Assembly: GCF_022009635.1 (NCBI RefSeq)
Contig: NZ_CP091716.1
Span: forward strand, 2,433,001-2,497,000
Direction of reading: 5' to 3'
Source of the DNA: Variovorax paradoxus
GTDB taxonomy: Bacteria > Pseudomonadota > Gammaproteobacteria > Burkholderiales > Burkholderiaceae_C
Length of the DNA stretch: 64,000 nucleotides
The notes beneath the pieces are model-generated. The model had not been told where the DNA came from and ran no database searches. It saw only the letters and a program-made list of their open reading frames with translations. Shown here piece by piece: positions 1 through 64,000 of the stretch (positions are counted from its first letter, which is position 1; each line of letters starts with the position of its first letter). The translations under genes were made by a program, and so were the position numbers.

Positions 1-249
1 ATGGGACGTGGACTTGGCTGCCTTGGTGCTTTTTGCGGGCATGTCTTTCATCATGTCCTTGCACTTCTTGGCATCCATGTCCTTCATGTCCATGCCTTTC
101 ATGTCCATGTCCTTCATGCCCTTCATCTCCATGCAGTTCTGCATGCCTTTGTCCCCCATCTTCATGTTGCCCATGTCACCGGATTGGGCGAACGTGGCAG
201 CAGAAAAAGACAAGGCAGCGATCAGCGTTGCGGTCGAAACGAATTTCAT
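1..249 (-). CDS. Met-rich secreted copper-binding protein, partial (C-terminus outside window)
   Basis: The first 83 residues of a protein that runs off the left edge with the frame still open. It begins with a typical Sec signal peptide (about residues 1-21, ending ATFA before QSGDM). A methionine-dense stretch follows in which Met recurs every two to four residues (for example KGMDMKDMD), with two Cys. Such MxM/MxxM clusters bind Cu(I) or Ag(I) in periplasmic chaperones. By family knowledge a CusF-like beta-barrel often follows this kind of leader, but none of it is visible here. It lies downstream of other minus-strand copper genes, so a periplasmic copper chaperone is the likely role. Confidence 0.7.
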   Translation of the reverse strand, partial: MKFVSTATLIAALSFSAATFAQSGDMGNMKMGDKGMQNCMEMKGMKDMDMKGMDMKDMDAKKCKDMMKDMPAKSTKAAKSTSH

Positions 250-359
250 GATGTGTTTCCTATTTGAGACTGAGATGGGCCCGTTTTTTTCAGGCCCGGG
301 TTAAGAGCGGCCCCTTTGGCAGCCGCGTCTGGAGTCATGTGCCGGTGTCCGGTTCAGAA

Positions 360-653
360 TTACTTGGGTGTCCCTCCTTGCATGGGGAGTTGATGGGGGC
401 GTGCCTCGCGGACATCGGCAAAGCGCTGCCCTGTTGTCTCCGCTCGGTCGAACGTCATGACGCCAGAGCCGCTGCCCTCGGCCGTGCTGCCGTCGTTGAT
501 TTGCACGACGCCGCGCGGCTTGGCGTTCTTCAGGGACTCCGCCACGGTCTGGGGCCGGCTGTCGAACTGCGGGGCCGCCTCCTGCGATTGGCTTTGGGCG
601 TAGGCGCCGGACAGCAGCAGGCTTGCGGCGATAAATACAAGGGTGTTCTTCAT
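360..653 (-). CDS. Small secreted hypothetical protein (DGSTAEG family, copy 1)
   Basis: A 97-residue protein with a clear signal peptide (about 1-19, cleaved after AYA). The mature part is hydrophilic and Gly/Ser/Arg-rich with no Cys. It shares the block DGSTAEG-x-GSGV and the C-terminal pattern REARPH...QGGTPK with the gene at 13691-14029, so the two are paralogs inside one copper island. An AGGACC ribosome site precedes the ATG. I do not recognise a named family. The context of cusCBA upstream and copper chaperones around suggests a periplasmic role in metal stress, which is inference only. Confidence 0.7.
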   Translation of the reverse strand: MKNTLVFIAASLLLSGAYAQSQSQEAAPQFDSRPQTVAESLKNAKPRGVVQINDGSTAEGSGSGVMTFDRAETTGQRFADVREARPHQLPMQGGTPK

Positions 654-742
654 TTCTGGGTCCTATTCAAAAAATGGGGTAAAGCGGACTCGGTGGGCTG
701 ATGGCTCGCATCGCATCCGCGTCGAACGATTCGGTCAGGCGT

Positions 743-1048
743 TCACAGCACGCGGTTCGCGCATGCCTTCACCTGAGCCTCGTAGCGCGCCCTGCGGACC
801 CGGTTTTCTCCGGGCGTCGTTTGGGCACGCGGGCCGTGGTCCAGCGGCAGCACCAGAGGTTCGGGCGGGCAATTCACCCGCTGGCCTGTGGCGCGGTCGA
901 CTCTGCTGGTGGTGGCCATTTGTGCCGCCACAGCCGCGTGCCGGTCCGCGCGCGCTTTCTCGATGACCTGGAAGTCGGGGCCGGCAAGCGCGGGCCAGGC
1001 CGCGCCCAACGTCAAGGCGACGGCGAGGGAAATGAGCAGTTTCTTCAT
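743..1048 (-). CDS. Small secreted hypothetical protein
   Basis: A 101-residue protein. The frame is open further upstream, but the ATG at 1048 is chosen because it follows AGGAG at good spacing and starts a signal peptide (MKKLLISLAVALTLG, cleaved near ALA). The mature part is basic, carries two Cys (VNCPPEP and KACANRVL) that could form a disulfide, and has no recognised domain. It sits on the same strand as cusCBA and the small Cys-containing protein upstream, so it may be co-transcribed with the efflux operon. No function can be assigned. Confidence 0.6.
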   Translation of the reverse strand: MKKLLISLAVALTLGAAWPALAGPDFQVIEKARADRHAAVAAQMATTSRVDRATGQRVNCPPEPLVLPLDHGPRAQTTPGENRVRRARYEAQVKACANRVL

Positions 1049-1101
1049 GATGTTCTCCTGAGGTTGGTTTGATCTGACAGTTCGAGAGGAACCTCGTCGG
1101 A

Positions 1102-1500
1102 TCAATCCAGCCATCGGCAGAACGCGATGCGCACAGGCCATCGCAGTCGTCCGTCTCCCGCATCAAAAAACCAGGCTGGCGCCGGCGCCACCGTCACGTG
1201 CGCGAGCCAAACCCTCGGCGCCCGTTCTCGTGCCTCGCCTTCGCCAGTGAATGTGTGGGCCACCGGCGCCGGTGCGATGGCACAAGCCGCGCAGGTCTGA
1301 CAATCCTCGGCACTGCTGGGCATCGGGCGCGAGGCTGCCGACGCGGTCATCACCGGTCCGGCCTGCGGGGTTGCCAGGCCAGAGACTGCGGCGCGCGCTG
1401 AGGTACCGAGCACCAGCGACAGGCACAAGCAAAGCGCAACCGCACCCCACACGCGGCGGCAGTCGGAACGTTCAGACAGCCGCACGGCGGCTCCTTCCAA
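1102..1500 (-). CDS. Small secreted protein with CxxCxxC motif, coupled to cusA
   Basis: A 132-residue protein whose start lies 29 bases inside the 3' end of cusA, suggesting translational coupling. A hydrophobic stretch near residues 17-37 (ending TSARA) looks like a signal peptide. The mature part contains DCQTCAACA, a closely spaced Cys cluster like the CGTCGACH motif of the genes at 9249 and 20469, though the rest is divergent. The C-terminus is rich in Trp, Arg and Ala. The position at the end of cusCBA suggests an accessory metal-binding periplasmic protein. The start codon is uncertain because no strong ribosome site is visible. Confidence 0.5.
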
Positions 1501-4500
1501 GCGTCCACCGTGATGCCTTGCGCGGCCTGCGCATCAACAGGTAGGCCGCGGGAATGACGAACATCGAAAGCAACGGGGCCGTGATCATCCCGCCCACCAT
1601 CGGCGCGGCAATGCGCTGCATCACCTCCGAGCCAGTGCCTGTTCCCCACATGATCGGGAACAGACCCGCCAGGATGACAGCCACCGTCATGGCCTTGGGT
1701 CGCACGCGCAGCACCGCGCCTTCGCGGATCGCGTCCAGCAGGTCCGCGGTGCTCGTCTTTCCCTCGTCGACGCGCTCGTCCCAGGCGTGCTTCAGGTACA
1801 GCAGCATGATCACGCCGAACTCCGCCGACACACCCGCGAGGGCGATGAAACCGACCGCGCCGGCGACGGACAGGTTATAGCTGAGCAGGTAGAGCAGCCA
1901 GATGCCCCCGACCAGTGCGAACGGCAGTGCCGCCATGATCAGCAGGGCTTCGTCGAAGCGCTTGAACGTCAGGTACAGCAGCACGAAGATGATCAGCAAC
2001 GTGAACGGCACCACCACCTTCAGCTTCGCCGTTGCACGCTCCAGGAACTCGAACTGACCGGACCACGACACCGCGTAGCCTGGGGGCAGCTTCACTTCCT
2101 TCGTAACCACGCGCTGCATGTCCTGCACCGCCGAACGCAGGTCCCTGCCGCGAATGTCCACGTAGACCCAGCCGGACAACCGAGCGTTCTCGCTGCGCAG
2201 CATCGGTGGCCCGTCGGTGATCCGAATGTCCGCCACGTCGGAGAGCACCAATCGCGCACCGCGTTCGGTGACGATCGGAAGAGAGCGCAGTTGCTCCAGC
2301 GAGTCGCGGATCTCGCGCGGGTAGCGCACGTTGATCGGGAAACGCTGCAGGCCTTCGACCGTCTCGCCGATGTTCTCGCCACCCACCGCCGAGGCGATGA
2401 CCGATTGCACGTCGGCGATGTTCATTCCGAACCGCGATGCCTCGTCCCGCTTGATGTTCACGTCCACGTACCGGCCACCGGTGAGCCGCTCGGCCAGGGC
2501 GCTCGAGACACCCGGCACGTCCTTGAGCACGCGTTCGATCTCACCGGTGATGCGGTCGATGGTGGCAAGGTCGGTGCCCGCCACCTTCACGCCCACCGGG
2601 CTCTTGATGCCCGTGGCCAGCATGTCGATGCGGTTGCGGATCGGTGGCACCCAGATGTTGGTCAAGCCGGGCACCTTGACGATGCGGTCGAGCTCCTCGA
2701 CCAGCTTGTCCTGCGTCATGCCGGCGCGCCACTGCTCGCGCGGCTTGAATTGGATGGTCGTTTCGAACATCTCGATCGGTGCCGGATCGGTCGCCGACTC
2801 CGCGCGCCCGGCCTTGCCGTAGACGCTCGCCACCTCGGGAACCGTCTTGATCAGCCGGTCGGTCTGTTGCAGCAGCTCGCCGGCCTTGCCCGTCGACAGG
2901 CCCGGCAGCGCCGAGGGCATGTAGAGCAGGTCGCCCTCGTCCAGGCGCGGCATGAATTCGCCGCCGATGTGCTGCAACGGCCACAGGCTCAGCACCAGCA
3001 CGACCGCGGCGCCCGCCAGCGTCAGTTTGGGCCAGCGCAGCACCGCGTTCAGCAACGGTTGATAGACAGCGATGAGCAGCCGGTTCAACGGGTTCGTCTT
3101 CTCATCGGGAATCCTGCCGCGGATCAGGTAGCCCATCAGCACCGGAATCAACGTCACCGAAAGTCCCGCTGCGGCGGCCATCGCGTAGGTCTTGGTGAAG
3201 GCCAGCGGCGAGAACATCCGCCCTTCCTGAGCTTCCAGCGTGAAGACGGGAATGAACGACAGCGTGATGATGAGGAGCGAGAAGAACAGCGCAGGGCCCA
3301 CCTCGGCGGCCGAGTCCGCGATCACGCGCCAGTGAGTTTCGCCGCGCAGCGTCTGGTCCGGATGATCGTGCTTCCACTTCTCGATGTGCTTGTGGGCGTT
3401 CTCGATCATCACCACCGCGGCATCGACCATCGCGCCGATGGCGATGGCGATGCCACCAAGCGACATGATGTTGGCATTGACGCCCTGGTAGCGCATCACG
3501 ATGAAGGCCGCCAGGATGCCGATCGGCAGCGAGACGATCGCGACGAACGCGGAGCGCAGGTGGAACAGGAAAATGAAACACACCACCGCGACGACGATGA
3601 ATTCCTCGAGCAGCTTGAAGCCCAGGTTGCGCACCGCTCGCTCGATCAGGTTGGAGCGGTCGTAGGTCGGCACGATTTCCACGCCTTTGGGCAGGCTGGC
3701 CTGCAGGGTCTGGAGCTTTTCCTTGACGGCGGTGATGGTCTCCAGCGCATTCTTGCCCGAGCGCATCACGATCACGCCGCCGACGGCTTCGCCTTCGCCA
3801 TCGAGCTCGCCGATACCGCGGCGCATCTCCGGGCCGACCTGGATGCGCGCGACGTCGCCCAGGCGCACCGAGACACCGGCGTCGGTCGTCATCAGCGGGA
3901 TCTTGCGGAAATCCTCCAGGCCCTGGAGGTAGCCCGAGGCACGCACCATGTATTCCGCCTCGCCGAGTTCGAGCACTGAGCCGCCGGTTTCCTGGTTGGC
4001 TTTCTGGATCGCCTCCACCGCCTTGGTGTGCGGGATCCGGTAGGCGGCGAGCTTCTCCGGATCGAGCACGACCTGGTACTGGCGCACCATGCCACCGATC
4101 GACGCGACCTCGGCCACGTTGGGCACCGTCTTGAGTTCGTACTTGAGGAACCAGTCTTGCAAGGCGCGCAGCTGCGAGGCGTCCTGTGTGCCGCCGCGGT
4201 CGACCAGCGCGTACTGGTAGATCCACCCGACGCCAGTGGCGTCGGGCCCGAGCGAAGCCTTGGCAGCCGCCGGCAGGCGTGACTGCACCTGGTTCAGGTA
4301 TTCCAGCACCCGCGAGCGCGCCCAGTACAGATCGGTGCCGTCCTCGAACAGCACATAGACGAATGAATCTCCGAAGAACGAATAGCCTCGGACTGTCTTG
4401 GCGCCCGGCACAGACAGCATGGTGGTGGTCAGCGGGTAGGTGATCTGGTTCTCGACAATGCGCGGCGCCTGCCCCGGATAGCTCGTGCGAATGATGACCT

Positions 4501-4636
4501 GCACGTCCGAGAGGTCGGGTAGCGCATCCAGTGGCGTGCGCAAGACCGAATACACGCCCCAGGCGCTGAGCATTGCCGTGGCCAGCAGCACGAGGAAGCG
4601 ATTGGCGATGGACCACCGGATGAGCTTGGCGATCAT
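1472..4636 (-). CDS. cusA: Heavy-metal RND efflux pump, inner-membrane subunit CusA/SilA type
   Basis: A proton-driven RND transporter of 1054 residues, the normal family length, that exports periplasmic or cytosolic Cu(I)/Ag(I) through CusB and an outer-membrane channel. The N-terminus ([20 protein letters not shown]) is the first membrane helix, followed by the usual [11 protein letters not shown] segment. The helix-4 motif [19 protein letters not shown] (residues about 395-413) is the form seen in monovalent-metal HME pumps rather than CzcA-type zinc pumps, and it includes the proton-relay Asp. Large periplasmic loops after helices 1 and 7 are intact. It overlaps cusB by four bases (ATGA), so the two are translationally coupled. 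Confidence 0.95.
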
Positions 4637-6336
4637 GGCTTGCTTCCCGGCGCTGCGGCCTTGGGGGTCGCGGCGGCACTTGCCGCGGGAGCCGTCGCCA
4701 TGGGCGTCACCCGGGTGAGCTGCGGCAGGTCATCCGCGTCGATGAAGAACTCGAAGCTTGCGCGGTCGCCGGGTTTCAGATTGCCTGGTGTGCCGCCGGG
4801 CGGCAGCTTGAACTCCATCGTCATGGCGCCCCACTTGATCGTGGGAATCGGCCCGTGCGAGAAGGTCATCGCGTCCTTGGTGATGCTTTCCACCTTGCCT
4901 TCGCCCACGTGTCTTGGAGCCCCTGCAGCCGGCGTGGCAGAAGCGGCCGTCGCCGCCGTAGGCGCCGCTGTCCCGGGAGCGGCGTTCAGGCGCGCCTCGA
5001 CACCCTTGAGGCTGGCCTCCGAGTCGATCAGGAACTGCGAGGACACCACGACACGCTGGCCGGCCTGCAACCCGCGCTTGATCTCGGTCTGGCCGCCGGT
5101 TTCCAGGCCGATCTCGACATCGACCGGCCGGAACCGGCCGTTGTCCTCCGCCAGCATGACAACCGCGCGCTTGCCCGTCTGGATGACGGCTTCGGTCGGG
5201 ATCAGCAGCGTCTTGTCGGCACGCATGTCCGTGAACTGCATCGACACGAACATGCCGGGCACCAGCCTGCCGGTCGGATTCGCCAGCTCCAGGCGAGCCT
5301 TCAGGGTGCGCGTCGCCGGATTCACATCGGGAAGAATGGCTTGCACCTTGCCCTCGAAGGTCTCGCCGGGCGCGGCCGGCGTTCTGGCCTGCACCCTCGC
5401 GCCCAGACGCACCAGCGCCGATTGGCTTTCAGGCACTTCGGCATTGGCCCAGACGCTGGCCAGGCCGTTGATGCGAAACAGCGTGGTGCCGGCGCTCACC
5501 GTCATGCCTTCGCGCGCGGCCAGCTCCGTGACGACACCACCGATGGGCGCGACCAGCGTGATGCGCGGCTGCGTGCGGCCGCTGCGAGCGACGAGTTCGA
5601 TCTGCCCATCGTTCATGCCGACCTGGCGCATGCGTTGGCGTGCGCCGTCGATCAGCGAGGCCAGGTCGGTGCCGCGCATGCGCTGCACCGACAGGAACTC
5701 CTCCTGCGCCGCAATCCATTCCGGGACATAGAGCTCGGCCAGAGGCTGGCCTTTCTTCACCTGGTCGAGCGTGGCGCGCACGTTCAGGCGCTCGACATAC
5801 CCGGTCGCCCGGGCCTGCACGATGACTTGGTCCCGCTCATTGAAGGCGATGCTGCCGACCGTGGTCACTTGCGGCGACACGGTGCCCTCGGACACCACAG
5901 CGGTTCGCACGCCCAGGTTCTGCTGCACGCGCGCACTCACCGTCACGCTGTTCTGGTCGCCGTCGCCACCCGCGTAGACGGGCGACATCATCATGTCCAT
6001 GAAGGGCGATTTGGCCGGCTTGTCGAACCTGTTTCCGGGCACCATGGGGTCGTGGTAATAGAGGATCTTCTTGCCGTTGTTCGGGTCGGTGTCACCGGCC
6101 TTGAGGCCCGCTGCGATGTGGCGCCGTGTTGCGTCTTCGCCGGTTTCGTTGGGAGAGGCTGCAGGCGCAGCTGTTGTGCTCGCTGACGGCGTGGCCATCG
6201 ACGACGTGCCCCCAGAGGTGGCGGACGATGATCCCAGGCTCCTGCCGCGCTGCACCCCGAAGGTGTAGGCACCGACGGCTGCTGCCGCGAGGACCGCTGC
6301 CGCGATCAGTCCAAGAACGAGAGGTCTTGTTTTCAT
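4633..6336 (-). CDS. cusB: Efflux adaptor CusB with N-terminal metal-binding motif and C-terminal CusF domain
   Basis: The periplasmic adaptor of the Cus pump, about 567 residues. The ATG at 6336 is chosen because it overlaps the cusC stop (ATGA) and starts a membrane anchor ([20 protein letters not shown]); the frame open upstream is noise. After a Ser/Thr-rich linker comes a heavy-metal-binding segment (YYHDPMVPG, about residue 88). The lipoyl/barrel adaptor region follows, with [13 protein letters not shown] and typical hairpin sequence. Residues about 490-560 form a CusF-like domain ([26 protein letters not shown]). A separate CusF is common in E. coli-type systems; here it is fused, giving the pump its own chaperone. 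Confidence 0.93.
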
Positions 6337-7688
6337 TTCTGTGATTCCTTGGTCTCGCCCGCGGCCGCGGACGGGCCGGTATCGAGCACTGAATGGTTGG
6401 CGGGGATCAGGAATTCGAGCTGCGCCCAGAGCGCGGCGGTCTCCATCTCGAGGCGAAGGCGTTCCAGGCGCGTGTCGACTTCCATGCGTCGTGTCTCGAG
6501 TGCGGCGCTCAAAGTGCCCGCACCGCCGCGGTAGGCCGCCAGCACCGCCTGCGTGCGTTCGGCGGCGAGCGGGATGAGTGAGCTGTCGTACAGGGCGAGC
6601 CGCTTGCGGTTGCTCTGCCACTGCTGCAACCATGAAAGCGCCTCGGCGGCACTCTCTCGCGTCGCTTCCTCGCGCTGGGCCTGCAACTGCTCGACCGTCG
6701 CCAGTTTGGCCGCGAGTTCCCGATCCTGGCGATTCTTCTGGTCTAACTGCAGCGGGATCGACAGGTTCAGCGACACCATGTTCGAGTAGGCCGGCCCCCG
6801 CTGGCTGTACATAAGCTCGACACTCCAGTCGGAGCGCTTGTTGCTTTGCGCGACGTCGGCTTCCGCACGCGCCACCGCTTCCTGTCGCGCCATCAGCGCG
6901 ATCTGCGGGTGCTCACCGATCTGGGCCTCCAGATTGCGGGCGTCCAGGCGCACGGAGCCCAGTTCCGGTAGCGCCATCGAGGGTGGAGGCGTACCCGGCC
7001 CGACCCAGCGCGCCAGACGCGTCTGGGCCGTAGCGATCTGGCGCTCCTGCGCAAGGATGCGGTCGTCCAGTTGCGCCAACGCAGAGCGCGCTGTGAACAC
7101 ATCGGCCTGTGTGCCGCGGCCACCGCGGTAGGCGGCGTCGGCGCCCTCGATCTGCAGGGTCAGCTCGGCACGTTGGGTTTGCAGCAGGTCGCGCATCTGT
7201 CCCTGGTAATAGCGATCAAGCCAGGCGATCGCGGTGTCGCGCCGCAGGTTGGCCAAGGCGACAGTACGGCCCGCTTCGGCGACCTCGGCTTCCCGGTCAA
7301 AGCGCGCCGCGCGGGCCTGGCGCTTGTCGGAGCGGGTGAATTCCTGCATCACGCCTATCGAGCGCATCGTCATGAAGTCGCGTGTGAGGCTGAAGCGGTC
7401 GCTCCCATTGACGGGTAGATTGCTGATGCCGGCCTTGAGCACGGGGTCGGGCAGTTGTCCTGCGGCCACGGCCATGGCGCGCGCGGCGCCGGCGGCCGCG
7501 TCCTGCGCGACGAGCTGCCGCGAGCGCTCCTCGGCGAACCGCAGTGCCGCATCGAGAGAAAGCGTCTGCTGTGCATGAGCGCTCAGGCCGAGGGTGCCGG
7601 CGCACAGCGCCAACACCACAGCCCAAAGACGAACGGGGCGGCGGGCTGATCGCACGATCGGTGCAGCCGCAAAAAGATTGGGGAACAT
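6333..7688 (-). CDS. cusC: TolC-family outer-membrane channel CusC
   Basis: The outer-membrane factor of the Cus tripartite pump, about 451 residues. The ATG at 7688 is preceded by AGGAG six bases upstream; the longer open frame has no such site. An N-terminal hydrophobic segment ends in SAHAQQ, so it is a Sec-exported protein without a lipobox. The rest shows two repeats of long amphipathic helices rich in Ala, Gln and Arg (for example DAALRFAEERSRQLVAQDA), as in OEP/TolC domains. It is the first gene of cusCBA, with ATGA overlaps at each junction. A dyad lies just upstream of its ribosome site. Confidence 0.9.
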   Translation of the reverse strand: MFPNLFAAAPIVRSARRPVRLWAVVLALCAGTLGLSAHAQQTLSLDAALRFAEERSRQLVAQDAAAGAARAMAVAAGQLPDPVLKAGISNLPVNGSDRFSLTRDFMTMRSIGVMQEFTRSDKRQARAARFDREAEVAEAGRTVALANLRRDTAIAWLDRYYQGQMRDLLQTQRAELTLQIEGADAAYRGGRGTQADVFTARSALAQLDDRILAQERQIATAQTRLARWVGPGTPPPSMALPELGSVRLDARNLEAQIGEHPQIALMARQEAVARAEADVAQSNKRSDWSVELMYSQRGPAYSNMVSLNLSIPLQLDQKNRQDRELAAKLATVEQLQAQREEATRESAAEALSWLQQWQSNRKRLALYDSSLIPLAAERTQAVLAAYRGGAGTLSAALETRRMEVDTRLERLRLEMETAALWAQLEFLIPANHSVLDTGPSAAAGETKESQK

Positions 7689-7702
7689 GGAATCTCCTGA
7701 CG

Positions 7703-7718
7703 AACCTGCGAGTAGGTT
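7703..7718. promoter_or_regulatory. Short dyad in the cusC leader
   Basis: AACCT-GCGAGT-AGGTT is a 5-6-5 inverted repeat lying just upstream of the cusC Shine-Dalgarno. It has the same geometry as the ATTAC-N6-GTAAT sites elsewhere in the island but a different half-site. It could be an operator or an mRNA hairpin; the arms are short and chance is possible. Confidence 0.25.
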
Positions 7719-7825
7719 GTCGGGCCGCTCCGGTGCGCCGAGCACAGCTCGACGAACACGGCAAGGCACGACCGACGCGCCGTACCGGCCCACAACGGGC
7801 CGTCGGCGCAAAGTCGGTCAGGCGA

Positions 7826-8272
7826 TCAAGTTCGGGAGACGCAGTGCAGGATGGCGTGAGGCGGCGAGGCCGCAACCAGTGCACTCAGGGAGGTGGCCGA
7901 AGGGCGCGCAGGAGGCACCGTCTCAGGCACCCATGGGGTCAAGGGATAGATCGCCGACAGCAACACCGGCGGAACCGTCAGTGTGGATGCATGGTCGCTT
8001 TGCTGCCCGTATTTGCAGTGCTCGGCGCACAGGTTGCCGGAAGCCGTGTCAGTCGCGCCCACCATGTCCGAACAGGGCGATCCTTGCATAGCCGAGTCAC
8101 GAGAGTCGTCTGTTACAGAGACAGCGTCTTGCGCCATCGACATATCGGTGGACAAGCCACCCGCCAGACCCGCGGAGAGCGCGGGGCAGGCGTAAGCGGC
8201 GATCGCCAGCTGCGAGAACAGCAGCAAGCCGATCAGGCCCCGGGCCACCATCTGCACGAGTCCGCGCCTCAT
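7826..8272 (-). CDS. Small secreted Cys/His-containing protein upstream of cusC
   Basis: A protein of about 148 residues. The ATG at 8272 is chosen for the AAAGGTG site before it and because it starts a signal sequence (RGLIGLLLFSQLAIAAYA). The mature part has Cys in ACPALS, GSPCSDM and the compact motif NLCAEHCKYGQQSDH, a likely metal or disulfide site, then a Pro-rich hydrophobic tail. Small proteins with a similar C-x2-H-C arrangement occur beside metal-efflux operons in related bacteria (general knowledge, unnamed family; possibly related to DUF2946). It precedes cusC on the same strand by about 137 bases, so co-regulation is likely. Confidence 0.6.
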   Translation of the reverse strand: MRRGLVQMVARGLIGLLLFSQLAIAAYACPALSAGLAGGLSTDMSMAQDAVSVTDDSRDSAMQGSPCSDMVGATDTASGNLCAEHCKYGQQSDHASTLTVPPVLLSAIYPLTPWVPETVPPARPSATSLSALVAASPPHAILHCVSRT

Positions 8273-8535
8273 CGCTGCACCTTTGGCAACGCCGACACGG
8301 CCGCACCGCCAACGCATGATGCGTTGGCGGTCCGTGTGAGGAAGGTTGCGGAAATGAGCATTGGAGAACGCGTGAAAGGCTGCTGATGGAGTCCGTGCTT
8401 GGAAAGTTGTTCCGCGAATTCTAGGCCTGTTGCTCAGGAAACGGGGCAAGCCGCGGCGAGGCGTGCGGCTTGCGGCGGACGACGCCGTCGTGATCGGCGC
8501 TCAATTGCTTGGCGGTCGCCCGACGGCCAGGCCGC

Positions 8536-8985
8536 TCAGCGGCGCATGGTCGCGGGTGCGTCCGGCAGTTGGCCCTGCTGGGTGAGGCGCTCCACGGGCG
8601 TGCCGAACTCCGGCTGCTCACCGCGCAGGCGTGCGTACGCAGCTGCGGCTTGCCGATAGGCAGGGCGAGTCGTATCCGCACCCGCTTCGCCGTTGGTGGC
8701 GGCGGCCAGGCCCGAACGCATCCAGGCCAGCGTGTCCGCCTGGACCGTCGCGCGGGTGTTGGAGGACACGCTCACGACGGCACGCGGATTGCCCTCGGGG
8801 TAGCCTTGGTCCACAGAGCTCTGCAGCCAGCGCTGCGTGTCCTCGGCCACAGCGGCACGGCTGGTGCTCGACGTCAGCGGCGCCGGGCGAGGATCGCCTT
8901 CGGCATAGTTGCCGGCCAGTGCGGGGCCGGCGATCGCGCCGAGCAGCGCGGCGAGGGTCAGGGAGGTCTTGAGAGAAGTCTTCAT
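8536..8985 (-). CDS. Secreted DUF4148-like protein with two internal repeats
   Basis: A 149-residue protein with a signal peptide (about 1-24, cleaved after ALA). The mature part contains two copies of a roughly 32-residue unit: GNYAEGDPRPAP...SRAAVAEDTQRWLQSS and QGYPEGNPRAVV...TRATVQADTLAWMRSG. A third, weaker helix follows (AYARLRGEQPEFG). The R-A-x-V-x-A-x-x-x-x-W pattern resembles DUF4148 proteins that are abundant and uncharacterised in Burkholderiales. It is divergent from the gene at 9249, and an ATTAC-N6-GTCAT dyad lies between them, so it is probably CopR-regulated. Confidence 0.7.
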   Translation of the reverse strand: MKTSLKTSLTLAALLGAIAGPALAGNYAEGDPRPAPLTSSTSRAAVAEDTQRWLQSSVDQGYPEGNPRAVVSVSSNTRATVQADTLAWMRSGLAAATNGEAGADTTRPAYRQAAAAYARLRGEQPEFGTPVERLTQQGQLPDAPATMRR

Positions 8986-9101
8986 GTTCGGTCCTTTGGC
9001 AGTGGAAGGGTTGGCATCTGCGGAAATGAACAGCGCTGTGGCTTGTCTTTTTCCGATGCATCGACTTTAGGCCGCGGGTCCGAGGGTTTCCGCACGCGCA
9101 G

Positions 9102-9117
9102 ATTACAGCTTTGTCAT
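9102..9117. promoter_or_regulatory. Putative CopR operator (ATTAC-N6-GTCAT)
   Basis: ATTACAGCTTTGTCAT is a 5-6-5 dyad with one mismatch, in the divergent intergenic region between 8985 and 9249. Identical geometry and nearly identical half-sites occur at 13553-13568 and 19849-19864, the last beside copR. That makes it a candidate binding site for the island's CopR response regulator. Confidence 0.55.
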
Positions 9118-9248
9118 CTGCATGGCCGTGCTTGGCCGATCTCACGACCGAATCAGCTTTTATCTGACAGACGGCACTCGCCAGTGGTCAATCATTCGAG
9201 CGATAAATCGGGTCGGCCCCTCGACCAGATCACCAAGGCCGCTTCTGC

Positions 9249-9635
9249 ATGTCCTGCATTCGGGTTTTGCTCCTTTGGGTGCTCATACTCGCCGTACCGT
9301 TCCAGGGGTACGCGGCGGCGTCTATGGCATTTTGCGAGACCGAGCATGCGGGGCCAACGGTGACGATTCAAAAAGATTCGCACCAGCGCTCGAACGCCTC
9401 AACGCATGACTCCGTCCACTCCCACGACATGGACGCTGAGGACATGGGGCACCATGATGCCGATTCAGGCACTGCCCATAAATGTGGAACCTGTGGGGCC
9501 TGCCATGCGGTGGCCCTGATGCCCAATACCTCTATAGTCCGCACCCAATATCTGCCGGCGGCGGACTTGGCAGAGCCTCGCTTTCTGCCTGTCGCCTTCT
9601 TCCCGCCCCTCCTCGAACGCCCGCCTCGGGCCTGA
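9249..9635 (+). CDS. Small secreted His/Cys-rich protein, HKCGTCGACHA family (copy 1)
   Basis: A 128-residue protein. The start aligns with its paralog at 20469: both open with M-x3-R...LW and a signal peptide ending AVPFQGYAAA. The mature part has a His/Asp/Met-rich stretch (HSHDMDAEDMGHHDAD) and then HKCGTCGACHA, three Cys and two His in eleven residues. It ends with a conserved LP-x-ADLAEP...PPRA tail. Such motifs can bind Cu(I) or Cu(II). It stands in front of copAB and behind a CopR-type dyad. No named family is recognised; a periplasmic copper-binding or sensing role is inference. Confidence 0.75.
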   Translation: MSCIRVLLLWVLILAVPFQGYAAASMAFCETEHAGPTVTIQKDSHQRSNASTHDSVHSHDMDAEDMGHHDADSGTAHKCGTCGACHAVALMPNTSIVRTQYLPAADLAEPRFLPVAFFPPLLERPPRA

Positions 9636-9931
9636 AGTGCCTGTTCGCCTTCGACCTCGCGGTCTGAGGCTGTGCGCTTCGCATTGCCGGTAGTCGTCCT
9701 CCCGTTCTCGGGTAGTCGCGACGCATCCCAGCCATGAGTCTTCGAGGATCACATGCTCTATTCAACGAATCTCACCAAGACCGAGTCCACGCGCGTGGGT
9801 ACACCTTCAAGCGGAATCCCCAGCCCACGAAGGCCTGGTATCAGGCCTCGCTGTTGGCGGCTCTCAGCCAAGCCGAGTGGCCCTCGCGCCGCAGCCGGAG
9901 TGGGGGGAAATGAACCAAGGGAGGATGCACC
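9636..9931 (+). other. Intergenic region with possible gene remnant
   Basis: A 296-base gap before copA. At 9753 there is an ATG with a good ribosome site (GAGGATCAC) starting a 60-residue frame of no recognisable content. The junction resembles that in front of 21011 (GAGGACTCCATG), which also follows an HKCGTCGACHA gene. I read it as a decayed copy of the 21011-type gene rather than a real CDS. No operator dyad is seen, so copAB may be read from the promoter of the 9249 gene. Confidence 0.3.
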
Positions 9932-11743
9932 ATGAAGCCACGGCAAAGCGGCGTCGATCGCCGTAAATTCTTGATGGACCTGGGCTCTCGCAGCGTGATC
10001 GGAGGATTGGCACTGCCGCCTTCACTGACCTGGGCTGCCGCTGCTGCGCCTATTGAACGCACGGAACTGCATGGGACTGAATTTGACCTTGAGATTGCAG
10101 AGACACCCGTCAACCTGACGGGACAGGCACGGATGGCGACAACGGTCAACGGGCAGATCCCGGCACCGACGCTCAGATGGCGCGAAGGCGACACGGTCAC
10201 ACTGCGCGTGACCAACCGACTACCTGTCGCAAGTTCAATCCATTGGCACGGCATCCTGGTCCCCGCGGAAATGGATGGCGTGCCGGGCTTGAGCTTCAAC
10301 GGCATCGCGCCCGGCGAGACCTTCGTCTATCGCTTTCCGGTCAAGCAGACCGGCACCTACTGGTATCACAGTCATTCCCGATTCCAGGAGCAAACGGGCC
10401 TGTACGGGCCTATCGTGATCGACGCCCGAGATGGCACTCGCTTCAGAACAGACCGCGAGCATGTGGTGCTGCTTTCGGACTGGACGGATGGCGTACCGGA
10501 AGAACTCTTCAGGAAGCTGAAGGTCATGAGCGGGTTCTTCAACTTCAACCAACCCACGCTTGGCGACTTCAAGCGAGACATCGCCGAGATGGGTCTTCAA
10601 GGGGCGCTAGAAAAGCGAAAGATGTGGAACCGCATGCGCATGGTCCCGACCGACCTCGGGGATCTCACCGGTACGACCGAACTGCGCAGCGCTGCACGCT
10701 ACCTTCTCAACGGCAAGACTGCCGATCACAACTGGACCGGCATCGTCAAATCTCGCGAGAAGGTGCGCCTGCGGTTCATCAACGGATCAGCCACGACCAT
10801 CTTCGACGTTCGCATACCGGGGCTGAAGATGAGCGTGGTCGCCGCGGACGGCCAGGACGTTCATCCCGTGACAGTGGATGAGTTTCGGATCTCTGTGGCC
10901 GAGACATATGACGTGATTGTTGAGCCGTCCGACGACAAGGCCTATACCCTCTTCGCCCAATCGATCGACCGGACCAATTTTGTGCGCGGCACGCTTGCGC
11001 CTCGCGTCGGAATGCAGGCTCCTGTCCCCGAGGTGGACAAGCCAAGCTGGCTGACGATGACCGACATGATGGGCGCCATGGGCTCGGTGGGAGCGATGGA
11101 TTCGGCCCAGGGCCCGGGCGGGATGGCCGGCATGCAGGAGATGGGGGATATGCAGGGCATGGACCATTCAAGCATGGCGGGAATGAATATGGGTGGCGAC
11201 GCGAAACCTGCAATGAAGCCACCCCGCGTGCGCCACGCCCGTACAGAGTACGGCCCGGGCGTGGACATGCACGTGGACATGCCGCGAACGAATCTCGATG
11301 ACCCAGGTATCAACCTTCGCAACAACGGTCGGCGAGTATTGACCTATGCCGACCTTCGCACGATCGGAGGACCGATCGACAGCCGTGAGCCCGGCCGCGA
11401 CGTCGAACTTCATCTCACCGGCAACATGGAGCGATTCATGTGGTCGTTCGATGGACAGAAGTTTTCCGAATCAAAGCCTGTGCACTTCCGTTTCGGCGAG
11501 CGGCTCCGATTGGTTCTTGTCAACGACACGATGATGAATCACCCGATTCATTTGCATGGAATGTGGGGCGAACTGGAATCTCCCACCGGCGAGTTTCTGG
11601 CTCGCAAGCACACGATCAATGTCCAGCCCGCGCAACGCGTGACCTACCGTGTGACCGCGGACGCCATGGGGCGTTGGGCTTATCACTGTCATCTGCTGTA
11701 CCACATGGAAGCGGGCATGTTTCGCGAGGTACACGTGTCATGA
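9932..11743 (+). CDS. copA: Periplasmic multicopper oxidase CopA (PcoA type)
   Basis: A 603-residue three-domain multicopper oxidase thought to oxidise Cu(I) to less toxic Cu(II) in the periplasm and to sequester copper. A twin-arginine signal (DRRKFLMDLGSRS) shows export after folding. All copper-site motifs are present: SIHWHG (about residue 104), YWYHSHS, HPIHLHGMWG and HCHLLYHMEAGM (about 585). A Met-rich insert (residues about 370-430, GGMAGMQEMGDMQGMDHSSM) matches the methionine segment of PcoA/CopA. GGGAGG lies at good spacing before the ATG. It overlaps copB by four bases (ATGA). Confidence 0.95.
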   Translation: MKPRQSGVDRRKFLMDLGSRSVIGGLALPPSLTWAAAAAPIERTELHGTEFDLEIAETPVNLTGQARMATTVNGQIPAPTLRWREGDTVTLRVTNRLPVASSIHWHGILVPAEMDGVPGLSFNGIAPGETFVYRFPVKQTGTYWYHSHSRFQEQTGLYGPIVIDARDGTRFRTDREHVVLLSDWTDGVPEELFRKLKVMSGFFNFNQPTLGDFKRDIAEMGLQGALEKRKMWNRMRMVPTDLGDLTGTTELRSAARYLLNGKTADHNWTGIVKSREKVRLRFINGSATTIFDVRIPGLKMSVVAADGQDVHPVTVDEFRISVAETYDVIVEPSDDKAYTLFAQSIDRTNFVRGTLAPRVGMQAPVPEVDKPSWLTMTDMMGAMGSVGAMDSAQGPGGMAGMQEMGDMQGMDHSSMAGMNMGGDAKPAMKPPRVRHARTEYGPGVDMHVDMPRTNLDDPGINLRNNGRRVLTYADLRTIGGPIDSREPGRDVELHLTGNMERFMWSFDGQKFSESKPVHFRFGERLRLVLVNDTMMNHPIHLHGMWGELESPTGEFLARKHTINVQPAQRVTYRVTADAMGRWAYHCHLLYHMEAGMFREVHVS

Positions 11744-12936
11744 ACCCGCTTCAGCTCAAACTCGCGCGCAGCAGCGTTGCAGTCGCAATCGCATCTTTTG
11801 TTCTCAGTTTCACTGTTTCTGCGATTGCCCAGAGCAATGCGTCCCAGCGCATGGACGACATGCCAGGGATGGGGGCGAACATGTCCGGTCCCAAGTCGAA
11901 GGAAGATGCATCCAACAAGGCTGCGCCGACGACACCGCCAAAAGAGCGAACCAAGAAGAAAAAGCCTCAATCCACCGCAGCGCCGATGGATCATGGACAG
12001 ATGCAAGGAATGCCCGGGATGAAAGGCGGCAGCTCCGACATGAAGGACATGCCCGGGATGAAAGGCGGCAGCTCCGACATGAAGGACATGCCCGGGATGA
12101 AGGGCGGCAGCTCCGACATGAAGGACATGCCCGGGATGAAGGGCGGCGGCTCCGACATGAAGGACATGCCCGGAATGAGTATGGGGTCCATGCCTGGCAT
12201 GGGTCCAATGCAAGGCGGCAGTCCCCCTCCCGACGCTCGCGATCCAGATGCTTATGCCAATGGAATGCCGAAGATGCCAATGTCCGGCATGGACATGGCG
12301 GACGACGAGCGCTACGGCAGGATCCTTGTCAACGAGTTGGAATACGCTAAGGCTAGAGATGCTCGTGGCCAAAACCTCAACCTCGAAGTCTGGTACGGGG
12401 GCGACTACAACAAGCTTTGGATCAAGGCCGAGGGCGAACGCCGCTCAGGCCGCCTGGACGCCTTTCGCACGGAGGCACTCTGGGACCATGCCATCGCCAC
12501 GTTCTGGAGCACTCAGTTGGGTGTGCGGCACGACAACGGGGGTGGCGGTCGCTCGCGCAGTTGGCTGGCCTTCGGTGTGCAAGGCCTTGCTCCGTACTGG
12601 TTCGAAACAGAAGCGACGGCCTATGTGGGCTCAGGCGGTGCGCTCGCCGCGCGCCTGGAACTGCGCTACGACCTGCTCCTGACGCAGAAATGGATTCTGC
12701 AACCCAAGCTCGAGACTAACTTCTATAGCAAGAACGATCCGCAGCGCGGCATTGGCTCGGGTCTGTCCGACATGGAACTGGGCGTGCGTCTGCGCTACGA
12801 GGTGACACGACAGTTCGCTCCCTACATTGGCGTGACTTGGTCGAAGAAATTCGGGAACACCGCCGCTTATGCACGACAGGCTGGTGAACGCGTTCGAGAC
12901 ACGCAGATCGTAGCCGGCGTGAGATTGTGGTTCTGA
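11740..12936 (+). CDS. copB: Outer-membrane copper resistance protein CopB
   Basis: A 398-residue outer-membrane protein of the CopB/PcoB family that works with CopA in copper sequestration. It starts with a signal peptide (cleaved near AIAQS), then a basic Lys/Pro linker. Residues about 91-142 are four near-identical 13-residue Met-rich repeats (MPGMKGGSSDMKD), followed by more GM/PM motifs. The C-terminal ~230 residues (NELEYAKARDARGQ onward) are the CopB beta-barrel, ending in Phe (AGVRLWF) as outer-membrane proteins do. Translational coupling to copA comes from the ATGA overlap. The methionine repeats are an expansion of the usual copper-binding leader. Confidence 0.93.
   Translation: MNPLQLKLARSSVAVAIASFVLSFTVSAIAQSNASQRMDDMPGMGANMSGPKSKEDASNKAAPTTPPKERTKKKKPQSTAAPMDHGQMQGMPGMKGGSSDMKDMPGMKGGSSDMKDMPGMKGGSSDMKDMPGMKGGGSDMKDMPGMSMGSMPGMGPMQGGSPPPDARDPDAYANGMPKMPMSGMDMADDERYGRILVNELEYAKARDARGQNLNLEVWYGGDYNKLWIKAEGERRSGRLDAFRTEALWDHAIATFWSTQLGVRHDNGGGGRSRSWLAFGVQGLAPYWFETEATAYVGSGGALAARLELRYDLLLTQKWILQPKLETNFYSKNDPQRGIGSGLSDMELGVRLRYEVTRQFAPYIGVTWSKKFGNTAAYARQAGERVRDTQIVAGVRLWF
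12010..12165 (+). repeat. Four 39-bp in-frame tandem repeats inside copB
   Basis: Four consecutive 39-base units (12010, 12049, 12088, 12127), each encoding MPGMKGGSSDMKD with one Ser-to-Gly change in the fourth. A partial fifth begins at 12166. Near identity at the DNA level implies recent slippage or recombination, and copy number probably varies between strains. Confidence 0.9.
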
Positions 12937-12948
12937 CTGGAGCACCAC

Positions 12949-13488
12949 ATGTCGAAACTGATCCCAACGATGCTTGCCGGGGCGGCGGCCGCGATCCTAG
13001 TCGCGTCTGCGGGCCTTGCCGGCTTTTGGTGGACGGGTGGATACAACGTCGCAGCGGACGAAGCGCACTCCCGGCCTGTCGCCTCTGCCCTGACTTCGAT
13101 GCGCGAGCGCTCGATCTCTGCGCGTGCGCAAGGAATCCCTGTGCCCGACCTCGACGCTCCGCAGATGGTTGCGGCGGGCGCGAGGCAGTACGCACAGATG
13201 TGCGTTCAATGCCACCTGGCCCCTGGCAAGGACGACTCCGATCTGCGCAAGGGGTTGAACCCGCAGCCGCCCAATCTTCACATGCATGGGGCTCATGACC
13301 CCGCGAGAGCATTCTGGGTAATTAAGCACGGCGTCAAGATGACCGGCATGCCGGCTTGGGGGTACACCCACGACGATGAGACTTTGTGGTCGATGGTGGC
13401 CTTCCTGCAGCGATTGCCAAAGCTTTCGCCGACAGAGTTCGAACAGCTCACTCGGCAGTCGCCCAGCACTCATCAGGAAGCGCAATGA
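12949..13488 (+). CDS. Membrane-anchored class I cytochrome c
   Basis: A 179-residue protein with an N-terminal hydrophobic helix (about 8-28, no clear cleavage site, so probably an anchor) and one heme-binding CVQCH at residue 85. The sequence around MTGMPAWG (about residue 130) supplies the likely axial Met. The fold matches small monoheme c-type cytochromes (Cytochrome_CBB3 class). It follows copB by 12 bases and so belongs to the copAB operon. A reasonable reading is that it carries electrons away from Cu(I) oxidation by CopA, which is inference from position. Confidence 0.85.
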   Translation: MSKLIPTMLAGAAAAILVASAGLAGFWWTGGYNVAADEAHSRPVASALTSMRERSISARAQGIPVPDLDAPQMVAAGARQYAQMCVQCHLAPGKDDSDLRKGLNPQPPNLHMHGAHDPARAFWVIKHGVKMTGMPAWGYTHDDETLWSMVAFLQRLPKLSPTEFEQLTRQSPSTHQEAQ

Positions 13489-13552
13489 CTTGGCCGCAGT
13501 CTCCTCTGGATACGCCGCGCGCAATTTGCTCTAGGCCATCGCGTGAGGATGG

Positions 13553-13568
13553 ATTACGCAACTGTAAT
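13553..13568. promoter_or_regulatory. Putative CopR operator (ATTAC-N6-GTAAT)
   Basis: ATTACGCAACTGTAAT has perfect 5-base arms with a 6-base spacer and lies 123 bases before the ATG at 13691. It matches the dyad next to copR (19849-19864) and the one at 9102-9117, so it probably controls the 13691 gene and perhaps the Csp gene behind it. Confidence 0.6.
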
Positions 13569-13690
13569 GCCCACGGTCGGCTTCCGCCAAAGGCGTTTCC
13601 TACAGTAAGAGCGGCAGCTGTCCTCACAGATACCTGAAAGGACGGATGTCCTATTCGCCGGGACACTGGCAATGACCAAAGGAGTTTTTT

Positions 13691-14029
13691 ATGAAAAGTC
13701 AGAACATGATCTCTCAACGCAAAACCTTCACTCTCAAGAGCACGCTCATCGGATTCGGTGCTGCGTTGCTGTTCTCGGGCGCCGCCATTGCGCAAAACCA
13801 CACGTCCGAGGCCGTCCCGCAGACGAACACGAAACCGCAGATCGCAGCCGAAGCGAAGAAGAATGCGAAGCCGACGGGGACCAAGCCGATCAAGGATGGC
13901 AGCACCGCCGAGGGCGAAGGTTCGGGCGTGAAGAAGACGACACGCCCCGAGGCCACGGGCCAGGGAAGAGCTGCCGCTCGCGAGGCGCGTCCGCACCGCG
14001 ATCCCGGTCAAGGTGGCACCCCGAAGTAA
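13691..14029 (+). CDS. Small secreted hypothetical protein (DGSTAEG family, copy 2)
   Basis: A 112-residue protein with a ribosome site (AAAGGAG) and a signal peptide with a long basic n-region (cleaved after AIA). The mature part is highly charged and Cys-free. It carries KDGSTAEGEGSGV and the C-terminal REARPHRDPGQGGTPK, both shared with the gene at 360-653. Having two diverged copies in one copper island, one of them behind a CopR-type dyad, points to a copper-induced periplasmic protein. No domain is recognised. Confidence 0.7.
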   Translation: MKSQNMISQRKTFTLKSTLIGFGAALLFSGAAIAQNHTSEAVPQTNTKPQIAAEAKKNAKPTGTKPIKDGSTAEGEGSGVKKTTRPEATGQGRAAAREARPHRDPGQGGTPK

Positions 14030-14167
14030 CCACCATGAAATCCAATGCTGTCGGACTTCGCAACGACCAAGGTCCTGGAGGGGGCGGCAGCAGACGGTTC
14101 AGGGATGTCGAGCCACGGCAGCCCATTTGTCGCCGGGTCACCGGCATTCACTTCAAAGGAGTCGACA

Positions 14168-14497
14168 ATGTCACATGAGAGCTATACCGCATGCATCGAA
14201 GCCTGCAACGGCTGCGCCACTGCCTGCAATCATTGCGCGTCCGCGTGCCTGAAAGAAGACAACGTCAAGATGATGGAAAGGTGCATCGCCCTTGACATCG
14301 ATTGCGCCGCCGCCTGCCAGTTTGCTGCGGCCGCAATGGCCCGCGGCAGTGAACATGCCAAGGCCATATGTGCACTGTGCGCGGACATCTGCGACGCATG
14401 CGGTGCAGAGTGCGAGAAGCACCAGATGGCTCACTGCAAGGCGTGCGCCAAGACCTGCAAGGAATGCGCCGCCGCATGCCGGGCCATGGCGCATTGA
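14168..14497 (+). CDS. Cytosolic four-helix-bundle copper-storage protein (Csp/DUF326)
   Basis: A 109-residue protein with 19 cysteines spaced every three or four residues along predicted helices (ACIEACNGCATACNHC, CALCADICDACGAEC). This is the hallmark of Csp proteins, which pack many Cu(I) ions inside a four-helix bundle. No signal peptide is present, so it is the cytosolic Csp3-like type. The ATG at 14168 follows AAAGGAG; the open frame upstream lacks family sequence. It stands alone downstream of the 13691 gene and would buffer cytosolic Cu(I) beside the CopZ/ATPase pair further on. Confidence 0.92.
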   Translation: MSHESYTACIEACNGCATACNHCASACLKEDNVKMMERCIALDIDCAAACQFAAAAMARGSEHAKAICALCADICDACGAECEKHQMAHCKACAKTCKECAAACRAMAH

Positions 14498-14575
14498 TGA
14501 TCACGAGACTTGCATAGCGGGCCGTGCGCTCCTCTCGAAGCGACGCGCGGCTCGCCCCGCCACCAAGGGTTTTGA

Positions 14576-15862
14576 TCACAACGAATAGGAGATCTCGCTC
14601 AGCGGCTTCAAGCCCGAGCCGAACCGTCCGATCGCTTCGCGATGCGTCCCCAGTTCGCTGTAGGGCAGATAACGGATGCCGAGCTCGGCGACGCGCGAAA
14701 ACGCCGGGCGGCGCAGCTGCAGCCGGACATCCTCGCGGCGTGCATCGGGCGCTACCAGGAACATCGAGACGCCCTTGCCCAGTTCGGTGCCCAGCGCGAG
14801 GTCCAGCATCCGCACGATGCCTGAGTAGATGGAGGTCGAGTGCTCCACCTCGAAAGCCGCTGCAATCTTCGAGCCGTCGGCCTCCACCCAGATCACATCG
14901 ATCAGGCGCACCGAGTCCAGGCCGGGCTGGGCGCCCGCAGGCAGCTGCGTCAGGCAACCGTCACCGAGCCGCCCGCCCGCATAGGCTCGGCCCTGATCGT
15001 TGGAGGCGATCCAGACGCCGTAGCCGAGTGCCTTGCCCAGGTCTCGCAGCCATCCCTGGATCTCGGTATGGGTCGCGTCGCTCTCGCGCTCTGCAGCCCA
15101 GCGCTTGTGGGCAGCGGCCGATTCCTCACGCACCTTCTCGAGGTCGGCCTCCCAGCCCTTAACGGCCGCGACGTCGTCGCTACGCGGCGGCGCCGTGTAC
15201 CGGCCCGAGCCGACATCGAAGAGCAACCCGGCCAGTGCTCCCATGTCGTTGGACAGCTGTTGACGGTGCTGTGTGTTCAGCCGGATGCAGCCCTCGCGCA
15301 TGGAAAGGTAGTGGTCCCACTTGCCGAGCTTGACGTTGCTGCCCATAACGGCGTTGTAGCCTTTCACGATCGCCGTGTTGAACGGCATCACGATCGTTGG
15401 ATGAACGAAGTACAGCAGGTTCGCCACAGCGGGCCCCAGGCCCTTGATCCGATGCGCGTCGATGCGGCGGATGGCCTCGACCACTTCCTCGGCGCTGTCG
15501 CAGCAGTCGCACGCATGCAGCAGCCGGGCGAAGGCACGCTGATTGGCGGCGTTCTCGTAAATGTCGGGGATGCGCAACTTCGGCTTCCAGAGAAACGCGT
15601 GGTCGGCGCCCTTGAAGATCTGGCGCTGCTCCGCCACAGAACCCACGACTGTTTCGAGCGAGGAGCCGCGAAACGCGCTGCCGAAAGTGCCGGCGTCGAT
15701 GTCCTTGACCACCTGGGCCAAGCCGCGGCGGATGGATCGGAAGTTTTTCAGCCTCTCTTCCCACAGAAACCACGAGTTGTAGGTGCTCAATGGATCGGTC
15801 TTCCAGTGACCGATGAGAACTTCAAGACCGATGGACATGGACAGGATGAGATGGGGGCGCAT
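14576..15862 (-). CDS. Predicted DNA-acting protein: HhH-like region plus restriction-nuclease-like C-terminus
   Basis: About 428 residues from ATG 15862; a GTG at 15886 is an alternative, and neither has a strong ribosome site. Around residues 145-170 is a helix-hairpin-helix-like stretch (HRIKGLGPAVANLLYFVHP) reminiscent of HhH-GPD glycosylases. A charged helical middle follows. The last ~120 residues contain IDVIWVEADG...AFEVEHSTSIYSG, a pattern seen in restriction-like PD-(D/E)XK folds that sense or cut DNA, although the canonical Lys appears replaced by Glu. It is alone on the minus strand, with the Fic gene divergent. A role in DNA restriction or repair is inferred; it has no obvious link to copper. 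Confidence 0.7.
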   Translation of the reverse strand: MRPHLILSMSIGLEVLIGHWKTDPLSTYNSWFLWEERLKNFRSIRRGLAQVVKDIDAGTFGSAFRGSSLETVVGSVAEQRQIFKGADHAFLWKPKLRIPDIYENAANQRAFARLLHACDCCDSAEEVVEAIRRIDAHRIKGLGPAVANLLYFVHPTIVMPFNTAIVKGYNAVMGSNVKLGKWDHYLSMREGCIRLNTQHRQQLSNDMGALAGLLFDVGSGRYTAPPRSDDVAAVKGWEADLEKVREESAAAHKRWAAERESDATHTEIQGWLRDLGKALGYGVWIASNDQGRAYAGGRLGDGCLTQLPAGAQPGLDSVRLIDVIWVEADGSKIAAAFEVEHSTSIYSGIVRMLDLALGTELGKGVSMFLVAPDARREDVRLQLRRPAFSRVAELGIRYLPYSELGTHREAIGRFGSGLKPLSEISYSL

Positions 15863-15946
15863 GGCGCGACGCTGCGATTGAAGCACGGGGCGCCGAAATC
15901 AGGCGCGACGCCTTCTCATAAATCTCTGGCATTCGAAAAGCAACTT

Positions 15947-16006
15947 AATCTAGCAATCAATATACAATGAAATCTAGCGCTCAAAGGGCATAAGAATCTA
16001 GCAATC
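15947..16006 (+). repeat. Three direct repeats AATCTAGC at exact 24-bp period
   Basis: AATCTAGC occurs at 15947, 15971 and 15995, each 24 bases apart. The first and third copies extend to AATCTAGCAATC. A degenerate copy (AATCTCTGGC) begins at 15921. The stretch is AT-rich against a GC-rich background and sits between the divergent genes at 15862 and 16049. The layout suggests cooperative binding of a regulator, possibly the AbiEi-like N-terminal domain of the Fic protein itself. Confidence 0.6.
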
Positions 16007-16048
16007 GAGCGCCATCGGCGCCTCCCACCGACTGTGCGAGCATGAAAC

Positions 16049-17692
16049 ATGGCAACCCATCCGACCTCGGTTTCGCGTAAAGCCACCCCTGCGCAGCGGC
16101 GGTTGGCCACGGCCCTGGAAGCGCTGCATGTGCTTCAGGCGCAGGGCCATGGCGTGTTCAACACGAGCCAGTTTTCCCGCACCGACCGCGAGGCGCTGCT
16201 CGCCGCGAGGTATCTCCAGCCGGTGATCCAGGGCTGGTACATGTCCGCCAGCCCTTCGGCCAAGGCCGGCGACACGACGCCCTGGATTGCTGGAATGAAG
16301 GACTTCATTGCCGCCTATTGCAACGCCAGGTTCGGCGCCGACTGGTGCGTATCGGCGGAGTACTCGCTGAAACTGCACGCCGGCACGACCTTGCTGCCCC
16401 AACAGGTTGTCATTCACTCGCCACTGGGCAAGAACGGCGTGTTGGACTTGCCGAACGGGTTCTCGCTGATGGACTATCAGGCGAGAGACTTTCCTGGGCC
16501 CGACCGACGCGACAGCGTCGGAAACATCCGCACGATGACGCTGGCCCAAGCTCTCTTGAAGGCGCCGGAGAACTTCTTCAGGGCTTCCGCCCAGGACGCG
16601 CAGGTCGCGCTGCTGTCCATCAGCGATGCATCGGAACTCAGCCGGCTGCTCGCCGAGGGCAACCACAGCACGATCGCCGGGCGGCTTGCCGGCGCGTTCC
16701 GGGCGGTGGGCCGAGGTGCGATCTCGGACGACATCCTGGGATTCATGCGCGCTTTGGGCAACCAGGTCACTGAATTCAATCCGTTCGAGATCCCGCCGAG
16801 GATTGTCCCGGGCGACCGCATCGAGTCTCCCTATGTCTCCAGACTGCGACTCATGTGGGCTTCGATGCGCGACGACGTGATGGGTGACTTCCCGCAGCAG
16901 GAGCCCGGGTCGCCGGGCGACGTCGACGCATTCATGCAGGCGGTCGAAGATGTCTATGTCACCGATGCCTACCATTCGCTGTCCATCGAAGGCTACAGAG
17001 TCACGCCGGAACTGATCCGTCGCGTGGCGGGCGGGGATTGGAACGAGGACATCCACGAGCAGGACCGGCAGTCCAGAGATGCGATGGCGGCGCACGGCTA
17101 CTGGCTGGCGCACAACGAGGTCAAAGTGTCCATCCGGAAGATCTTCAGCGGCGCAATCGCCGGTGATGTCCTCAAGGGCGATCATGGCGCCTGGTTTCGC
17201 GCGATGTTCGCGCCCAGCGTTACCGCTGGGCTTCTGGCGGCGACGGACCTGGCGGGCTACCGCGGGCATCAGGTCTACATTCGCAACGCGCAACATGTGC
17301 CACCGCCGCGCGAAGCCGTGCGCGAGATGATGCCCGTGCTCTTCGAACTGCTGCGCGACGAACGCTCGGCCGCGGTGCGCGCGGTGCTGGGTCACTTCAT
17401 GTTCGTCTTCATTCACCCGTACATGGACGGCAATGGCCGGCTCGGGCGCTTCATCATGAACACGATGCTGGCCTCGGGCGGCTTTCCCTGGACAGTACTG
17501 CGCCTCGAGGATCGCGATCGGTACATGGCGGCGCTGAATGCGGCAAGCGGCCAGGGTGACATCAAGCCGTTTGCGTCGTTCGTCGCCCAGAGTCTGGATG
17601 CGGCAAGGGACGCGCAGGCCGACCCGCTGCACGACGATGGCGCATTGGAGGCCAACATCGAAGAAGACGATCCGCAACGCCCGCGCGGTTGA
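16049..17692 (+). CDS. Fic-domain protein with AbiEi-like N-terminal region
   Basis: A 547-residue protein. Residues about 15-230 resemble AbiEi-type antitoxin/transcription-factor regions (winged-helix start followed by SAEYSLKLHAGTTLLPQQVVIHS). Residues about 290-500 form the Fic domain with the complete catalytic motif HPYMDGNGRLGR (about 455), as in AMP-transferases that modify target proteins. The helix before it contains SLSIEG (about 310), which fits the inhibitory (S/T)xxxE(G/N) motif, so activity is probably self-restrained. A toxin-antitoxin or defence role is likely. It follows 24-bp-spaced direct repeats that may be its operator. Confidence 0.88.
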   Translation: MATHPTSVSRKATPAQRRLATALEALHVLQAQGHGVFNTSQFSRTDREALLAARYLQPVIQGWYMSASPSAKAGDTTPWIAGMKDFIAAYCNARFGADWCVSAEYSLKLHAGTTLLPQQVVIHSPLGKNGVLDLPNGFSLMDYQARDFPGPDRRDSVGNIRTMTLAQALLKAPENFFRASAQDAQVALLSISDASELSRLLAEGNHSTIAGRLAGAFRAVGRGAISDDILGFMRALGNQVTEFNPFEIPPRIVPGDRIESPYVSRLRLMWASMRDDVMGDFPQQEPGSPGDVDAFMQAVEDVYVTDAYHSLSIEGYRVTPELIRRVAGGDWNEDIHEQDRQSRDAMAAHGYWLAHNEVKVSIRKIFSGAIAGDVLKGDHGAWFRAMFAPSVTAGLLAATDLAGYRGHQVYIRNAQHVPPPREAVREMMPVLFELLRDERSAAVRAVLGHFMFVFIHPYMDGNGRLGRFIMNTMLASGGFPWTVLRLEDRDRYMAALNAASGQGDIKPFASFVAQSLDAARDAQADPLHDDGALEANIEEDDPQRPRG

Positions 17693-17736
17693 GGGCTGCG
17701 GATGGCGCGTCAAAGCGGCGCGCGGCCCAGGTCGAA

Positions 17737-19134
17737 TCAGCTTTCGGGCAACCCCAGAGAGAAGCTGATTTCGGTGACGCCCGATCGGGAGGTGGCGCGG
17801 GTCTGCCCGCCGTGCATGCGCGCGATCGCGGCGACGATCGCCAGGCCCAGCCCATGGTGCTCTGACGAATCGGTGCGGGAGCGCTCCGCCCGGAAGAAGC
17901 GTTTGAAAAGATTGGGCAGCACGTCGGCGGGGACAGGCTCGCCCCGGTTGGCGACCTTGACCCAAACACCGTCGGGCTGCGTGTCGATCACGACCGCGAT
18001 GGTCGAGCCCGGCGCCGCATACCGGCTCGCATTGCTCAACAGATTCGACAACGCACGGCGCACCAGCCCGGCATCGATGCCGATATCCGCATCGCCGCTC
18101 ACATGCACCTTCAATCCCGCGTCTTCCAAAGTGGCTTCGTGAAAATCCAGCACCGTTCGCACCTGGTCGGCCAGACTGACCGGCGCGGATCGGCGCGCTA
18201 CCGTACCGCGGTCCGCTTTCGACAGGAAGAGCATGTCGATCACGATCGCGGAGACGCGTCTGGCCTCTTCCAGCGCCGACAGCAAAGCGTCGCGCAGTTC
18301 CTCGATCGATCGGGGCCGGGCCAACTCGACTTCGACCATCCCGATCAGGTTGGCCAGCGGCGTGCGCAGTTCATGCGCCACATCCGCATTGAAGGATTCC
18401 AGTTGCTGGTAGGCCTGTTCGGCGCGATCGAGCACTGCATTGAACTGCGCCACCCACGGCGTGATTTCGGAGGCATACGGGGCGGGGTCAATGCGTCGCC
18501 CCGGATGCTCCGGTCCGGTCGCTGCGGTCTGCTGAACGAGCTTCTTCAATGGCTGCATCCCCCGACGCACCAGCAAGGCGCCGGTCAGCGAGATGACTGC
18601 CGAGCCGAGGACGACCGCCCCGACGAGCGTCCAAGCCAGCCGAGCCAGAATCTTGGCGTCCTCCCGGACATCGATGCCAAGCTGTAGTTGCATTGCAGCG
18701 TCGCCTGACGGCATCGCTTGCTCCTGCATGGGCATCCAAATCCAGCGACCTGAGGTCCGAGCCGGCGTGGACGAATAGACGATCTCATCGTCACGGCGCA
18801 ACACCAGGCTGATCTCAGCATGGGTCGAGAAGAAGTCGTCCAGCTTGTGGCGCAGTCCGTCGCGACCTGGGTCATCGCGAGATTCCTGGATCAGGTGCTT
18901 GATCAGTTCGGACTGGCGCTCGAATTCGCTGGCCTGCTTGACCTGGAAGCTCCACGCGGTGACGGCATAGATCGCCAGACACACCAGACTCAGACCGATC
19001 AAGGCCTGGGCTGCAAACCAGCGCGACAGTGCAGTCTGGATGGACCCAGTGCCCTGCGCACGCCGCTGCGGCGGCACTGCCACGGTTTCGGTGGCCGGTC
19101 TCAGCTCTTGCGCCTCGGTCTTGGCAGCGCTCAC
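17737..19134 (-). CDS. copS: Heavy-metal sensor histidine kinase CopS
   Basis: A 465-residue membrane kinase that senses periplasmic copper and phosphorylates CopR. The GTG at 19134 overlaps the copR stop (GTGA); the longer frame upstream is only the copR antisense phase. Two membrane helices (about residues 35-55 and 155-180) bracket a periplasmic sensor containing [12 protein letters not shown], the H-box [13 protein letters not shown] (about residue 250), the N-box [12 protein letters not shown] and the G-box HHGLGLAIV follow. It is encoded directly after copR with translational coupling. Confidence 0.93.
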
Positions 19135-19814
19135 GGGATGCCGCCTTGCCGGCTCTCCAGCACATATCCCATGCCGCGTACCGTGTGCAGCAGCTTCTCT
19201 TCGAAAGGATCGTCGATCTTGCTGCGCAGCCGCCGGATGGCCACTTCCACGATGTTGGTGTCGCTGTCGAAATTGATGTCCCACACCTGCTCGGCCAACT
19301 GGGTGCGCGACAGCACGTTGCCCTGGCGGCGCATGAGCAAGGTCAACAGTGCGAACTCCTTGGCCGTGAGGTCAAGCCGTTGCCCGTTGCGGGAGGCCCT
19401 GCGTGCGACCACGTCGAGGTGCAAATCCTTCAGCGCATAGTTGGACACCTCGTGCAGCTTGCCGCGGCGCAGCAGTGCCTGGATCCGGGCGAGCAGCTCC
19501 GAGAACGCGAAGGGCTTGGCAAGGTAGTCGTCCGCACCGCTTTGAAGTCCGCGCACGCGGTCTGCCACTTCGTCGCGCGCCGTGAGCATCAGCACCGGCA
19601 TGGATTTGATCTTGCGCACGGCCTCCAGCACGGCGAATCCGTCGATTCCCGGCAGCATCACGTCGAGTACCACCAAGTCGTAGTCGCCGTCGAGCGCCAG
19701 GGCGCGGCCCTCGAGACCAGAGCGCGCCAAGTCCACCACGAAGCCGCTCTCAGTGAGGCCTTTAACAAGGTAGTCGCCGAGCTTGTGCTCGTCTTCAATG
19801 ACCAGTATGCGCAT
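19131..19814 (-). CDS. copR: Copper response regulator CopR (OmpR/PhoB class)
   Basis: A 227-residue response regulator. The ATG at 19814 starts the canonical [16 protein letters not shown]; an in-frame TTG two codons upstream is less likely. The receiver domain has the phospho-Asp in [14 protein letters not shown] (about residue 51) and the conserved Lys in [15 protein letters not shown]. The C-terminal winged helix ([22 protein letters not shown]...[13 protein letters not shown]) is typical of the CusR/CopR/IrlR branch. It is divergent from the gene at 20006 across a perfect 10-bp-arm dyad that is probably its own operator. Confidence 0.94.
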
Positions 19815-19843
19815 TGCCAAATGCTACGGCGCTGGGTCGCGGT

Positions 19844-19869
19844 CGTGGATTACTTCTTTGTAATCCACG
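19844..19869. promoter_or_regulatory. Perfect dyad between copR and 20006: putative CopR operator
   Basis: Arms CGTGGATTAC and GTAATCCACG are perfect inverted 10-mers around a 6-base spacer (TTCTTT). The core ATTAC-N6-GTAAT (19849-19864) is shared with 9102-9117 and 13553-13568. It lies 35 bases from the copR ATG and 142 from the 20006 ATG, well placed for autoregulation and for control of the plus-strand copper run. Confidence 0.75.
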
Positions 19870-20005
19870 TGGCGGTTGATTGGTGGACTGGCTACCTAGA
19901 GTCGTTGCATGCCGGACAGTTGACTGGCATCGCCGGCTCGGTGGTCGATGCCGACGCGTTCAGTGCAGCTCGCGAAGTCGAGCATTTCGTTGAAGGAGAC
20001 CTATC

Positions 20006-20401
20006 ATGAAGAACCGTCAAATCCTCTCGCTCGCACTTGCCGTGGGTGCAGGCGCTGCATTCGTTGCGCCGTTTGCAGCCTACGCGGAAGGGCCGTCCCA
20101 CTTTGCGCCCAACGAAGCCGGTGTGGTCTATCACCCAGGTGAAGCGGGACAGGCCAAATCCCCGGCGCAGGTATCAGCTGAACTCGCGGACGCGCAGAAA
20201 ACCCCTGCCGGGGCCAGCATGCTGCGCTGGGGATCGATGAGTACGCCGAAGGTCGGAGCCGCCAAGTCGCGCGCCGAAGTGGTGGCCGAACTGGAGGCCG
20301 CGCAGAAGCAGCCCAACTGGGATGCCGCAGCAAGGCTCGGTGCGCCCCTGCCAGCGCCCAGAGGTGATGCGAGCAAGGCTCGCGCACAAGCGCAGCCCTG
20401 A
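20006..20401 (+). CDS. Secreted DUF4148-like protein with repeated helices
   Basis: A 131-residue protein with GAAGGAG before the ATG and a signal peptide (cleaved after AYA). The mature part contains two copies of a helix of the type K-S-x-A-x-V-x-A-E-L-x-x-A-Q-K: AKSPAQVSAELADAQKTP and AKSRAEVVAELEAAQKQP. This resembles the DUF4148 proteins common in Burkholderiales and the gene at 8536. As the first gene divergent from copR it is very likely CopR-activated. Function unknown. Confidence 0.72.
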   Translation: MKNRQILSLALAVGAGAAFVAPFAAYAEGPSHFAPNEAGVVYHPGEAGQAKSPAQVSAELADAQKTPAGASMLRWGSMSTPKVGAAKSRAEVVAELEAAQKQPNWDAAARLGAPLPAPRGDASKARAQAQP

Positions 20402-20468
20402 GGGTTGCGCATAAAACTGGATGTTCATACAGGCCTCCTGACACACTGCTCGACTTAGAATTCGCCGC

Positions 20469-20894
20469 ATGCACCGGGTTCGCCTGTTCGTCCTTTGGAT
20501 CATGATGTTCGCCGTGCCCTTCCAGGGGTACGCGGCGGCAGCCATGGTCTTTTGCGGACCTGGTCACGTTGGTGCGGCGGCCGAAGTGTCGCTCGCACAG
20601 CCCGGCGCGCACGACCATGCCCAGCACCCTCATGCGGATGGGCACGGCGACCATGAGCACAAGGCGGCACAGGCTGCCAAGCCTCCCGCAAAGGACAGCA
20701 CCGCCAAGACAGCGAGTGCCGAGCCTGATGCGATGCACAAGTGCGGTACCTGCGGCGCATGCCATGCCACTGCGCTGACCAGCACGATGGACGTGGCCGT
20801 CTTCCACGACCTTCCCAAAGCCGACTTGGCGGAGCCTGCCATCACGGTGGCCACGCTCGCTCCGCGCGTTCTCGACAAACCTCCTCGCGCTTAA
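20469..20894 (+). CDS. Small secreted His/Cys-rich protein, HKCGTCGACHA family (copy 2)
   Basis: A 141-residue paralog of the gene at 9249. It has the same signal peptide ending AVPFQGYAAA and a long His-rich stretch (HDHAQHPHADGHGDHEH). An Ala/Lys linker, HKCGTCGACHA and the LP-x-ADLAEP...PPRA tail follow. DNA identity is visibly high in the signal-peptide region, pointing to recent duplication. It lies between a DUF4148-like gene and the gene at 21011 in the CopR-divergent run. A periplasmic copper-binding role is inferred from the ligand-rich segments. Confidence 0.75.
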   Translation: MHRVRLFVLWIMMFAVPFQGYAAAAMVFCGPGHVGAAAEVSLAQPGAHDHAQHPHADGHGDHEHKAAQAAKPPAKDSTAKTASAEPDAMHKCGTCGACHATALTSTMDVAVFHDLPKADLAEPAITVATLAPRVLDKPPRA

Positions 20895-21010
20895 CGCGTT
20901 CGTGCGCCTGTGACTCTCGTCACGGGCCGCCGCGAACGCTCATGCATCGCCTGCGTCATGCCTTTTCGGGCAGCTCTGACGTACACCGTTCATGAACTTG
21001 CGAGGACTCC

Positions 21011-21382
21011 ATGTTCCATTCATCGCCGACCCGTTGGTTGGCAGCTTTTCCCGCCTTGGCTGCGTTCGCCGCTTTGGCGACCCTGAGTACCGCTGTTGCG
21101 GTGGCTCAACCCGCGCCCGCGAAATCCGCTGAGGCTGCGGCGCCCACCGTCCTGACCTACAAGTCCGCGCTCGAGGGCTATCAGCCCTTTGCCGATGAAA
21201 AGCCCATCCCCTGGAAAGAAGCCAACGAGACGGTCTACCGCCGCGGTGGCTGGCAGGCCTACGCCAAGGAAGCCTCAGGCTCCGGTGCGGGCGAGGCCGA
21301 TTCGACCAAGGGCGCAGCCCCTGCGCCGGCCGCGCAGCCAGGCCATTCGATGCCCATGCCTGCGAAGAAGGAGAAGCCATGA
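21011..21382 (+). CDS. Small secreted hypothetical protein before tolC-like gene
   Basis: A 123-residue protein with GAGGA before the ATG and a signal peptide (cleaved near AVAQP). The core (TYKSALEGYQPFADEKPIPWKEANETVYRRGGW) is aromatic and charged and looks like a compact domain. The tail ends with HSMPMPAKKEKP. Its stop overlaps the next gene by four bases (ATGA), so it is coupled to the TolC-like lipoprotein and probably assists it. No named family is recognised. Confidence 0.75.
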   Translation: MFHSSPTRWLAAFPALAAFAALATLSTAVAVAQPAPAKSAEAAAPTVLTYKSALEGYQPFADEKPIPWKEANETVYRRGGWQAYAKEASGSGAGEADSTKGAAPAPAAQPGHSMPMPAKKEKP

Positions 21383-22803
21383 AGCGCGTCCTTCGTTTGA
21401 CAGCCATTGCCGTTGCGACGGCTGTCCTTGCCGGATGCGCGTCCGTCAGCATCGACGACGCCCTGAGCGACACCAATACCAATGCCCAACAGTTCACTGG
21501 CGGGAAACTCGAACTCAGCCGGACCCAGGAGCAGCGCGACCGCCGCGCCGCGCTGTCGCAGGAACTGCTCGCCAAACCGCTGTCCCAAAGTGACGCGGTG
21601 CAGCTTGCGCTGGCCAACAGCCCATCTGTGCAGGCCCTGATCGCCCAGAGCTGGGGCGACATCGCCGCAACCAACCAGAGCAGCAGACTGCCCAACCCGA
21701 TCCTCTCGTTCGCACGCACGCGCCTGAACAGCGAACTCGAGCTCGAGCGCCTGCTGTCGTTCGGACTGGTGGACCTGATTCTGTTGCCGCAGCGTTTGTC
21801 GATCTCCAGGAGCCAGGCCGCCCAGGCCAAGGTCCAACTGACCGGCGCCGTGGTCGACCAAGTCACGCAGGTCAAGCAGGCCTGGGTGCGTGCAGTCGCG
21901 GCGCAACAGACACTGAAGTATGCCGAGCAGGTCAACAAGTCGGCCCAGGCCAGTGCCGAGCTCGCGCGCCGGATGCAGCTCATTGGGAATTTCTCCAAGC
22001 TGCAGCGTGCACGCCAACAGGTTTTCTACGCCGACGCGACGACCCAGCTCGCCTCGGCACAGCACGCCACCACCGCTGCGCGCGAAGAGTTGGTTCGTGT
22101 CCTGGGGTTGAACGACGAGCAGGCCACCAAACTGACCTTGCCCGAACGTTTGCCCGACCTGCCCAAGGCCCCTCGCGAGGCGAAGGAAGTCGCGGCAACC
22201 GCGACCGAACAGCGACTGGATGTCCAACTCGCACGTGCCCAGCTGGATGTGGCGGGCAAATCGCAAGGCATCAACCTGCTGTCGACCTTCATCGACGTCG
22301 AGGTGGGCGGTCGGCGTGACACGGTGTTCGACAACGCGGAAAACACCAAGAGCACCCGTCGAGGCTTCGAGCTCGACATCCGCTTGCCGCTGTTCGACTG
22401 GGGGTCGGCGCAGCGCGACATGTTGAACGCGCAGTCGCTGGCCGCGGCCAACCGCTACGACGCCACCGTGCGCGGCGCCTCTTCGCAGCTGCGAGAGGGC
22501 TACTCGGCTTACCGCACGGCCTACGACATCGCGAGGCACTACCGCGACGAGATCGTCCCGTTGCGCCAGGCGATGGCCGACGAGAACGTCCTTCGCTACA
22601 ACGGCATGCTGATTGGCGTTTTCGAGCTGTTGGCCGAGGCGCGCGACCAGATCTCCAGCGTGACCAACGCGATCAATGCCCAGCAGCAGTTCTGGCTGGC
22701 CGACGCCGCCCTCGCGGCTTCGGTGATGGGCAAGCCGACCGCCATGGGGGCTGCCATGGGTGGCTCCGGCGGCGAAAGCGCCTCTGCTGGCGCGGCCCAC
22801 TGA
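21379..22803 (+). CDS. TolC-family outer-membrane lipoprotein
   Basis: A 474-residue outer-membrane factor with a lipobox (AVLAGC, lipid-modified Cys at residue 20). The body shows the two-fold helical pattern of OEP domains (for example SDAVQLALANSPSVQALIAQSWGDIAA and LAEARDQISSVTNAINAQQQFWL). Unlike cusC it is not encoded with an adaptor or RND pump; its partners are a small secreted protein upstream (ATGA overlap) and a multicopper oxidase downstream. It may serve an efflux pump encoded elsewhere, or form part of a periplasmic copper-handling unit. Confidence 0.88.
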   Translation: MKRVLRLTAIAVATAVLAGCASVSIDDALSDTNTNAQQFTGGKLELSRTQEQRDRRAALSQELLAKPLSQSDAVQLALANSPSVQALIAQSWGDIAATNQSSRLPNPILSFARTRLNSELELERLLSFGLVDLILLPQRLSISRSQAAQAKVQLTGAVVDQVTQVKQAWVRAVAAQQTLKYAEQVNKSAQASAELARRMQLIGNFSKLQRARQQVFYADATTQLASAQHATTAAREELVRVLGLNDEQATKLTLPERLPDLPKAPREAKEVAATATEQRLDVQLARAQLDVAGKSQGINLLSTFIDVEVGGRRDTVFDNAENTKSTRRGFELDIRLPLFDWGSAQRDMLNAQSLAAANRYDATVRGASSQLREGYSAYRTAYDIARHYRDEIVPLRQAMADENVLRYNGMLIGVFELLAEARDQISSVTNAINAQQQFWLADAALAASVMGKPTAMGAAMGGSGGESASAGAAH

Positions 22804-22838
22804 GCGCACTTCTGCGCTCTCCAACCGAATTGAACGAC

Positions 22839-24254
22839 ATGACAAACAGACGCAATTTCCTGAGCGGCGCCGGTGCCATCACTGGCGCCATCGCCGCGGC
22901 CAGCGTGAGCAAGGTGGCAATGGCCGCCTTGCCTGAGCCTGTGCTCCAGACCACGCCCAACACCATGCCGCCGCTGATGCCTTCGAGCGGGCGCCCCTAC
23001 AACCCCGTGGTCACACTCAATGGCTGGACCTTGCCCTGGCGCATGAACAACGGCGTCAAGGAGTTCCACTTGGTGGCCGAGCCCGTGGTGCGCGAGATGG
23101 CACCGGGCTTCAAGGCCAACCTGTGGGGATACAACGGGCAGTCGCCCGGCCCGACCATCGAAGTGGTGGAAGGCGACCGTGTGCGGATTTTCGTGACCAA
23201 CAAGCTGCCAGAGCACACGAGCGTGCATTGGCACGGCCAGCGCCTGCCCAACGGCATGGATGGCGTTGCGGGCTTGAACCAGCCGCCGATTCGCCCGGGC
23301 AAGACCTTCGTCTACGAATTCGTGGCGCGCCGCCCCGGCACCTTCATGTACCACCCACATGCGGACGAGATGACGCAGATGGCGATGGGAATGATGGGCT
23401 TCTGGGTGACGCACCCCAAGGCAGAGCATCCGTTGATCGAGAAGGTCGACCGCGACTTCGTGTTCCTGCTCAACGCCTACGACGTCGAGCCCGGCAGCGC
23501 GACGCCCAAGATCATGACGATGCTGGACTTCAACCTCTGGTCCTGGAACAGCCGGATCTTCCCCGGCATCGACTCGCTCAACGTCCGGCTCAACGACAAG
23601 GTGCGCATCCGCATTGGCAACCTGACGATGACGAACCACCCGATGCACTTGCACGGGCACGAGTTCCTGGTCACGGGCACCGATGGCGGCCCGACGCCCA
23701 AGTCTTCGCGCCAGTACGAGGTGACCACCGACGTGGCGGTTGGTCAGATGCGCCAGATCGAATTCCTGGCCGACGAGGAAGGCGACTGGGCCTTCCACTG
23801 CCACAAGAGCCACCACACCATGAACGCGATGGGCCACGAGGTGCCAACCATGATCGGTCTGGACCACAAGGACGTGGCCAAGCAGATCTCAAACCTGGTG
23901 CCGGACTACATGGTCATGGGCGAGCGCGGCATGGCCGACATGGCCGAGATGGAGATGCCGATCCCCGACAACACCGCGCGAATGATGACCGGCGAAGGCC
24001 CGTTCGGCTCGGTCGAAATGGGCGGCATGTTCAGCATGGTCAAGGTACGCAAAAACCAGAAGGCCGGCGACTACTCCAACCCTGGCTGGTTCAAGCATCC
24101 CAAGGGCACCGTGGCCTACGAGCTGGACGGCCCGGCGCCGGAGACCTCGCGCCAGCGTGGCGCCGGCGCGGCGGCGATGCCCGCACAAAACATGCCGGCC
24201 AAGAACATCGAAGTACAGATTCGCAAGCCCGTCAGCGGCCATTCCGGCCACTGA
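22839..24254 (+). CDS. Two-domain multicopper oxidase with Tat signal
   Basis: About 471 residues from the ATG at 22839; a TTG three codons upstream is possible, and neither has a strong ribosome site. A twin-arginine signal (NRRNFLSGAG) is present. Copper-site motifs are SVHWHGQRLPNGMDG (about residue 130), MYHPHADEMTQMAMGMMG, HPMHLHGHEF and HCHKSHHTMNAMGH (about 320). The span between first and last site is only about 190 residues, the layout of two-domain oxidases rather than CopA. A tail of some 140 residues rich in Met follows. It lies between the TolC-like lipoprotein and a cupredoxin, so Cu(I) oxidation is the likely job. Confidence 0.88.
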   Translation: MTNRRNFLSGAGAITGAIAAASVSKVAMAALPEPVLQTTPNTMPPLMPSSGRPYNPVVTLNGWTLPWRMNNGVKEFHLVAEPVVREMAPGFKANLWGYNGQSPGPTIEVVEGDRVRIFVTNKLPEHTSVHWHGQRLPNGMDGVAGLNQPPIRPGKTFVYEFVARRPGTFMYHPHADEMTQMAMGMMGFWVTHPKAEHPLIEKVDRDFVFLLNAYDVEPGSATPKIMTMLDFNLWSWNSRIFPGIDSLNVRLNDKVRIRIGNLTMTNHPMHLHGHEFLVTGTDGGPTPKSSRQYEVTTDVAVGQMRQIEFLADEEGDWAFHCHKSHHTMNAMGHEVPTMIGLDHKDVAKQISNLVPDYMVMGERGMADMAEMEMPIPDNTARMMTGEGPFGSVEMGGMFSMVKVRKNQKAGDYSNPGWFKHPKGTVAYELDGPAPETSRQRGAGAAAMPAQNMPAKNIEVQIRKPVSGHSGH

Positions 24255-24300
24255 ATCTTTCCCTCCCTCCGTTCCAACCTCCAACTCTCAAAGGAAACCC

Positions 24301-24792
24301 ATGAAACACACCTTCCGCAAGACCGCTTTCGCAGCACTCCTGGCCTTGGCCGCCGCGGGCGCTTCGGCATCCGGCACCCACGCCGGTGGTCACGGCCACG
24401 AGGCCGACGAGGCGATCGGCAAGCCCGGCGTGGCCACCAAGACCACCCGCACGATCAACGTCGACATGGCCGACAGCATGCGCTTCACGCCGGCCGACAT
24501 CAGTGTCAAGCAAGGCGAGACCGTGCGCTTCGTCATCAAGAACTCCGGCCAGCTCAAGCATGAGCTCGTGATCGGGACCGAGAAGGAGCTCAAGGAGCAC
24601 TACGAAGTCATGAAGAAGAACCCGGAGATGGAGCACTCCGATCCGAACATGGTGACGCTGGCCGCGGGCAAGACCGGCGAGATCGTCTGGCAGTTCACCA
24701 AGGCCGGCAAGGTCGACTTCGCATGCCTGCAGCCAGGCCACTACGACGCCGGCATGAAGGGCGCCGTGAACGTGACCAAGACCGGGAAGTAA
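24301..24792 (+). CDS. Periplasmic cupredoxin (copy 1)
   Basis: A 163-residue protein with AAAGGAAA before the ATG and a signal peptide (cleaved after ASA). A short His-rich start (GTHAGGHGHEADE) precedes a plastocyanin-like fold. Likely type-1 copper ligands are the His in LKHELVIG and the Cys, His and Met in CLQPGHYDAGM. It is a close paralog of 40747-41247. Coming directly after the multicopper oxidase, it may be its electron partner or copper carrier, as proposed for CopI-type cupredoxins (family knowledge). Confidence 0.88.
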   Translation: MKHTFRKTAFAALLALAAAGASASGTHAGGHGHEADEAIGKPGVATKTTRTINVDMADSMRFTPADISVKQGETVRFVIKNSGQLKHELVIGTEKELKEHYEVMKKNPEMEHSDPNMVTLAAGKTGEIVWQFTKAGKVDFACLQPGHYDAGMKGAVNVTKTGK

Positions 24793-24867
24793 GCGCGACG
24801 CTCCCGCCGCGGGCCACCATCGGGACGCGGCGGCACTCCAAATTTATTCACAGCACAGGAGATCCTC

Positions 24868-25242
24868 ATGATCAACACCCGCATCGCACTCTTGGCATTC
24901 GTTGCCGCACTCTCGTTCGCTGGCGCAGCTAGCGCGCAGTCCTCCAAATCCATGGCTGACATGCCGGGCATGTCCGAAAAGGCTCCAGCGGCCGGTGGCT
25001 CGGATGCGGCCGCAGCCTCGGACCTCAGCGAAGGCGAGATCCGCAAGGTGGACAAGGACAACAAGAAGCTCACGATCAAGCACGGCCCACTCAAGAACCT
25101 CGACATGCCTGGCATGACGATGGTGTTCGGGGTGAAGGACGACGCCATGCTCGACAAACTCGAGACGGGCGCCAAGGTCCGTTTCCAGGCGGAAAAGATC
25201 GACGGCAAGATCGTTGTCACGAAGATCGAATCAGCCCGCTGA
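24868..25242 (+). CDS. CusF-like periplasmic copper chaperone
   Basis: A 124-residue protein with a signal peptide (cleaved after ASA) and a short Met motif (MADMPGMS). A CusF domain covers residues about 50-124: GEIRKVDKDNKKLTIKHGPL, then MPGMTMVFGVKD, then VRFQAEKIDGKIVVTKIE. The W/M/M/H-type Cu(I) site is represented by His in IKHGPL and Met in PGMTM. It ends the compact tolC-oxidase-cupredoxin run and would hand Cu(I) to an efflux pump. A second CusF domain is fused to CusB at 4633-6336. Confidence 0.9.
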   Translation: MINTRIALLAFVAALSFAGAASAQSSKSMADMPGMSEKAPAAGGSDAAAASDLSEGEIRKVDKDNKKLTIKHGPLKNLDMPGMTMVFGVKDDAMLDKLETGAKVRFQAEKIDGKIVVTKIESAR

Positions 25243-25291
25243 GCGCGTAAAAAATCAACGGGCGGCGACTATCGAAAGGATGGAGGAAGGA

Positions 25292-26104
25292 ATGGCTTAC
25301 TCGAGTGCTTCGCAAGTCGTTCGGCAGATCCTGGAGGGACCGGTCACCCGGCCAGCGTTGCGGCGCTGGCGGCGCCGGCAGTTCTTTTCCGAGGCCGGAT
25401 TCGGCAGTTACTTCGGACTGTTCAATAGCTTTTCCGAAGCCCGGGATTGGCTGCCTGACAGTCCGGAATTCGACCACGCGGCCTTGGCGGAAGAGTACGT
25501 GAATGTCCGCACGAAGAAGGTGTTTGCGTACGACTACCCCGTGATGTGGTGGCTCGAACGCGCGTTCAGAGACGGTGCCACCAAGTTGCTCGACATCGGT
25601 GGCTCGGTGGGAGTTCACTTCTACGCCTATCGCCGCTATTTCGACATGCCTCGTGGCTTGTCCTGGCGCATCGTCGAAGTGCCTGCGATTGCTTCCATCG
25701 GACGGGAAATGGCCAGCAGTGCCGGGGCCGGTGCACTGAGCTTCGTCGACGGCCTGGCGCAGGCGCTGAACGGAAACGACATCTGGATCGCTGCAGGCTC
25801 CCTGCACTATCTGGAGAACGCGCGCCCTGGCGGCCTGCTGCAACGGTGCGAGATGCGGCCGCGGCATGTCTTGCTGAACAAGCTCCCACTCTACGACGGC
25901 GAGGACTACGTCACGACGCAGAACGCCGGCGCAGGCTGCTTTGCGCCCATGCACGTCTACAACCGCGAACGCTTCATCAAGGAAATCGAGGCGCTGGGTT
26001 ACACCCTGCGCGACCAGTGGCAGGTTCCCGAGCGTTCGTTGTACCTGCCGGGATTTCCCGAGCGCAGCATTCCGGCGTTCAGTGGCCTCTACTTTGCCAA
26101 TTGA
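25292..26104 (+). CDS. TIGR04325-type methyltransferase
   Basis: About 270 residues. The ATG at 25292 is chosen for the GGAGGAAGGA site just before it. A Rossmann methyltransferase motif is present (TKLLDIGGSVGVHFYAYRRY, about residues 98-117), with IWIAAGSLHYLE and LLNKLPLYDGEDYVT downstream. The whole layout, including the FGSYFGLFNSFSEA start, fits the putative methyltransferase family TIGR04325, usually found in polysaccharide clusters. Its presence 50 bases behind cusF in a copper run is unexpected. The substrate is unknown. Confidence 0.75.
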   Translation: MAYSSASQVVRQILEGPVTRPALRRWRRRQFFSEAGFGSYFGLFNSFSEARDWLPDSPEFDHAALAEEYVNVRTKKVFAYDYPVMWWLERAFRDGATKLLDIGGSVGVHFYAYRRYFDMPRGLSWRIVEVPAIASIGREMASSAGAGALSFVDGLAQALNGNDIWIAAGSLHYLENARPGGLLQRCEMRPRHVLLNKLPLYDGEDYVTTQNAGAGCFAPMHVYNRERFIKEIEALGYTLRDQWQVPERSLYLPGFPERSIPAFSGLYFAN

Positions 26105-26186
26105 TCGACGCAAGCCAAAGCATCGATGCGCCTTGGTCAGTCCTGGCGGATCTGGATCTACGTTGCCTGCGGTCGACACGGAGAAG

Positions 26187-26579
26187 ATGAGGTATCGCAC
26201 CATCGCGGTCACGCGTTCTGTTGCGAGCGGGATTCTCGTTGTCGCGAGCTCTGTCGGTCTGACGGGCTGCGCCGATTTCTACCAGCAGCACCGAGGTTTT
26301 CAGGACGGCTGGCGTACAGGGGAGATTGTCGAGCTCGGCCGCGCGAACGAGATTCAACGCGGCGGGCGCACCGATTGCAGGAAGACGGCCAGTGCCGACC
26401 AACTTGCAGTCCAGCGCTTCGCCATCCTGATCGATCGTTCCACGGGGCGACGCCACGCGCACGTCGTGATGCTGGATCCTGCGACATCCCTCGAGCTGGG
26501 CGACATCGTCTCGACCAACGTCATCCGGTGCGGCACCCCCATTCGCGTGCTGTCGCATGCACCAGCGCTGCGCAGCTGA
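26187..26579 (+). CDS. Small lipoprotein, hypothetical
   Basis: A 130-residue protein with a long basic N-terminus and a lipobox (SVGLTGC, Cys at residue 28). The mature part has two more Cys (RTDCRKT and VIRCGTP) that may form a disulfide and a beta-rich stretch (RFAILIDRSTGRRHAHVVML). No family recognised. It lies between the methyltransferase and a diheme cytochrome on the same strand. Confidence 0.6.
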   Translation: MRYRTIAVTRSVASGILVVASSVGLTGCADFYQQHRGFQDGWRTGEIVELGRANEIQRGGRTDCRKTASADQLAVQRFAILIDRSTGRRHAHVVMLDPATSLELGDIVSTNVIRCGTPIRVLSHAPALRS

Positions 26580-26639
26580 CCCGGCCTGCGCACGATCGCC
26601 CGCCATCCTTGCAACCAGCCCCAAATATCTAAGCACCCC

Positions 26640-27299
26640 ATGAAATTGTTCGCGTCTCTTTTGCTCGTCGCTCTGGCCGGATCTTTCTCCGGCTTCTCTT
26701 TCGCGGCCGATCCTGCCGCACCAGGGCCGACAGAGAGAGCCCCCGCAAAATTGGGGAAACCCGACCTTGCAAACGGCGAAGTCGTCTTCAATGGCAAGTC
26801 GTGCGCCGCGTGCCATAGCGCGGACGGAAATTCGGCCATCCCCGCCAATCCCAAGCTGGCTCAGCAGCATCCCGAGTACCTGGTCAAGCAGCTGCAGGAG
26901 TTCAAATCCGGCAAACGCAAGAGCCCGGTCATGAGCGGCATGGCCGCGATGCTGTCCGAGCAGGAAATGCGCAACGTCGCCTGGTTCCTGGGTTCCAAGG
27001 CCATCAAGCCAGGTTTTGCGAAAGACAAGGATCTGGTGGCACTGGGCGAGAAAATCTATCGCGGTGGCATCGGGGATCGCAATGTGCCGGCCTGCGCGGG
27101 CTGTCACAGTCCCAACGGCGCCGGCATTCCGATCCAGTATCCGCGGCTGGGCGGACAGCACGCCGAATACATCGCCGCTCAACTGACCGCGTTTCGCGAT
27201 GGGCTGCGACTCAACAGCGTACCCATGAGCGGCGTTGCAGCCAAGCTCAACGATCGCGAGATCAAGGCCGTGTCCGACTTCATCGCGGGGCTGCATTGA
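26640..27299 (+). CDS. Periplasmic diheme cytochrome c (c4 type)
   Basis: A 219-residue protein with a signal peptide (cleaved near SFAAD) and two class I heme sites, CAACH (residue 55) and CAGCH (residue 152). Each is followed by a likely axial Met (SPVMSGMAAML and SVPMSGVAAKL). The two-lobed layout is that of cytochrome c4. Upstream and downstream genes are copper proteins, so it could carry electrons from the multicopper oxidases or toward a terminal oxidase; this is inferred from position. Confidence 0.88.
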   Translation: MKLFASLLLVALAGSFSGFSFAADPAAPGPTERAPAKLGKPDLANGEVVFNGKSCAACHSADGNSAIPANPKLAQQHPEYLVKQLQEFKSGKRKSPVMSGMAAMLSEQEMRNVAWFLGSKAIKPGFAKDKDLVALGEKIYRGGIGDRNVPACAGCHSPNGAGIPIQYPRLGGQHAEYIAAQLTAFRDGLRLNSVPMSGVAAKLNDREIKAVSDFIAGLH

Positions 27300-27343
27300 A
27301 CAGCACCATGCACCCCAAGCGGCTCTCGCCTTAGGAGGCAGTC

Positions 27344-27550
27344 ATGTACGTGACGGGGCGATGGGTTTCAACCAATGTTGTCGGCACGATGTTCATTGCT
27401 TGGCTCGTTGGCGTGGTCATCTTCGCGGCCGTCCTCGTGTGGCAACTCCGAAAACATCGAAAGGGAAATTCCACTGGCGACAGACGTCGCGGCTCGACTC
27501 GACCGAGTGGTTCGAAGAAAGCCAAGCGCCGCCGGCGGGGCATTCGATGA
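27344..27550 (+). CDS. Small single-pass membrane protein
   Basis: A 68-residue protein with a strong ribosome site (AGGAGG) at ideal spacing. One transmembrane helix (about residues 12-33, VGTMFIAWLVGVVIFAAVLVW) precedes a very basic tail rich in Lys and Arg (SKKAKRRRRGIR). No family recognised. It sits between the cytochrome and the DUF4396-oxidase fusion. Confidence 0.5.
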   Translation: MYVTGRWVSTNVVGTMFIAWLVGVVIFAAVLVWQLRKHRKGNSTGDRRRGSTRPSGSKKAKRRRRGIR

Positions 27551-27734
27551 CCGCACTGGACTCTGGTAGAGCGGGCGTCTGACAGACACCGCGCGCATCG
27601 CACGCCAGTCTGAAAGGTCGGACGACGTCCTTGTTCTTGCGCATTCGGGCTCGTTCTCTCGACGAGAAAAAAAGCCACGAGGCGCTGACCACTGCTCTGC
27701 GAACTGCTTCGGCCGGCCTCTTGAAGGAAATCTC

Positions 27735-29750
27735 ATGCTCATTCAGCCCATTGATTACTTTCTCGCTGTCTGGTTTGTGCTGGCGGCCTTGTCGACGGCC
27801 TACGTCGCCTGGGACCAGTTGCGCCATAACCCCGAGCCGCTGGTGATGAAGTGGGGGTTCATCCTCGTCACCCTCTACCTGGGGCCTTTGGGTCTTCTGC
27901 TGTACGTGATGGCGGACAAGGAGCCAGCTCCCGGAGCGCACGAAGAATTCGTCAAACCACTGTGGAAGCAAGGCGTCGGCTCGACGATCCACTGCGTTGC
28001 AGGTGATGCGACCGGGATCATCCTGGCCGCCGTCGTGACCGCGATGCTGGGTCTTCCGATGTGGGTCGACCTGATCGTGGAGTACGTCGCAGGCTTCGCG
28101 TTCGGCCTTTTCATCTTTCAATCCCTCTTCATGAAGAACATGATGGGTGGCACGTATCTGGAGAACGTCAAGAAGTCCTTCATGCCGGAATTCATCAGCA
28201 TGAACGCGATGATGGCGGGCATGGCGCCGACGATGGCGCTGCTGATGATGGGCCGGGACATGCGCGCCATGGATCCGACCGAACTCGTCTTCTGGGGCGT
28301 GATGTCCCTGGGTGTGGCCGTTGGGTTTGCGGTGGCCTATCCGGTGAACGTCTGGATGGTGTCGCGCAAGATGAAGCACGGATTGATGACCGAACGTCGG
28401 CCCGAGAAGGCAACCGGCGGCCCATCGGACATGCCCGCGAAAGGCGATCATGGGATCGCCGCAATGGCTACGGCGGCGCACGGCACGCCAACCAATACGG
28501 GGCACGGTGGTCATGGTGCTCACGCGGGGCATGAAGAAGGCTCGCTCCCGGAAAAAGCGCCAACTGACGCTCCAGTCGGTCACGCGCACGGCACGCAGCC
28601 CGGCCAAGATGGACAAGGCGGCCGCAATGGTCACGGCATGCGCCCCAATGTGACGCGGCCACAATTGGCCGCAGTGACCATGACGACCACGCTCATGCTG
28701 CTCGCCGGCATGACGATGCCAGCGATGTTCGTGAACATGCGCCTGTCGAACCGGGACGTGCGCGGTGCCATCATGCCGCCGTCGATGATCATGGGCTGGG
28801 ACACTCCGGGCGACGCGATGCGCGACATGTCGGCCATCCACCCGCGTCTGGTCACACAGGCTGCCGCAGCGCAGGCCCGTGGCGACGTGGACCTGGTCCC
28901 GACGCTGGACAACGGGGTCAAGGTCTTCAATCTCGAGACCAGCGTCATCCGTTGGAACATCCTCCCGGATGTGACGGTCGAAGGCTATGCGTTCAATGCG
29001 ACGATTCCTGGCCCGAGGATTCGGGTCACGGAAGGTGATCGCGTGCGCATCAAGGTGACCAACCGCCTGCCCGAAAGCACCACGGTGCACTGGCACGGCT
29101 TGATCTTGCCGAACGAAATGGACGGTCCCGCCAAGATCACACAGAAGCCGATCCAGCCCGGAGACTCGTACACCTATGAATTCACGACAGAGCAGGCTGG
29201 AACTTTTTTCTATCACACACACGACCATGTCGATCGACAGCAGGCCTTCGGCCTGTACGGTGCACTGATCATCGATCCCAGGAGCCCGCAGGAGGCCCCC
29301 AAGGCCGACCATGAGTACGTGTTGCAGTTGCAGGAGTGGCTCAAGCGCGAAGGCCTGACCTATCCGGCCATGCTGATGGAGGGCGGCCTTCCCAACTACT
29401 TCACTATCAATGGCAAGGCATTCCCCGCAACCGACACGGTGAAGATGAAAGTCGGCGAGACGATCAAACTCAGGTTCGTGGGCAGCAACAACAACTTCGT
29501 GCACCCCATGCACGTCCATGGCGGCCCGTTCACTGTCGTCGCCAGGGACGGGTACGTCTTGCCGGAGTCGGCGCGCTTCCAGGCCGACACCGTCAATGTC
29601 GGACCCGGTCAGCGCTACGACGTGATCTGGAAGGCTTTGCGGCCCGGAAAATGGCTGGTCCACTGCCATATCCCGCACCACACGACCAACAACAATGTCG
29701 AGCAGGACGGAGGCGGCGGCCTGATGATGGTCCTGGAGGTGGAAGCCTGA
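27735..29750 (+). CDS. Fusion of DUF4396 membrane domain and two-domain multicopper oxidase
   Basis: A 671-residue protein. Residues about 1-225 form a DUF4396-type membrane domain with several helices (KWGFILVTLYLGPLGLLLYVM, GIILAAVVTAMLGLP). A His-rich linker follows (HGGHGAHAGHEEG), then one more helix (about 315-335). Residues about 400-671 are a multicopper oxidase with TVHWHGLILPNEMDG (about 450), FFYHTHDHVDRQQ, HPMHVHGGPF and HCHIPHHTTNNN (about 644). DUF4396 proteins are normally free-standing. The fusion would tether the oxidase to the inner membrane and perhaps link copper entry or exit to oxidation; that part is inference. Confidence 0.88.
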   Translation: MLIQPIDYFLAVWFVLAALSTAYVAWDQLRHNPEPLVMKWGFILVTLYLGPLGLLLYVMADKEPAPGAHEEFVKPLWKQGVGSTIHCVAGDATGIILAAVVTAMLGLPMWVDLIVEYVAGFAFGLFIFQSLFMKNMMGGTYLENVKKSFMPEFISMNAMMAGMAPTMALLMMGRDMRAMDPTELVFWGVMSLGVAVGFAVAYPVNVWMVSRKMKHGLMTERRPEKATGGPSDMPAKGDHGIAAMATAAHGTPTNTGHGGHGAHAGHEEGSLPEKAPTDAPVGHAHGTQPGQDGQGGRNGHGMRPNVTRPQLAAVTMTTTLMLLAGMTMPAMFVNMRLSNRDVRGAIMPPSMIMGWDTPGDAMRDMSAIHPRLVTQAAAAQARGDVDLVPTLDNGVKVFNLETSVIRWNILPDVTVEGYAFNATIPGPRIRVTEGDRVRIKVTNRLPESTTVHWHGLILPNEMDGPAKITQKPIQPGDSYTYEFTTEQAGTFFYHTHDHVDRQQAFGLYGALIIDPRSPQEAPKADHEYVLQLQEWLKREGLTYPAMLMEGGLPNYFTINGKAFPATDTVKMKVGETIKLRFVGSNNNFVHPMHVHGGPFTVVARDGYVLPESARFQADTVNVGPGQRYDVIWKALRPGKWLVHCHIPHHTTNNNVEQDGGGGLMMVLEVEA

Positions 29751-29791
29751 ATGCAGGGAGCCACACGGTTGGAGGATCTGGCGCCAGTCGC

Positions 29792-29822
29792 TTGACCTTC
29801 ACACGATGTCAAGCTTGATACT
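29792..29822 (+). promoter_or_regulatory. MerR/CueR-type promoter before copZ
   Basis: -35 TTGACC (29792-29797) and -10 GATACT (29817-29822) are separated by 19 bases, the over-long spacer diagnostic of MerR-family promoters. The spacer region holds the dyad CTTGAC...GTCAAG (29791-29813). The form closely resembles CueR operators (established for Cu(I)-responsive copZ and copA promoters). No cueR gene is visible in the window. Confidence 0.75.
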
Positions 29823-29849
29823 GGGATCACTTTCATCAAGGAGTCTCTC

Positions 29850-30041
29850 ATGCAAGAGTTCGTCATCCAGTCAATGTCCTGTGGCGGCTGCGCGAGCCGG
29901 ATCGCTCAGGCCGTCAAGAATCTGGACGCCACGGCGAAGGTCGAAGTCGATCTGCCGACCAAAACGTTGCGCGTCGACAGCGCCGAGGACCGTGAGTCTG
30001 TGACCGCGGCCCTGACGAAAGCCGGCTACCCGCCGAAGTGA
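29850..30041 (+). CDS. copZ: Cytosolic copper chaperone CopZ (HMA domain)
   Basis: A 63-residue heavy-metal-associated domain protein with the Cu(I) site MSCGGC (residues about 8-13), a beta-alpha-beta-beta-alpha-beta pattern and no signal peptide. CopZ proteins pick up cytosolic Cu(I) and pass it to the P-type ATPase encoded just downstream. AAGGAG lies before the ATG. It is the first gene after the CueR-type promoter. Confidence 0.92.
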
Positions 30042-30156
30042 TCCGCTCGCACGGGACAGCGGCCTCAATCGGCTGATGTGGTCTCGCGCGGGCCTGTGTG
30101 GACTGAATGCGCCGCCGTGCGGGGTGCACCCTGGCAATTTTCATTGGAGAACTCGA

Positions 30157-32592
30157 ATGAGCCCTACGCCTTCCAACCTGCATGAACACCACCAGGGGCA
30201 TCACAGGGCGCACCCGCCCGCCTCTGGAGAACCTTCGCCTGAGACCGATGCGACGCTGAAGGATCCTGTTTGCGGGATGACGGTGACCACGCAATCCAAA
30301 CACGTCTTGCAGCACGAGGGTGGGTCGGTCTATTTCTGTAGTGCGGGGTGCAAATCCAAGTTCGAGGCCGACCCGACAAAGTATGCAAAGCGCAGCGCAC
30401 AGGCGGCAGCCCCGCTCGTTCTCGCGCCTGCAGACTCCGCGCAGACTAACCCCGTGGGCACAATCTACACCTGCCCCATGCACCCGGAAATCCGGCAGGA
30501 CCACCCAGGCAATTGCCCCAAGTGCGGCATGTCGCTGGAGCCCGAGATGCCGACACTCGAGGAGGGGGAAGACCCGGAACTGAAAGATTTCAAGCGGCGC
30601 TTCTTCTGGACGCTGCCGCTCACCGTCGTTGTCACCGTGCTCGCCATGGCCGGCCATCGATTCCAGTGGTTCGAGATGGGCATGCAGAGTTGGATTGAGC
30701 TCGTGCTCACCGTGCCGATCGTGCTGTGGGCCGGCTGGCCGTTCTTCGAGCGCGCGGTGCAATCCGTGGCGAACCGCAGCCCGAACATGTGGACCCTGAT
30801 CGGTCTGGGCACGGCCGCCGCCTTTGTCTACAGCGTCGTGGCCACCGTGGCGCCCGGCGTGTTTCCTGCGTCGTTCGTCTCGATGGGGCGCGTGGCGGTG
30901 TATTTCGAAGCGGCCGCGGTGATCATTTCCTTGACTTTGCTGGGTCAGATCCTCGAGCTCAAGGCACGGTCGCAGACCTCCGCAGCCATCAAGTCACTGC
31001 TGGGCCTCGCTCCAAAAACCGCGCGCCGCATCGGCCCTGACGGCGCCGAGGAGGACGTACCGATCGGCCATGTGCATGTGGGCGACAAGCTGCGCGTGCG
31101 CCCTGGAGAGAAAGTGCCCGTGGACGGCGTGGTGATCGAAGGCAGCAGCGCCGTCGACGAGTCCATGCTGACAGGTGAGCCCTTGCCCGTGACCAAGCGC
31201 GTGGGCGACAAGCTCATCGGCGCGACGATGAACACCAACGGCGCACTCGTCATGCAGTCCGAGAAAGTCGGCTCGCAGACCGTGCTCGCGAGCATCGTCC
31301 AGATGGTCGCGCAGGCTCAACGTTCCAGGGCGCCGATGCAGCGGATGGCCGACCAGGTCGCCGGCTACTTCGTCATGACGGTCATCGCCATCGCGGTGCT
31401 GACGTTCTTTGCCTGGGGATTCTTCGGGCCGCAGCCCAGCTGGGTCTACGGCCTCATCAATGCCGTGGCGGTGCTCATCATTGCCTGCCCCTGTGCACTC
31501 GGCCTCGCGACGCCGATGTCGATCATGGTCGCCACAGGCAAGGCGGCCACGCAGGGCGTGCTGTTCCGCGATGCCGCGGCGATCGAGAACTTCCGCAAGG
31601 TCGATGCGCTCATCGTCGACAAGACCGGCACCCTGACGGAAGGCCGGCCGCAGTTCGAGCGCGCGGTGCCTGCGCCAGGCTTCACCGAAGACGAGGTGCT
31701 GCGCCTCGCGGCCAGCCTGGACCAGGGAAGCGAACACCCCCTGGCCGACGCCATCGTGCGCGCGGCGCGCGAGCGCAACCTGGTGCTGGACACGCCCGAC
31801 GGTTTCGAATCGAGCAGCGGCATCGGCGTGAGCGGCGGCGTGGGCGGCAAGAAGCTGGCGCTTGGCAACACGGCACTCATGGAACAGCTGCGCGTGCAGG
31901 TCGACGACCTCAAGCCGCGAGCCGAGGCGATGCGGGCCGAGGGCGCCAGCGTCATGTTCCTGGCGGTGGACGGCCAGCCTGCCGGCTTGCTTGCGGTCTC
32001 AGACCCGATCAAGGCCACCACCATGGAGGCGCTGGCCGCGCTCAAGGCCTCGGGCATGCGGGTCATCATGGCGACCGGCGACGGGCTGACCACGGCTCGG
32101 GCCGTCGCCGCGAAGCTGGGCATCGACGAAGTGCACGGCGAAGTGAAGCCTGCCGACAAGCTCGCGCTGGTCGACAAGCTGCAGCGCGAAGGCCGCATCG
32201 TCGCGATGGCGGGCGACGGCATCAACGACGCGCCCGCACTCGCCAAGGCCGACGTCGGCGTGGCGATGGGCACCGGCACCGATGTCGCGATGAACAGCGC
32301 CCAGGTGACGCTGGTCAAAGGCGATCTGCGCGGCATTGCGCAGGCGCGCGTCATCTCCGAGCAGACCATCGCCAACATGAAGCAGAACCTCGGCTTCGCC
32401 TTCCTCTACAACGCCCTCGGCGTGCCGCTGGCCGCGGGCGTGCTGTTTCCGTTCACGGGCTGGCTGCTGTCGCCGATGATCGCGGCGTTGGCGATGAGCC
32501 TGAGTTCGGCCTCGGTCATCACCAACGCCTTGCGCTTGCGTGGAGCCAAGAGCGATGTTCATGCCTCCCACGTCGGCGAAAGATCGACCTAG
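30157..32592 (+). CDS. Copper-exporting P1B-type ATPase
   Basis: An 811-residue ATPase that pumps Cu(I) out of the cytosol. The ATG at 30157 follows a GGAGA site. The N-terminus is His-rich, then a YHS domain (DPVCGMTV...YFCSAGC, about 33-65) and a heavy-metal-binding segment ([11 protein letters not shown]...[10 protein letters not shown], about 105-135) replace the usual HMA domains. Core motifs are the membrane site [11 protein letters not shown] (about 444), the phosphorylation loop DKTGTLTEG (about 487), SEHPLADA and [10 protein letters not shown] (about 686). Chemistry fits CopA/CopF-type Cu exporters. It is co-transcribed with copZ. Confidence 0.95.
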
Positions 32593-32636
32593 GGGCGCGC
32601 GGCCCGAGCGGCTTCGCTGCGTGCGAAGGAGTTCCC

Positions 32637-32855
32637 ATGAAGAGACCCAAGCCACTCGAGCTGCACTTGCTGGAGATCTACGAGGAAGCCCTGCGACAGC
32701 GAAACTGGGCGGTTGCCGAGCACTTGCTGTGCGCCATCGAAGCCTGCGCCCCTACCGATGCACCGCTCAGCGAGACAGTGACCAAGGCCTACGGGGTCTT
32801 GGCCGCCGAGGCGCAAAAGCCTCGTTGCTGCGGGACGGGAACGAAGCGTCGCTGA
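32637..32855 (+). CDS. Small hypothetical protein
   Basis: A 72-residue protein with GAAGGAG before its ATG. It looks all-helical (LELHLLEIYEEALRQRNWAVAEHLLCAIEACA) with a Cys pair near the end (PRCCGTG) and no signal peptide. It resembles short helical tails found after heavy-metal ATPases but no family is recognised. It lies 44 bases behind the ATPase, so it may be a late gene of the copZ operon. Confidence 0.55.
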   Translation: MKRPKPLELHLLEIYEEALRQRNWAVAEHLLCAIEACAPTDAPLSETVTKAYGVLAAEAQKPRCCGTGTKRR

Positions 32856-32865
32856 GGCTTGGCGG

Positions 32866-33804
32866 TCAAGCTTTGGCGCGGGGTTTGAGGAGATTCGCGA
32901 GGGCCTTCTGGTCTTCGGCCAACTGCATGCGCATGAGCTGAAGCACTCGCGAGGCGAGGCCGGACAGCGGCTGTCCCGGGGGCAGTAACAGCACCCCCGC
33001 GAAGGAGACCTCCAGAGACAGTGGACGGATGACCAGGCCACGTTGGGCGTACTCCATGGCGGTGACCGGATTGACAAAGCCGATGCCCATGCCGCTCAGG
33101 GCCATTTCGCACACGCTTGCCGCATAGGGCGTCTCGACCAGCACGCTCAACCCGACGTTGCACTCCGCCAAAGCCCGCTCCAGGCGTCGCCGGGACGCAT
33201 CTTCCGGGTTGAGCGCGAGGAAGGGCTCTTCGGCGAGTTGATGCGGCTGGATCGTCCTGGCCTTGGTCAGCCGGTGCTTCGCATGCATCACCACCACACC
33301 CGGAAAGCGTGCGAACTCGGAATGCTCCAGGCCGGTGGTGGGCATTTCGTCGGCCATCAATCCGAAGTCGACCTGGCGGCCCAGCACGGCCTCGTGCACC
33401 TCCCGCGAACTGAGCACCTGCAGCGATATCTGGGGACGGTCTTCGGAATCGCGGCGCTCGGACACCAGCCGCGACAGCACGCGGGGGACGAAGGTCAGGC
33501 CGAAGGCCGGATAGACCGCCATGCGCAGAGTGTTGACGCCGAAGCGCTTGAGGCTGCGCATGCGGTGCTCGATGCTGCTCAGACCCACGAAGACACGCTC
33601 GACCTCGACCAGCAGGGCTTGCGCTTCGGGCGTGGGCTGCAGGCGGCCTCGCAGCCGGCGGAACAACGGGAATCCAGCCGCTTCCTCGAGTCTGCGCAGA
33701 GACTGGCTGATGGCGGGCTGCGTGACGCCCAGCAGCGCGGCCGCCTTGCTTGCGGAGCCTACGGACATCACGGAACGGAACACCTCGATCTCTCGGAGCA
33801 ACAT
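32866..33804 (-). CDS. LysR-family transcriptional regulator
   Basis: A 312-residue LysR regulator. The N-terminal winged helix is canonical (REIEVFRSVMSVGSASKAAALLGVTQPAISQSLRRLEEAAGFPLFRR). The remainder is the effector-binding domain. It is divergent from the small secreted gene at 33901 and the metC-glt cluster, and a T-N11-A dyad abuts its start codon. It probably controls that cluster in response to an amino acid or sulfur metabolite; the effector cannot be read from sequence. Confidence 0.9.
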   Translation of the reverse strand: MLLREIEVFRSVMSVGSASKAAALLGVTQPAISQSLRRLEEAAGFPLFRRLRGRLQPTPEAQALLVEVERVFVGLSSIEHRMRSLKRFGVNTLRMAVYPAFGLTFVPRVLSRLVSERRDSEDRPQISLQVLSSREVHEAVLGRQVDFGLMADEMPTTGLEHSEFARFPGVVVMHAKHRLTKARTIQPHQLAEEPFLALNPEDASRRRLERALAECNVGLSVLVETPYAASVCEMALSGMGIGFVNPVTAMEYAQRGLVIRPLSLEVSFAGVLLLPPGQPLSGLASRVLQLMRMQLAEDQKALANLLKPRAKA

Positions 33805-33819
33805 ATAACAACCGCTTAT
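33805..33819. promoter_or_regulatory. LysR-type T-N11-A box
   Basis: ATAACAACCGCTTAT contains the dyad ATAA-N7-TTAT and fits the LysR box T-N11-A. It touches the LysR start codon (33804) and lies about 80 bases before the gene at 33901, as expected for an autoregulatory divergent operator. Confidence 0.5.
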
Positions 33820-33900
33820 GGAGAAAGAATTTCGAGCGCGATCCGGATTATCTCCATCGTCCTAGAGTTGGCGTCTTCAGCCACCTCCCGGAGAAGCAAC

Positions 33901-34353
33901 ATGAAACTTCAGTCAGTTCTTGCAGTGACCGTCCTGGCTTGTGCGGCATCCGCATGGGCACATGATTTTTCCGGCGACATCACCAAGTTTCAGGCCATCG
34001 CCGCCACCAAGAAGCCGGACAGCCAGCAGGCGCTCGCGGCGAAGCTCGCGCTGGAGCGTGCGCAGGGTGAGATGGAGCAGTCGGACGTGAAGATGGTGCT
34101 GCGCATCCGCTCGATGACCAACGCGGGCCTGCGCGCCATCGGCGAACAACCGGCCTTTCTCACCAGCGAGTACAAGCGCCTGGAGGCTGCACTGGCCAAC
34201 CCCAAGACCAACGACCCGGCCAAGATCGCCGCGGCCAAGGAAACCTTCGCCCGCCTGTCGGTGGAGATGAAGGTCTACACCGATCTCGAGAACATGGCCG
34301 TCGATCAGATGAAGCAAGCGCTGCAGCTCATCGAATCCGCACCCGCCAACTGA
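33901..34353 (+). CDS. Small secreted helical protein, hypothetical
   Basis: A 150-residue protein with CCGGAGA before the ATG and a signal peptide (cleaved after AWA). The mature part starts HDFSGD and is predicted helical and charged, without Cys (for example AKETFARLSVEMKVYTDLENMAVDQMKQALQLIE). It has no recognised domain. It is the first gene divergent from the LysR regulator and precedes the cystathionine beta-lyase by 33 bases. Confidence 0.65.
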   Translation: MKLQSVLAVTVLACAASAWAHDFSGDITKFQAIAATKKPDSQQALAAKLALERAQGEMEQSDVKMVLRIRSMTNAGLRAIGEQPAFLTSEYKRLEAALANPKTNDPAKIAAAKETFARLSVEMKVYTDLENMAVDQMKQALQLIESAPAN

Positions 34354-34386
34354 TCGCACTTCCAACGCACGCCTGCGTCTTCCATC

Positions 34387-35556
34387 GTGAACTCTCCCAC
34401 TCCCCATCTCGACACCTCTCCTCAGAGCGCATTCGCCAGCCTGGTCCCACCGGTGTGGCGCGCCTCCACCGTCGTCTTCGATTCACTCGACGATTTCGTC
34501 AACCGCCGCACCCGCCTGCCGGACGGCTTCAGCTACGGCACGACGGGCACGCCGACGCAGCGCGCCCTGGAGACGCGCATCGCCGAACTGGACGGCGCCG
34601 CACATTGTGTTGTCTTCCCTTCAGGGCAGGCAGCGATCTGCAGCGCGCTCCTGGCGTTGCTCAAGAAGGGTGATCACCTGCTGATGACCGACGCCGCCTA
34701 CGGCTTGGCCAAGTCCTTCGCCGTCGAGCGGTTGCAGGCGCTCGGCATCGAGGTCGAGTTCTATCCGCCGCGCATCGGCGCGGAGATCGAACGGCTCGTG
34801 CGCCCCAACACGCGGCTCATCTGGCTGGAATCTCCCGGCACGGTGACGATGGAAGTGGAGGATGTGCCGGCGATCACCGCCGTGGCGCGTGCTCGCGGCG
34901 TGCTGACCGCCATCGACAACACCTGGGCCAGCCCGCTGGGCTTCGCGGCTTTGGCACATGGGGTCGACCTGTGCGTTCACGCCTGCACCAAGTACATGGG
35001 CGGCCACTCGGACGTGTTGATGGGCAGCATCGCGACCAATGACGAAGGCCTGTACAAGTCCTTGCGCGGCCTGCAGTCGCAGATGGGACTGGCCGTGAGC
35101 CCGGAGGACTGCTTCCTGGTTGCACGAGGCCTCGACACGATGCAGGTGCGCATGGAACGCCAGGCCACCAGCGCACAGTTGATCGCCGAGCGACTCGCAA
35201 CGCACCCTCTGGTGCGCCGGATGCTCTTTCCCGCGCTGCCCGGCGCGCCAGACCATGCACTCTGGGCGCGTGACTTCAGGCAGTCCGGCTGCGTGATGTC
35301 GCTGCAGCTCGTGGACGGCCCCTACAACGCATACCGGGCGCTCTTCGGGCACCTGAAGCTGTTCTCGATCGGTGCGAGCTGGGGCGGCGTGCGCAGCATT
35401 GCGGCCTTCTACCCTGCGGAAGAACTCGCCAAACGCAATTTTTGCGACGTCCAAGGGCCTGTCATTCGCCTGTCGATCGGCCTGGATGATCCCCAGGCGC
35501 TGCTTGACGAGTTGCTGGGCGCCTTGAGCGCCTGCAAAACGAGTTTCAACATCTGA
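34387..35556 (+). CDS. metC: Cystathionine beta-lyase / Cys-Met PLP enzyme
   Basis: A 389-residue PLP enzyme of the Cys/Met metabolism family, starting at GTG. The PLP-binding lysine is in HACTKYMGGHSD (Lys202). Other family motifs are SYGTTGTPTQRALE, FPSGQAAICSALLALLKKGDH and LIWLESPGT. MetC cleaves cystathionine to homocysteine, pyruvate and ammonia; related enzymes act on cysteine or methionine, and the exact substrate is not certain. Linkage to an amino-acid ABC transporter and a LysR regulator suggests use of an imported sulfur amino acid. Confidence 0.88.
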   Translation: MNSPTPHLDTSPQSAFASLVPPVWRASTVVFDSLDDFVNRRTRLPDGFSYGTTGTPTQRALETRIAELDGAAHCVVFPSGQAAICSALLALLKKGDHLLMTDAAYGLAKSFAVERLQALGIEVEFYPPRIGAEIERLVRPNTRLIWLESPGTVTMEVEDVPAITAVARARGVLTAIDNTWASPLGFAALAHGVDLCVHACTKYMGGHSDVLMGSIATNDEGLYKSLRGLQSQMGLAVSPEDCFLVARGLDTMQVRMERQATSAQLIAERLATHPLVRRMLFPALPGAPDHALWARDFRQSGCVMSLQLVDGPYNAYRALFGHLKLFSIGASWGGVRSIAAFYPAEELAKRNFCDVQGPVIRLSIGLDDPQALLDELLGALSACKTSFNI

Positions 35557-35578
35557 ACCACGCTACCTGGAGCCCGCG

Positions 35579-36505
35579 ATGACCCTCAAGCCAACCATTC
35601 ACTCTGCCTTGATTCGTCCCTTCCTTGCCATCGCCGGACTCGCGTTGTGCGCCGGTGTCGCCGCGCAATCCGCGCCGCCGCTGGAGGGCACGCTCAAGAA
35701 GATCAAGGACACCGGGACGATCACGGTGGCCACGCGCGGCGCTTCGATCCCGTTCAATTACCTTGACGACAACAACAAGCAGGCCGGCTTTGCCTGGGAG
35801 ATTGCGCAGCGCGTGGTCGACCAAGCGAAGAAGGACCTCAAGCTTGCGAAGCTGGAAGTCAAGACCCTGGAGGTCACGCCGCAGACGCGCATTCCGCTGG
35901 TGGCCAACCAGACCGTCGATCTGGAGTGCAGCTCGACGACGAACAACGCTGAGCGGCAGAACCAGGTGTCTTTCTCCACGACGTTCTTCGTCGTAGGCGC
36001 GCGGCTGCTGGTGCGCAAGAACTCCGGCATCAAGCATTGGTCTGACCTTGTCGGCAAGAACGTCGTGGTCAGTGCGGGCACCACCGCGGAGCGCATGCTG
36101 CGGCAGCTCAACGAGAAGAACAAGTGGGGCATCAACATCATCCTGGCCAAGGACATCAACGAGAACTTCCTGACCGTGGAGACGGGGCGTGCCGTTGCGG
36201 CGACGCAGGACGACATCATTCTCTTCAGCAACATTGCCCGCGCCAGGAACCCGGCGGACTGGGAGGTGGTCGGCGTGCCGCAGCAGAAGGAAGCCTATGG
36301 TTGCATGCTGCGCAAGGGCGATGTGGCGTTCAAGAAGCTGGTCGACGGCGTGATCACCGGAATGATGCGCTCGGGCGAGTTCGCCTCGCTGTACGAGAAG
36401 TACTTCCTGAAGCCCATTGCCGTGAAGGGCAGCGTGGCGGTCAACTTCCCAATGTCGCCCGACATGCAAGAGCTCCTGCGTCATCCGAACGACCAGCCGC
36501 TGTAA
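35579..36505 (+). CDS. gltI: Amino-acid ABC transporter, periplasmic binding protein (GltI type)
   Basis: A 308-residue family-3 solute-binding protein with a signal peptide (cleaved near GVAAQS). Motifs such as GTITVATRGASIPFNY, RIPLVANQTVDLECSSTTNN and GVPQQKEAYGCMLRKGD match the glutamate/aspartate binding proteins. It leads gltJ, gltK and gltL. It is clearly related to the orphan binding protein at 52085. The downstream gltK is disrupted, so uptake by this system is probably impaired. Confidence 0.88.
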   Translation: MTLKPTIHSALIRPFLAIAGLALCAGVAAQSAPPLEGTLKKIKDTGTITVATRGASIPFNYLDDNNKQAGFAWEIAQRVVDQAKKDLKLAKLEVKTLEVTPQTRIPLVANQTVDLECSSTTNNAERQNQVSFSTTFFVVGARLLVRKNSGIKHWSDLVGKNVVVSAGTTAERMLRQLNEKNKWGINIILAKDINENFLTVETGRAVAATQDDIILFSNIARARNPADWEVVGVPQQKEAYGCMLRKGDVAFKKLVDGVITGMMRSGEFASLYEKYFLKPIAVKGSVAVNFPMSPDMQELLRHPNDQPL

Positions 36506-36562
36506 GGCGACGACATCACACGTTCGACGACCTTCTCACGAACCGTCTAAGTAGTTTTTGCG

Positions 36563-37300
36563 ATGCACTACAGCTGGGATTGGCTGATCTTCTTCAAACC
36601 CTCGGTCACGGGTGAGGGCCTGTACGGCTTGATGCTGCTGCGCGGATTGCTGTGGACAGTGGCGCTGTCCTTGCTGGCCTGGACACTGGCACTGGGTCTT
36701 GGTCTGATCGCCGGCGTTTCACGGACCCTGCCCAATCGGGCCGCGCGCTACCTGTCCACGGTGTACATCCACTGTTTTCGCAATACGCCGTTGCTCGTGC
36801 AGCTGTTTCTCTGGTACTTCGTCGTGCCGGAACTTTTACCTCTCGAATGGGGCAATGCGCTCAAGCAGATGAACCCGACCACGAACCAGTTCCTGACCGT
36901 GCTGGTGGGCCTCACCCTCTACACGGCTGCGAAGGCGGCCGAGCAGGTGCGTGCGGGCATCGAGTCGGTGCCGCGCAGCCAGAAGCAGGCAGCCATGGCG
37001 CTCGGCCTGGGGACCGCAGCGGCCTACCGCCATGTGATCCTGCCGCAGGCCCTTCGCATCGTCATCCCACCGCTGACCTCGGACTTCCTGAACGTGTTCA
37101 AGAACTCGGCCGTCGCGCTCACGATCGGACTCATGGAGCTGACCGGGCAGACGCGCCAGCTCAGTGAATTCAGTGCCCATCCGTTCGAGGCCTTTATTGC
37201 GGCGACGCTCATCTACATGGTGATCACCTACGGCGTGATCGTGCTGATGCGCCATATCGAGCGCCGGGTTCGGGTGCCCGGACTGCTGGGAGCCGCGTGA
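36563..37300 (+). CDS. gltJ: Amino-acid ABC transporter permease (GltJ type)
   Basis: A 245-residue inner-membrane permease of the HisM/GltJ class. It has about five hydrophobic helices (LLWTVALSLLAWTLALGLGL and others) and the ATPase-contact EAA loop (ALGLGTAAAYRHVILPQALRIVIPPL, about residues 150-175). It overlaps gltK by one base (TGATG). It appears intact. Confidence 0.9.
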   Translation: MHYSWDWLIFFKPSVTGEGLYGLMLLRGLLWTVALSLLAWTLALGLGLIAGVSRTLPNRAARYLSTVYIHCFRNTPLLVQLFLWYFVVPELLPLEWGNALKQMNPTTNQFLTVLVGLTLYTAAKAAEQVRAGIESVPRSQKQAAMALGLGTAAAYRHVILPQALRIVIPPLTSDFLNVFKNSAVALTIGLMELTGQTRQLSEFSAHPFEAFIAATLIYMVITYGVIVLMRHIERRVRVPGLLGAA

Positions 37301-37702
37301 TGGGCTACGACTTCGATTGGGCCTCTCTCCAGCGTGCCTGGCCCTACCTGCTGCAGGGCCTGCAGATGACCGCCTTTCTGGTAGCCGCCTCCATGGCGGC
37401 CGGGATGGGCCTTGGCACCCTGCTGGCGATCACCCGCATCTTCGCGCCACGACCGGTGGCAGCCCTGGTGGCTGGGTATGTGAACCTGTTCCGCTCGATC
37501 CCGCTGATCCTCACGATCCTGTGGATCTATTTTCTGATGCCGGTGGTGCTGCGCAGCGTGACCGGGGATCCCAACCTCAGCGTCGGGCCGATCTATGCCG
37601 CGCTCGTGGCGTTCGTGCTCGCGGAGTCCGCCTACTACTGCGAGATCATCCGCGCCGGCATCGGCAGCGTGCGCGCAGGCCAGATGCAGGCAGCCCAGTC
37701 CT

Positions 37703-39650
37703 CCCGAGTTCGACACCAAACCGCCGTTTTCCGATGTTTTCGCGGACCGGTGCCATATGAATCAAGCACTTAGCTGAGGCGTTTTGATTTTTATGTAGTG
37801 GCAATGTTTTATTGCTGATGTGTTGGCAATTGCCCGTATTTTTTTGCTACACTTCTTCTATGTTCATCAAGCTCACCCGCTCAGGCGGCCACACCTACGC
37901 CCAGTTGGTGGAGTCCTTCCGAGACGAACACGGCAAACCCCGCCAGCGCACGCTGGCCACCATCGGGCGGGTGGACGAAACAGATGGACAAGTCGACTCA
38001 CTGCTGGGCGGTCTGCTTCGCGCCAAGGGTCGCTCACTGAGTGAGACATCCGTTCCCCAGGTGCGTTTTGAATCCGCACTGGCCCTGGGCGATGTCTGGG
38101 CGCTGGATCAACTCTGGCACGAGTTGGGTTTCGATGGCTTGGCTGCTGTCTTTCGCCGCGCACGCTTTACCAACCCCATCGAGCATGCCCTGCGGGTGAT
38201 GGTCTTTAACCGGCTGTGCGACCCCGACTCCAAGCTCGGGGTGCTGCGCTGGCTGCAAACCGTCAGCATGCCGGGTATCGATGCAGAGGCACTCACCCAC
38301 CAGCAACTGCTGCGCAGCATGGATGCGCTCATGGACCACCAGGACGCGGTGGATGAATGCGTGGCGGGCCTTTTGCGCCCGCTGATTGATGAGGATCTGT
38401 CGGTGGTGTTCTACGACCTGACCACCATCCGCGCCCAAGGACTGAGCCAGCAAGAGGGTGACGTGCGCCGCTATGGGATGTCCAAGGAAGGCATGGTGGT
38501 GCGCCAATTCATGCTCGGCGTGGTGCAAACAGCCGACGGCATGCCTATCTATCACGAGGTGTTTGCGGGCAACACAGCCGAGGCACCGACGTTGGAGCCG
38601 ACCTTGAAGAAGGTGATGGCGCGTTACCCGCACATCCGCCGCCTGGTGGTGGTGGCTGACCGTGGGCTGCTTTCGCTGGACAACATAGAGGCCTTGTCCG
38701 AGTTGCGCTTGTCGGGTGGGGCCAGCGGATCAACCGATCAAGCGCTGGAGTTCATCCTGGCAGTGCCGGGGCGGCGCTATGGCGAGTTCGCAGACATACT
38801 GGAGCCGATCAACGCCCGAGCCCGAGCCCGCGCATCAGAGCAAGAAACGACAGAAGAGACTATCGATGAGGCGCAATGGCAGGGTCTTCGTCTGGTGGCG
38901 GCCCATAACCCGCAGCAGGCGGCCGAGCAGACTGCCAGTCGTCAGGCGCGCATTGACCAATTGCGCCAGCGCGCCGACCAGCTGGTGGGCAAGCTCGATT
39001 CGCAAGATGCAGGCAAGGCACACCGGGGTAGAAAGCTGTCTGATGCGGGTGTGACGGCACGCTTCTTCCATGAGGTGAGCGAGGCGCACCTCAAGCGCAT
39101 CATCAAGGTCGATTTGCATGCCGATCTGTTCACGTATGACATCGACCAGGCAGCTCTGGCCCGCGCCCAGGCGATGGATGGCAAGCTGCTGCTGGTGACC
39201 AACGTGGCGGACTTGACACCCAAAGAGGTGGTGCAGCGCTACAAGGCACTGGCAGACATCGAACGGGGATTTCGGGTGCTGAAGTCGGAGATCGAGATTG
39301 CGCCGGTGTTCCACCGCCTGCCCGAGCGCATCAAGGCGCATGCGAGCATTTGCATGCTGGCCCTGATCCTGTACCGCGTGATGCGCCAGCGCCTGAAGAT
39401 GAGTGGCAGCGATTTGTCACCGGAGGCTGCCCTGGCGGACTTGCGGCGAATTCAGCGCCACCGTGTGAGCATCAACAATGCCGCGCCCATTGCGGGCGTC
39501 TCTTCCATCGTCCAACGCCAGACCGATGTGCTGGCCGCACTGAAGATCAAAAAACCCCAGCAAGACACCCAATTGAGCCTGCTGTAGTGGCAGCCGAGAG
39601 TCTTGGCCCATACAAATCAAGCACTTAGCGCGGTTGGTGTCGAACTCGGG
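37703..39650 (+). mobile_element. IS1634-family-like insertion sequence, 1948 bp
   Basis: Ends are inverted repeats, CCCGAGTTCGACACCAA at 37703-37719 and its exact complement at 39634-39650. They are flanked by the direct target duplication AGTCCT (37697-37702 and 39651-39656). One DDE transposase is encoded in the same direction as gltK. The length, 6-bp duplication and transposase type fit the IS1634 family. Exact duplications and an intact transposase indicate a recent, possibly active insertion. A 22-bp subterminal sequence occurs directly repeated at 37753-37774 and 39608-39629 (20 of 22 identical). Confidence 0.9.
37860..39587 (+). CDS. IS1634-family DDE transposase
   Basis: A 575-residue transposase. 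The ATG at 37860 starts MFIKLTRSGGHTYAQLVES, the typical N-terminus for this group. Candidate catalytic acids are Asp in SVVFYDLTTIR, Asp in VVVADRGLLS and Glu in LADIERGFRVLKSEIEIAPVFHR, the last with the C-terminal H-x6-RI-x2-H pattern of the IS4-like superfamily. No frameshift or stop interrupts it, so the element may be mobile. Confidence 0.92.
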   Translation: MFIKLTRSGGHTYAQLVESFRDEHGKPRQRTLATIGRVDETDGQVDSLLGGLLRAKGRSLSETSVPQVRFESALALGDVWALDQLWHELGFDGLAAVFRRARFTNPIEHALRVMVFNRLCDPDSKLGVLRWLQTVSMPGIDAEALTHQQLLRSMDALMDHQDAVDECVAGLLRPLIDEDLSVVFYDLTTIRAQGLSQQEGDVRRYGMSKEGMVVRQFMLGVVQTADGMPIYHEVFAGNTAEAPTLEPTLKKVMARYPHIRRLVVVADRGLLSLDNIEALSELRLSGGASGSTDQALEFILAVPGRRYGEFADILEPINARARARASEQETTEETIDEAQWQGLRLVAAHNPQQAAEQTASRQARIDQLRQRADQLVGKLDSQDAGKAHRGRKLSDAGVTARFFHEVSEAHLKRIIKVDLHADLFTYDIDQAALARAQAMDGKLLLVTNVADLTPKEVVQRYKALADIERGFRVLKSEIEIAPVFHRLPERIKAHASICMLALILYRVMRQRLKMSGSDLSPEAALADLRRIQRHRVSINNAAPIAGVSSIVQRQTDVLAALKIKKPQQDTQLSLL

Positions 39651-39943
39651 AGTCCTTGGGGATGTCGCCATGGCAGGCCATGCGACACGTGATCCTGCCG
39701 CAGGCGTTTCGCAATATGACGCCCTCGCTCATCAACCAGACCATCGCCCTGCTCAAGGACACCTCGCTGGTCTACGTGATCAGCCTGAACGACTTCCTCG
39801 GCGCCGCCAGCAAGGTGGGGCAACGCGACGGGCGCGTGGTCGAGGTCTACATCCTGGTCGCCGTCGTCTACCTGGTGCTGTGCACGGCAGGCGCCTGGTG
39901 GATCACCTGGCTGCAGCGGCGCAAGGCCGCAGCGGCGATCTGA

Positions 39944-40687
39944 ATGAACGCAATGATCGAAATCAACGACGTCTCCAAGTGGTACGGCCAGTTCGCGGTG
40001 CTCACGGATTGCAGCACCCATGTTCGTGAGGGCGAGGTGGTCGTGGTCTGCGGCCCTTCCGGCTCTGGCAAGTCCACGCTCATCAAGACGGTCAACGCAC
40101 TTGAGCCCATTCAACGCGGCAGCATCACGGTCAATGGTATCCAGGTCTGCGATCCCAAGACCGATCTACCGAAGTTGCGCTCCCGGGTCGGCATGGTGTT
40201 CCAGCACTTCGAACTCTTCCCACACCTGAGCGTGATGGAGAACCTCGTACTGGCGCAAGTTCAGGTGCTCAAACGCTCGCATGCCGAAGCAGTCGAACGC
40301 GGGCTGCGCATGCTCGATCGTGTGGGCCTGTCGACTCACAAGGACAAGTTCCCGGGCCAGCTCTCCGGTGGCCAGCAACAGCGCGTTGCGATCGCGCGGG
40401 CGCTGTCGATGGACCCGATCGTCATGCTGTTCGACGAGCCGACCTCGGCGCTCGACCCGGAGATGGTGGGCGAGGTCCTCGACGTCATGGTGAAGCTCGC
40501 ACGCGAAGGCATGACGATGATGGTGGTGACCCACGAGATGGGGTTCGCCAGGCAGGTCAGCGACCGGGTGATCTTCATGGACCAGGGGCGCATCGTTGAG
40601 GACTGCTCGAGTGACGAGTTCTTCGGGCGTCCCGAGAGCCGGGCACCGCGTGCACAGGACTTCCTCTCCAAGATCCTCGCGCACTGA
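39944..40687 (+). CDS. gltL: Amino-acid ABC transporter ATP-binding protein (GltL type)
   Basis: A 247-residue ATPase immediately after the gltK stop. Walker A is GPSGSGKST (about residues 36-44), the signature is LSGGQQQR, and Walker B is [14 protein letters not shown], followed by the switch His in VVTHEMG. It powers GltJK uptake of polar amino acids. An ATG at 39953 is an alternative start. Its expression may now depend on read-through from, or promoter activity within, the IS in gltK. Confidence 0.92.
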
Positions 40688-40746
40688 CGGTCGAAAAATC
40701 GTCGAGCCCATTTCCAGACAAGCCCAACCGCCTCCGAAGGAATCAC

Positions 40747-41247
40747 ATGAAATCGATCAAGACAATGCTGCTCGCCAGCACCCTGGCGTTGTCGGGTCTG
40801 GCTCTCGCACATGGCGACGAGGATCACAGCGCATCGAGCGGACCGGTACGCAAGGAACAAAAGAGCTGGGGCATCGCGGGCGATGCGAGCGCGGCCAAGC
40901 GAACGCTGGAGTTCAAGATGAGCGATAGCATGCGCTTCACACCTGATCGCATCCAAGTCAAGCAGGGCGAGACTGTCCGGCTGTCCATTCGCAATGAAGG
41001 ACAGGTCATGCACGAGTTCGTGATCGGCACGAAGAAGGAGCTCGACGAGCATGCCGCGCTCATGATGAAGTTCCCGGGCATGGAGCATTCCGAACCCTAC
41101 ATGGCGCATGTCGCTCCTGGCCAGACCGGCGAGTTCGTTTGGACCTTCAACCGTGCGGGTGAATTTGATTTCGCCTGTCTCATCGCAGGACACTACCAAG
41201 CCGGCATGGTCGGCAAGGTCAAGGTCGCAGCCGCCACAGGATCTTGA
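40747..41247 (+). CDS. Periplasmic cupredoxin (copy 2)
   Basis: A 166-residue paralog of the cupredoxin at 24301. It has a signal peptide (cleaved after LALA), a short HGDEDH start, and the same core with ligands in MHEFVIG and CLIAGHYQAGM. It stands alone behind gltL, more than 8 kb from the rest of the copper genes. The amino-acid cluster therefore seems to have been inserted into, or assembled beside, the copper island. Function as periplasmic copper carrier is inferred from the fold. Confidence 0.87.
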   Translation: MKSIKTMLLASTLALSGLALAHGDEDHSASSGPVRKEQKSWGIAGDASAAKRTLEFKMSDSMRFTPDRIQVKQGETVRLSIRNEGQVMHEFVIGTKKELDEHAALMMKFPGMEHSEPYMAHVAPGQTGEFVWTFNRAGEFDFACLIAGHYQAGMVGKVKVAAATGS

Positions 41248-41286
41248 GGCCGGCGCCGGAGGACACACCGTCGCGAGAAACCCTCA

Positions 41287-41589
41287 CTACCGTGGATAAC
41301 TGGGCTTCAGGGTGACGTAGTTTTCAACGATCCACGCGGTGACCTTGGTTCTTCCTTGAACATTCGACGGCAGTTTTTCATGCACGATCCATTCGATGAT
41401 GAGCCGCGTTGCCTTCGACAGGTCGGCTTTCTCCGGTCCGACAAACGAGTTGAGGTAGGCAAGGACTTCGTAACCTTCCTTGCGGCTCAACCGATCCGCA
41501 TCTGCCTTGACCTTGGTCGGATCGTCTCCGGGAACGGCCGTCCAGCTGTAGTCCGTGTAGTGCAAATCGGCTTTTGTAAGTTGGGGCAT
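41287..41589 (-). CDS. Hypothetical protein
   Basis: A 100-residue soluble protein; the ATG at 41589 follows GAGGAA. It looks mixed alpha/beta and charged (YTDYSWTAVPGDDPTKVKAD, ATRLIIEWIVHEKLPSNVQGRTKVTAWIVENY). No family is recognised. It follows the beta-family gene on the same strand by 109 bases and may belong to that putative defence module. Confidence 0.6.
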   Translation of the reverse strand: MPQLTKADLHYTDYSWTAVPGDDPTKVKADADRLSRKEGYEVLAYLNSFVGPEKADLSKATRLIIEWIVHEKLPSNVQGRTKVTAWIVENYVTLKPSYPR

Positions 41590-41698
41590 GCTGTTCCTCG
41601 AAGGTTGGATTGCAGGGGGAGACTGCACGTTGCGCTGTTGCGTGCGGACGCGAGTGCTGCACAAGGACAAAGGAGACGGCCGGATCAGTACCGCTGTC

Positions 41699-42742
41699 TC
41701 ATATGGCCGACGACGTAAACACCAGGTGGTGACTCGCGGCATCGCGTCGCCAACTGGTCGGGTTGCCATTGCCGAGCACGCCGACGGACGCTTTGTCGTA
41801 GCAATCGTCGCCGAAGCTGAAAGCGGCACCTGAATACACGGGATCGCCTTTGAGCAGGATGCACAGGTTCTTGTATTGATCCTGCTTCCCCTTCTTGAAA
41901 CCGCCAGCCTTGAACAAGCGCCAGAAGCCGTCGCTGGCATAGCGGATGGCCACCGACGGATTCATCATGGTGGGGTCGATGTCAGGCGCCGGAGCTGGGT
42001 TGCTAACGGTGTAGTCGCTGAACAGCACCTTTGCGTATGCAGGTTTGGCAACCAACGTCTTCCAAGCTTTCCATTCAACGCGCTCGATGTCGTGCAGCCC
42101 TTGCTTGCGGCCCACGAGGTTCAGCGGGAATGAGCCACCGGCGAGCGTGGTGCTGCTGCATCCGGCCGCAAGCGCCTCGTCAAGATATTGCTGCGCGGCA
42201 GCGGCGCACGCTGGGGGGTTGACGCCCACGATCGAAAACTGATCCACGAGCACATGAAGCCGCGATTTGGCGATGCCCGCGCCGACCACGACTTTCACGA
42301 AATCCTTGACCTGGTCGGAGGTCACGCCGTGTGTCTGGATCCGGAGCACGAAGACCTCGAAGGCCTTGGCGAGGTCCGGCAGATCTGCCGGACGCGCAAC
42401 CATCGCCTCCGTGATGACCGGGATGATTTGACGACCCGTCAGCGTCGACAGCCGCTTGCAGATCGAGGTGAGCACCTGGGCCTGTTTTGCGTAGGTGGGC
42501 ATGAAGTATCGAATGTCGATCGCGATGGGCGTGCCCTCCGGAATCGACTTGACCATTTGCCCCCCGATCTTGGTGATGTAAGGCACCAGCGTTTCGGCGA
42601 GCGTCCCCTTCTTGGGGTCGATGGGGAGGATTTCGATCAGCGGGACTATTCCATCCCACTGGGCGCCCGTGAGCTTGCTCAAGGCGATTCGTTCCCCCTG
42701 CTTCCATTTCAGGATGGGCAGGTATTTCCATATCGCAGGCAT
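41699..42742 (-). CDS. Beta-family protein (T4 beta protein-like, sce7725-like)
   Basis: About 347 residues; the ATG at 42742 follows GGAGGGACC. The start WKYLPILKWKQGERIALSKL and the following IVPLIEILP are the hallmark of the Beta_protein family (PF14350, named after a T4 product). An alternating beta/alpha layout follows (TPIAIDIRYF, QIIPVITEAM, LHVLVDQFSIVG) consistent with a barrel. Beta-family genes are often beside sce7726 genes, as here. Biochemical activity is unknown; a phage-related or defence role is inferred. Confidence 0.75.
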   Translation of the reverse strand: MPAIWKYLPILKWKQGERIALSKLTGAQWDGIVPLIEILPIDPKKGTLAETLVPYITKIGGQMVKSIPEGTPIAIDIRYFMPTYAKQAQVLTSICKRLSTLTGRQIIPVITEAMVARPADLPDLAKAFEVFVLRIQTHGVTSDQVKDFVKVVVGAGIAKSRLHVLVDQFSIVGVNPPACAAAAQQYLDEALAAGCSSTTLAGGSFPLNLVGRKQGLHDIERVEWKAWKTLVAKPAYAKVLFSDYTVSNPAPAPDIDPTMMNPSVAIRYASDGFWRLFKAGGFKKGKQDQYKNLCILLKGDPVYSGAAFSFGDDCYDKASVGVLGNGNPTSWRRDAASHHLVFTSSAI

Positions 42743-42879
42743 TGGTCCCTCCAGACTCGTTGTGTCTAGAGGGTACGTCACGATTACTTACACTGGATTA
42801 CGGGATTTCCCAGGCCGCACCATGCTGCGGTTTCAGTGCGCGGGCGTGTGCCGCATATTGCCGGGCACGCCGCCACGGC

Positions 42880-43524
42880 TTATGCCAAGCAGTTCAGCGC
42901 GAAGGCAACGGCATCCGAGGCGCCATCTGACGCGAGCGAAGTCGACGGCAAGAAGCCCAACTGTCGTTTGCGGAGCAAACTGGTGACGGCTTCGCGCAGC
43001 GTGCGCATGCTCAGTTCCCGCGCGAGCATTTCTTGCAATTCGAACTTCGTGGCCCGCTTGGGAGGCAGCTCGCCCCTGTGCGACGCCAGCGTTTCGATGC
43101 ATTCGGCGCGCCACAACAGCATGGCCAGACTCAGGCGGTCTTGCACCGGATTGGCCTTCGGCTTGCGCAGCACGCGCAGCGCGAGCGTGCCATCCGTACG
43201 GCGCACGGCTGACCAGACTCCCCACCACGCGGGCATCAAGGCCAGACTGGCCTCGGAATAGACCGGCCCCGTGACCAGCGTCACCCGGTCGAAGACGCGG
43301 TTGTAGGCATGAATCTGGTTGTGCAGACGCGAGAACGAGTCGAGGTCGCTCTTCAGCTCGAAAGCGCTGAGCTGTGTGTCCACCAACGCCAGGTCCACTC
43401 GTGCCTCCCCACCTTCGATGCCGAGCTCTTCGAAGAGCCTTCCACCCGACTTGGCGGCGTCTGCGAGCAGTCGCGAACGCACTGCTTGGCGCAACTCGCG
43501 TTCGGTGATGGAGGGGGTGCTCAT
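42880..43524 (-). CDS. sce7726-family protein, predicted nuclease fold
   Basis: About 214 residues from ATG 43524; a second ATG at 43533 lies inside the operator palindrome. The region ARVDLALVDTQLSAFELKSDLDSFSRL has the Asp...E-x-K arrangement of PD-(D/E)XK nucleases and is typical of the sce7726 family, as are RVTLVTGPVYS and PAWWGVW. No ribosome site precedes the start; the mRNA may be leaderless (see the palindrome at 43529). It precedes the beta-family gene by 137 bases. Confidence 0.8.
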   Translation of the reverse strand: MSTPSITERELRQAVRSRLLADAAKSGGRLFEELGIEGGEARVDLALVDTQLSAFELKSDLDSFSRLHNQIHAYNRVFDRVTLVTGPVYSEASLALMPAWWGVWSAVRRTDGTLALRVLRKPKANPVQDRLSLAMLLWRAECIETLASHRGELPPKRATKFELQEMLARELSMRTLREAVTSLLRKRQLGFLPSTSLASDGASDAVAFALNCLA

Positions 43525-43528
43525 TTTA

Positions 43529-43544
43529 TGCATTATATAATGCA
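43529..43544. promoter_or_regulatory. 16-bp perfect palindrome carrying two opposed -10 boxes
   Basis: TGCATTATATAATGCA is a perfect palindrome containing TATAAT on each strand (43536-43541 plus, 43537-43532 minus). The two divergent start codons lie about 7 bases beyond each -10, so both transcripts would begin at or next to their ATG. The HTH protein encoded at 43548 is the obvious candidate repressor. Confidence 0.65.
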
Positions 43545-43547
43545 GTT

Positions 43548-43931
43548 ATGCCAAGAACAGCAAAGCCCACCACCTTGGAAGCTGTCCGGGCCCGAGAAGC
43601 GCTCCGGCTGTACCTGAAGCGGCAGAGTATCTCTGTGAATGCGCTTGCTCAAGCTGTAGGTGTAGGCCAGCCCACAGTGAGCCGTTTTTTGAGTGGGCGG
43701 ACGAAGTCCGTGACGGCAGCCATTCGGCCGCTGTTGGATTATGCAAATATTGATTTCGAAAATGGCATAACCGAGATAGGCGGCGTGCTCGATAATCCCC
43801 GTGTGCGAGGGGCGCTCGAGCGCGTCTGGGACGGGCGGCCGGAGACGGCCGACTTGCTCGCCCGATTGATCGAGGCGTTAGGACCCGTCCTGAAAAGTGC
43901 ACCATTGACGGCAACCAGGAACATGCAGTGA
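43548..43931 (+). CDS. HTH (Cro/C1-type) regulator of divergent module
   Basis: A 127-residue protein with a helix-turn-helix near residues 20-55 (QSISVNALAQAVGVGQPTVSRFLSGRTKSV) and a short helical tail. It has no ribosome site and starts about 7 bases after a -10 box, suggesting a leaderless mRNA. Its stop overlaps the next gene by four bases (GTGA). It probably represses both divergent transcripts by binding the palindrome at 43529-43544. Confidence 0.82.
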   Translation: MPRTAKPTTLEAVRAREALRLYLKRQSISVNALAQAVGVGQPTVSRFLSGRTKSVTAAIRPLLDYANIDFENGITEIGGVLDNPRVRGALERVWDGRPETADLLARLIEALGPVLKSAPLTATRNMQ

Positions 43932-44950
43932 CCCATCCGGATGCCAAGACCATCTACCAAGCCGTGTCGGCGATCGGGCTGACGCGCGCACAAGTGCGTC
44001 GGCTCCTGCCTGACTGGTGGGATCCCGCACTGGAGAAGGAACGCGGTGGCGCGGCGGAACTGGCAATGCACGTCAGCAGGCGGCTGAGCGTCGAGCTTCA
44101 GCCGCTGCTGAAGGGGCAGATCGTTCCCAAGGGTGCCATGGCCAGCGTTGCCTACAAGCACTCGGTCAACATCGAGGCGTCATCACTCTCGGCCGCAAGC
44201 TTCATTGCGTCATCTCTTGCGCAGGCGGTGCTGGCCGCCTTGCCGATCCCATACGTTCCGCTGCCTCAAGATCCCGGCGAGTTGCGCGCGCTGGCAATGC
44301 GTGATCGCGCTGGCCAGTTCGGCTTCAGTGCCCTTCTGGACCTTTGCTGGGCCCACGGAATCCCGGTCATTCCCTTGCCACACCTGCCTGTGGGCGTGCG
44401 CAAGATGGATGGGGCCGCGCTGCAGTTGGGCGGACGTCCGGCCATCGTGATCGCGAAGAAGAAGTCGTCACGGGCTTGGCTGAGTTTCATCCTGGCGCAT
44501 GAAATCGGACACATCGCACTGGGGCATCTGCGCCCCGGATCCTCCATCATCGATGTATCGCTTCAGGAGACGAGCACGTATGCAACCGAGTTGTCGACAG
44601 ACGGCCAGGAAGCGGAGGCGGACAGCTTCGCGCTCCAGACGCTGGGAGGCGACGAGGTCACGGCGCGAGTGAGCAAATGGCCGGTTCTGGCTGCGCCTGT
44701 GGATATTGCGGTACTGGCCCGCGGCGCTGCCGGCGCTGTGGGTATCGAGGCTGGACACTTCGTTCTGAGATATGCCTTTCTTACGAAGCGTTGGCCCACG
44801 GCGCTGACAGCGCTGAACTTCCTCAGCGAAGACCTGGATCCAGAGGGGGCGCTGCTGCAGAAGTTGCGCTCGCACCTGGATCTCAGCCGCGTCGCCGACG
44901 ACCTGCAAGACCTCGTGTCGCAGATCACCGGCTGGGATGGAGCGAACTGA
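43928..44950 (+). CDS. ImmA/IrrE-family zinc metallopeptidase
   Basis: A 340-residue protein starting at GTG, coupled to the HTH gene. The metal site HEIGH is at residues 191-195 (SFILAHEIGHIALGHL), and the third ligand is probably in QEAEADSFALQTL about 35 residues later. ImmA/IrrE peptidases typically cleave a partner HTH repressor after a signal, which fits the coupled gene upstream. The N-terminal ~130 residues (YQAVSAIGLTRAQVRRLLPDWW) may be a DNA- or partner-binding part. Confidence 0.87.
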   Translation: MTHPDAKTIYQAVSAIGLTRAQVRRLLPDWWDPALEKERGGAAELAMHVSRRLSVELQPLLKGQIVPKGAMASVAYKHSVNIEASSLSAASFIASSLAQAVLAALPIPYVPLPQDPGELRALAMRDRAGQFGFSALLDLCWAHGIPVIPLPHLPVGVRKMDGAALQLGGRPAIVIAKKKSSRAWLSFILAHEIGHIALGHLRPGSSIIDVSLQETSTYATELSTDGQEAEADSFALQTLGGDEVTARVSKWPVLAAPVDIAVLARGAAGAVGIEAGHFVLRYAFLTKRWPTALTALNFLSEDLDPEGALLQKLRSHLDLSRVADDLQDLVSQITGWDGAN

Positions 44951-44953
44951 GGC

Positions 44954-45580
44954 GTGCGTCTGCTGATCGACGTCGACGCGCTTTGCAAGCTGGCGCATTG
45001 GGGGCTTCTCGAGGAGATCCCATCGTTGATGGGTATCCCGCTGCAAGAGTGCACCACGCTCGCCTCGTCGAAATACCGGGCCATCAAGGCAAAGAGCAAG
45101 CTCGACGGGCGGGTGTTTCACGCAGTCGAAGCGGCCGACCGTGTGCTCGAAGCTATCGCCTTGATGCAGGCGCCGATGGAGCCCGCGAGCCAAAGCCTTG
45201 GGGATTTCGAAAACGTGTTGGGCATCGACGCTGGCGAGGCGGTGCTGCTCGCATCGCTCGTGGCAGCGCCGGATACACGGCTGCTGACGGGAGACAAGCG
45301 GGCGCTGCGCGCGCTCGCAGCGCTACCGCCTGAAGCACGTGAACCGTTTCTTGGCCGAGTAATCTGCGTGGAACGAATCATTGAGGCAGGGCTGAACCAG
45401 TGGGGGTTGGACGTGCTTCGATCCAAGGTGTGTCCTTGGAAGAAGATCGACGTTGCCGTGAACATCATCATGGGGAGTCGTTGCGACGCAGGAGAGGCCT
45501 CGGTCCGGGAGGCGCTCGCCTCTTACATCGGCGAGCTGACGTCGCTGTGCGATCCCTCGCTCATCTGCGAGAAGCTCTGA
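44954..45580 (+). CDS. PIN-like predicted ribonuclease
   Basis: A 208-residue protein starting at GTG, three bases after the peptidase gene. It opens LLIDVDALCKLA and later has IDAGEAVLLASLV and TRLLTGDKRALRAL, the spaced acidic residues of PIN-type nucleases. PIN domains cut RNA in many toxin-antitoxin and defence systems. Here it would be the effector of an HTH-peptidase-PIN operon, which is inferred from the arrangement. Confidence 0.72.
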   Translation: MRLLIDVDALCKLAHWGLLEEIPSLMGIPLQECTTLASSKYRAIKAKSKLDGRVFHAVEAADRVLEAIALMQAPMEPASQSLGDFENVLGIDAGEAVLLASLVAAPDTRLLTGDKRALRALAALPPEAREPFLGRVICVERIIEAGLNQWGLDVLRSKVCPWKKIDVAVNIIMGSRCDAGEASVREALASYIGELTSLCDPSLICEKL

Positions 45581-46021
45581 CTATCGCGTGGTCAGGCGCT
45601 CCGCAATTTCGCGCGCGCCGAGATCTCGCACCGACGCAAGATTTTCGAGCTGTGCCGCCCGCGGGCGTGCCTTGCCTTGTTCCCAGTGGTAGATCGTTTG
45701 CCCGGAAACGCCGATCAGTTGCCCATAGCTCGCCGCGGAGAGCCCGAGCTTTGCGCGGTGTGCCGCCAACCTGGTTGCGCTGAATCGGCGCTTCGTGGCT
45801 GCTGCCGCCTCATTGTCCGAATCAACTGCTGTGGTGGGGCGCTTCGAACCCTTAGCAACACGACGCAGCTCCTTCTCGAGTGAATTCACTTGGCGACGTA
45901 GCTCGGCAATCGATGAGCGATGGGCGACGGATGCCTTCTTGAGTGTTTCTATCTCAGCGCGAACTTCTTTGCGAGCAACGCGGGAAATTTCGGCTTTGAG
46001 GATCGAGGCGATGTTTGGCAT
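45581..46021 (-). CDS. Coiled-coil plus XRE-type HTH protein
   Basis: A 146-residue protein. The first half is a charged coiled coil (KEVRAEIETLKKASVAHRSSIAELRRQVNSLEKELRRVAK, about residues 17-58). The C-terminal half is an XRE helix-turn-helix (LSAASYGQLIGVSGQTIYHWEQGKARPR). It ends back-to-back with the PIN-like gene, with no gap. It lies 112 bases downstream of the phosphoesterase operon on the same strand and may regulate it. Confidence 0.8.
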   Translation of the reverse strand: MPNIASILKAEISRVARKEVRAEIETLKKASVAHRSSIAELRRQVNSLEKELRRVAKGSKRPTTAVDSDNEAAAATKRRFSATRLAAHRAKLGLSAASYGQLIGVSGQTIYHWEQGKARPRAAQLENLASVRDLGAREIAERLTTR

Positions 46022-46725
46022 GGAAGCATTGTGCCGCGCAGAACAAAGCGGTCATCCACGTCGATGCGTTGGCCGGACATTTCAAAGGATCTGCGGCGTT
46101 CGGTCAAAGCGTGTGAGGAGTTCCATGAGCTGCTTAAGTGGCGGAAGGGTTCACGTCGATGACCAGCCCAGGATCGAACGCCTTGTTCTCGATCCTTCCG
46201 CTCCAGTTCACATAGCCGCGCGGATTGCATACGACCCGGCAAGAACGGACTCGATAGTCGGACTGCTGATGCGTGTGGCCATGCAGCCAGAGCACGGGCA
46301 CATCAAAGAAAGTCTCCGGAAGCTCGGTGACGAAGGCGCCTGAGGCCCAGTCGTCGGCGTAGCGCTGCGCCAGCGAACCTCGATGAGGCGCGTGGTGCGT
46401 TACGACCACTGTCGGTCCGGCGAACGGTTCCGCAAGCCTATCGCGCAGCCAGGCGCGCTGCACCTGATGAACCCGAAGCGTGTCGGTCGCTTGAAGCTTT
46501 CGTCCCTGCTTGTCGCGCCATGTATCGGGTTCCGCCGACTCGTCGACAGTGCGGATCAGCGCATAGTCGTTCAGCAGGTTGGTCGCCATTTTCATGGCAC
46601 GCCCGACATCGCTGATCGGTCCTTCCGGTGTCTCGATGGCGAGCGCGAAGTCGGTCCACAGCGTCGCGCCGAGGAACCGCACGCCGTCGAGCACCAGCTC
46701 GTCACCGTCGAGCAGATGAACATTG

Positions 46726-48176
46726 GGCGTATTCAACCGGTCGTCGCAACACCGGGTTGTCGAACGGATTTTAGGTACTGGTTCAAAGTCTCGGCCGGTG
46801 TCTTCCAGCCCAGCGTTTTACGCGGCCTGTTGTTCAAGGTCCGAGCCACGGCTTGAATCTCCTGCTCGCTCCAGCGAGACAGATCTGTTCCTTTTGGGAA
46901 GTACTGGCGCAGCAGACCGTTCGTGTTCTCGTTCGTGCCGCGCTGCCATGGGCTGCGAGGATCGGCGAAGAAGACACGCACTCCGGACTCGATACTGAAC
47001 CGCGCATGGTCGGAGAGTTCCTTGCCACGATCCCATGTCAATGATTGCCATAGCTCGGCGGGCAGCGTGGCCACGGTTCTTTTGAGTGCATTGGCCATCG
47101 TGACGGCTCCGTAGCCCGAGAGTGCAGGACCGTTCTTCGTCCGGGGCGTCAGTCGATAGCCTGCTTCGCGAGGCAAGTGCACGAGCATAGTGAAGCGGCT
47201 TGATCGCTCCACCAGCGTCCCGATGGCGGACCTGTCCAGGCCGATGATCAAGTCTCCCTCCCAGTGACCCGGCACGGCACGATCTTCTGCCTCTGCAGGT
47301 CGGCTGGAGATCATCACCTCCTCGCTGACATGAGCCCACGCTGTAGCCTGAGCCCTGGCCCGTGGCACGCGCAACGCACGCCCCATACGCAGATAGCTCA
47401 CCAGCTCGCGCTTGAGAGCACCTCGCCCCTGAATGTAGAGGGCTTGGTAGATGGCTTCGTGGGAAATGCGCATGGACTGATCATCCGGGAAGTCGACCTG
47501 CAGCCGGTTGGCAATCTGCTCGGGCGACCAGCCATTGACCCACTTGCGATCACCACGATGAGGCTTGTTGCGGCCGATGAACGTCGCTTGCCGAGGCCCG
47601 GTGACCTCGCGTCCTTGAGCATCGTGGATCTTGCCCTCCAGGCGGTCTTGAACATATTGACGCAGACGGGGGTTCATCAACAGTTTGGCGGGCTTGGGCC
47701 TTCTGGCCACCAGCTCGGACTTCCACTGCGCAACCGACGCTCGATACTCGAGCTTGCCCCTGCGAGTCGCAGCATTGCGGGTCAGCTCCCGTGAGACCGT
47801 CGAGGGACTTCGCCCGATACGGCGAGCGATCTCCCTCACCCCAACCTCTTGGGCCCGCAGAAGAGCAATCTCTTCTCGCTCGGAGAATGACAGATACCTT
47901 CCCGATGTGGGATGCGACATGAACAGTGGCATACCGCCACGATGACGGAACCAACGCGTGCCCACCGGCGTTGACACGCCAACGGCTTCGGCAGCCTTCT
48001 CACTCGTGATTCCGGTGGCAATCTGTTCCCAGAATTGCCGCTCCACCTCTCGCCGAAGCGAAGGAGCACCGGGTGAGCGCATTGCGCCTCGCCCCGTTAA
48101 CTTCTGCATCCACCCCGCGGGTCGTCCCATAAACACCTCCATGAATGAAGTGTTGCGACGACCGGTTGAATACGCC
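46726..48176 (-). mobile_element. IS30-family insertion sequence, 1451 bp
   Basis: Perfect 27-bp inverted ends (starting GGCGTATTCAACCGGTCG at 46726, complement ending at 48176) flanked by the 3-bp duplication TTG (46723-46725 and 48177-48179, CAA on the minus strand). The short duplication and the transposase type fit IS30. The length is above that of classic IS30 (about 1.2 kb) because the transposase has an N-terminal extension. Perfect ends and an intact transposase suggest recent transposition. Confidence 0.92.
46733..48130 (-). CDS. IS30-family transposase
   Basis: A 465-residue transposase from ATG 48130, which follows GGAGGTG. An N-terminal region with an extra helical part (SLRREVERQFWEQIATGITSEKAAEAVG) precedes the IS30 HTH (LSFSEREEIALLRAQEVGVREIARRIGRSPSTVSREL). 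Catalytic motifs are HWEGDLIIG, LTWDRGKEL and the Glu of RGTNENTNGLLRQYFPKG. The stop codon lies in the right inverted repeat. The frame is open upstream into the disrupted phosphoesterase, giving a potential 562-residue chimera. Confidence 0.93.
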   Translation of the reverse strand: MGRPAGWMQKLTGRGAMRSPGAPSLRREVERQFWEQIATGITSEKAAEAVGVSTPVGTRWFRHRGGMPLFMSHPTSGRYLSFSEREEIALLRAQEVGVREIARRIGRSPSTVSRELTRNAATRRGKLEYRASVAQWKSELVARRPKPAKLLMNPRLRQYVQDRLEGKIHDAQGREVTGPRQATFIGRNKPHRGDRKWVNGWSPEQIANRLQVDFPDDQSMRISHEAIYQALYIQGRGALKRELVSYLRMGRALRVPRARAQATAWAHVSEEVMISSRPAEAEDRAVPGHWEGDLIIGLDRSAIGTLVERSSRFTMLVHLPREAGYRLTPRTKNGPALSGYGAVTMANALKRTVATLPAELWQSLTWDRGKELSDHARFSIESGVRVFFADPRSPWQRGTNENTNGLLRQYFPKGTDLSRWSEQEIQAVARTLNNRPRKTLGWKTPAETLNQYLKSVRQPGVATTG

Positions 48177-48417
48177 TTGGTTCCTTCGGCTTCGCGGCGC
48201 GCTTCTGCCAGTGTTGTATCCAGCCGTCCATCGTAGTACTCGTGGTTGCCAAGCAGGTAGACCACGGGCTTGCCGCGAAAGCGATCCGCCGCCCACTGGA
48301 CGGCGCGCTTAGCCGGCGAATGAATGTCGCCGGCGAGGATGACGACATCGAATTCAAGATCGGGCACCGGCTCGAACGGAGCGAACTCGAGGTGGAGGTC
48401 GGAAAGAATCAGCACTT

Positions 48418-48870
48418 TCATCGGGACACCCCTTCAAAGCGGGTGCGAAGCTCGGCACTGGCCTTGTCGTCGAAGCCGGTGAACGAGCCGCACACCACCA
48501 GATGGTCCTTGAAGTGGTCGAACTGCCAGTAGGCGTCATCGAGCGCAACCCAGGGCTCGTCGACCGCATCGTGAAGCTGGAGCCAATCGAGGATTTCTTT
48601 TTCACGATTCCTGTACGGCGGCTGAAGGCCAAAGCCCGAAGGAGGGATGGCTCCAACGATGCAGGTCCGGATGTCGCTGGAGAACGGCTTCAGCAGCGTC
48701 TTGTTGAGCAGGTGCTCACGCCAGGATGAACTGATCACGATCTTCACGAGCGGGAACTCGCGCAGCAACGCCTCCAGGCGCGGCAGGAAGCAGAACTTGG
48801 CACCACCGTTGAGGATGTAGTCTTCCCCCTCCGGATGCAGCACGCCGTCGAAGTCGATGAACAGGATCAC
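48418..48870 (-). CDS. HAD-type phosphatase (RNA-repair-associated HAD family)
   Basis: About 150 residues. The GTG at 48870 is chosen for the GGAGG site upstream and because the domain starts at once: ILFIDFDGVLHPEG (motif I, two Asp), then VKIVISSSWREHL (motif II Ser) and WVALDDAYWQF (acidic motif). This compact cap-less form fits the HAD family linked to Swiss-Army-Knife RNA repair proteins (PF18143). It is encoded between two phosphoesterases and overlaps the downstream one (ATGA). It may remove or process phosphate ends; no substrate is shown by sequence. Confidence 0.8.
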   Translation of the reverse strand: MILFIDFDGVLHPEGEDYILNGGAKFCFLPRLEALLREFPLVKIVISSSWREHLLNKTLLKPFSSDIRTCIVGAIPPSGFGLQPPYRNREKEILDWLQLHDAVDEPWVALDDAYWQFDHFKDHLVVCGSFTGFDDKASAELRTRFEGVSR

Positions 48871-48961
48871 TCCGGGCCTCCGAATCCATTCCCATCCAGC
48901 GGCCGCGCCAGGTGCGAGCCCATGCCAACGCCGAATGCGCGGAACGGCGCCGCCGCGGTCC

Positions 48962-50002
48962 TCATACGACACCGCCGTGTTGAATCGCGTTGAGCATCGA
49001 TCGCACCTTTTCTGAGCCGCCCCCGGCGGCGAACGCTGCTGGCGTTCGGCCATCAAGCAATTCATGTGGTTTGTTCAGCCAGGCCTGGGCTGCTGAGCCG
49101 AACACCTGGGCAGCAAGAGCCTGCAATTCTTGTGAAAGGCGGGCCGTCTCCGGCCGCACCAAGGTCATGATCTCGATAACCAATCCAGGGTCGAAGCTCT
49201 TGTTCTCGAATTCCCTCCGCCGGTTCAAGTGGTAGCCGCGCGGATTGCAGACCACGCGGCACTTACCAACTTGATAGTCGAAGCTCTCGTGGATATGGCC
49301 ATGCACCCAGAGCGTGGGCACATCGAAGAATGAGGATGGCAGTTCGCTCACAAAAGCACCGGACAACCAGTTGGCCTGGTAGTGCGGCGCGAGCGACCCT
49401 CGGTGTGGTGCGTGATGGGTCACCACCACCGTCGGTCCACCGAAGGGCTCAGCCAGCCTGTCCGCTAGCCAAGCGCGGTCGCGTTGGTGTAGCGCTAACG
49501 TGTCTTTGGGCGTTAGCCGGCGCTTACTCGGCTTGACGTGCTGCGTGGTCTGATTGTCCGCCTCTGGTGTCTCAGCCCACCGGATCGATGAGTAGTCGTT
49601 GAGTTGGAGCTTGGCCACCTTCATGGCGCGCTCGATGTCAACGACGGGGCCGGGCTTGGCCTGGATGGGCAGTTCAAAATCGGTCCACAACGTGCACCCC
49701 AGAAACCGGACGCCGTCGATCGCGGTTTCGCCGGGAGCCAGAAGGTGAATGTTGCACGCGTTCGCGGTTAGCGCCATTTCCTTCTGCGTGGTTTGAAGCA
49801 CTCCCCCGAAAAATTCGTGATTTCCCGGCACGAAGACGATCGGAACAGTCTCCCCGAAGTTGTCTGGTCGTCGAGCCCAACGCATGGCCTTGGAAGCAGG
49901 CACGGAGATGTCGCCGGCAAGGATGACGACGTCATAGTCGACCTTCGGAACGTTGAAAGTGCCGAACTCGATGTGCAGATCGGAATAGACAAGCAGCTTC
50001 AT
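48962..50002 (-). CDS. Metallophosphoesterase with C-terminal ParS/MbcA-like (DUF2384) tail
   Basis: A 346-residue protein. Residues 1-275 are a calcineurin-like phosphoesterase with all metal motifs: YSDLHIEF, VVILAGDIS, VPGNHEFFGG, VVVTHHAPHRG and LWVHGHIHESFDY. It is a paralog of the split gene downstream. Residues about 285-346 are extra: LAAQVFGSAAQAWLNKPHELL, GRTPAAF, then KVRSMLNAIQHG. This matches the toxin-binding domain of Xre/MbcA/ParS antitoxins (DUF2384), normally found on HTH antitoxins of RES toxins. I know of no described phosphoesterase fusion of this kind. It overlaps the AAA+ gene (ATGA). Confidence 0.85.
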   Translation of the reverse strand: MKLLVYSDLHIEFGTFNVPKVDYDVVILAGDISVPASKAMRWARRPDNFGETVPIVFVPGNHEFFGGVLQTTQKEMALTANACNIHLLAPGETAIDGVRFLGCTLWTDFELPIQAKPGPVVDIERAMKVAKLQLNDYSSIRWAETPEADNQTTQHVKPSKRRLTPKDTLALHQRDRAWLADRLAEPFGGPTVVVTHHAPHRGSLAPHYQANWLSGAFVSELPSSFFDVPTLWVHGHIHESFDYQVGKCRVVCNPRGYHLNRRREFENKSFDPGLVIEIMTLVRPETARLSQELQALAAQVFGSAAQAWLNKPHELLDGRTPAAFAAGGGSEKVRSMLNAIQHGGVV

Positions 50003-51390
50003 GATGGATCCCTGACAAGAACAAAGGCGAAGGAGTCGCCCGGGTCGTCATTTCGTGGCGGAGACTTCCCTGCGGACGGCATGACCGTCGGCAAGGCTTC
50101 GTCCAGATCGGCGTCCTCGATGTGCCAGCGTCCGGCCAGGGCGGCGGCGCCGAGGACGCGTTCAGCCGTCATGCGGATCTGGCGCGGCGTGAGCCAGGCC
50201 AGCCGACAGACCTGCAGGTTCGTCAGCGGCCGGAAGCGTGATCGGATGCCTTTGGCGGGAACCATGCGCTTCAACGTCGCTGCGTAGATACTTTGGGCCA
50301 GAACCAAACGGCCGTCGATGTCTGGTGGCACGATGGTGAATTCGACAAAACGCGAACGAACCGGCGCGGGAATGCGTCGTGGGTCGTTCGCCGTGGCGAT
50401 GTACCAGACATAGGAGGCATCGAACTCGAACTGGACGCTCAGATCCTTGATCCGTGATGCAGTGACGGGCTCGAGCAACGTGAGCAACGAATCGATTGGC
50501 TGGTAACCGCTCCCGCCCCTCTTTCCCTTGTCGAGTTCGTCAAGCAGGATGATCGGATTGGCGTGTTCACCCAGGACGATCAGTTCGAACAGGGCGCCGA
50601 CGGACGTGTTGGCCCAGTGCCGGTCAGAGCCACGCAGGCCCGAGCTCGTCTCGGCGTTGTCAAAGGCCTCGCGTTGGACCACCGTGCCAAGGCTTTCGGA
50701 CAGGCGCAGGGCAAAGTGCGACTTCCCGACACCAGGGTCACCGAGCAGCAGGATGGGTGGAGGATGCAACGGTGCACCGGCGAGTTCGGCCAGTGCCAGG
50801 CGTTGGGCGATGAACTGGGCCACAGGCGCAAAGTTGGGCATCTCCTGAATGAGTGCAGTCAGTTCGTCGCGCCAGCCGTGAGGTGATTTGATGCGGCGCC
50901 AGGAACCTCTTTCCATCGCTTTAGCCAGGAGCGCCCGATCGCGCTTGACGAGCTGTCTGTCGGGCGAACTCGGCGTGGACTCCAGGTTCCTGAAATGCGC
51001 AAGTGCAGCCTTCCAGTCGAAGACGGGAACGGTGTGCTTGCGTTTCGGCGGCTGTTTGGTCGGCACCGAGGCGTCGAGTTCGGCGGACTTGCTTACATGC
51101 CGGACGATAGGCGGCGGAGTGGGTGCCTTGGCGCTGGCTGTCATGGACTCGAGAGCGCGCTGAGCCTGGAGATCGCGGATACGTTGCTCCCGCTCTTGCC
51201 CCTCCCGGATTCGGCGCTCCAATTCCTCCCGCTCGATGGCGTGCAGGACGGCTTCTGGCACCGCCAGTTTGAAGTTGCGCGGATCGGCAGCGGACTGATG
51301 ATGCTGCCGGGTATAGAAACGATAACCGGCAGGCAGAGAGGTCGGCGGCGGATTAGCGGGATGCTCTTCGTGGGGCGTTGCACTGGACAT
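49999..51390 (-). CDS. Lon-like AAA+ ATPase without protease domain
   Basis: About 463 residues from ATG 51390, which follows GGAG. A Pro/charged N-terminus with a coiled coil (ELERRIREGQEREQRIRDLQ, about residues 55-75) leads to an AAA+ domain. Walker A is LLGDPGVGKSH (about 213-223), Walker B PIILLDELDKG (about 278), sensor 1 YIATAND and an arginine-finger region RIPAPVRSRFVEF. The C-terminal helical lid contains the sensor-2 Arg (TPRQIRMTAERV). It resembles Lon/ClpX-type remodelling ATPases but lacks any peptidase. It is the first gene of the phosphoesterase-HAD operon, so it probably recruits or loads the nuclease-like partners. Confidence 0.85.
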   Translation of the reverse strand: MSSATPHEEHPANPPPTSLPAGYRFYTRQHHQSAADPRNFKLAVPEAVLHAIEREELERRIREGQEREQRIRDLQAQRALESMTASAKAPTPPPIVRHVSKSAELDASVPTKQPPKRKHTVPVFDWKAALAHFRNLESTPSSPDRQLVKRDRALLAKAMERGSWRRIKSPHGWRDELTALIQEMPNFAPVAQFIAQRLALAELAGAPLHPPPILLLGDPGVGKSHFALRLSESLGTVVQREAFDNAETSSGLRGSDRHWANTSVGALFELIVLGEHANPIILLDELDKGKRGGSGYQPIDSLLTLLEPVTASRIKDLSVQFEFDASYVWYIATANDPRRIPAPVRSRFVEFTIVPPDIDGRLVLAQSIYAATLKRMVPAKGIRSRFRPLTNLQVCRLAWLTPRQIRMTAERVLGAAALAGRWHIEDADLDEALPTVMPSAGKSPPRNDDPGDSFAFVLVRDPS

Positions 51391-51741
51391 GATGGGCTCC
51401 AAACTGGTGGTGGAGCCTGCGGCGTTGCGCCGCGATTCAATGCAGGCGCTTCAGAGGCCGAGAGGCTCTAGGATCACGACGTTTGTCGGGGTGAGCGAAC
51501 GCGAGTGGCGAGCTATTCGCGTGGTGCGATCGGCCGCCGATATGCATACGGCTATCCCACCGCGCGACGAGGAGGCGCGGCAAATCGCAAGGCGATTTCG
51601 GGTGGGGTTGCGATGGCCAAACATGATGGAGTTCTGAAAGATGCCATCACAGTACTTATCGAATGCATCTAAGTCAACCGATGTTGACGCGATTAGATGC
51701 CAACGGTCGTTGTAGCACTGCAAAACGCGCTATTTCGTTTA

Positions 51742-51870
51742 TGCCAACTTATGGTGACGATTTTGGTGATCGTGCCAACTTATGAGTTGCGAACGTCTTG
51801 GCAGCCTCGGAAGGGATGTGAAAACCCTGTTCGGAGCCGCGTTTGGACGATCAAATTACGCCAACTTATG
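51742..51870 (+). repeat. Three copies of TGCCAACTTATG
   Basis: TGCCAACTTATG occurs at 51742-51753 and 51773-51784, and CGCCAACTTATG at 51859-51870, all in the same orientation. A partial match (TGCCAAC) lies at 51698. Spacing is 31 and 86 bases. They could be regulator sites or recombinase-binding repeats at an island end; no recombinase gene is adjacent. Confidence 0.6.
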
Positions 51871-51939
51871 CCGACGCAGCGAGCATATTTATGGGTTAGA
51901 CGGCAACGCGGCACCGGCCGCCCATGCCAATTGCACGCT

Positions 51940-52019
51940 GCCCCATAGCCAAAGTGCATGCCCCGGAGGACGGTGCGCCAGCCCATAACCTTTGGGCATG
52001 GCCCGGGTTCCAATTGGAA
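51940..52019 (+). promoter_or_regulatory. Control region of the 52085 binding-protein gene
   Basis: Two imperfect 27-base copies of a CCCATA...GCATG...CCCGG pattern (51940-51966 and 51980-52006, 19 of 27 identical, period 40) are followed by the perfect 12-bp palindrome TTCCAATTGGAA (52008-52019). This lies 65 bases before the ATG at 52085. It is probably a regulator-binding array; the regulator is not identified. Confidence 0.4.
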
Positions 52020-52084
52020 TTATTCCGCGTGGCCAGTCCTTCCTACACTGACCTTCTGTTCAATCCAACCGAACGAAGGCTCGA

Positions 52085-52975
52085 ATGAAATCCTCTGTAC
52101 TGATGGCTTCCATGGCTGCTGCGGTGCTGCTCGCCGCCACCGGCGCGCAAGCGGCCGACACGCTCGCCAAGATCGCCGAGTCCGGCAAGATCACGCTCGC
52201 CTACCGCGAGTCGTCGGTGCCTTTCAGCTACCTCGAGGGCCCCGGCAAGCCGATCGGTTTTTCGGTGGAGCTTTCGAATGCTGTCGTCGAGGCGGTGAAG
52301 AAGAAACTGAACAAGCCCAACCTGCAGGTCGCGCTGATGCCCGTCACCTCGCAGAACCGAATTCCGCTGATCACCAACGGCACCATCGACCTGGAGTGCG
52401 GCTCCACCACCAACAACACCGCGCGCGGCAAGGACGTGGCGTTTGCCATCAACCACTTCTACACAGGCACGCGCCTGCTGGTGAAGAAGTCCTCGAAGAT
52501 CAAGGACTACGCCGACCTTGCAAAGAAGACCGTGGCCAGCACCACCGGCACCACCAACGTGCTGGTCATGCGCAAGTACAACATCGAGAAGAACCTCGGC
52601 ATGAACATCGTGCTGGGCAAGGACCACGCCGATTCGTTCCTGCTGCTGGAGAGCGATCGCGCCGCGGCCTTCGCGATGGACGACATCCTGCTGTTCGGCC
52701 TGATCGCCAATGCAAAGACGCCTTCCGACTTCGAGGTTGTCGGCGAGTCGCTGCAGGTCGAGCCCTATGCCTGCATGCTGCCCAAGGACGACCCGGCCTT
52801 CAAGAAAGTGGTCGACGACACCTTCGCCGCCATGATGAAGAGCGGCGAGTTCGAGAAGCTCTACGACAAGTGGTTCATGCAGCCGATTCCGCCGCGGGGC
52901 GTGCCGCTGAACCTGCCGATGAGCCCGCAATTGAAAGAAAACCTCAAGGTCTTGAGCGACAAGCCCGCGACCTGA
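52085..52975 (+). CDS. Glutamate/aspartate-type periplasmic binding protein (orphan)
   Basis: A 296-residue family-3 solute-binding protein with a signal peptide (cleaved near AQAADT). Shared motifs with the gene at 35579 include IPLITNGTIDLECGSTTNN, AFAMDDILLFGLIA and PMSPQLKENL. No permease or ATPase gene accompanies it; the next gene is an aspartate/glutamate racemase. It may feed another transporter. Its likely ligands are acidic amino acids, possibly the D-forms, given the racemase. Confidence 0.88.
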   Translation: MKSSVLMASMAAAVLLAATGAQAADTLAKIAESGKITLAYRESSVPFSYLEGPGKPIGFSVELSNAVVEAVKKKLNKPNLQVALMPVTSQNRIPLITNGTIDLECGSTTNNTARGKDVAFAINHFYTGTRLLVKKSSKIKDYADLAKKTVASTTGTTNVLVMRKYNIEKNLGMNIVLGKDHADSFLLLESDRAAAFAMDDILLFGLIANAKTPSDFEVVGESLQVEPYACMLPKDDPAFKKVVDDTFAAMMKSGEFEKLYDKWFMQPIPPRGVPLNLPMSPQLKENLKVLSDKPAT

Positions 52976-52989
52976 TTGATGAAAAGGAT

Positions 52990-53739
52990 ATGGCAGTGAC
53001 GCAGGTGGTCGGGATTCTTGGGGGCATGGGCCCCGCGGCGGGCGCCGATTTCGTCCGGCTCTTCGTGCAGGCCTGCGCGCAGCAGATGCGCGCGCGCGGC
53101 GAGCCGGTGCGCGACCAGTCCTTTCCCGAACACTGGCTCGCGCAAGTGCCGGTGCCCGACCGCACCGACGCGCTGGCCTCCACCGAGGAGGGCGCGCACC
53201 AGCCGCTGGAGCCGATGCTGCAGGCGCTGGGCCGGCTGGCCGCGCTCGGCAGCCGGGCAGTGGCCATCGCCTGCAACACCGCGCATGCCTGGCATGCCAG
53301 CCTGCAGGAACGCTTTCCGCAAATCGAGCTGCTGCACATGGCGCGCGAGACCGCGCGGCAGCTGTCGGCGCAGGGTGCCACCGGCGTGGCGCTGATGGCG
53401 ACCGAGGGCACGTACCGCGTGCGCCTTTACGAGCAGGCGCTGGCAGAGGTAGGGCTGGACTGCCACATCCCGCTGGCGGAAGAGCGCCAGACCATCACGC
53501 GCGGCATCTTCGACGGCGTGAAGGCCGGCAACATGGCGCTGGCCGAGCAGTGCTTTTCCGAAGTGGCGCTGCGCCTGGCGGAGCGCCACGGGCCGGTGAC
53601 CATCGTCATGGGCTGCACCGAAGTGCCGCTGGGCCTGCAGGGCTCGGCCGCCGTGGCCGGGCTGGACCTGATCGATCCGGCGCAGGTGTTGGCCGCCGCG
53701 CTGGCGCGCCGCGCCTACGGCATGGACCAACCCCACTGA
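52990..53739 (+). CDS. Aspartate/glutamate racemase family protein
   Basis: A 249-residue cofactor-independent racemase. The ATG at 52990 follows AAAAGGAT. Catalytic Cys pairs are in VAIACNTAHAW (about residue 97) and IVMGCTEVPL (about residue 208), and the N-terminus GILGGMGPAAGADF is typical of the aspartate racemase branch. It interconverts L- and D-aspartate or glutamate. Fourteen bases separate it from the binding-protein gene, so the two form an operon for acidic amino acid use. Confidence 0.88.
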   Translation: MAVTQVVGILGGMGPAAGADFVRLFVQACAQQMRARGEPVRDQSFPEHWLAQVPVPDRTDALASTEEGAHQPLEPMLQALGRLAALGSRAVAIACNTAHAWHASLQERFPQIELLHMARETARQLSAQGATGVALMATEGTYRVRLYEQALAEVGLDCHIPLAEERQTITRGIFDGVKAGNMALAEQCFSEVALRLAERHGPVTIVMGCTEVPLGLQGSAAVAGLDLIDPAQVLAAALARRAYGMDQPH

Positions 53740-53841
53740 AATTCCGGTCATAGGGGCGGCCGGTCGAATTCGCCTACAACATGCGGCGGTGCGTTTTCGC
53801 GCGCCCCCTTTTTGTCCGACGATTCAACTGGAGCCTTTTTC

Positions 53842-54738
53842 ATGTCCCTCGACGACAGCCGTTCCGACTTCGACTCGCTTCGCCCCGGCGACAGCACCGC
53901 GCAGGGCGCCACGCGCCGCACCGCGCTCAAGGCCGCCATCGGCGTGGGCTATGCCGCCGCGGTGCTGCCGGTGGCCGCGCAGACCGCCGTCGCCACCTCG
54001 TCCGAAGGCCTGAAGGCCGGCCCCGTCAAGTACACCGTCAACGGCTTCGAGGTGCCCGCCTACGTGGCCGCGCCCGAGGGCAAGACCGGGCTGCCGGTGA
54101 TCCTGGTCATCCAGGAAATCTTCGGCGTGCACGAATACATCGCCGACACCTGCCGCCGCTTCGCCAAGCTGGGCTACCTGGCCATCGCGCCCGAGCTTTA
54201 CGCGCGCCAGGGCGACCCGCGCGGCTACACCGACATCCCCAAGCTGCAGGCCGAGATCGTCACCAAGGTGCCCGACGCGCAGGTCATGGCCGACCTCGAC
54301 GGCGCGCTGGCCTATGCCAAGGCCAACGGCGGCGACACCAGCAAGGCCGGCATCACCGGCTTCTGCTGGGGCGGGCGAATCACCTGGCTTTATGCCGCCA
54401 CCGGCAAGGTCAAGGCGGGCGTGGCCTGGTATGGCCGGCTGGTCGGCCAGGCCGGCGAACTGACCCCGAAACACCCCGTCGACATTGCCGCCAGCCTGCA
54501 GGCGCCGGTGCTTGGCCTGTACGGCGGAAAAGATCAGGGGATCCCCCTTGACACGGTTGATAAGATGAAAGCTGCTCTGGCCAATGGGACTCCGGCGGCC
54601 AAGGCTTCGAGCTTCGTCGTGTACCCCGAAGCAGGCCACGCATTCCATGCCGACTACCGCCCCAGCTACCTCAAGAGCGCGGCGGACGACGGCTGGCAAC
54701 GCGCCACGGCCTGGTTCAAAGCCAATGGCGTCGCCTGA
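53842..54738 (+). CDS. Dienelactone hydrolase family protein
   Basis: A 298-residue alpha/beta hydrolase. The ATG at 53842 follows CTGGAG; an earlier in-frame ATG lacks one. A twin-arginine-like start (TRRTALKAAIGVGYAAAVLPVAA) suggests export. The triad is Cys in GFCWGGRITW (about residue 175), Asp in GGKDQGIP and His in EAGHAFHADY (about residue 266), with the conserved Glu in VIQEIFG. DLH enzymes open dienelactones in aromatic degradation, but many homologs have other substrates. A strong terminator follows. Confidence 0.88.
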   Translation: MSLDDSRSDFDSLRPGDSTAQGATRRTALKAAIGVGYAAAVLPVAAQTAVATSSEGLKAGPVKYTVNGFEVPAYVAAPEGKTGLPVILVIQEIFGVHEYIADTCRRFAKLGYLAIAPELYARQGDPRGYTDIPKLQAEIVTKVPDAQVMADLDGALAYAKANGGDTSKAGITGFCWGGRITWLYAATGKVKAGVAWYGRLVGQAGELTPKHPVDIAASLQAPVLGLYGGKDQGIPLDTVDKMKAALANGTPAAKASSFVVYPEAGHAFHADYRPSYLKSAADDGWQRATAWFKANGVA

Positions 54739-54766
54739 ACACGGCGCCCTGTAGCCACCCCCGCCG

Positions 54767-54799
54767 AAGGCCGTCCGATGTGACGGCCTTTTTCTTTTC
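54767..54799 (+). terminator. Rho-independent terminator
   Basis: AAGGCCGTC-CGATGT-GACGGCCTT is a perfect 9-bp stem with a 6-base loop, followed by TTTCTTTTC. It lies 28 bases after the dienelactone hydrolase stop and ends that transcript. Confidence 0.9.
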
Positions 54800-54858
54800 T
54801 ATGATCGGGCAACGGCCCCGGGACTGTTCCGGTGGCCGCCCCTCTTGCGCAAGCAGCT

Positions 54859-55749
54859 ATGAATTTGATAGTCATCATCGTGGCAACCCTGGTTGCCGGT
54901 ATCGGGAGCGTCTGGCTCGCGGCCCTGTTGCTGAAAGTGGGCGTGCGCAGCGACTCGGGCGGCGTCAACCCGCAGCACCTGCTGAGCCTGGCGGCGGGCG
55001 CGCTGCTCGCCACCGCCTTCATGCACCTGTTGCCCGAGGCCTTCGAAAGCCGCATCGAACCCGCGCTGCTGTTCGCGGTGCTGCTGTTCGGGCTGGTTTT
55101 CTTCTTCCTGCTCGACAAGGCCGAGCTGTGGCATCACGGCCATGAGCATCACCACGGCGGCGAGCCCGATGCACATGCCGGGCACGGCCATGGCCACGAT
55201 CACGGGCATGGCCACAGCCACGACAACACCCCGCGCACGGGCGGCTGGGCCGTGCTGACCGGCGACAGCGTGCACTGCTTCGGCGACGGCATCCTGATCG
55301 CCTCGGCCTTCACCGCCGACATCCGCCTGGGCCTGGTCGCCGCCATCGCGGTGCTGGCGCACGAGATTCCCCACCACATCGGCGACCTCGTGGTGCTGCG
55401 CCAGAGCTCGGCCAACCAGCGCGCGGCGCTGGTGAAGGTGTCGCTCGCCGGTACCATGACCACGCTCGGCGGCATCGCCGGCTGGTGGCTGGTCGACCAG
55501 CTGCACAGCTGGCTGCCGTATTTCCTGGTGCTGGCCGGCAGCAGCTTCGTGTACGTGGCGCTGGCCGACCTGATTCCGCAGTTGCAGAAACGCCTGCCGG
55601 CCCGCCAGACGGCCGCGCAGATCCTGTGGCTGGCCGCGGGCATCGTGCTCGTCACCGGCGTGAGCCGCCTGGCCCACGGCGAGCATGGCCACGATCACGG
55701 CCACGACGACCCCGGGCACGGCGAACACGGCCACGTGCACAAGGACTGA
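54859..55749 (+). CDS. ZIP-family divalent metal transporter with His-rich loops
   Basis: A 296-residue membrane protein, probably importing Zn(II) or related ions. The ATG at 54859 is chosen at the first helix (MNLIVIIVATLVAGIGSVWLAALLL), although no good ribosome site precedes it. Core ZIP motifs are HCFGDGILIASAF (helix 4) and AVLAHEIPHHIGDLVVL (helix 5), the binuclear metal site. The central cytosolic loop (HHGHEHHHGGEPDAH, GHGHDHGHGHSH) and the C-terminus (GEHGHDHGHDD) are extremely His-rich, as in metal-buffering ZIPs. Confidence 0.92.
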   Translation: MNLIVIIVATLVAGIGSVWLAALLLKVGVRSDSGGVNPQHLLSLAAGALLATAFMHLLPEAFESRIEPALLFAVLLFGLVFFFLLDKAELWHHGHEHHHGGEPDAHAGHGHGHDHGHGHSHDNTPRTGGWAVLTGDSVHCFGDGILIASAFTADIRLGLVAAIAVLAHEIPHHIGDLVVLRQSSANQRAALVKVSLAGTMTTLGGIAGWWLVDQLHSWLPYFLVLAGSSFVYVALADLIPQLQKRLPARQTAAQILWLAAGIVLVTGVSRLAHGEHGHDHGHDDPGHGEHGHVHKD

Positions 55750-55860
55750 CACCCCGGGCGGGAAACTTTCCGACACCGACGCTGCGCGCCGGATGAACCG
55801 GAACGGCTGAAACAGGCGCACCATAGGGGGCCTGTCAGCAATCAGCCGAGGAACCCGATC

Positions 55861-56073
55861 ATGACCAACGTCGACGCCACCGCGCGCTCCGCTTCGCCCT
55901 CCGACGACGATGAGGACAACACGCCAGCCGACGATTTCGAGGAAGTCGAGAACGATGCCTCCGACGACCTGTCGGACGAAACCGGCATCGATCTCACCGA
56001 CGCGAGCGAGCTCGATGCCGACAACGTGCCGGCCGACGAAGAATTCGACCGCGTGATGAACGCACCCGATTGA
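55861..56073 (+). CDS. Small highly acidic hypothetical protein
   Basis: A 70-residue protein with GAGGAA before its ATG. It is dominated by Asp and Glu (SDDDEDNTPADDFEEVENDASDD), almost without hydrophobic residues, and is probably disordered. No family recognised. It stands alone between the ZIP gene and the DUF6886 gene. Confidence 0.6.
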   Translation: MTNVDATARSASPSDDDEDNTPADDFEEVENDASDDLSDETGIDLTDASELDADNVPADEEFDRVMNAPD

Positions 56074-56110
56074 CCCCGAACGCCATGCCCCGAGCGGCTA
56101 CGCTCAGGGC

Positions 56111-56650
56111 ATGCGCCTGTTTCACTTCAGCGACGACGCCGGCATCGATCGCTTCGACCCTCGCCCTGTCCGCACGCCGGCCCAACGGCCGCCGGGCATG
56201 GACTGGCTCAACGGCCCGCTGGTCTGGGCCATTGCCGAGGACCACCAGCAGCTGTATCTTTTTCCCAGGGAGTGCCCGCGCATCGTGATGTGGGCGCATG
56301 CCGGCACCAGCGCGAGCGACCGGCAGGCATGGCTCGGCGATGCGCCGCGCGGCATCGCGGCCCTTGCGTACATCGAAGCGTGCTGGCTGGAACGGCTCGA
56401 ACGCGCGTCACTGACGCGCTACGAACTGCCGCGCGAGCACTTCGTGGACATCGACGACGTCGGCATGTGGGTGTCGCGCGACGCGGTGGTGCCGCGCGAG
56501 GTCACCCATCTGTCCGATCTACAGGCCGAGCTGGCCGCATGTCGCACCGAACTCAGGGTGGTCGATTCGCTTCTCCCCCTCAAGCCCGTGTGGCAATCGT
56601 CGATGCATGCCAGCGGCATCCGGCTGCGGAACGCCGCTGGCTGGGCATAA
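56111..56650 (+). CDS. DUF6886-family protein
   Basis: A 179-residue soluble protein. The start MRLFHFSDDAGIDRFDPRP and the following WLNGPLVWAIAEDHQQLYLFPRECPRIVMW match DUF6886, which has an ADP-ribosyltransferase-like start (H-x-S...F-x-P) of unknown function. It ends just before the convergent D-aminoacylase gene. Confidence 0.8.
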   Translation: MRLFHFSDDAGIDRFDPRPVRTPAQRPPGMDWLNGPLVWAIAEDHQQLYLFPRECPRIVMWAHAGTSASDRQAWLGDAPRGIAALAYIEACWLERLERASLTRYELPREHFVDIDDVGMWVSRDAVVPREVTHLSDLQAELAACRTELRVVDSLLPLKPVWQSSMHASGIRLRNAAGWA

Positions 56651-56671
56651 GCGGTCTTCTGTTCCTGCCGC

Positions 56672-58135
56672 TCAGGCTGCGGCGGTGTCGCGGCGCGTGA
56701 TCACCTGCCCGTTGCGCGCGCCGCTGTGCACGCCGTCGCGCCAGGTCACCGCCCCGTTCACGATCACCGCGTCGATGCCTTCGGCCGGCTGCATCGGCGT
56801 TTCGTAGTTCGCGGTGTCGCGCACCGTCGCGGCGTTGAAGATCACCACGTCGGCATGGTGGCCCGGCTTCAGCGTGCCGCGTTCGTGCAGGCCGAAGTTG
56901 CGGGCGGTGAGGCCGGTCATCTTCCACACGGCGGTTTCGAGCGGGAAGAGGCCGATGTCGCGGCTGTAGTGGCCCAGCACCCGCGGGAAGGTGCCCCACA
57001 GGCGCGGATGCGGTTTGTCGCCCAGCGGAATGCCGTCGGAGCCGATCATGGTGTCGTCGAACGCGAGGATGCGCTGCACGTCGTCTTCGTCCATCATGAA
57101 ATAGATGGCGCTGCCGGGTTGCAGCCGCTTGGCGGCCTCTTCGCCCGACACGCCCCATTCGGCGGCGATGTCCTTCAGGTCCCGGCCGGCGCACTCGGGG
57201 TGCGGCACGCTCGAGGCTATGAGCACGCGGCCTTCCATCATCCCGCGGTCGGTGCGGATCATGGTGGAGCCGGCGGTGTAGGGATAGCAGTCGAGCCCGA
57301 TGCACTGGTGCTGCATGGCCTCCTTGATGAAGGGCAGCGTGACCTTGGTCTTGCCGAAGTTCTGCGTGTTCTGCACCTTGTGATGCGACACGACCACCGG
57401 GATGTCGAGCGCGCGGCCGATCTGGAAGGTTTCGTCCAGCGACTCCATCACGCGGTCGCTTTCGTCGCGCATGTGGGTCACGTACAGGGCCTTGCGCGCG
57501 GTGAGGGGGCGGCCGACTTCGATGATTTCCTCGGTCGTGGCTTTCACCGCGGGCGGATAGAAGGTGCCGGTCGACATGCCGATGGCGCCGGCCTGCATGG
57601 CTTCTTCGACGAGGGCCTGCATGGCGGCGATTTCGCTGTCGTTGGCGGGGCGGTCGAGATCGGCCATGACGACGGCGCGCAGGGTGGAGTGGCCGACCAT
57701 CGCGGCGACGTTGACGGAAGAGGGCGTGGCGCGCAGGGCGTCCAGGTAGGCGGCGAAGCTGGTGAAGCGGCCTTCGGCGGGCGACTCGAGCAGGCTCAGC
57801 GGCATCGGCAAATCCATGTCGATGCGCAGCGGCGCGGCGCTGATGCCGCAGTTGCCGGCGACCACCGTGGTCACGCCTTGCGAAACCTTGAACGGCATCT
57901 GTGCCTGGGAGAGCACGGCCTGGTCGTCATGCGTATGCGAGTCGATGAAGCCGGGCGCGACGATGCGGCCGGTGGCGTCGATCGTCTGTTCCGCGGTGTG
58001 GCCCGCGAGCTTGCCGATGGCGGCAATGCGCCCTGCCGTGATGCCTACGTCGGCGTTGAAACGCGGCGCCTTGGTGCCGTCGATGACGGTGCCGCCGCGG
58101 ATCAGCAGGTCGTAATGGGGGATGGGTTCGGTCAT
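56672..58135 (-). CDS. N-acyl-D-amino-acid deacylase (D-aminoacylase)
   Basis: A 487-residue amidohydrolase. The metal-binding start is DLLIRGGTVIDGTKAPRFNADVGI with GFIDSHTHDD (about residue 64), followed by VTTVVAGNCGIS with the bridging Cys and VSHHKVQNTQNFGKT. These fit the D-aminoacylase branch that removes acyl groups from N-acyl-D-amino acids. It lies upstream of the Dpp-type transporter genes on the same strand side, together with an M81 peptidase gene. A role in using imported D-amino acid conjugates is inferred. Confidence 0.9.
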   Translation of the reverse strand: MTEPIPHYDLLIRGGTVIDGTKAPRFNADVGITAGRIAAIGKLAGHTAEQTIDATGRIVAPGFIDSHTHDDQAVLSQAQMPFKVSQGVTTVVAGNCGISAAPLRIDMDLPMPLSLLESPAEGRFTSFAAYLDALRATPSSVNVAAMVGHSTLRAVVMADLDRPANDSEIAAMQALVEEAMQAGAIGMSTGTFYPPAVKATTEEIIEVGRPLTARKALYVTHMRDESDRVMESLDETFQIGRALDIPVVVSHHKVQNTQNFGKTKVTLPFIKEAMQHQCIGLDCYPYTAGSTMIRTDRGMMEGRVLIASSVPHPECAGRDLKDIAAEWGVSGEEAAKRLQPGSAIYFMMDEDDVQRILAFDDTMIGSDGIPLGDKPHPRLWGTFPRVLGHYSRDIGLFPLETAVWKMTGLTARNFGLHERGTLKPGHHADVVIFNAATVRDTANYETPMQPAEGIDAVIVNGAVTWRDGVHSGARNGQVITRRDTAAA

Positions 58136-58268
58136 GTCGATCCTTTCGTGTTTTTAGGCTGATTTTTCAGGGCGAGTGCATAGGCCGCCGGGTACTCCCC
58201 TCCGCGAATGTCCCCTGTCGGCGTGATCGCGCCCCGAATAACCGACCCGAGGAACAAGAGGAGTCATC

Positions 58269-59263
58269 TCAGCGGAAGTGGCACGCGACCCAATGACCGC
58301 CATTGGAAGACGAGGGCCGTTCGCTCAGCTCGGGCACCTTCTCCTTGCACACCGCCTGCGCCATCGGGCATCGTGTGTGAAAGCGGCATCCCGAGGGCGG
58401 GTTGGCGGGGCTCGGTGGGTCGCCCTGCAACAACATGCGCCGCGCGGGCGTGCGCGGGTTGGGTACGGGCACGGCCGACAGCAGGATTTCCGTGTACGGG
58501 TGCAGGGGCGCCGAGAACAGCGTGTCGCGGTCCGCGATTTCCACGATGTGGCCCAGGTACATCACCGCCACGCGATGGCTGATGTGCCGCACCACCGCGA
58601 GGTCGTGCGCCACGAACAGATAGGCGATGCCGAATTCCGCCTGCAGGTCCATCAGCAGGTTCACCACCTGCGCCTGCACCGACACGTCCAGCGCCGAGAC
58701 CGGCTCGTCGCACACGATCAGCTTCGGGTTCAACGCCAGCGCGCGTGCAATGCCCAGCCGCTGCCGCTGGCCGCCCGAGAACTCGTGCGGATATTTCTTC
58801 GCCGCCTCCGGCCGCAAGCCCACGCGCGAGAACAGCCACTGCACGCGTTCGCGTCGCTCGGCCGCGCCGCCCGTGCCGAGGCTGCTGAAATTGCGCATCG
58901 GCTCGGCCACGATGTCGCCGGCCGTCAGGCGCGGGTTCAGCGAGGCATACGGGTCCTGGAAAATGATCTGCAGGTCGCGCCGGCGCATGCGCATTTCTTC
59001 GGGCGAGAGCGTCAGCAGTTCTTCGCCCTCGAGCTGCACCGAACCCGCGCTGGGCTCCACCAGCCGCAATACAGACTTGGCCGTGGTCGTCTTGCCGCAG
59101 CCCGACTCGCCGACCAGCGACAGCGTCTCGCCGCGCGCCACCGAAAAAGATACGCCGTCGACCGCCTGGATCGGCGGCTTGCGCGGGCTGAGCCAGCGCT
59201 TGGGCGCCGTGTAGTGCTTGCGCAGCTCGCGCACACGCAGCAGCGGTGCCGTGGTCGTTGTCG

Positions 59264-59267
<4 letters not shown>
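58269..59267 (-). CDS. dppF: Oligo/dipeptide ABC transporter ATP-binding protein (DppF type)
   Basis: A 332-residue ATPase; the ATG at 59267 overlaps the upstream dppD stop (ATGA). Walker A is GESGCGKTT, the signature is [14 protein letters not shown], and Walker B is [14 protein letters not shown]. The C-terminal oligopeptide-type tail ([25 protein letters not shown]) carries the Cys cluster seen in Opp/Dpp ATPases. It energises import of di- or oligopeptides. Confidence 0.92.
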
Positions 59268-60295
<1,028 letters not shown>

Positions 60296-60305
60296 GGCAT
60301 GTCCT

Positions 60306-61208
60306 TCACAGTTGCCGCGCCAGGCGCGGGTCGAGCGCGTCGCGCAGGCCGTCGCCGAGCAGGTTGATGGCCAGCACCGTGGCCGCCAGCAGCAGCCCCG
60401 GATACAGGATGATGTGGAAGGCCACGGTCACGAAGTTGCGGCCCTCGGCCATCATGTTTCCCCAGCTCGGCGTCTGCGAAGGCACGCCCACGCCAAGGAA
60501 CGACAACGCCGCCTCCGTCAGCACCGCGGCCGCCGCCACGAAGGTGGCCTGCACCACCAGGGGCGCCACGATGTTCGGCAGCACGTGGCGCACCAGGATG
60601 GTCGGCAGCCGCGTGCCCACGGCGTGCGCGGCCTCCACGAAAAGCTGCTCGCGCAGCGTGAGCGCCAGCGAGCGCACCAGCCGCACCACGCGCGGAATCT
60701 CCGGCACGGTGATGGCGATGATCACCGTCGTCAGGCTGGCGCGCGTCACCGCCATCAGCGCGATGGCCAGCAGGATGCCGGGGATGGCCATGAGCCCGTC
60801 CATCACCCGCATCACAGGGCCGTCGGCCCAGCGCACGAAGCCCGCCACCAGCCCCAGCGCGATGCCGAAGAAAGTGGCCAGCACCGCGACCGTGGCGCCC
60901 ACGATCATCGACACCTGCCCGCCCCACACGGCGCGGCTGAACACGTCGCGGCCCAGCGCGTCGGTGCCGAACCAGTGCTCGGCCGAAGGCGGCTGCATGC
61001 GCGCGAGCGGGTCGATGTCCTGCGGGTCGTGCGTGGCGATCCACGGCGCGGCAATGGAAAGGGCTGCAATGGCAATCAGCAGCAGCGCGCCGATGATCAG
61101 CGTCGGGTGCTTGCGCACCCAGCGAAAGCGCGGCGGCACGAAGGGCGCTTCGTCATCGGCCGGGGCGGCAGGGGCTTGTGCGGTGTTCAAGGGAAGGACC
61201 GTGGACAT
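60306..61208 (-). CDS. dppC: Oligo/dipeptide ABC transporter permease (DppC type)
   Basis: A 300-residue permease. A cytosolic start ([19 protein letters not shown]) leads to the first helix, then [20 protein letters not shown], the signature of OppC/DppC proteins, and an EAA loop ([28 protein letters not shown]). It forms the transmembrane channel with DppB. Confidence 0.92.
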
Positions 61209-61227
61209 TGCGTGGGGTTCTTCTTCG

Positions 61228-62163
<936 letters not shown>

Positions 62164-62193
62164 GGAATGACCTGCGTGCGCCGTTGGCCCGGC

Positions 62194-63783
62194 TTATTTG
62201 TCGAGCGCCCAGAACACCGGCATGCCGGCCCAGAGCTTGTCCAGGCCCTTGAGGCTGGAGCGCGCGGCATACGCGGCCGAGTACTGGCCGGCGTTGATGT
62301 ACGGCACGGCCTCGTAGGCGCGGGCCTGGAAGGCGTCGAGCAGTTCCTTGCGCTTGGCCGGCACGGTTTCTTTCAGCCAGGCGGTGCGCAGTTCGTCGAG
62401 CGGCTTGTCGCAGGGCCAGCCGGGCAGGGTGTTGCCGCAGGCCGCGCCCAGGTAGGCGTTGGCGATGGGCGAGTTGGCGTCGAACTCGCCGGCCACCGTG
62501 ACGTACATGTTCCAGCCGCCGGCGTCGCCGGCGTCTCGCTTGGCACGGCGCGCGCCGATGGAAGCCCAGTCCATGGTCTGGGCATCGACGTTCAGGCCGA
62601 TGCTCTTCATGGTCTGCGCGGCCATCAGGGCCTCCGCGTTGAGGTAGGGCACGTCGCTGGGCACCATCAGCACCACCTTCTCGCCCTTGTAGCCGGCGTC
62701 GGCGAGCATCTTCTTGGCCTTGGCCACGTCGGCCTTGCGGTAGGGCTCGGCGCCGGCCGAGGTGTCGTTGGGGCTGCCGCAGATGAAGTAGGTGGCGCAG
62801 TAGGCCATGCGCATGTCCAGCGGGAAGCCCATGCCGGCCATGAAGCGCTCCTGGTTCACTGCCTGCAGCAGCGCCTGGCGCACCTTCGGGTTGTCAAAGG
62901 GCGGGTGCAGCTGGTTCATCACCAGGAAGGCCTGGTAGGCGCCGCCGGAGCCGATCTTGACGTTCGAATCGGTGCGCAGCGGCGCGATGTAGTCGGGCGG
63001 CAGCTGCTCGATGAAATCGACCTCGCCGCGCTTGAGCGCCGACACGGCGCTGTTGGCGTCGGGCAGGTAGAGCCACTCCACGCGCTCGAAGTTGCTCTTC
63101 TTGCTGCCCGCCAGGCCGTTCGACGGCTCGCTGCGCGGCACATAGTTGGGGTTGCGCACGAACACCGTCTTGTTGCCCGGCACCCATTCGTCGCGCTTGA
63201 AGATGAAGGGTCCGGAGCCCAGCACTTCGGGCAGCGGCGCGGAAGCGGGCATCTTGGCCAGCCGCTCGGGCAGGATCACCGGCGGAAAGCCCGATGGCTT
63301 GGCCAGCGCGTCGAGCACCATGCCGAAGGGCTCGTTCAGCGTGAGCGTGAGGGTGCGCGCGTCGGTGGCCTTCCATTCGGCGCCCACCGCCGTCATGGCG
63401 CGGCCCAGGCTGTCGCGCGCGGCCCAGCGCTGCAGCGAGGCCACGGCGTCGGCCGCGGTCACGGCGCTGCCGTCGGAGAACTTCAGGTTCGGGCGCAGCG
63501 TGAAGGTCCACTGCTTGCCGTCCTTCGAGGTGGTGTACTTCTCGACCATCTGCGGCTGCGGCTTGCCGCTTGAGTCCTGCGCGAACAGGGTGTCGTAGAC
63601 CATGTAGCCGAAGTTGCGCGAGATGTAGGCCGTGGTGAAGGTCGGGTCGAGGATCTTCAGGTCGGCGTGCGCCACCACCTTCAGCGTCTTGGGCGGCGTC
63701 TGGGCGAGTGCGGGAAGGCTCGCGGCGAAGGCGCCGGAAAGCGCCAGGGCGGCGAAGGCGGCAAGCGTGCGTCGTTGCATCAT
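62194..63783 (-). CDS. dppA: Oligo/dipeptide ABC transporter substrate-binding protein (DppA type)
   Basis: A 529-residue family-5 binding protein. The ATG at 63783 follows GGAG, and the signal peptide is cleaved near ALAQT. Typical sequence includes LKVVAHADLKILDPTFTTAYI, WTFTLRPNLKFSDGSAVTAADAVASLQRW and QALLQAVNQERFMAG. It captures peptides in the periplasm and leads the dppABCDF operon. Specificity (di-, oligo- or D-peptides) cannot be read. Confidence 0.9.
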   Translation of the reverse strand: MMQRRTLAAFAALALSGAFAASLPALAQTPPKTLKVVAHADLKILDPTFTTAYISRNFGYMVYDTLFAQDSSGKPQPQMVEKYTTSKDGKQWTFTLRPNLKFSDGSAVTAADAVASLQRWAARDSLGRAMTAVGAEWKATDARTLTLTLNEPFGMVLDALAKPSGFPPVILPERLAKMPASAPLPEVLGSGPFIFKRDEWVPGNKTVFVRNPNYVPRSEPSNGLAGSKKSNFERVEWLYLPDANSAVSALKRGEVDFIEQLPPDYIAPLRTDSNVKIGSGGAYQAFLVMNQLHPPFDNPKVRQALLQAVNQERFMAGMGFPLDMRMAYCATYFICGSPNDTSAGAEPYRKADVAKAKKMLADAGYKGEKVVLMVPSDVPYLNAEALMAAQTMKSIGLNVDAQTMDWASIGARRAKRDAGDAGGWNMYVTVAGEFDANSPIANAYLGAACGNTLPGWPCDKPLDELRTAWLKETVPAKRKELLDAFQARAYEAVPYINAGQYSAAYAARSSLKGLDKLWAGMPVFWALDK

Positions 63784-63833
63784 CGGATCTCCGATCGTGG
63801 GCGAAAGAAACAGGAAAGTCGGGAAAAGGGAAC

Positions 63834-64000
63834 TCAGGCGGCCACTGCCTCGAGCGGCCACTTCGGCCGGCGCACCTTGCGATAGGGCAGGGTGTTGAGG
63901 TCCAGCGTCACGGCGCCCGGCGCGCCGGCGTAGATCACGTGCTTCGCAACCTTGGAATACGAGGCGTAGAAGTGCTGCGAAGACTTGACGACCACGATCT
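63834..64000 (-). CDS. M81 (MlrC-type) metallopeptidase, partial (C-terminus only)
   Basis: The last 54 residues of a minus-strand gene cut by the right edge, ending TGA at 63834. The visible sequence (VVVKSSQHFYASYSKVAKHV, then YAGAPGAVTLDLNTLPYRK and PKWPLE) is the conserved end of M81/MlrC peptidases, first known from microcystin breakdown and common beside peptide transporters. It is upstream of dppA on the same strand, so it probably belongs to the same peptide-use cluster. Confidence 0.8.
   Translation of the reverse strand, partial: IVVVKSSQHFYASYSKVAKHVIYAGAPGAVTLDLNTLPYRKVRRPKWPLEAVAA

Follow-up and report, generated by a model that had tools for sequence, protein, structure and literature searches.

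A Variovorax paradoxus operon that combines a Lon-type AAA+ ATPase, metallophosphoesterases and a small HAD phosphatase, possibly one version of a recombining operon family

In Variovorax paradoxus, a soil bacterium, a minus-strand operon of four genes encodes a Lon-type AAA+ ATPase, a metallophosphoesterase that carries a DUF2384 domain (MPE1), a small HAD phosphatase and a second metallophosphoesterase (MPE2). The operon lies in a stretch of 64,000 nucleotides, called the window below. With a confidence somewhat short of even, the operon is regarded as a member of a family of accessory operons that recombine and that occur in Variovorax and in genera related to it. The loci of this family are built from PptH-like MPE1/MPE2 paralogs, MPE3 (a second phosphoesterase family), small HADs and DUF2384 domains, and many of them also carry a Lon-type AAA+ ATPase and a small protein that resembles a zinc ribbon. 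The same joint judgement covers the proposal, discussed below, that the enzymes form a relay on a macromolecule and reverse phosphate-based damage or modification for which toxins or phages are responsible.

The linkage of the four minus-strand genes noted in the preliminary description is real; members of its gene families are found side by side in further genera as well, and an uninterrupted copy of the operon exists in Variovorax sp. ZS18.2.2. The reported overlaps at three junctions in addition to a gap had to be amended. Four genes have three junctions, of which only AAA/MPE1 (50002-49999) and HAD/MPE2 (48421-48418) are ATGA overlaps, so that a three-overlap operon was rejected, while the third junction is indeed a 91-bp gap (48871..48961, minus strand). 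The gap contains a relic of MPE3 coding sequence, recognized by translation, by blastn against three other loci (L039, L125 and L129) and by the MPE3 profile (1.2e-5).

The AAA+ ATPase (49999..51390, minus strand, 463 aa; Pfam AAA 3e-10) consists of a long N-terminal extension followed by a Lon-type AAA module, and its start at ATG 51390 is backed by a 463-aa relative. The match to TIGR00763 (2.8e-17), far under the full-length cut-off, covers profile positions 355-490, which correspond to the Lon AAA module alone. Neither the N-terminal nor the Ser-Lys peptidase domain of Lon was found with Pfam and NCBIfam, the matches ending after the AAA module, which agrees with the earlier reading of a Lon-like ATPase without protease. 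The positions that we take to be Walker A/B, sensor and Arg finger are invariant in five of five sequences, our own included.

MPE1 (48962..50002, minus strand) is a metallophosphoesterase, as had been proposed, with a calcineurin-like domain (residues ~1-280; Metallophos 3.2e-10, above the cut-off) and, fused to it, a C-terminal DUF2384 domain of the Xre/MbcA/ParS toxin-binding type (48974..49114, minus strand; residues 297-343). The latter matches PF09722 (Xre_MbcA_ParS_C, 1.2e-8) with 35.3 bits at a cut-off of 24.5. Seven positions that we presume to form the metal site (D8, H10, D31, N61, H196, H234 and H236) are invariant in 42 sequences. The predicted model of MPE1 (pLDDT 86.6) has PptH (PDB 6unc) as its top fold match, with a clear margin over others; by sequence the similarity is marginal (hmmsearch E 0.018, a single short stretch).

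The predicted compact HAD phosphatase is likewise borne out. It is a protein of 150 aa (48418..48870, minus strand) of the Swiss-Army-Knife family (PF18143, HAD_SAK_2, 9.2e-26), whose start was taken as the GTG at 48870, with GGAGG upstream; a 215-aa ORF that extends to 49065 and overlaps MPE1 out of frame was rejected. What we take to be its catalytic motifs (D6, D8, S47, D111 and D112) are invariant in 8 sequences; in a set of 41, each is either invariant or conserved to 90% or more. The catalytic residues are retained in AAA, MPE1 and HAD alike. With the HAD model (pLDDT 90.5), Foldseek returned no match under E 0.001; the structural matches are nearly tied and include sugar, nucleotide and protein phosphatases, so that the fold gives no indication of the substrate.

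MPE2, described beforehand as disrupted, is split by an IS30-family element (46730..48172, minus strand; NF033563, 5.8e-72) that is not present in locus L059, where MPE2 is intact. The N-terminal piece (48173..48421, minus strand; Metallophos 9.1e-6) is 96% identical over 71 aa to the L059 protein and the C-terminal piece (46134..46729, minus strand; Metallophos 2.2e-4) 93% identical over 196 aa. The element is bounded by perfect 23-bp inverted repeats (46730-46752 and 48150-48172), and an ORF at 46733-48421 joins the MPE2 N-terminus to the IS30 ORF. The operon genes are under purifying selection, with dN/dS values below 0.3 relative to the sister strain in every unit tested (eight genes and one gene piece). 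The dS values are uneven along the operon (AAA 0.05, MPE1 0.10, HAD 0.32, MPE2 piece 0.58), which points to recombination among the genes.

Related clusters, which are present in other soil bacteria, vary in order and content. Variovorax operons without AAA contain MPE1, DUF2384, HAD, MPE3-DUF2384, HAD and MPE2. AAA-bearing operons occur in other genera, as in Rhodoferax sediminis with AAA, a zinc-ribbon-like protein, two HADs, MPE3 and three MPE1 genes. The highest number of MPE1-type paralogs per operon is three, in L223; one relative (L226) overlaps a sirtuin-like gene. Overlaps of 4 bp are found at many cluster junctions, and broken copies of cluster genes are present in L132, L133, L136, L140 and L159. 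Since AAA and HAD are each absent from many clusters, neither is strictly required.

The idea that the families belong together, as opposed to occurring mostly in unrelated contexts, received a mixed answer. In Variovorax, 29 of 30 HAD rows adjoin a sequence of the MPE1 or MPE3 family, and an MPE or HAD partner accompanies operon-type AAA rows elsewhere in the family in 11/17 cases. On the negative side, the shorter, solo-type AAA relative has a partner in only one of 16 rows, nine of which have a flank of only ~1.4-1.5 kb; the two AAA types were divided by E-value after the rows had been seen. The broad MPE1 family lacks a partner within 1.5 kb in 21 of 29 non-own loci, these loci being a subset of the search rows with at most one per genome. 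All these counts rest on a simple codon-score gene caller, on families re-called with profiles on six-frame stop-to-stop ORFs, and on profiles built partly from the very loci counted; the Variovorax operons are related by descent, a kinship that the co-occurrence statistics (Fisher) ignore.

The distribution is patchy. Of 61 Variovorax genomes, 22 have MPE1 at a threshold of E 1e-70 and 14 have HAD at a threshold of E 1e-15; when the HAD profile was run at E 1e-25 against 350 genomes from the class, it matched only in the genome studied here. Weaker HAD relatives occur, for instance in 309 plasmid records, those from E. coli and Salmonella among the matches listed being at 32%. Used as query against 300 genomes from the order, with a cut of E 1e-45 that misses divergent operon AAAs such as that of G175 (L216), the Rhodoferax AAA found the AAA of the operon described here and 18 other genomes, whose matches comprise the AAA module only in frames of 328-396 aa, like the solo type. 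Plasmid-borne AAA relatives in Klebsiella, Raoultella and Acidovorax are surrounded by other genes, with no MPE or HAD within ~8 kb.

At none of the 72 viral loci with HAD relatives (26-41% identity) does an MPE or AAA of the families in question lie within 6 kb, and weak matches to the small zinc-ribbon-like family were seen at two of the 72. A phage link via the HAD was rejected, annotated phages yielding no match at E 1e-5, and so was one via the AAA gene, for which no viral contig was found. Genes resembling MPE1 are frequent in phages (148 records at E 1e-5); one of them, in CcrColossus, sits among tRNA genes.

Among relatives, DUF2384 is fused in frame to MPE1 or MPE3, and the tail of MPE1 is nearest, sister strain aside, to MPE3-DUF2384 proteins. 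By Pfam models, which relatives too distant for Pfam would escape, the genome has two DUF2384 domains, both within these operons. A RES toxin as partner was rejected, PF08808 having zero matches at E 0.01 across the whole 7.95-Mb genome, with matches in 2 of 14 control genomes. Because both DUF2384 domains of the genome lie in these operons and RES is absent, this domain of the antitoxin type seems here to be at the service of the phosphoesterases.

In the relay that we infer, an MPE would cut a phosphodiester or cyclic phosphate and the HAD would then take off the remaining phosphomonoester. The DUF2384 domains might serve as docks between the enzymes, and the AAA+ ring would open or remodel the target. 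The setting would be conflict-linked, the relay reversing phosphate-based damage or modification inflicted by toxins or phage. RNA ends are our first guess for the substrate and protein-linked phosphates our second; both fit, and the latter are plausible because MPE1 is closest in fold to PptH, a protein-phosphodiester hydrolase. Counted against the relay are the missing RNA ligase or kinase in the operon, the marginal sequence similarity of MPE1 to PptH, the viral HAD loci devoid of partners, the prevalence of solo MPE1 genes, a HAD fold that carries no substrate signal, and the lack of AAA and of HAD in many clusters. Slightly more doubtful than the relay is a broader formulation, according to which DUF2384 has been repurposed as a docking tag that assembles diesterase-monoesterase pairs of PptH-like MPE and small HAD with the AAA+ ring, in a conflict system of a new type that undoes or inflicts phosphate damage on RNA or proteins under phage or toxin attack and whose set is reshuffled between strains.

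Other explanations are each unlikely to a differing degree. The one to be taken most seriously among them, though improbable as it stands, is that the PptH-like MPEs are toxic effectors that strip an essential phosphodiester group, e.g. 4'-phosphopantetheine on acyl carrier protein, and halt growth in infection, with DUF2384 as inhibitor and the AAA+ ATPase releasing the toxin. The clear margin of the PptH fold match, the toxin-binding nature of the DUF2384 family, as in the holding of RES toxins, and the broken genes in several loci agree with such a role, as does the activity of PptH on carrier proteins from other organisms described in passages of PMC8557913. Marginal sequence similarity to PptH argues against it, and the common solo MPE1 relatives would be unexpected for a toxin and three MPE1-type paralogs in one operon needless. 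Less probable again is an antitoxin network, in which HAD and MPE would reverse phosphorylation by HipA-type kinases and similar toxins and the clusters would be collections of toxin-antitoxin parts. HipA-like genes were indeed present in 10 of 107 loci scanned, by a profile built from two of those ten, both with Pfam HipA_C, and plasmids show fitting arrangements: HTH-HipA-HAD in Acidovorax, MPE3-HAD and, 3 kb away, a HipA-domain gene in Variovorax, and a DUF2384 gene adjoining HAD in Diaphorobacter. The protein phosphatases among the nearest HAD folds would also suit this role, but the other 97 loci, some of them AAA-only or short, lack a HipA-like gene, and a HipA domain is absent from all ten window genes scanned.

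The genes may also not constitute one system at all but be independent mobile cassettes, each with its own action, that have gathered in shared accessory islands, which we consider marginally less probable than the antitoxin network. The variable gene order and content, with AAA, HAD and MPE3 each present in some loci and absent from others, and the uneven dS values are in line with this view, and MPE genes accompany only one of four plasmid HAD loci examined; yet the 4-bp overlaps, the similar combinations across several genera, the in-frame DUF2384 fusions of MPE1 or MPE3, and the contrast in partners between solo-type and operon-type AAA speak for cohesion. Least probable of all is that phosphoesterases which scavenge nucleotides or phosphate, or serve in their housekeeping, were duplicated in an accessory region: solo AAA and MPE1 relatives in many genomes and the nucleotide phosphatases among the HAD fold matches would permit it, but it fits poorly with the patchy presence of MPE1 and HAD in Variovorax and with DUF2384 and the island context. 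The relay is the preferred, still tentative, reading. If the enzymes act together, they would represent an undescribed multi-enzyme phosphate-processing machine of soil bacteria. DUF2384 would then gain a role beyond RES antitoxins, PptH-like hydrolases and Swiss-Army-Knife HADs would be placed in a natural context, and the questions of the shared substrate and of protection from phage or toxins would arise.

The preliminary description knew of no system with this gene set, and none emerged from PADLOC, Pfam or NCBIfam models or from limited searches of mainly open-access (PMC) literature. PADLOC-DB 2023 matched window genes only weakly or partially: the AAA matched TRIP13 (2.9e-4), and the HAD had no match. 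In relatives, matches to IetA reached 6e-8, the alignment taking in a portion of the AAA module. Residues 1-109 of MPE1, and these only, matched the candidate PDC-S10 (7.2e-11), which we take from its name to be a single-gene candidate. The AAA+ module aligns with that of Lon protease, and Lon structures are its leading matches, but the Lon N-terminal and peptidase domains are not among its Pfam matches. The toxin-binding domain DUF2384 is common to the operon and RES-Xre (MbcT-MbcA/ParT-ParS), to whose solved Xre antitoxin 6gw6 there is a weak match (E 0.018); here, however, it is fused to a phosphoesterase whose Pfam matches, MPE and DUF2384 only, include no HTH, in a genome without RES. MPE1 is predicted to have the MPE fold of PptH (Rv2795c), the phosphopantetheinyl hydrolase of Mycobacterium tuberculosis, for which the available text of PMC8557913 mentions no DUF2384, HAD or AAA partner. 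Passages of PMC7824862 and PMC9503650 describe RNA-repair gene neighbourhoods that pair Swiss-Army-Knife HADs with calcineurin-like enzymes and thus share with the operon the HAD family name and paired terminal-phosphate enzymes. The operon instead has an AAA+ ATPase and several MPE paralogs, with no RNA ligase or kinase among the proteins of the operon and its neighbours that were scanned, ten with Pfam and ten with NCBIfam. The gene set departs in a defining feature from RES-Xre, from Lon and from ligase-based RNA repair, with PADLOC matches that are weak or partial, and on this ground is a candidate for a new type of system.

The four minus-strand genes that the preliminary description had joined into one operon are present in order. 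In the direction of transcription they encode a Lon-type AAA+ ATPase (AAA, 51390-49999) with 97% identity to Variovorax proteins, a metallophosphoesterase fused to a DUF2384 domain (MPE1, 50002-48962), a HAD_SAK_2 phosphatase (HAD, 48870-48418) and another phosphoesterase (MPE2), which begins at 48421. At 46730-48172 MPE2 is interrupted by an IS30 element whose 23-bp inverted repeats are perfect. A check of the junctions yielded two ATGA overlaps and one 91-bp gap instead of three overlaps and a gap. In Variovorax sp. ZS18.2.2 (L059), a sister strain of the 7.95-Mb source genome, all four genes are uninterrupted (identity 97% for AAA, 96% for MPE1). The dN/dS values between the window and this strain, 0.05-0.28, indicate purifying selection on eight genes and the C-terminal piece of MPE2. 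The dS climbs along the operon from 0.05 in AAA to 0.10 in MPE1, 0.32 in HAD and 0.58 in the MPE2 piece, a sign of recombination within the operon. The left flank of the island is common to both strains; at the right the similarity ends abruptly (window 51905, L059 8498), which suggests an insertion or rearrangement boundary.

In antitoxins whose partners are RES toxins, DUF2384 is the domain that binds the toxin. By the Pfam model, the source genome contains only two DUF2384 domains, at the window MPE1 and at the MPE3 of a paralogous operon (L039), and no match to a RES toxin; MPE3 is a phosphoesterase family distinct from MPE1 and MPE2. Elsewhere, DUF2384 is fused to MPE1 or MPE3, has a short gene of its own (71 aa in L123, L130 and L132) or occurs in small proteins whose genes neighbour more distant AAA genes. 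Sister strain aside, the core of the window MPE1 is nearest to stand-alone MPE1 genes (up to 81%) and its tail to MPE3-DUF2384 genes (up to 84%), and the 91-bp gap contains an MPE3 relic. The simplest explanation for the fusion would be that MPE1 and MPE3 recombined or were joined by a deletion.

In the sets searched, AAA genes of the close type (at least about 50% identical) occurred in four further Variovorax genomes, a count outside which additional Variovorax AAA proteins are listed. MPE genes accompany AAA in three of them (YR216, L044; J22R187, L045; V. ginsengisoli, L046). In V. soli (L043, 2590-9225) AAA lies immediately after genes of transposon type (783 aa, TniB-like, TniQ), with no MPE, hinting at carriage by a transposon. 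The AAA is more distant at seven Variovorax loci (L047-L053). MPE genes are present at L049 and L053, three loci show nothing but DUF2384 proteins, with the addition at two of them of a zinc-ribbon-like small protein (termed ARF here), and the remaining two lack partners; at 33-35% identity (L054-L058, one from another family) none of five AAA loci has partners. Another form of the operon has no AAA; its gene order is MPE1, small DUF2384 gene, HAD, MPE3-DUF2384, HAD, MPE2 (L123, L125, L127, L129), altered in L124 and L130, and it is partly degraded in others. By row count, MPE1-family matches reach E 1e-70 or better in 22 of 61 Variovorax genomes. HAD matches at E 1e-15 or better occur in 14, all within those 22 (Fisher p 1.4e-8, not phylogeny-corrected), and 29 of 30 Variovorax HAD rows adjoin MPE1- or MPE3-family sequence (exception, L158). 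On a plasmid of Variovorax sp. WDL1 (L306), a PAPS-reductase-family gene stands after MPE1 and before MPE3-HAD, and a HipA-domain gene lies beyond them; the arrangement in L138 is similar.

A family-wide AAA search covered 349 genomes, in which 17 rows outside the source genome, of E 3.7e-58 or better, were taken as operon-type; their neighbourhoods extended about 7 kb per side where the contig was long enough. MPE1, MPE3 or HAD was present in 11 and ARF alone in one; no partner was found in five, four of them on 3-5 kb contigs or at a contig end. The arrangements include AAA-ARF-HAD-HAD-MPE3-MPE1-MPE1-MPE1 (L223, taken as Rhodoferax sediminis), AAA-ARF-HAD-MPE1 (L229), AAA-ARF-HAD-MPE1-MPE1 (L275, L276) and MPE3-MPE1-AAA-ARF-HAD (L271). 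By contrast, only one of the next 16 rows (E 8e-56 to 1.4e-51) had a partner (genome G095, 524-aa frame; Fisher p 5.8e-4), and 13 of the 16 had shorter frames (330-413 aa). More divergent AAA genes adjoin MPE1 at five loci (L216, L219-L222). Searches seeded with HAD found a partner within 1.5 kb in 7/18 rows outside the source genome, those seeded with MPE1 in only 8/29 such loci examined; most members of the broad MPE1 family stand alone, and it is the accessory branch that forms clusters. Homologs in mostly unrelated contexts, which would have spoken against a system, are the rule for broad MPE1 and the shorter AAA but not for the Variovorax HAD or operon-type AAA. The suggested conserved co-occurrence stands insofar as the families cluster in several genera, but membership and order vary. 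In the samples searched outside the family, neither HAD at E 1e-25 nor a long operon-type AAA at E 1e-45 was found. An MPE1-like gene (39% identity) lies amid a large tRNA gene array in Caulobacter phage CcrColossus (L233).

The defence-like neighbours noticed earlier include genes with PADLOC and NCBIfam matches near the operon. An HTH gene, an ImmA/IrrE-like protease with a weak PD-Lambda-2_B match (7e-7) and a 208-aa gene, PIN-like by eye and without a Pfam match, occupy 43548-45580 on the plus strand; the trio resembles the Xre/COG2856/PIN toxin-antitoxin type described in PMC2701414. Adjoining the operon, 41699-43533 contains an sce7726-family gene (134 bits, cut-off 70) and a second gene that matches PD-Lambda-2_C (4e-30). 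This block recurs in L125 and L127, where the AAA-less form adjoins the same HTH, PIN-like, ImmA-like, sce7726 and beta-family genes as in the window. A two-gene module, encoding one protein of approximately 840 aa, in which a P-loop-like motif was recognized by eye, and another of approximately 335 aa, both without Pfam or PADLOC matches, flanks operons in Variovorax (L039 4700-8225) and Rhodoferax (L223 14252-17796).

The proteins may act as a relay in which an MPE would cut a diester, HAD would take off the remaining monoester, DUF2384 would dock the parts and the AAA+ ring would remodel the target. RNA-end healing as its role is supported by the gene contexts in which SAK-type HADs have been described (PMC7824862, PMC9503650) and by a sirtuin-like gene that overlaps a related HAD (L226). 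Protein-linked phosphate as the target is supported by PptH, the best fold match of MPE1, by the protein phosphatases that figure among the HAD fold matches and by the HipA-type kinases present at 10 of the 107 loci scanned. Both substrates have against them that membership of the operon varies and that it contains no ligase or kinase. Patchy presence, broken copies, a plasmid copy and the defence-like neighbours point to a possible conflict setting.

As the preliminary description had held, no described system with this gene set emerged from the open-access literature searched, and PADLOC matches were weak or partial. RES-Xre systems are defined by the RES toxin, Lon by its protease and ligase-based RNA-repair operons by the ligase, whereas the operon has no RES, its AAA no protease and the window copy no ligase. 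On these grounds its composition is rated as new, and the function is put forward as a proposal.
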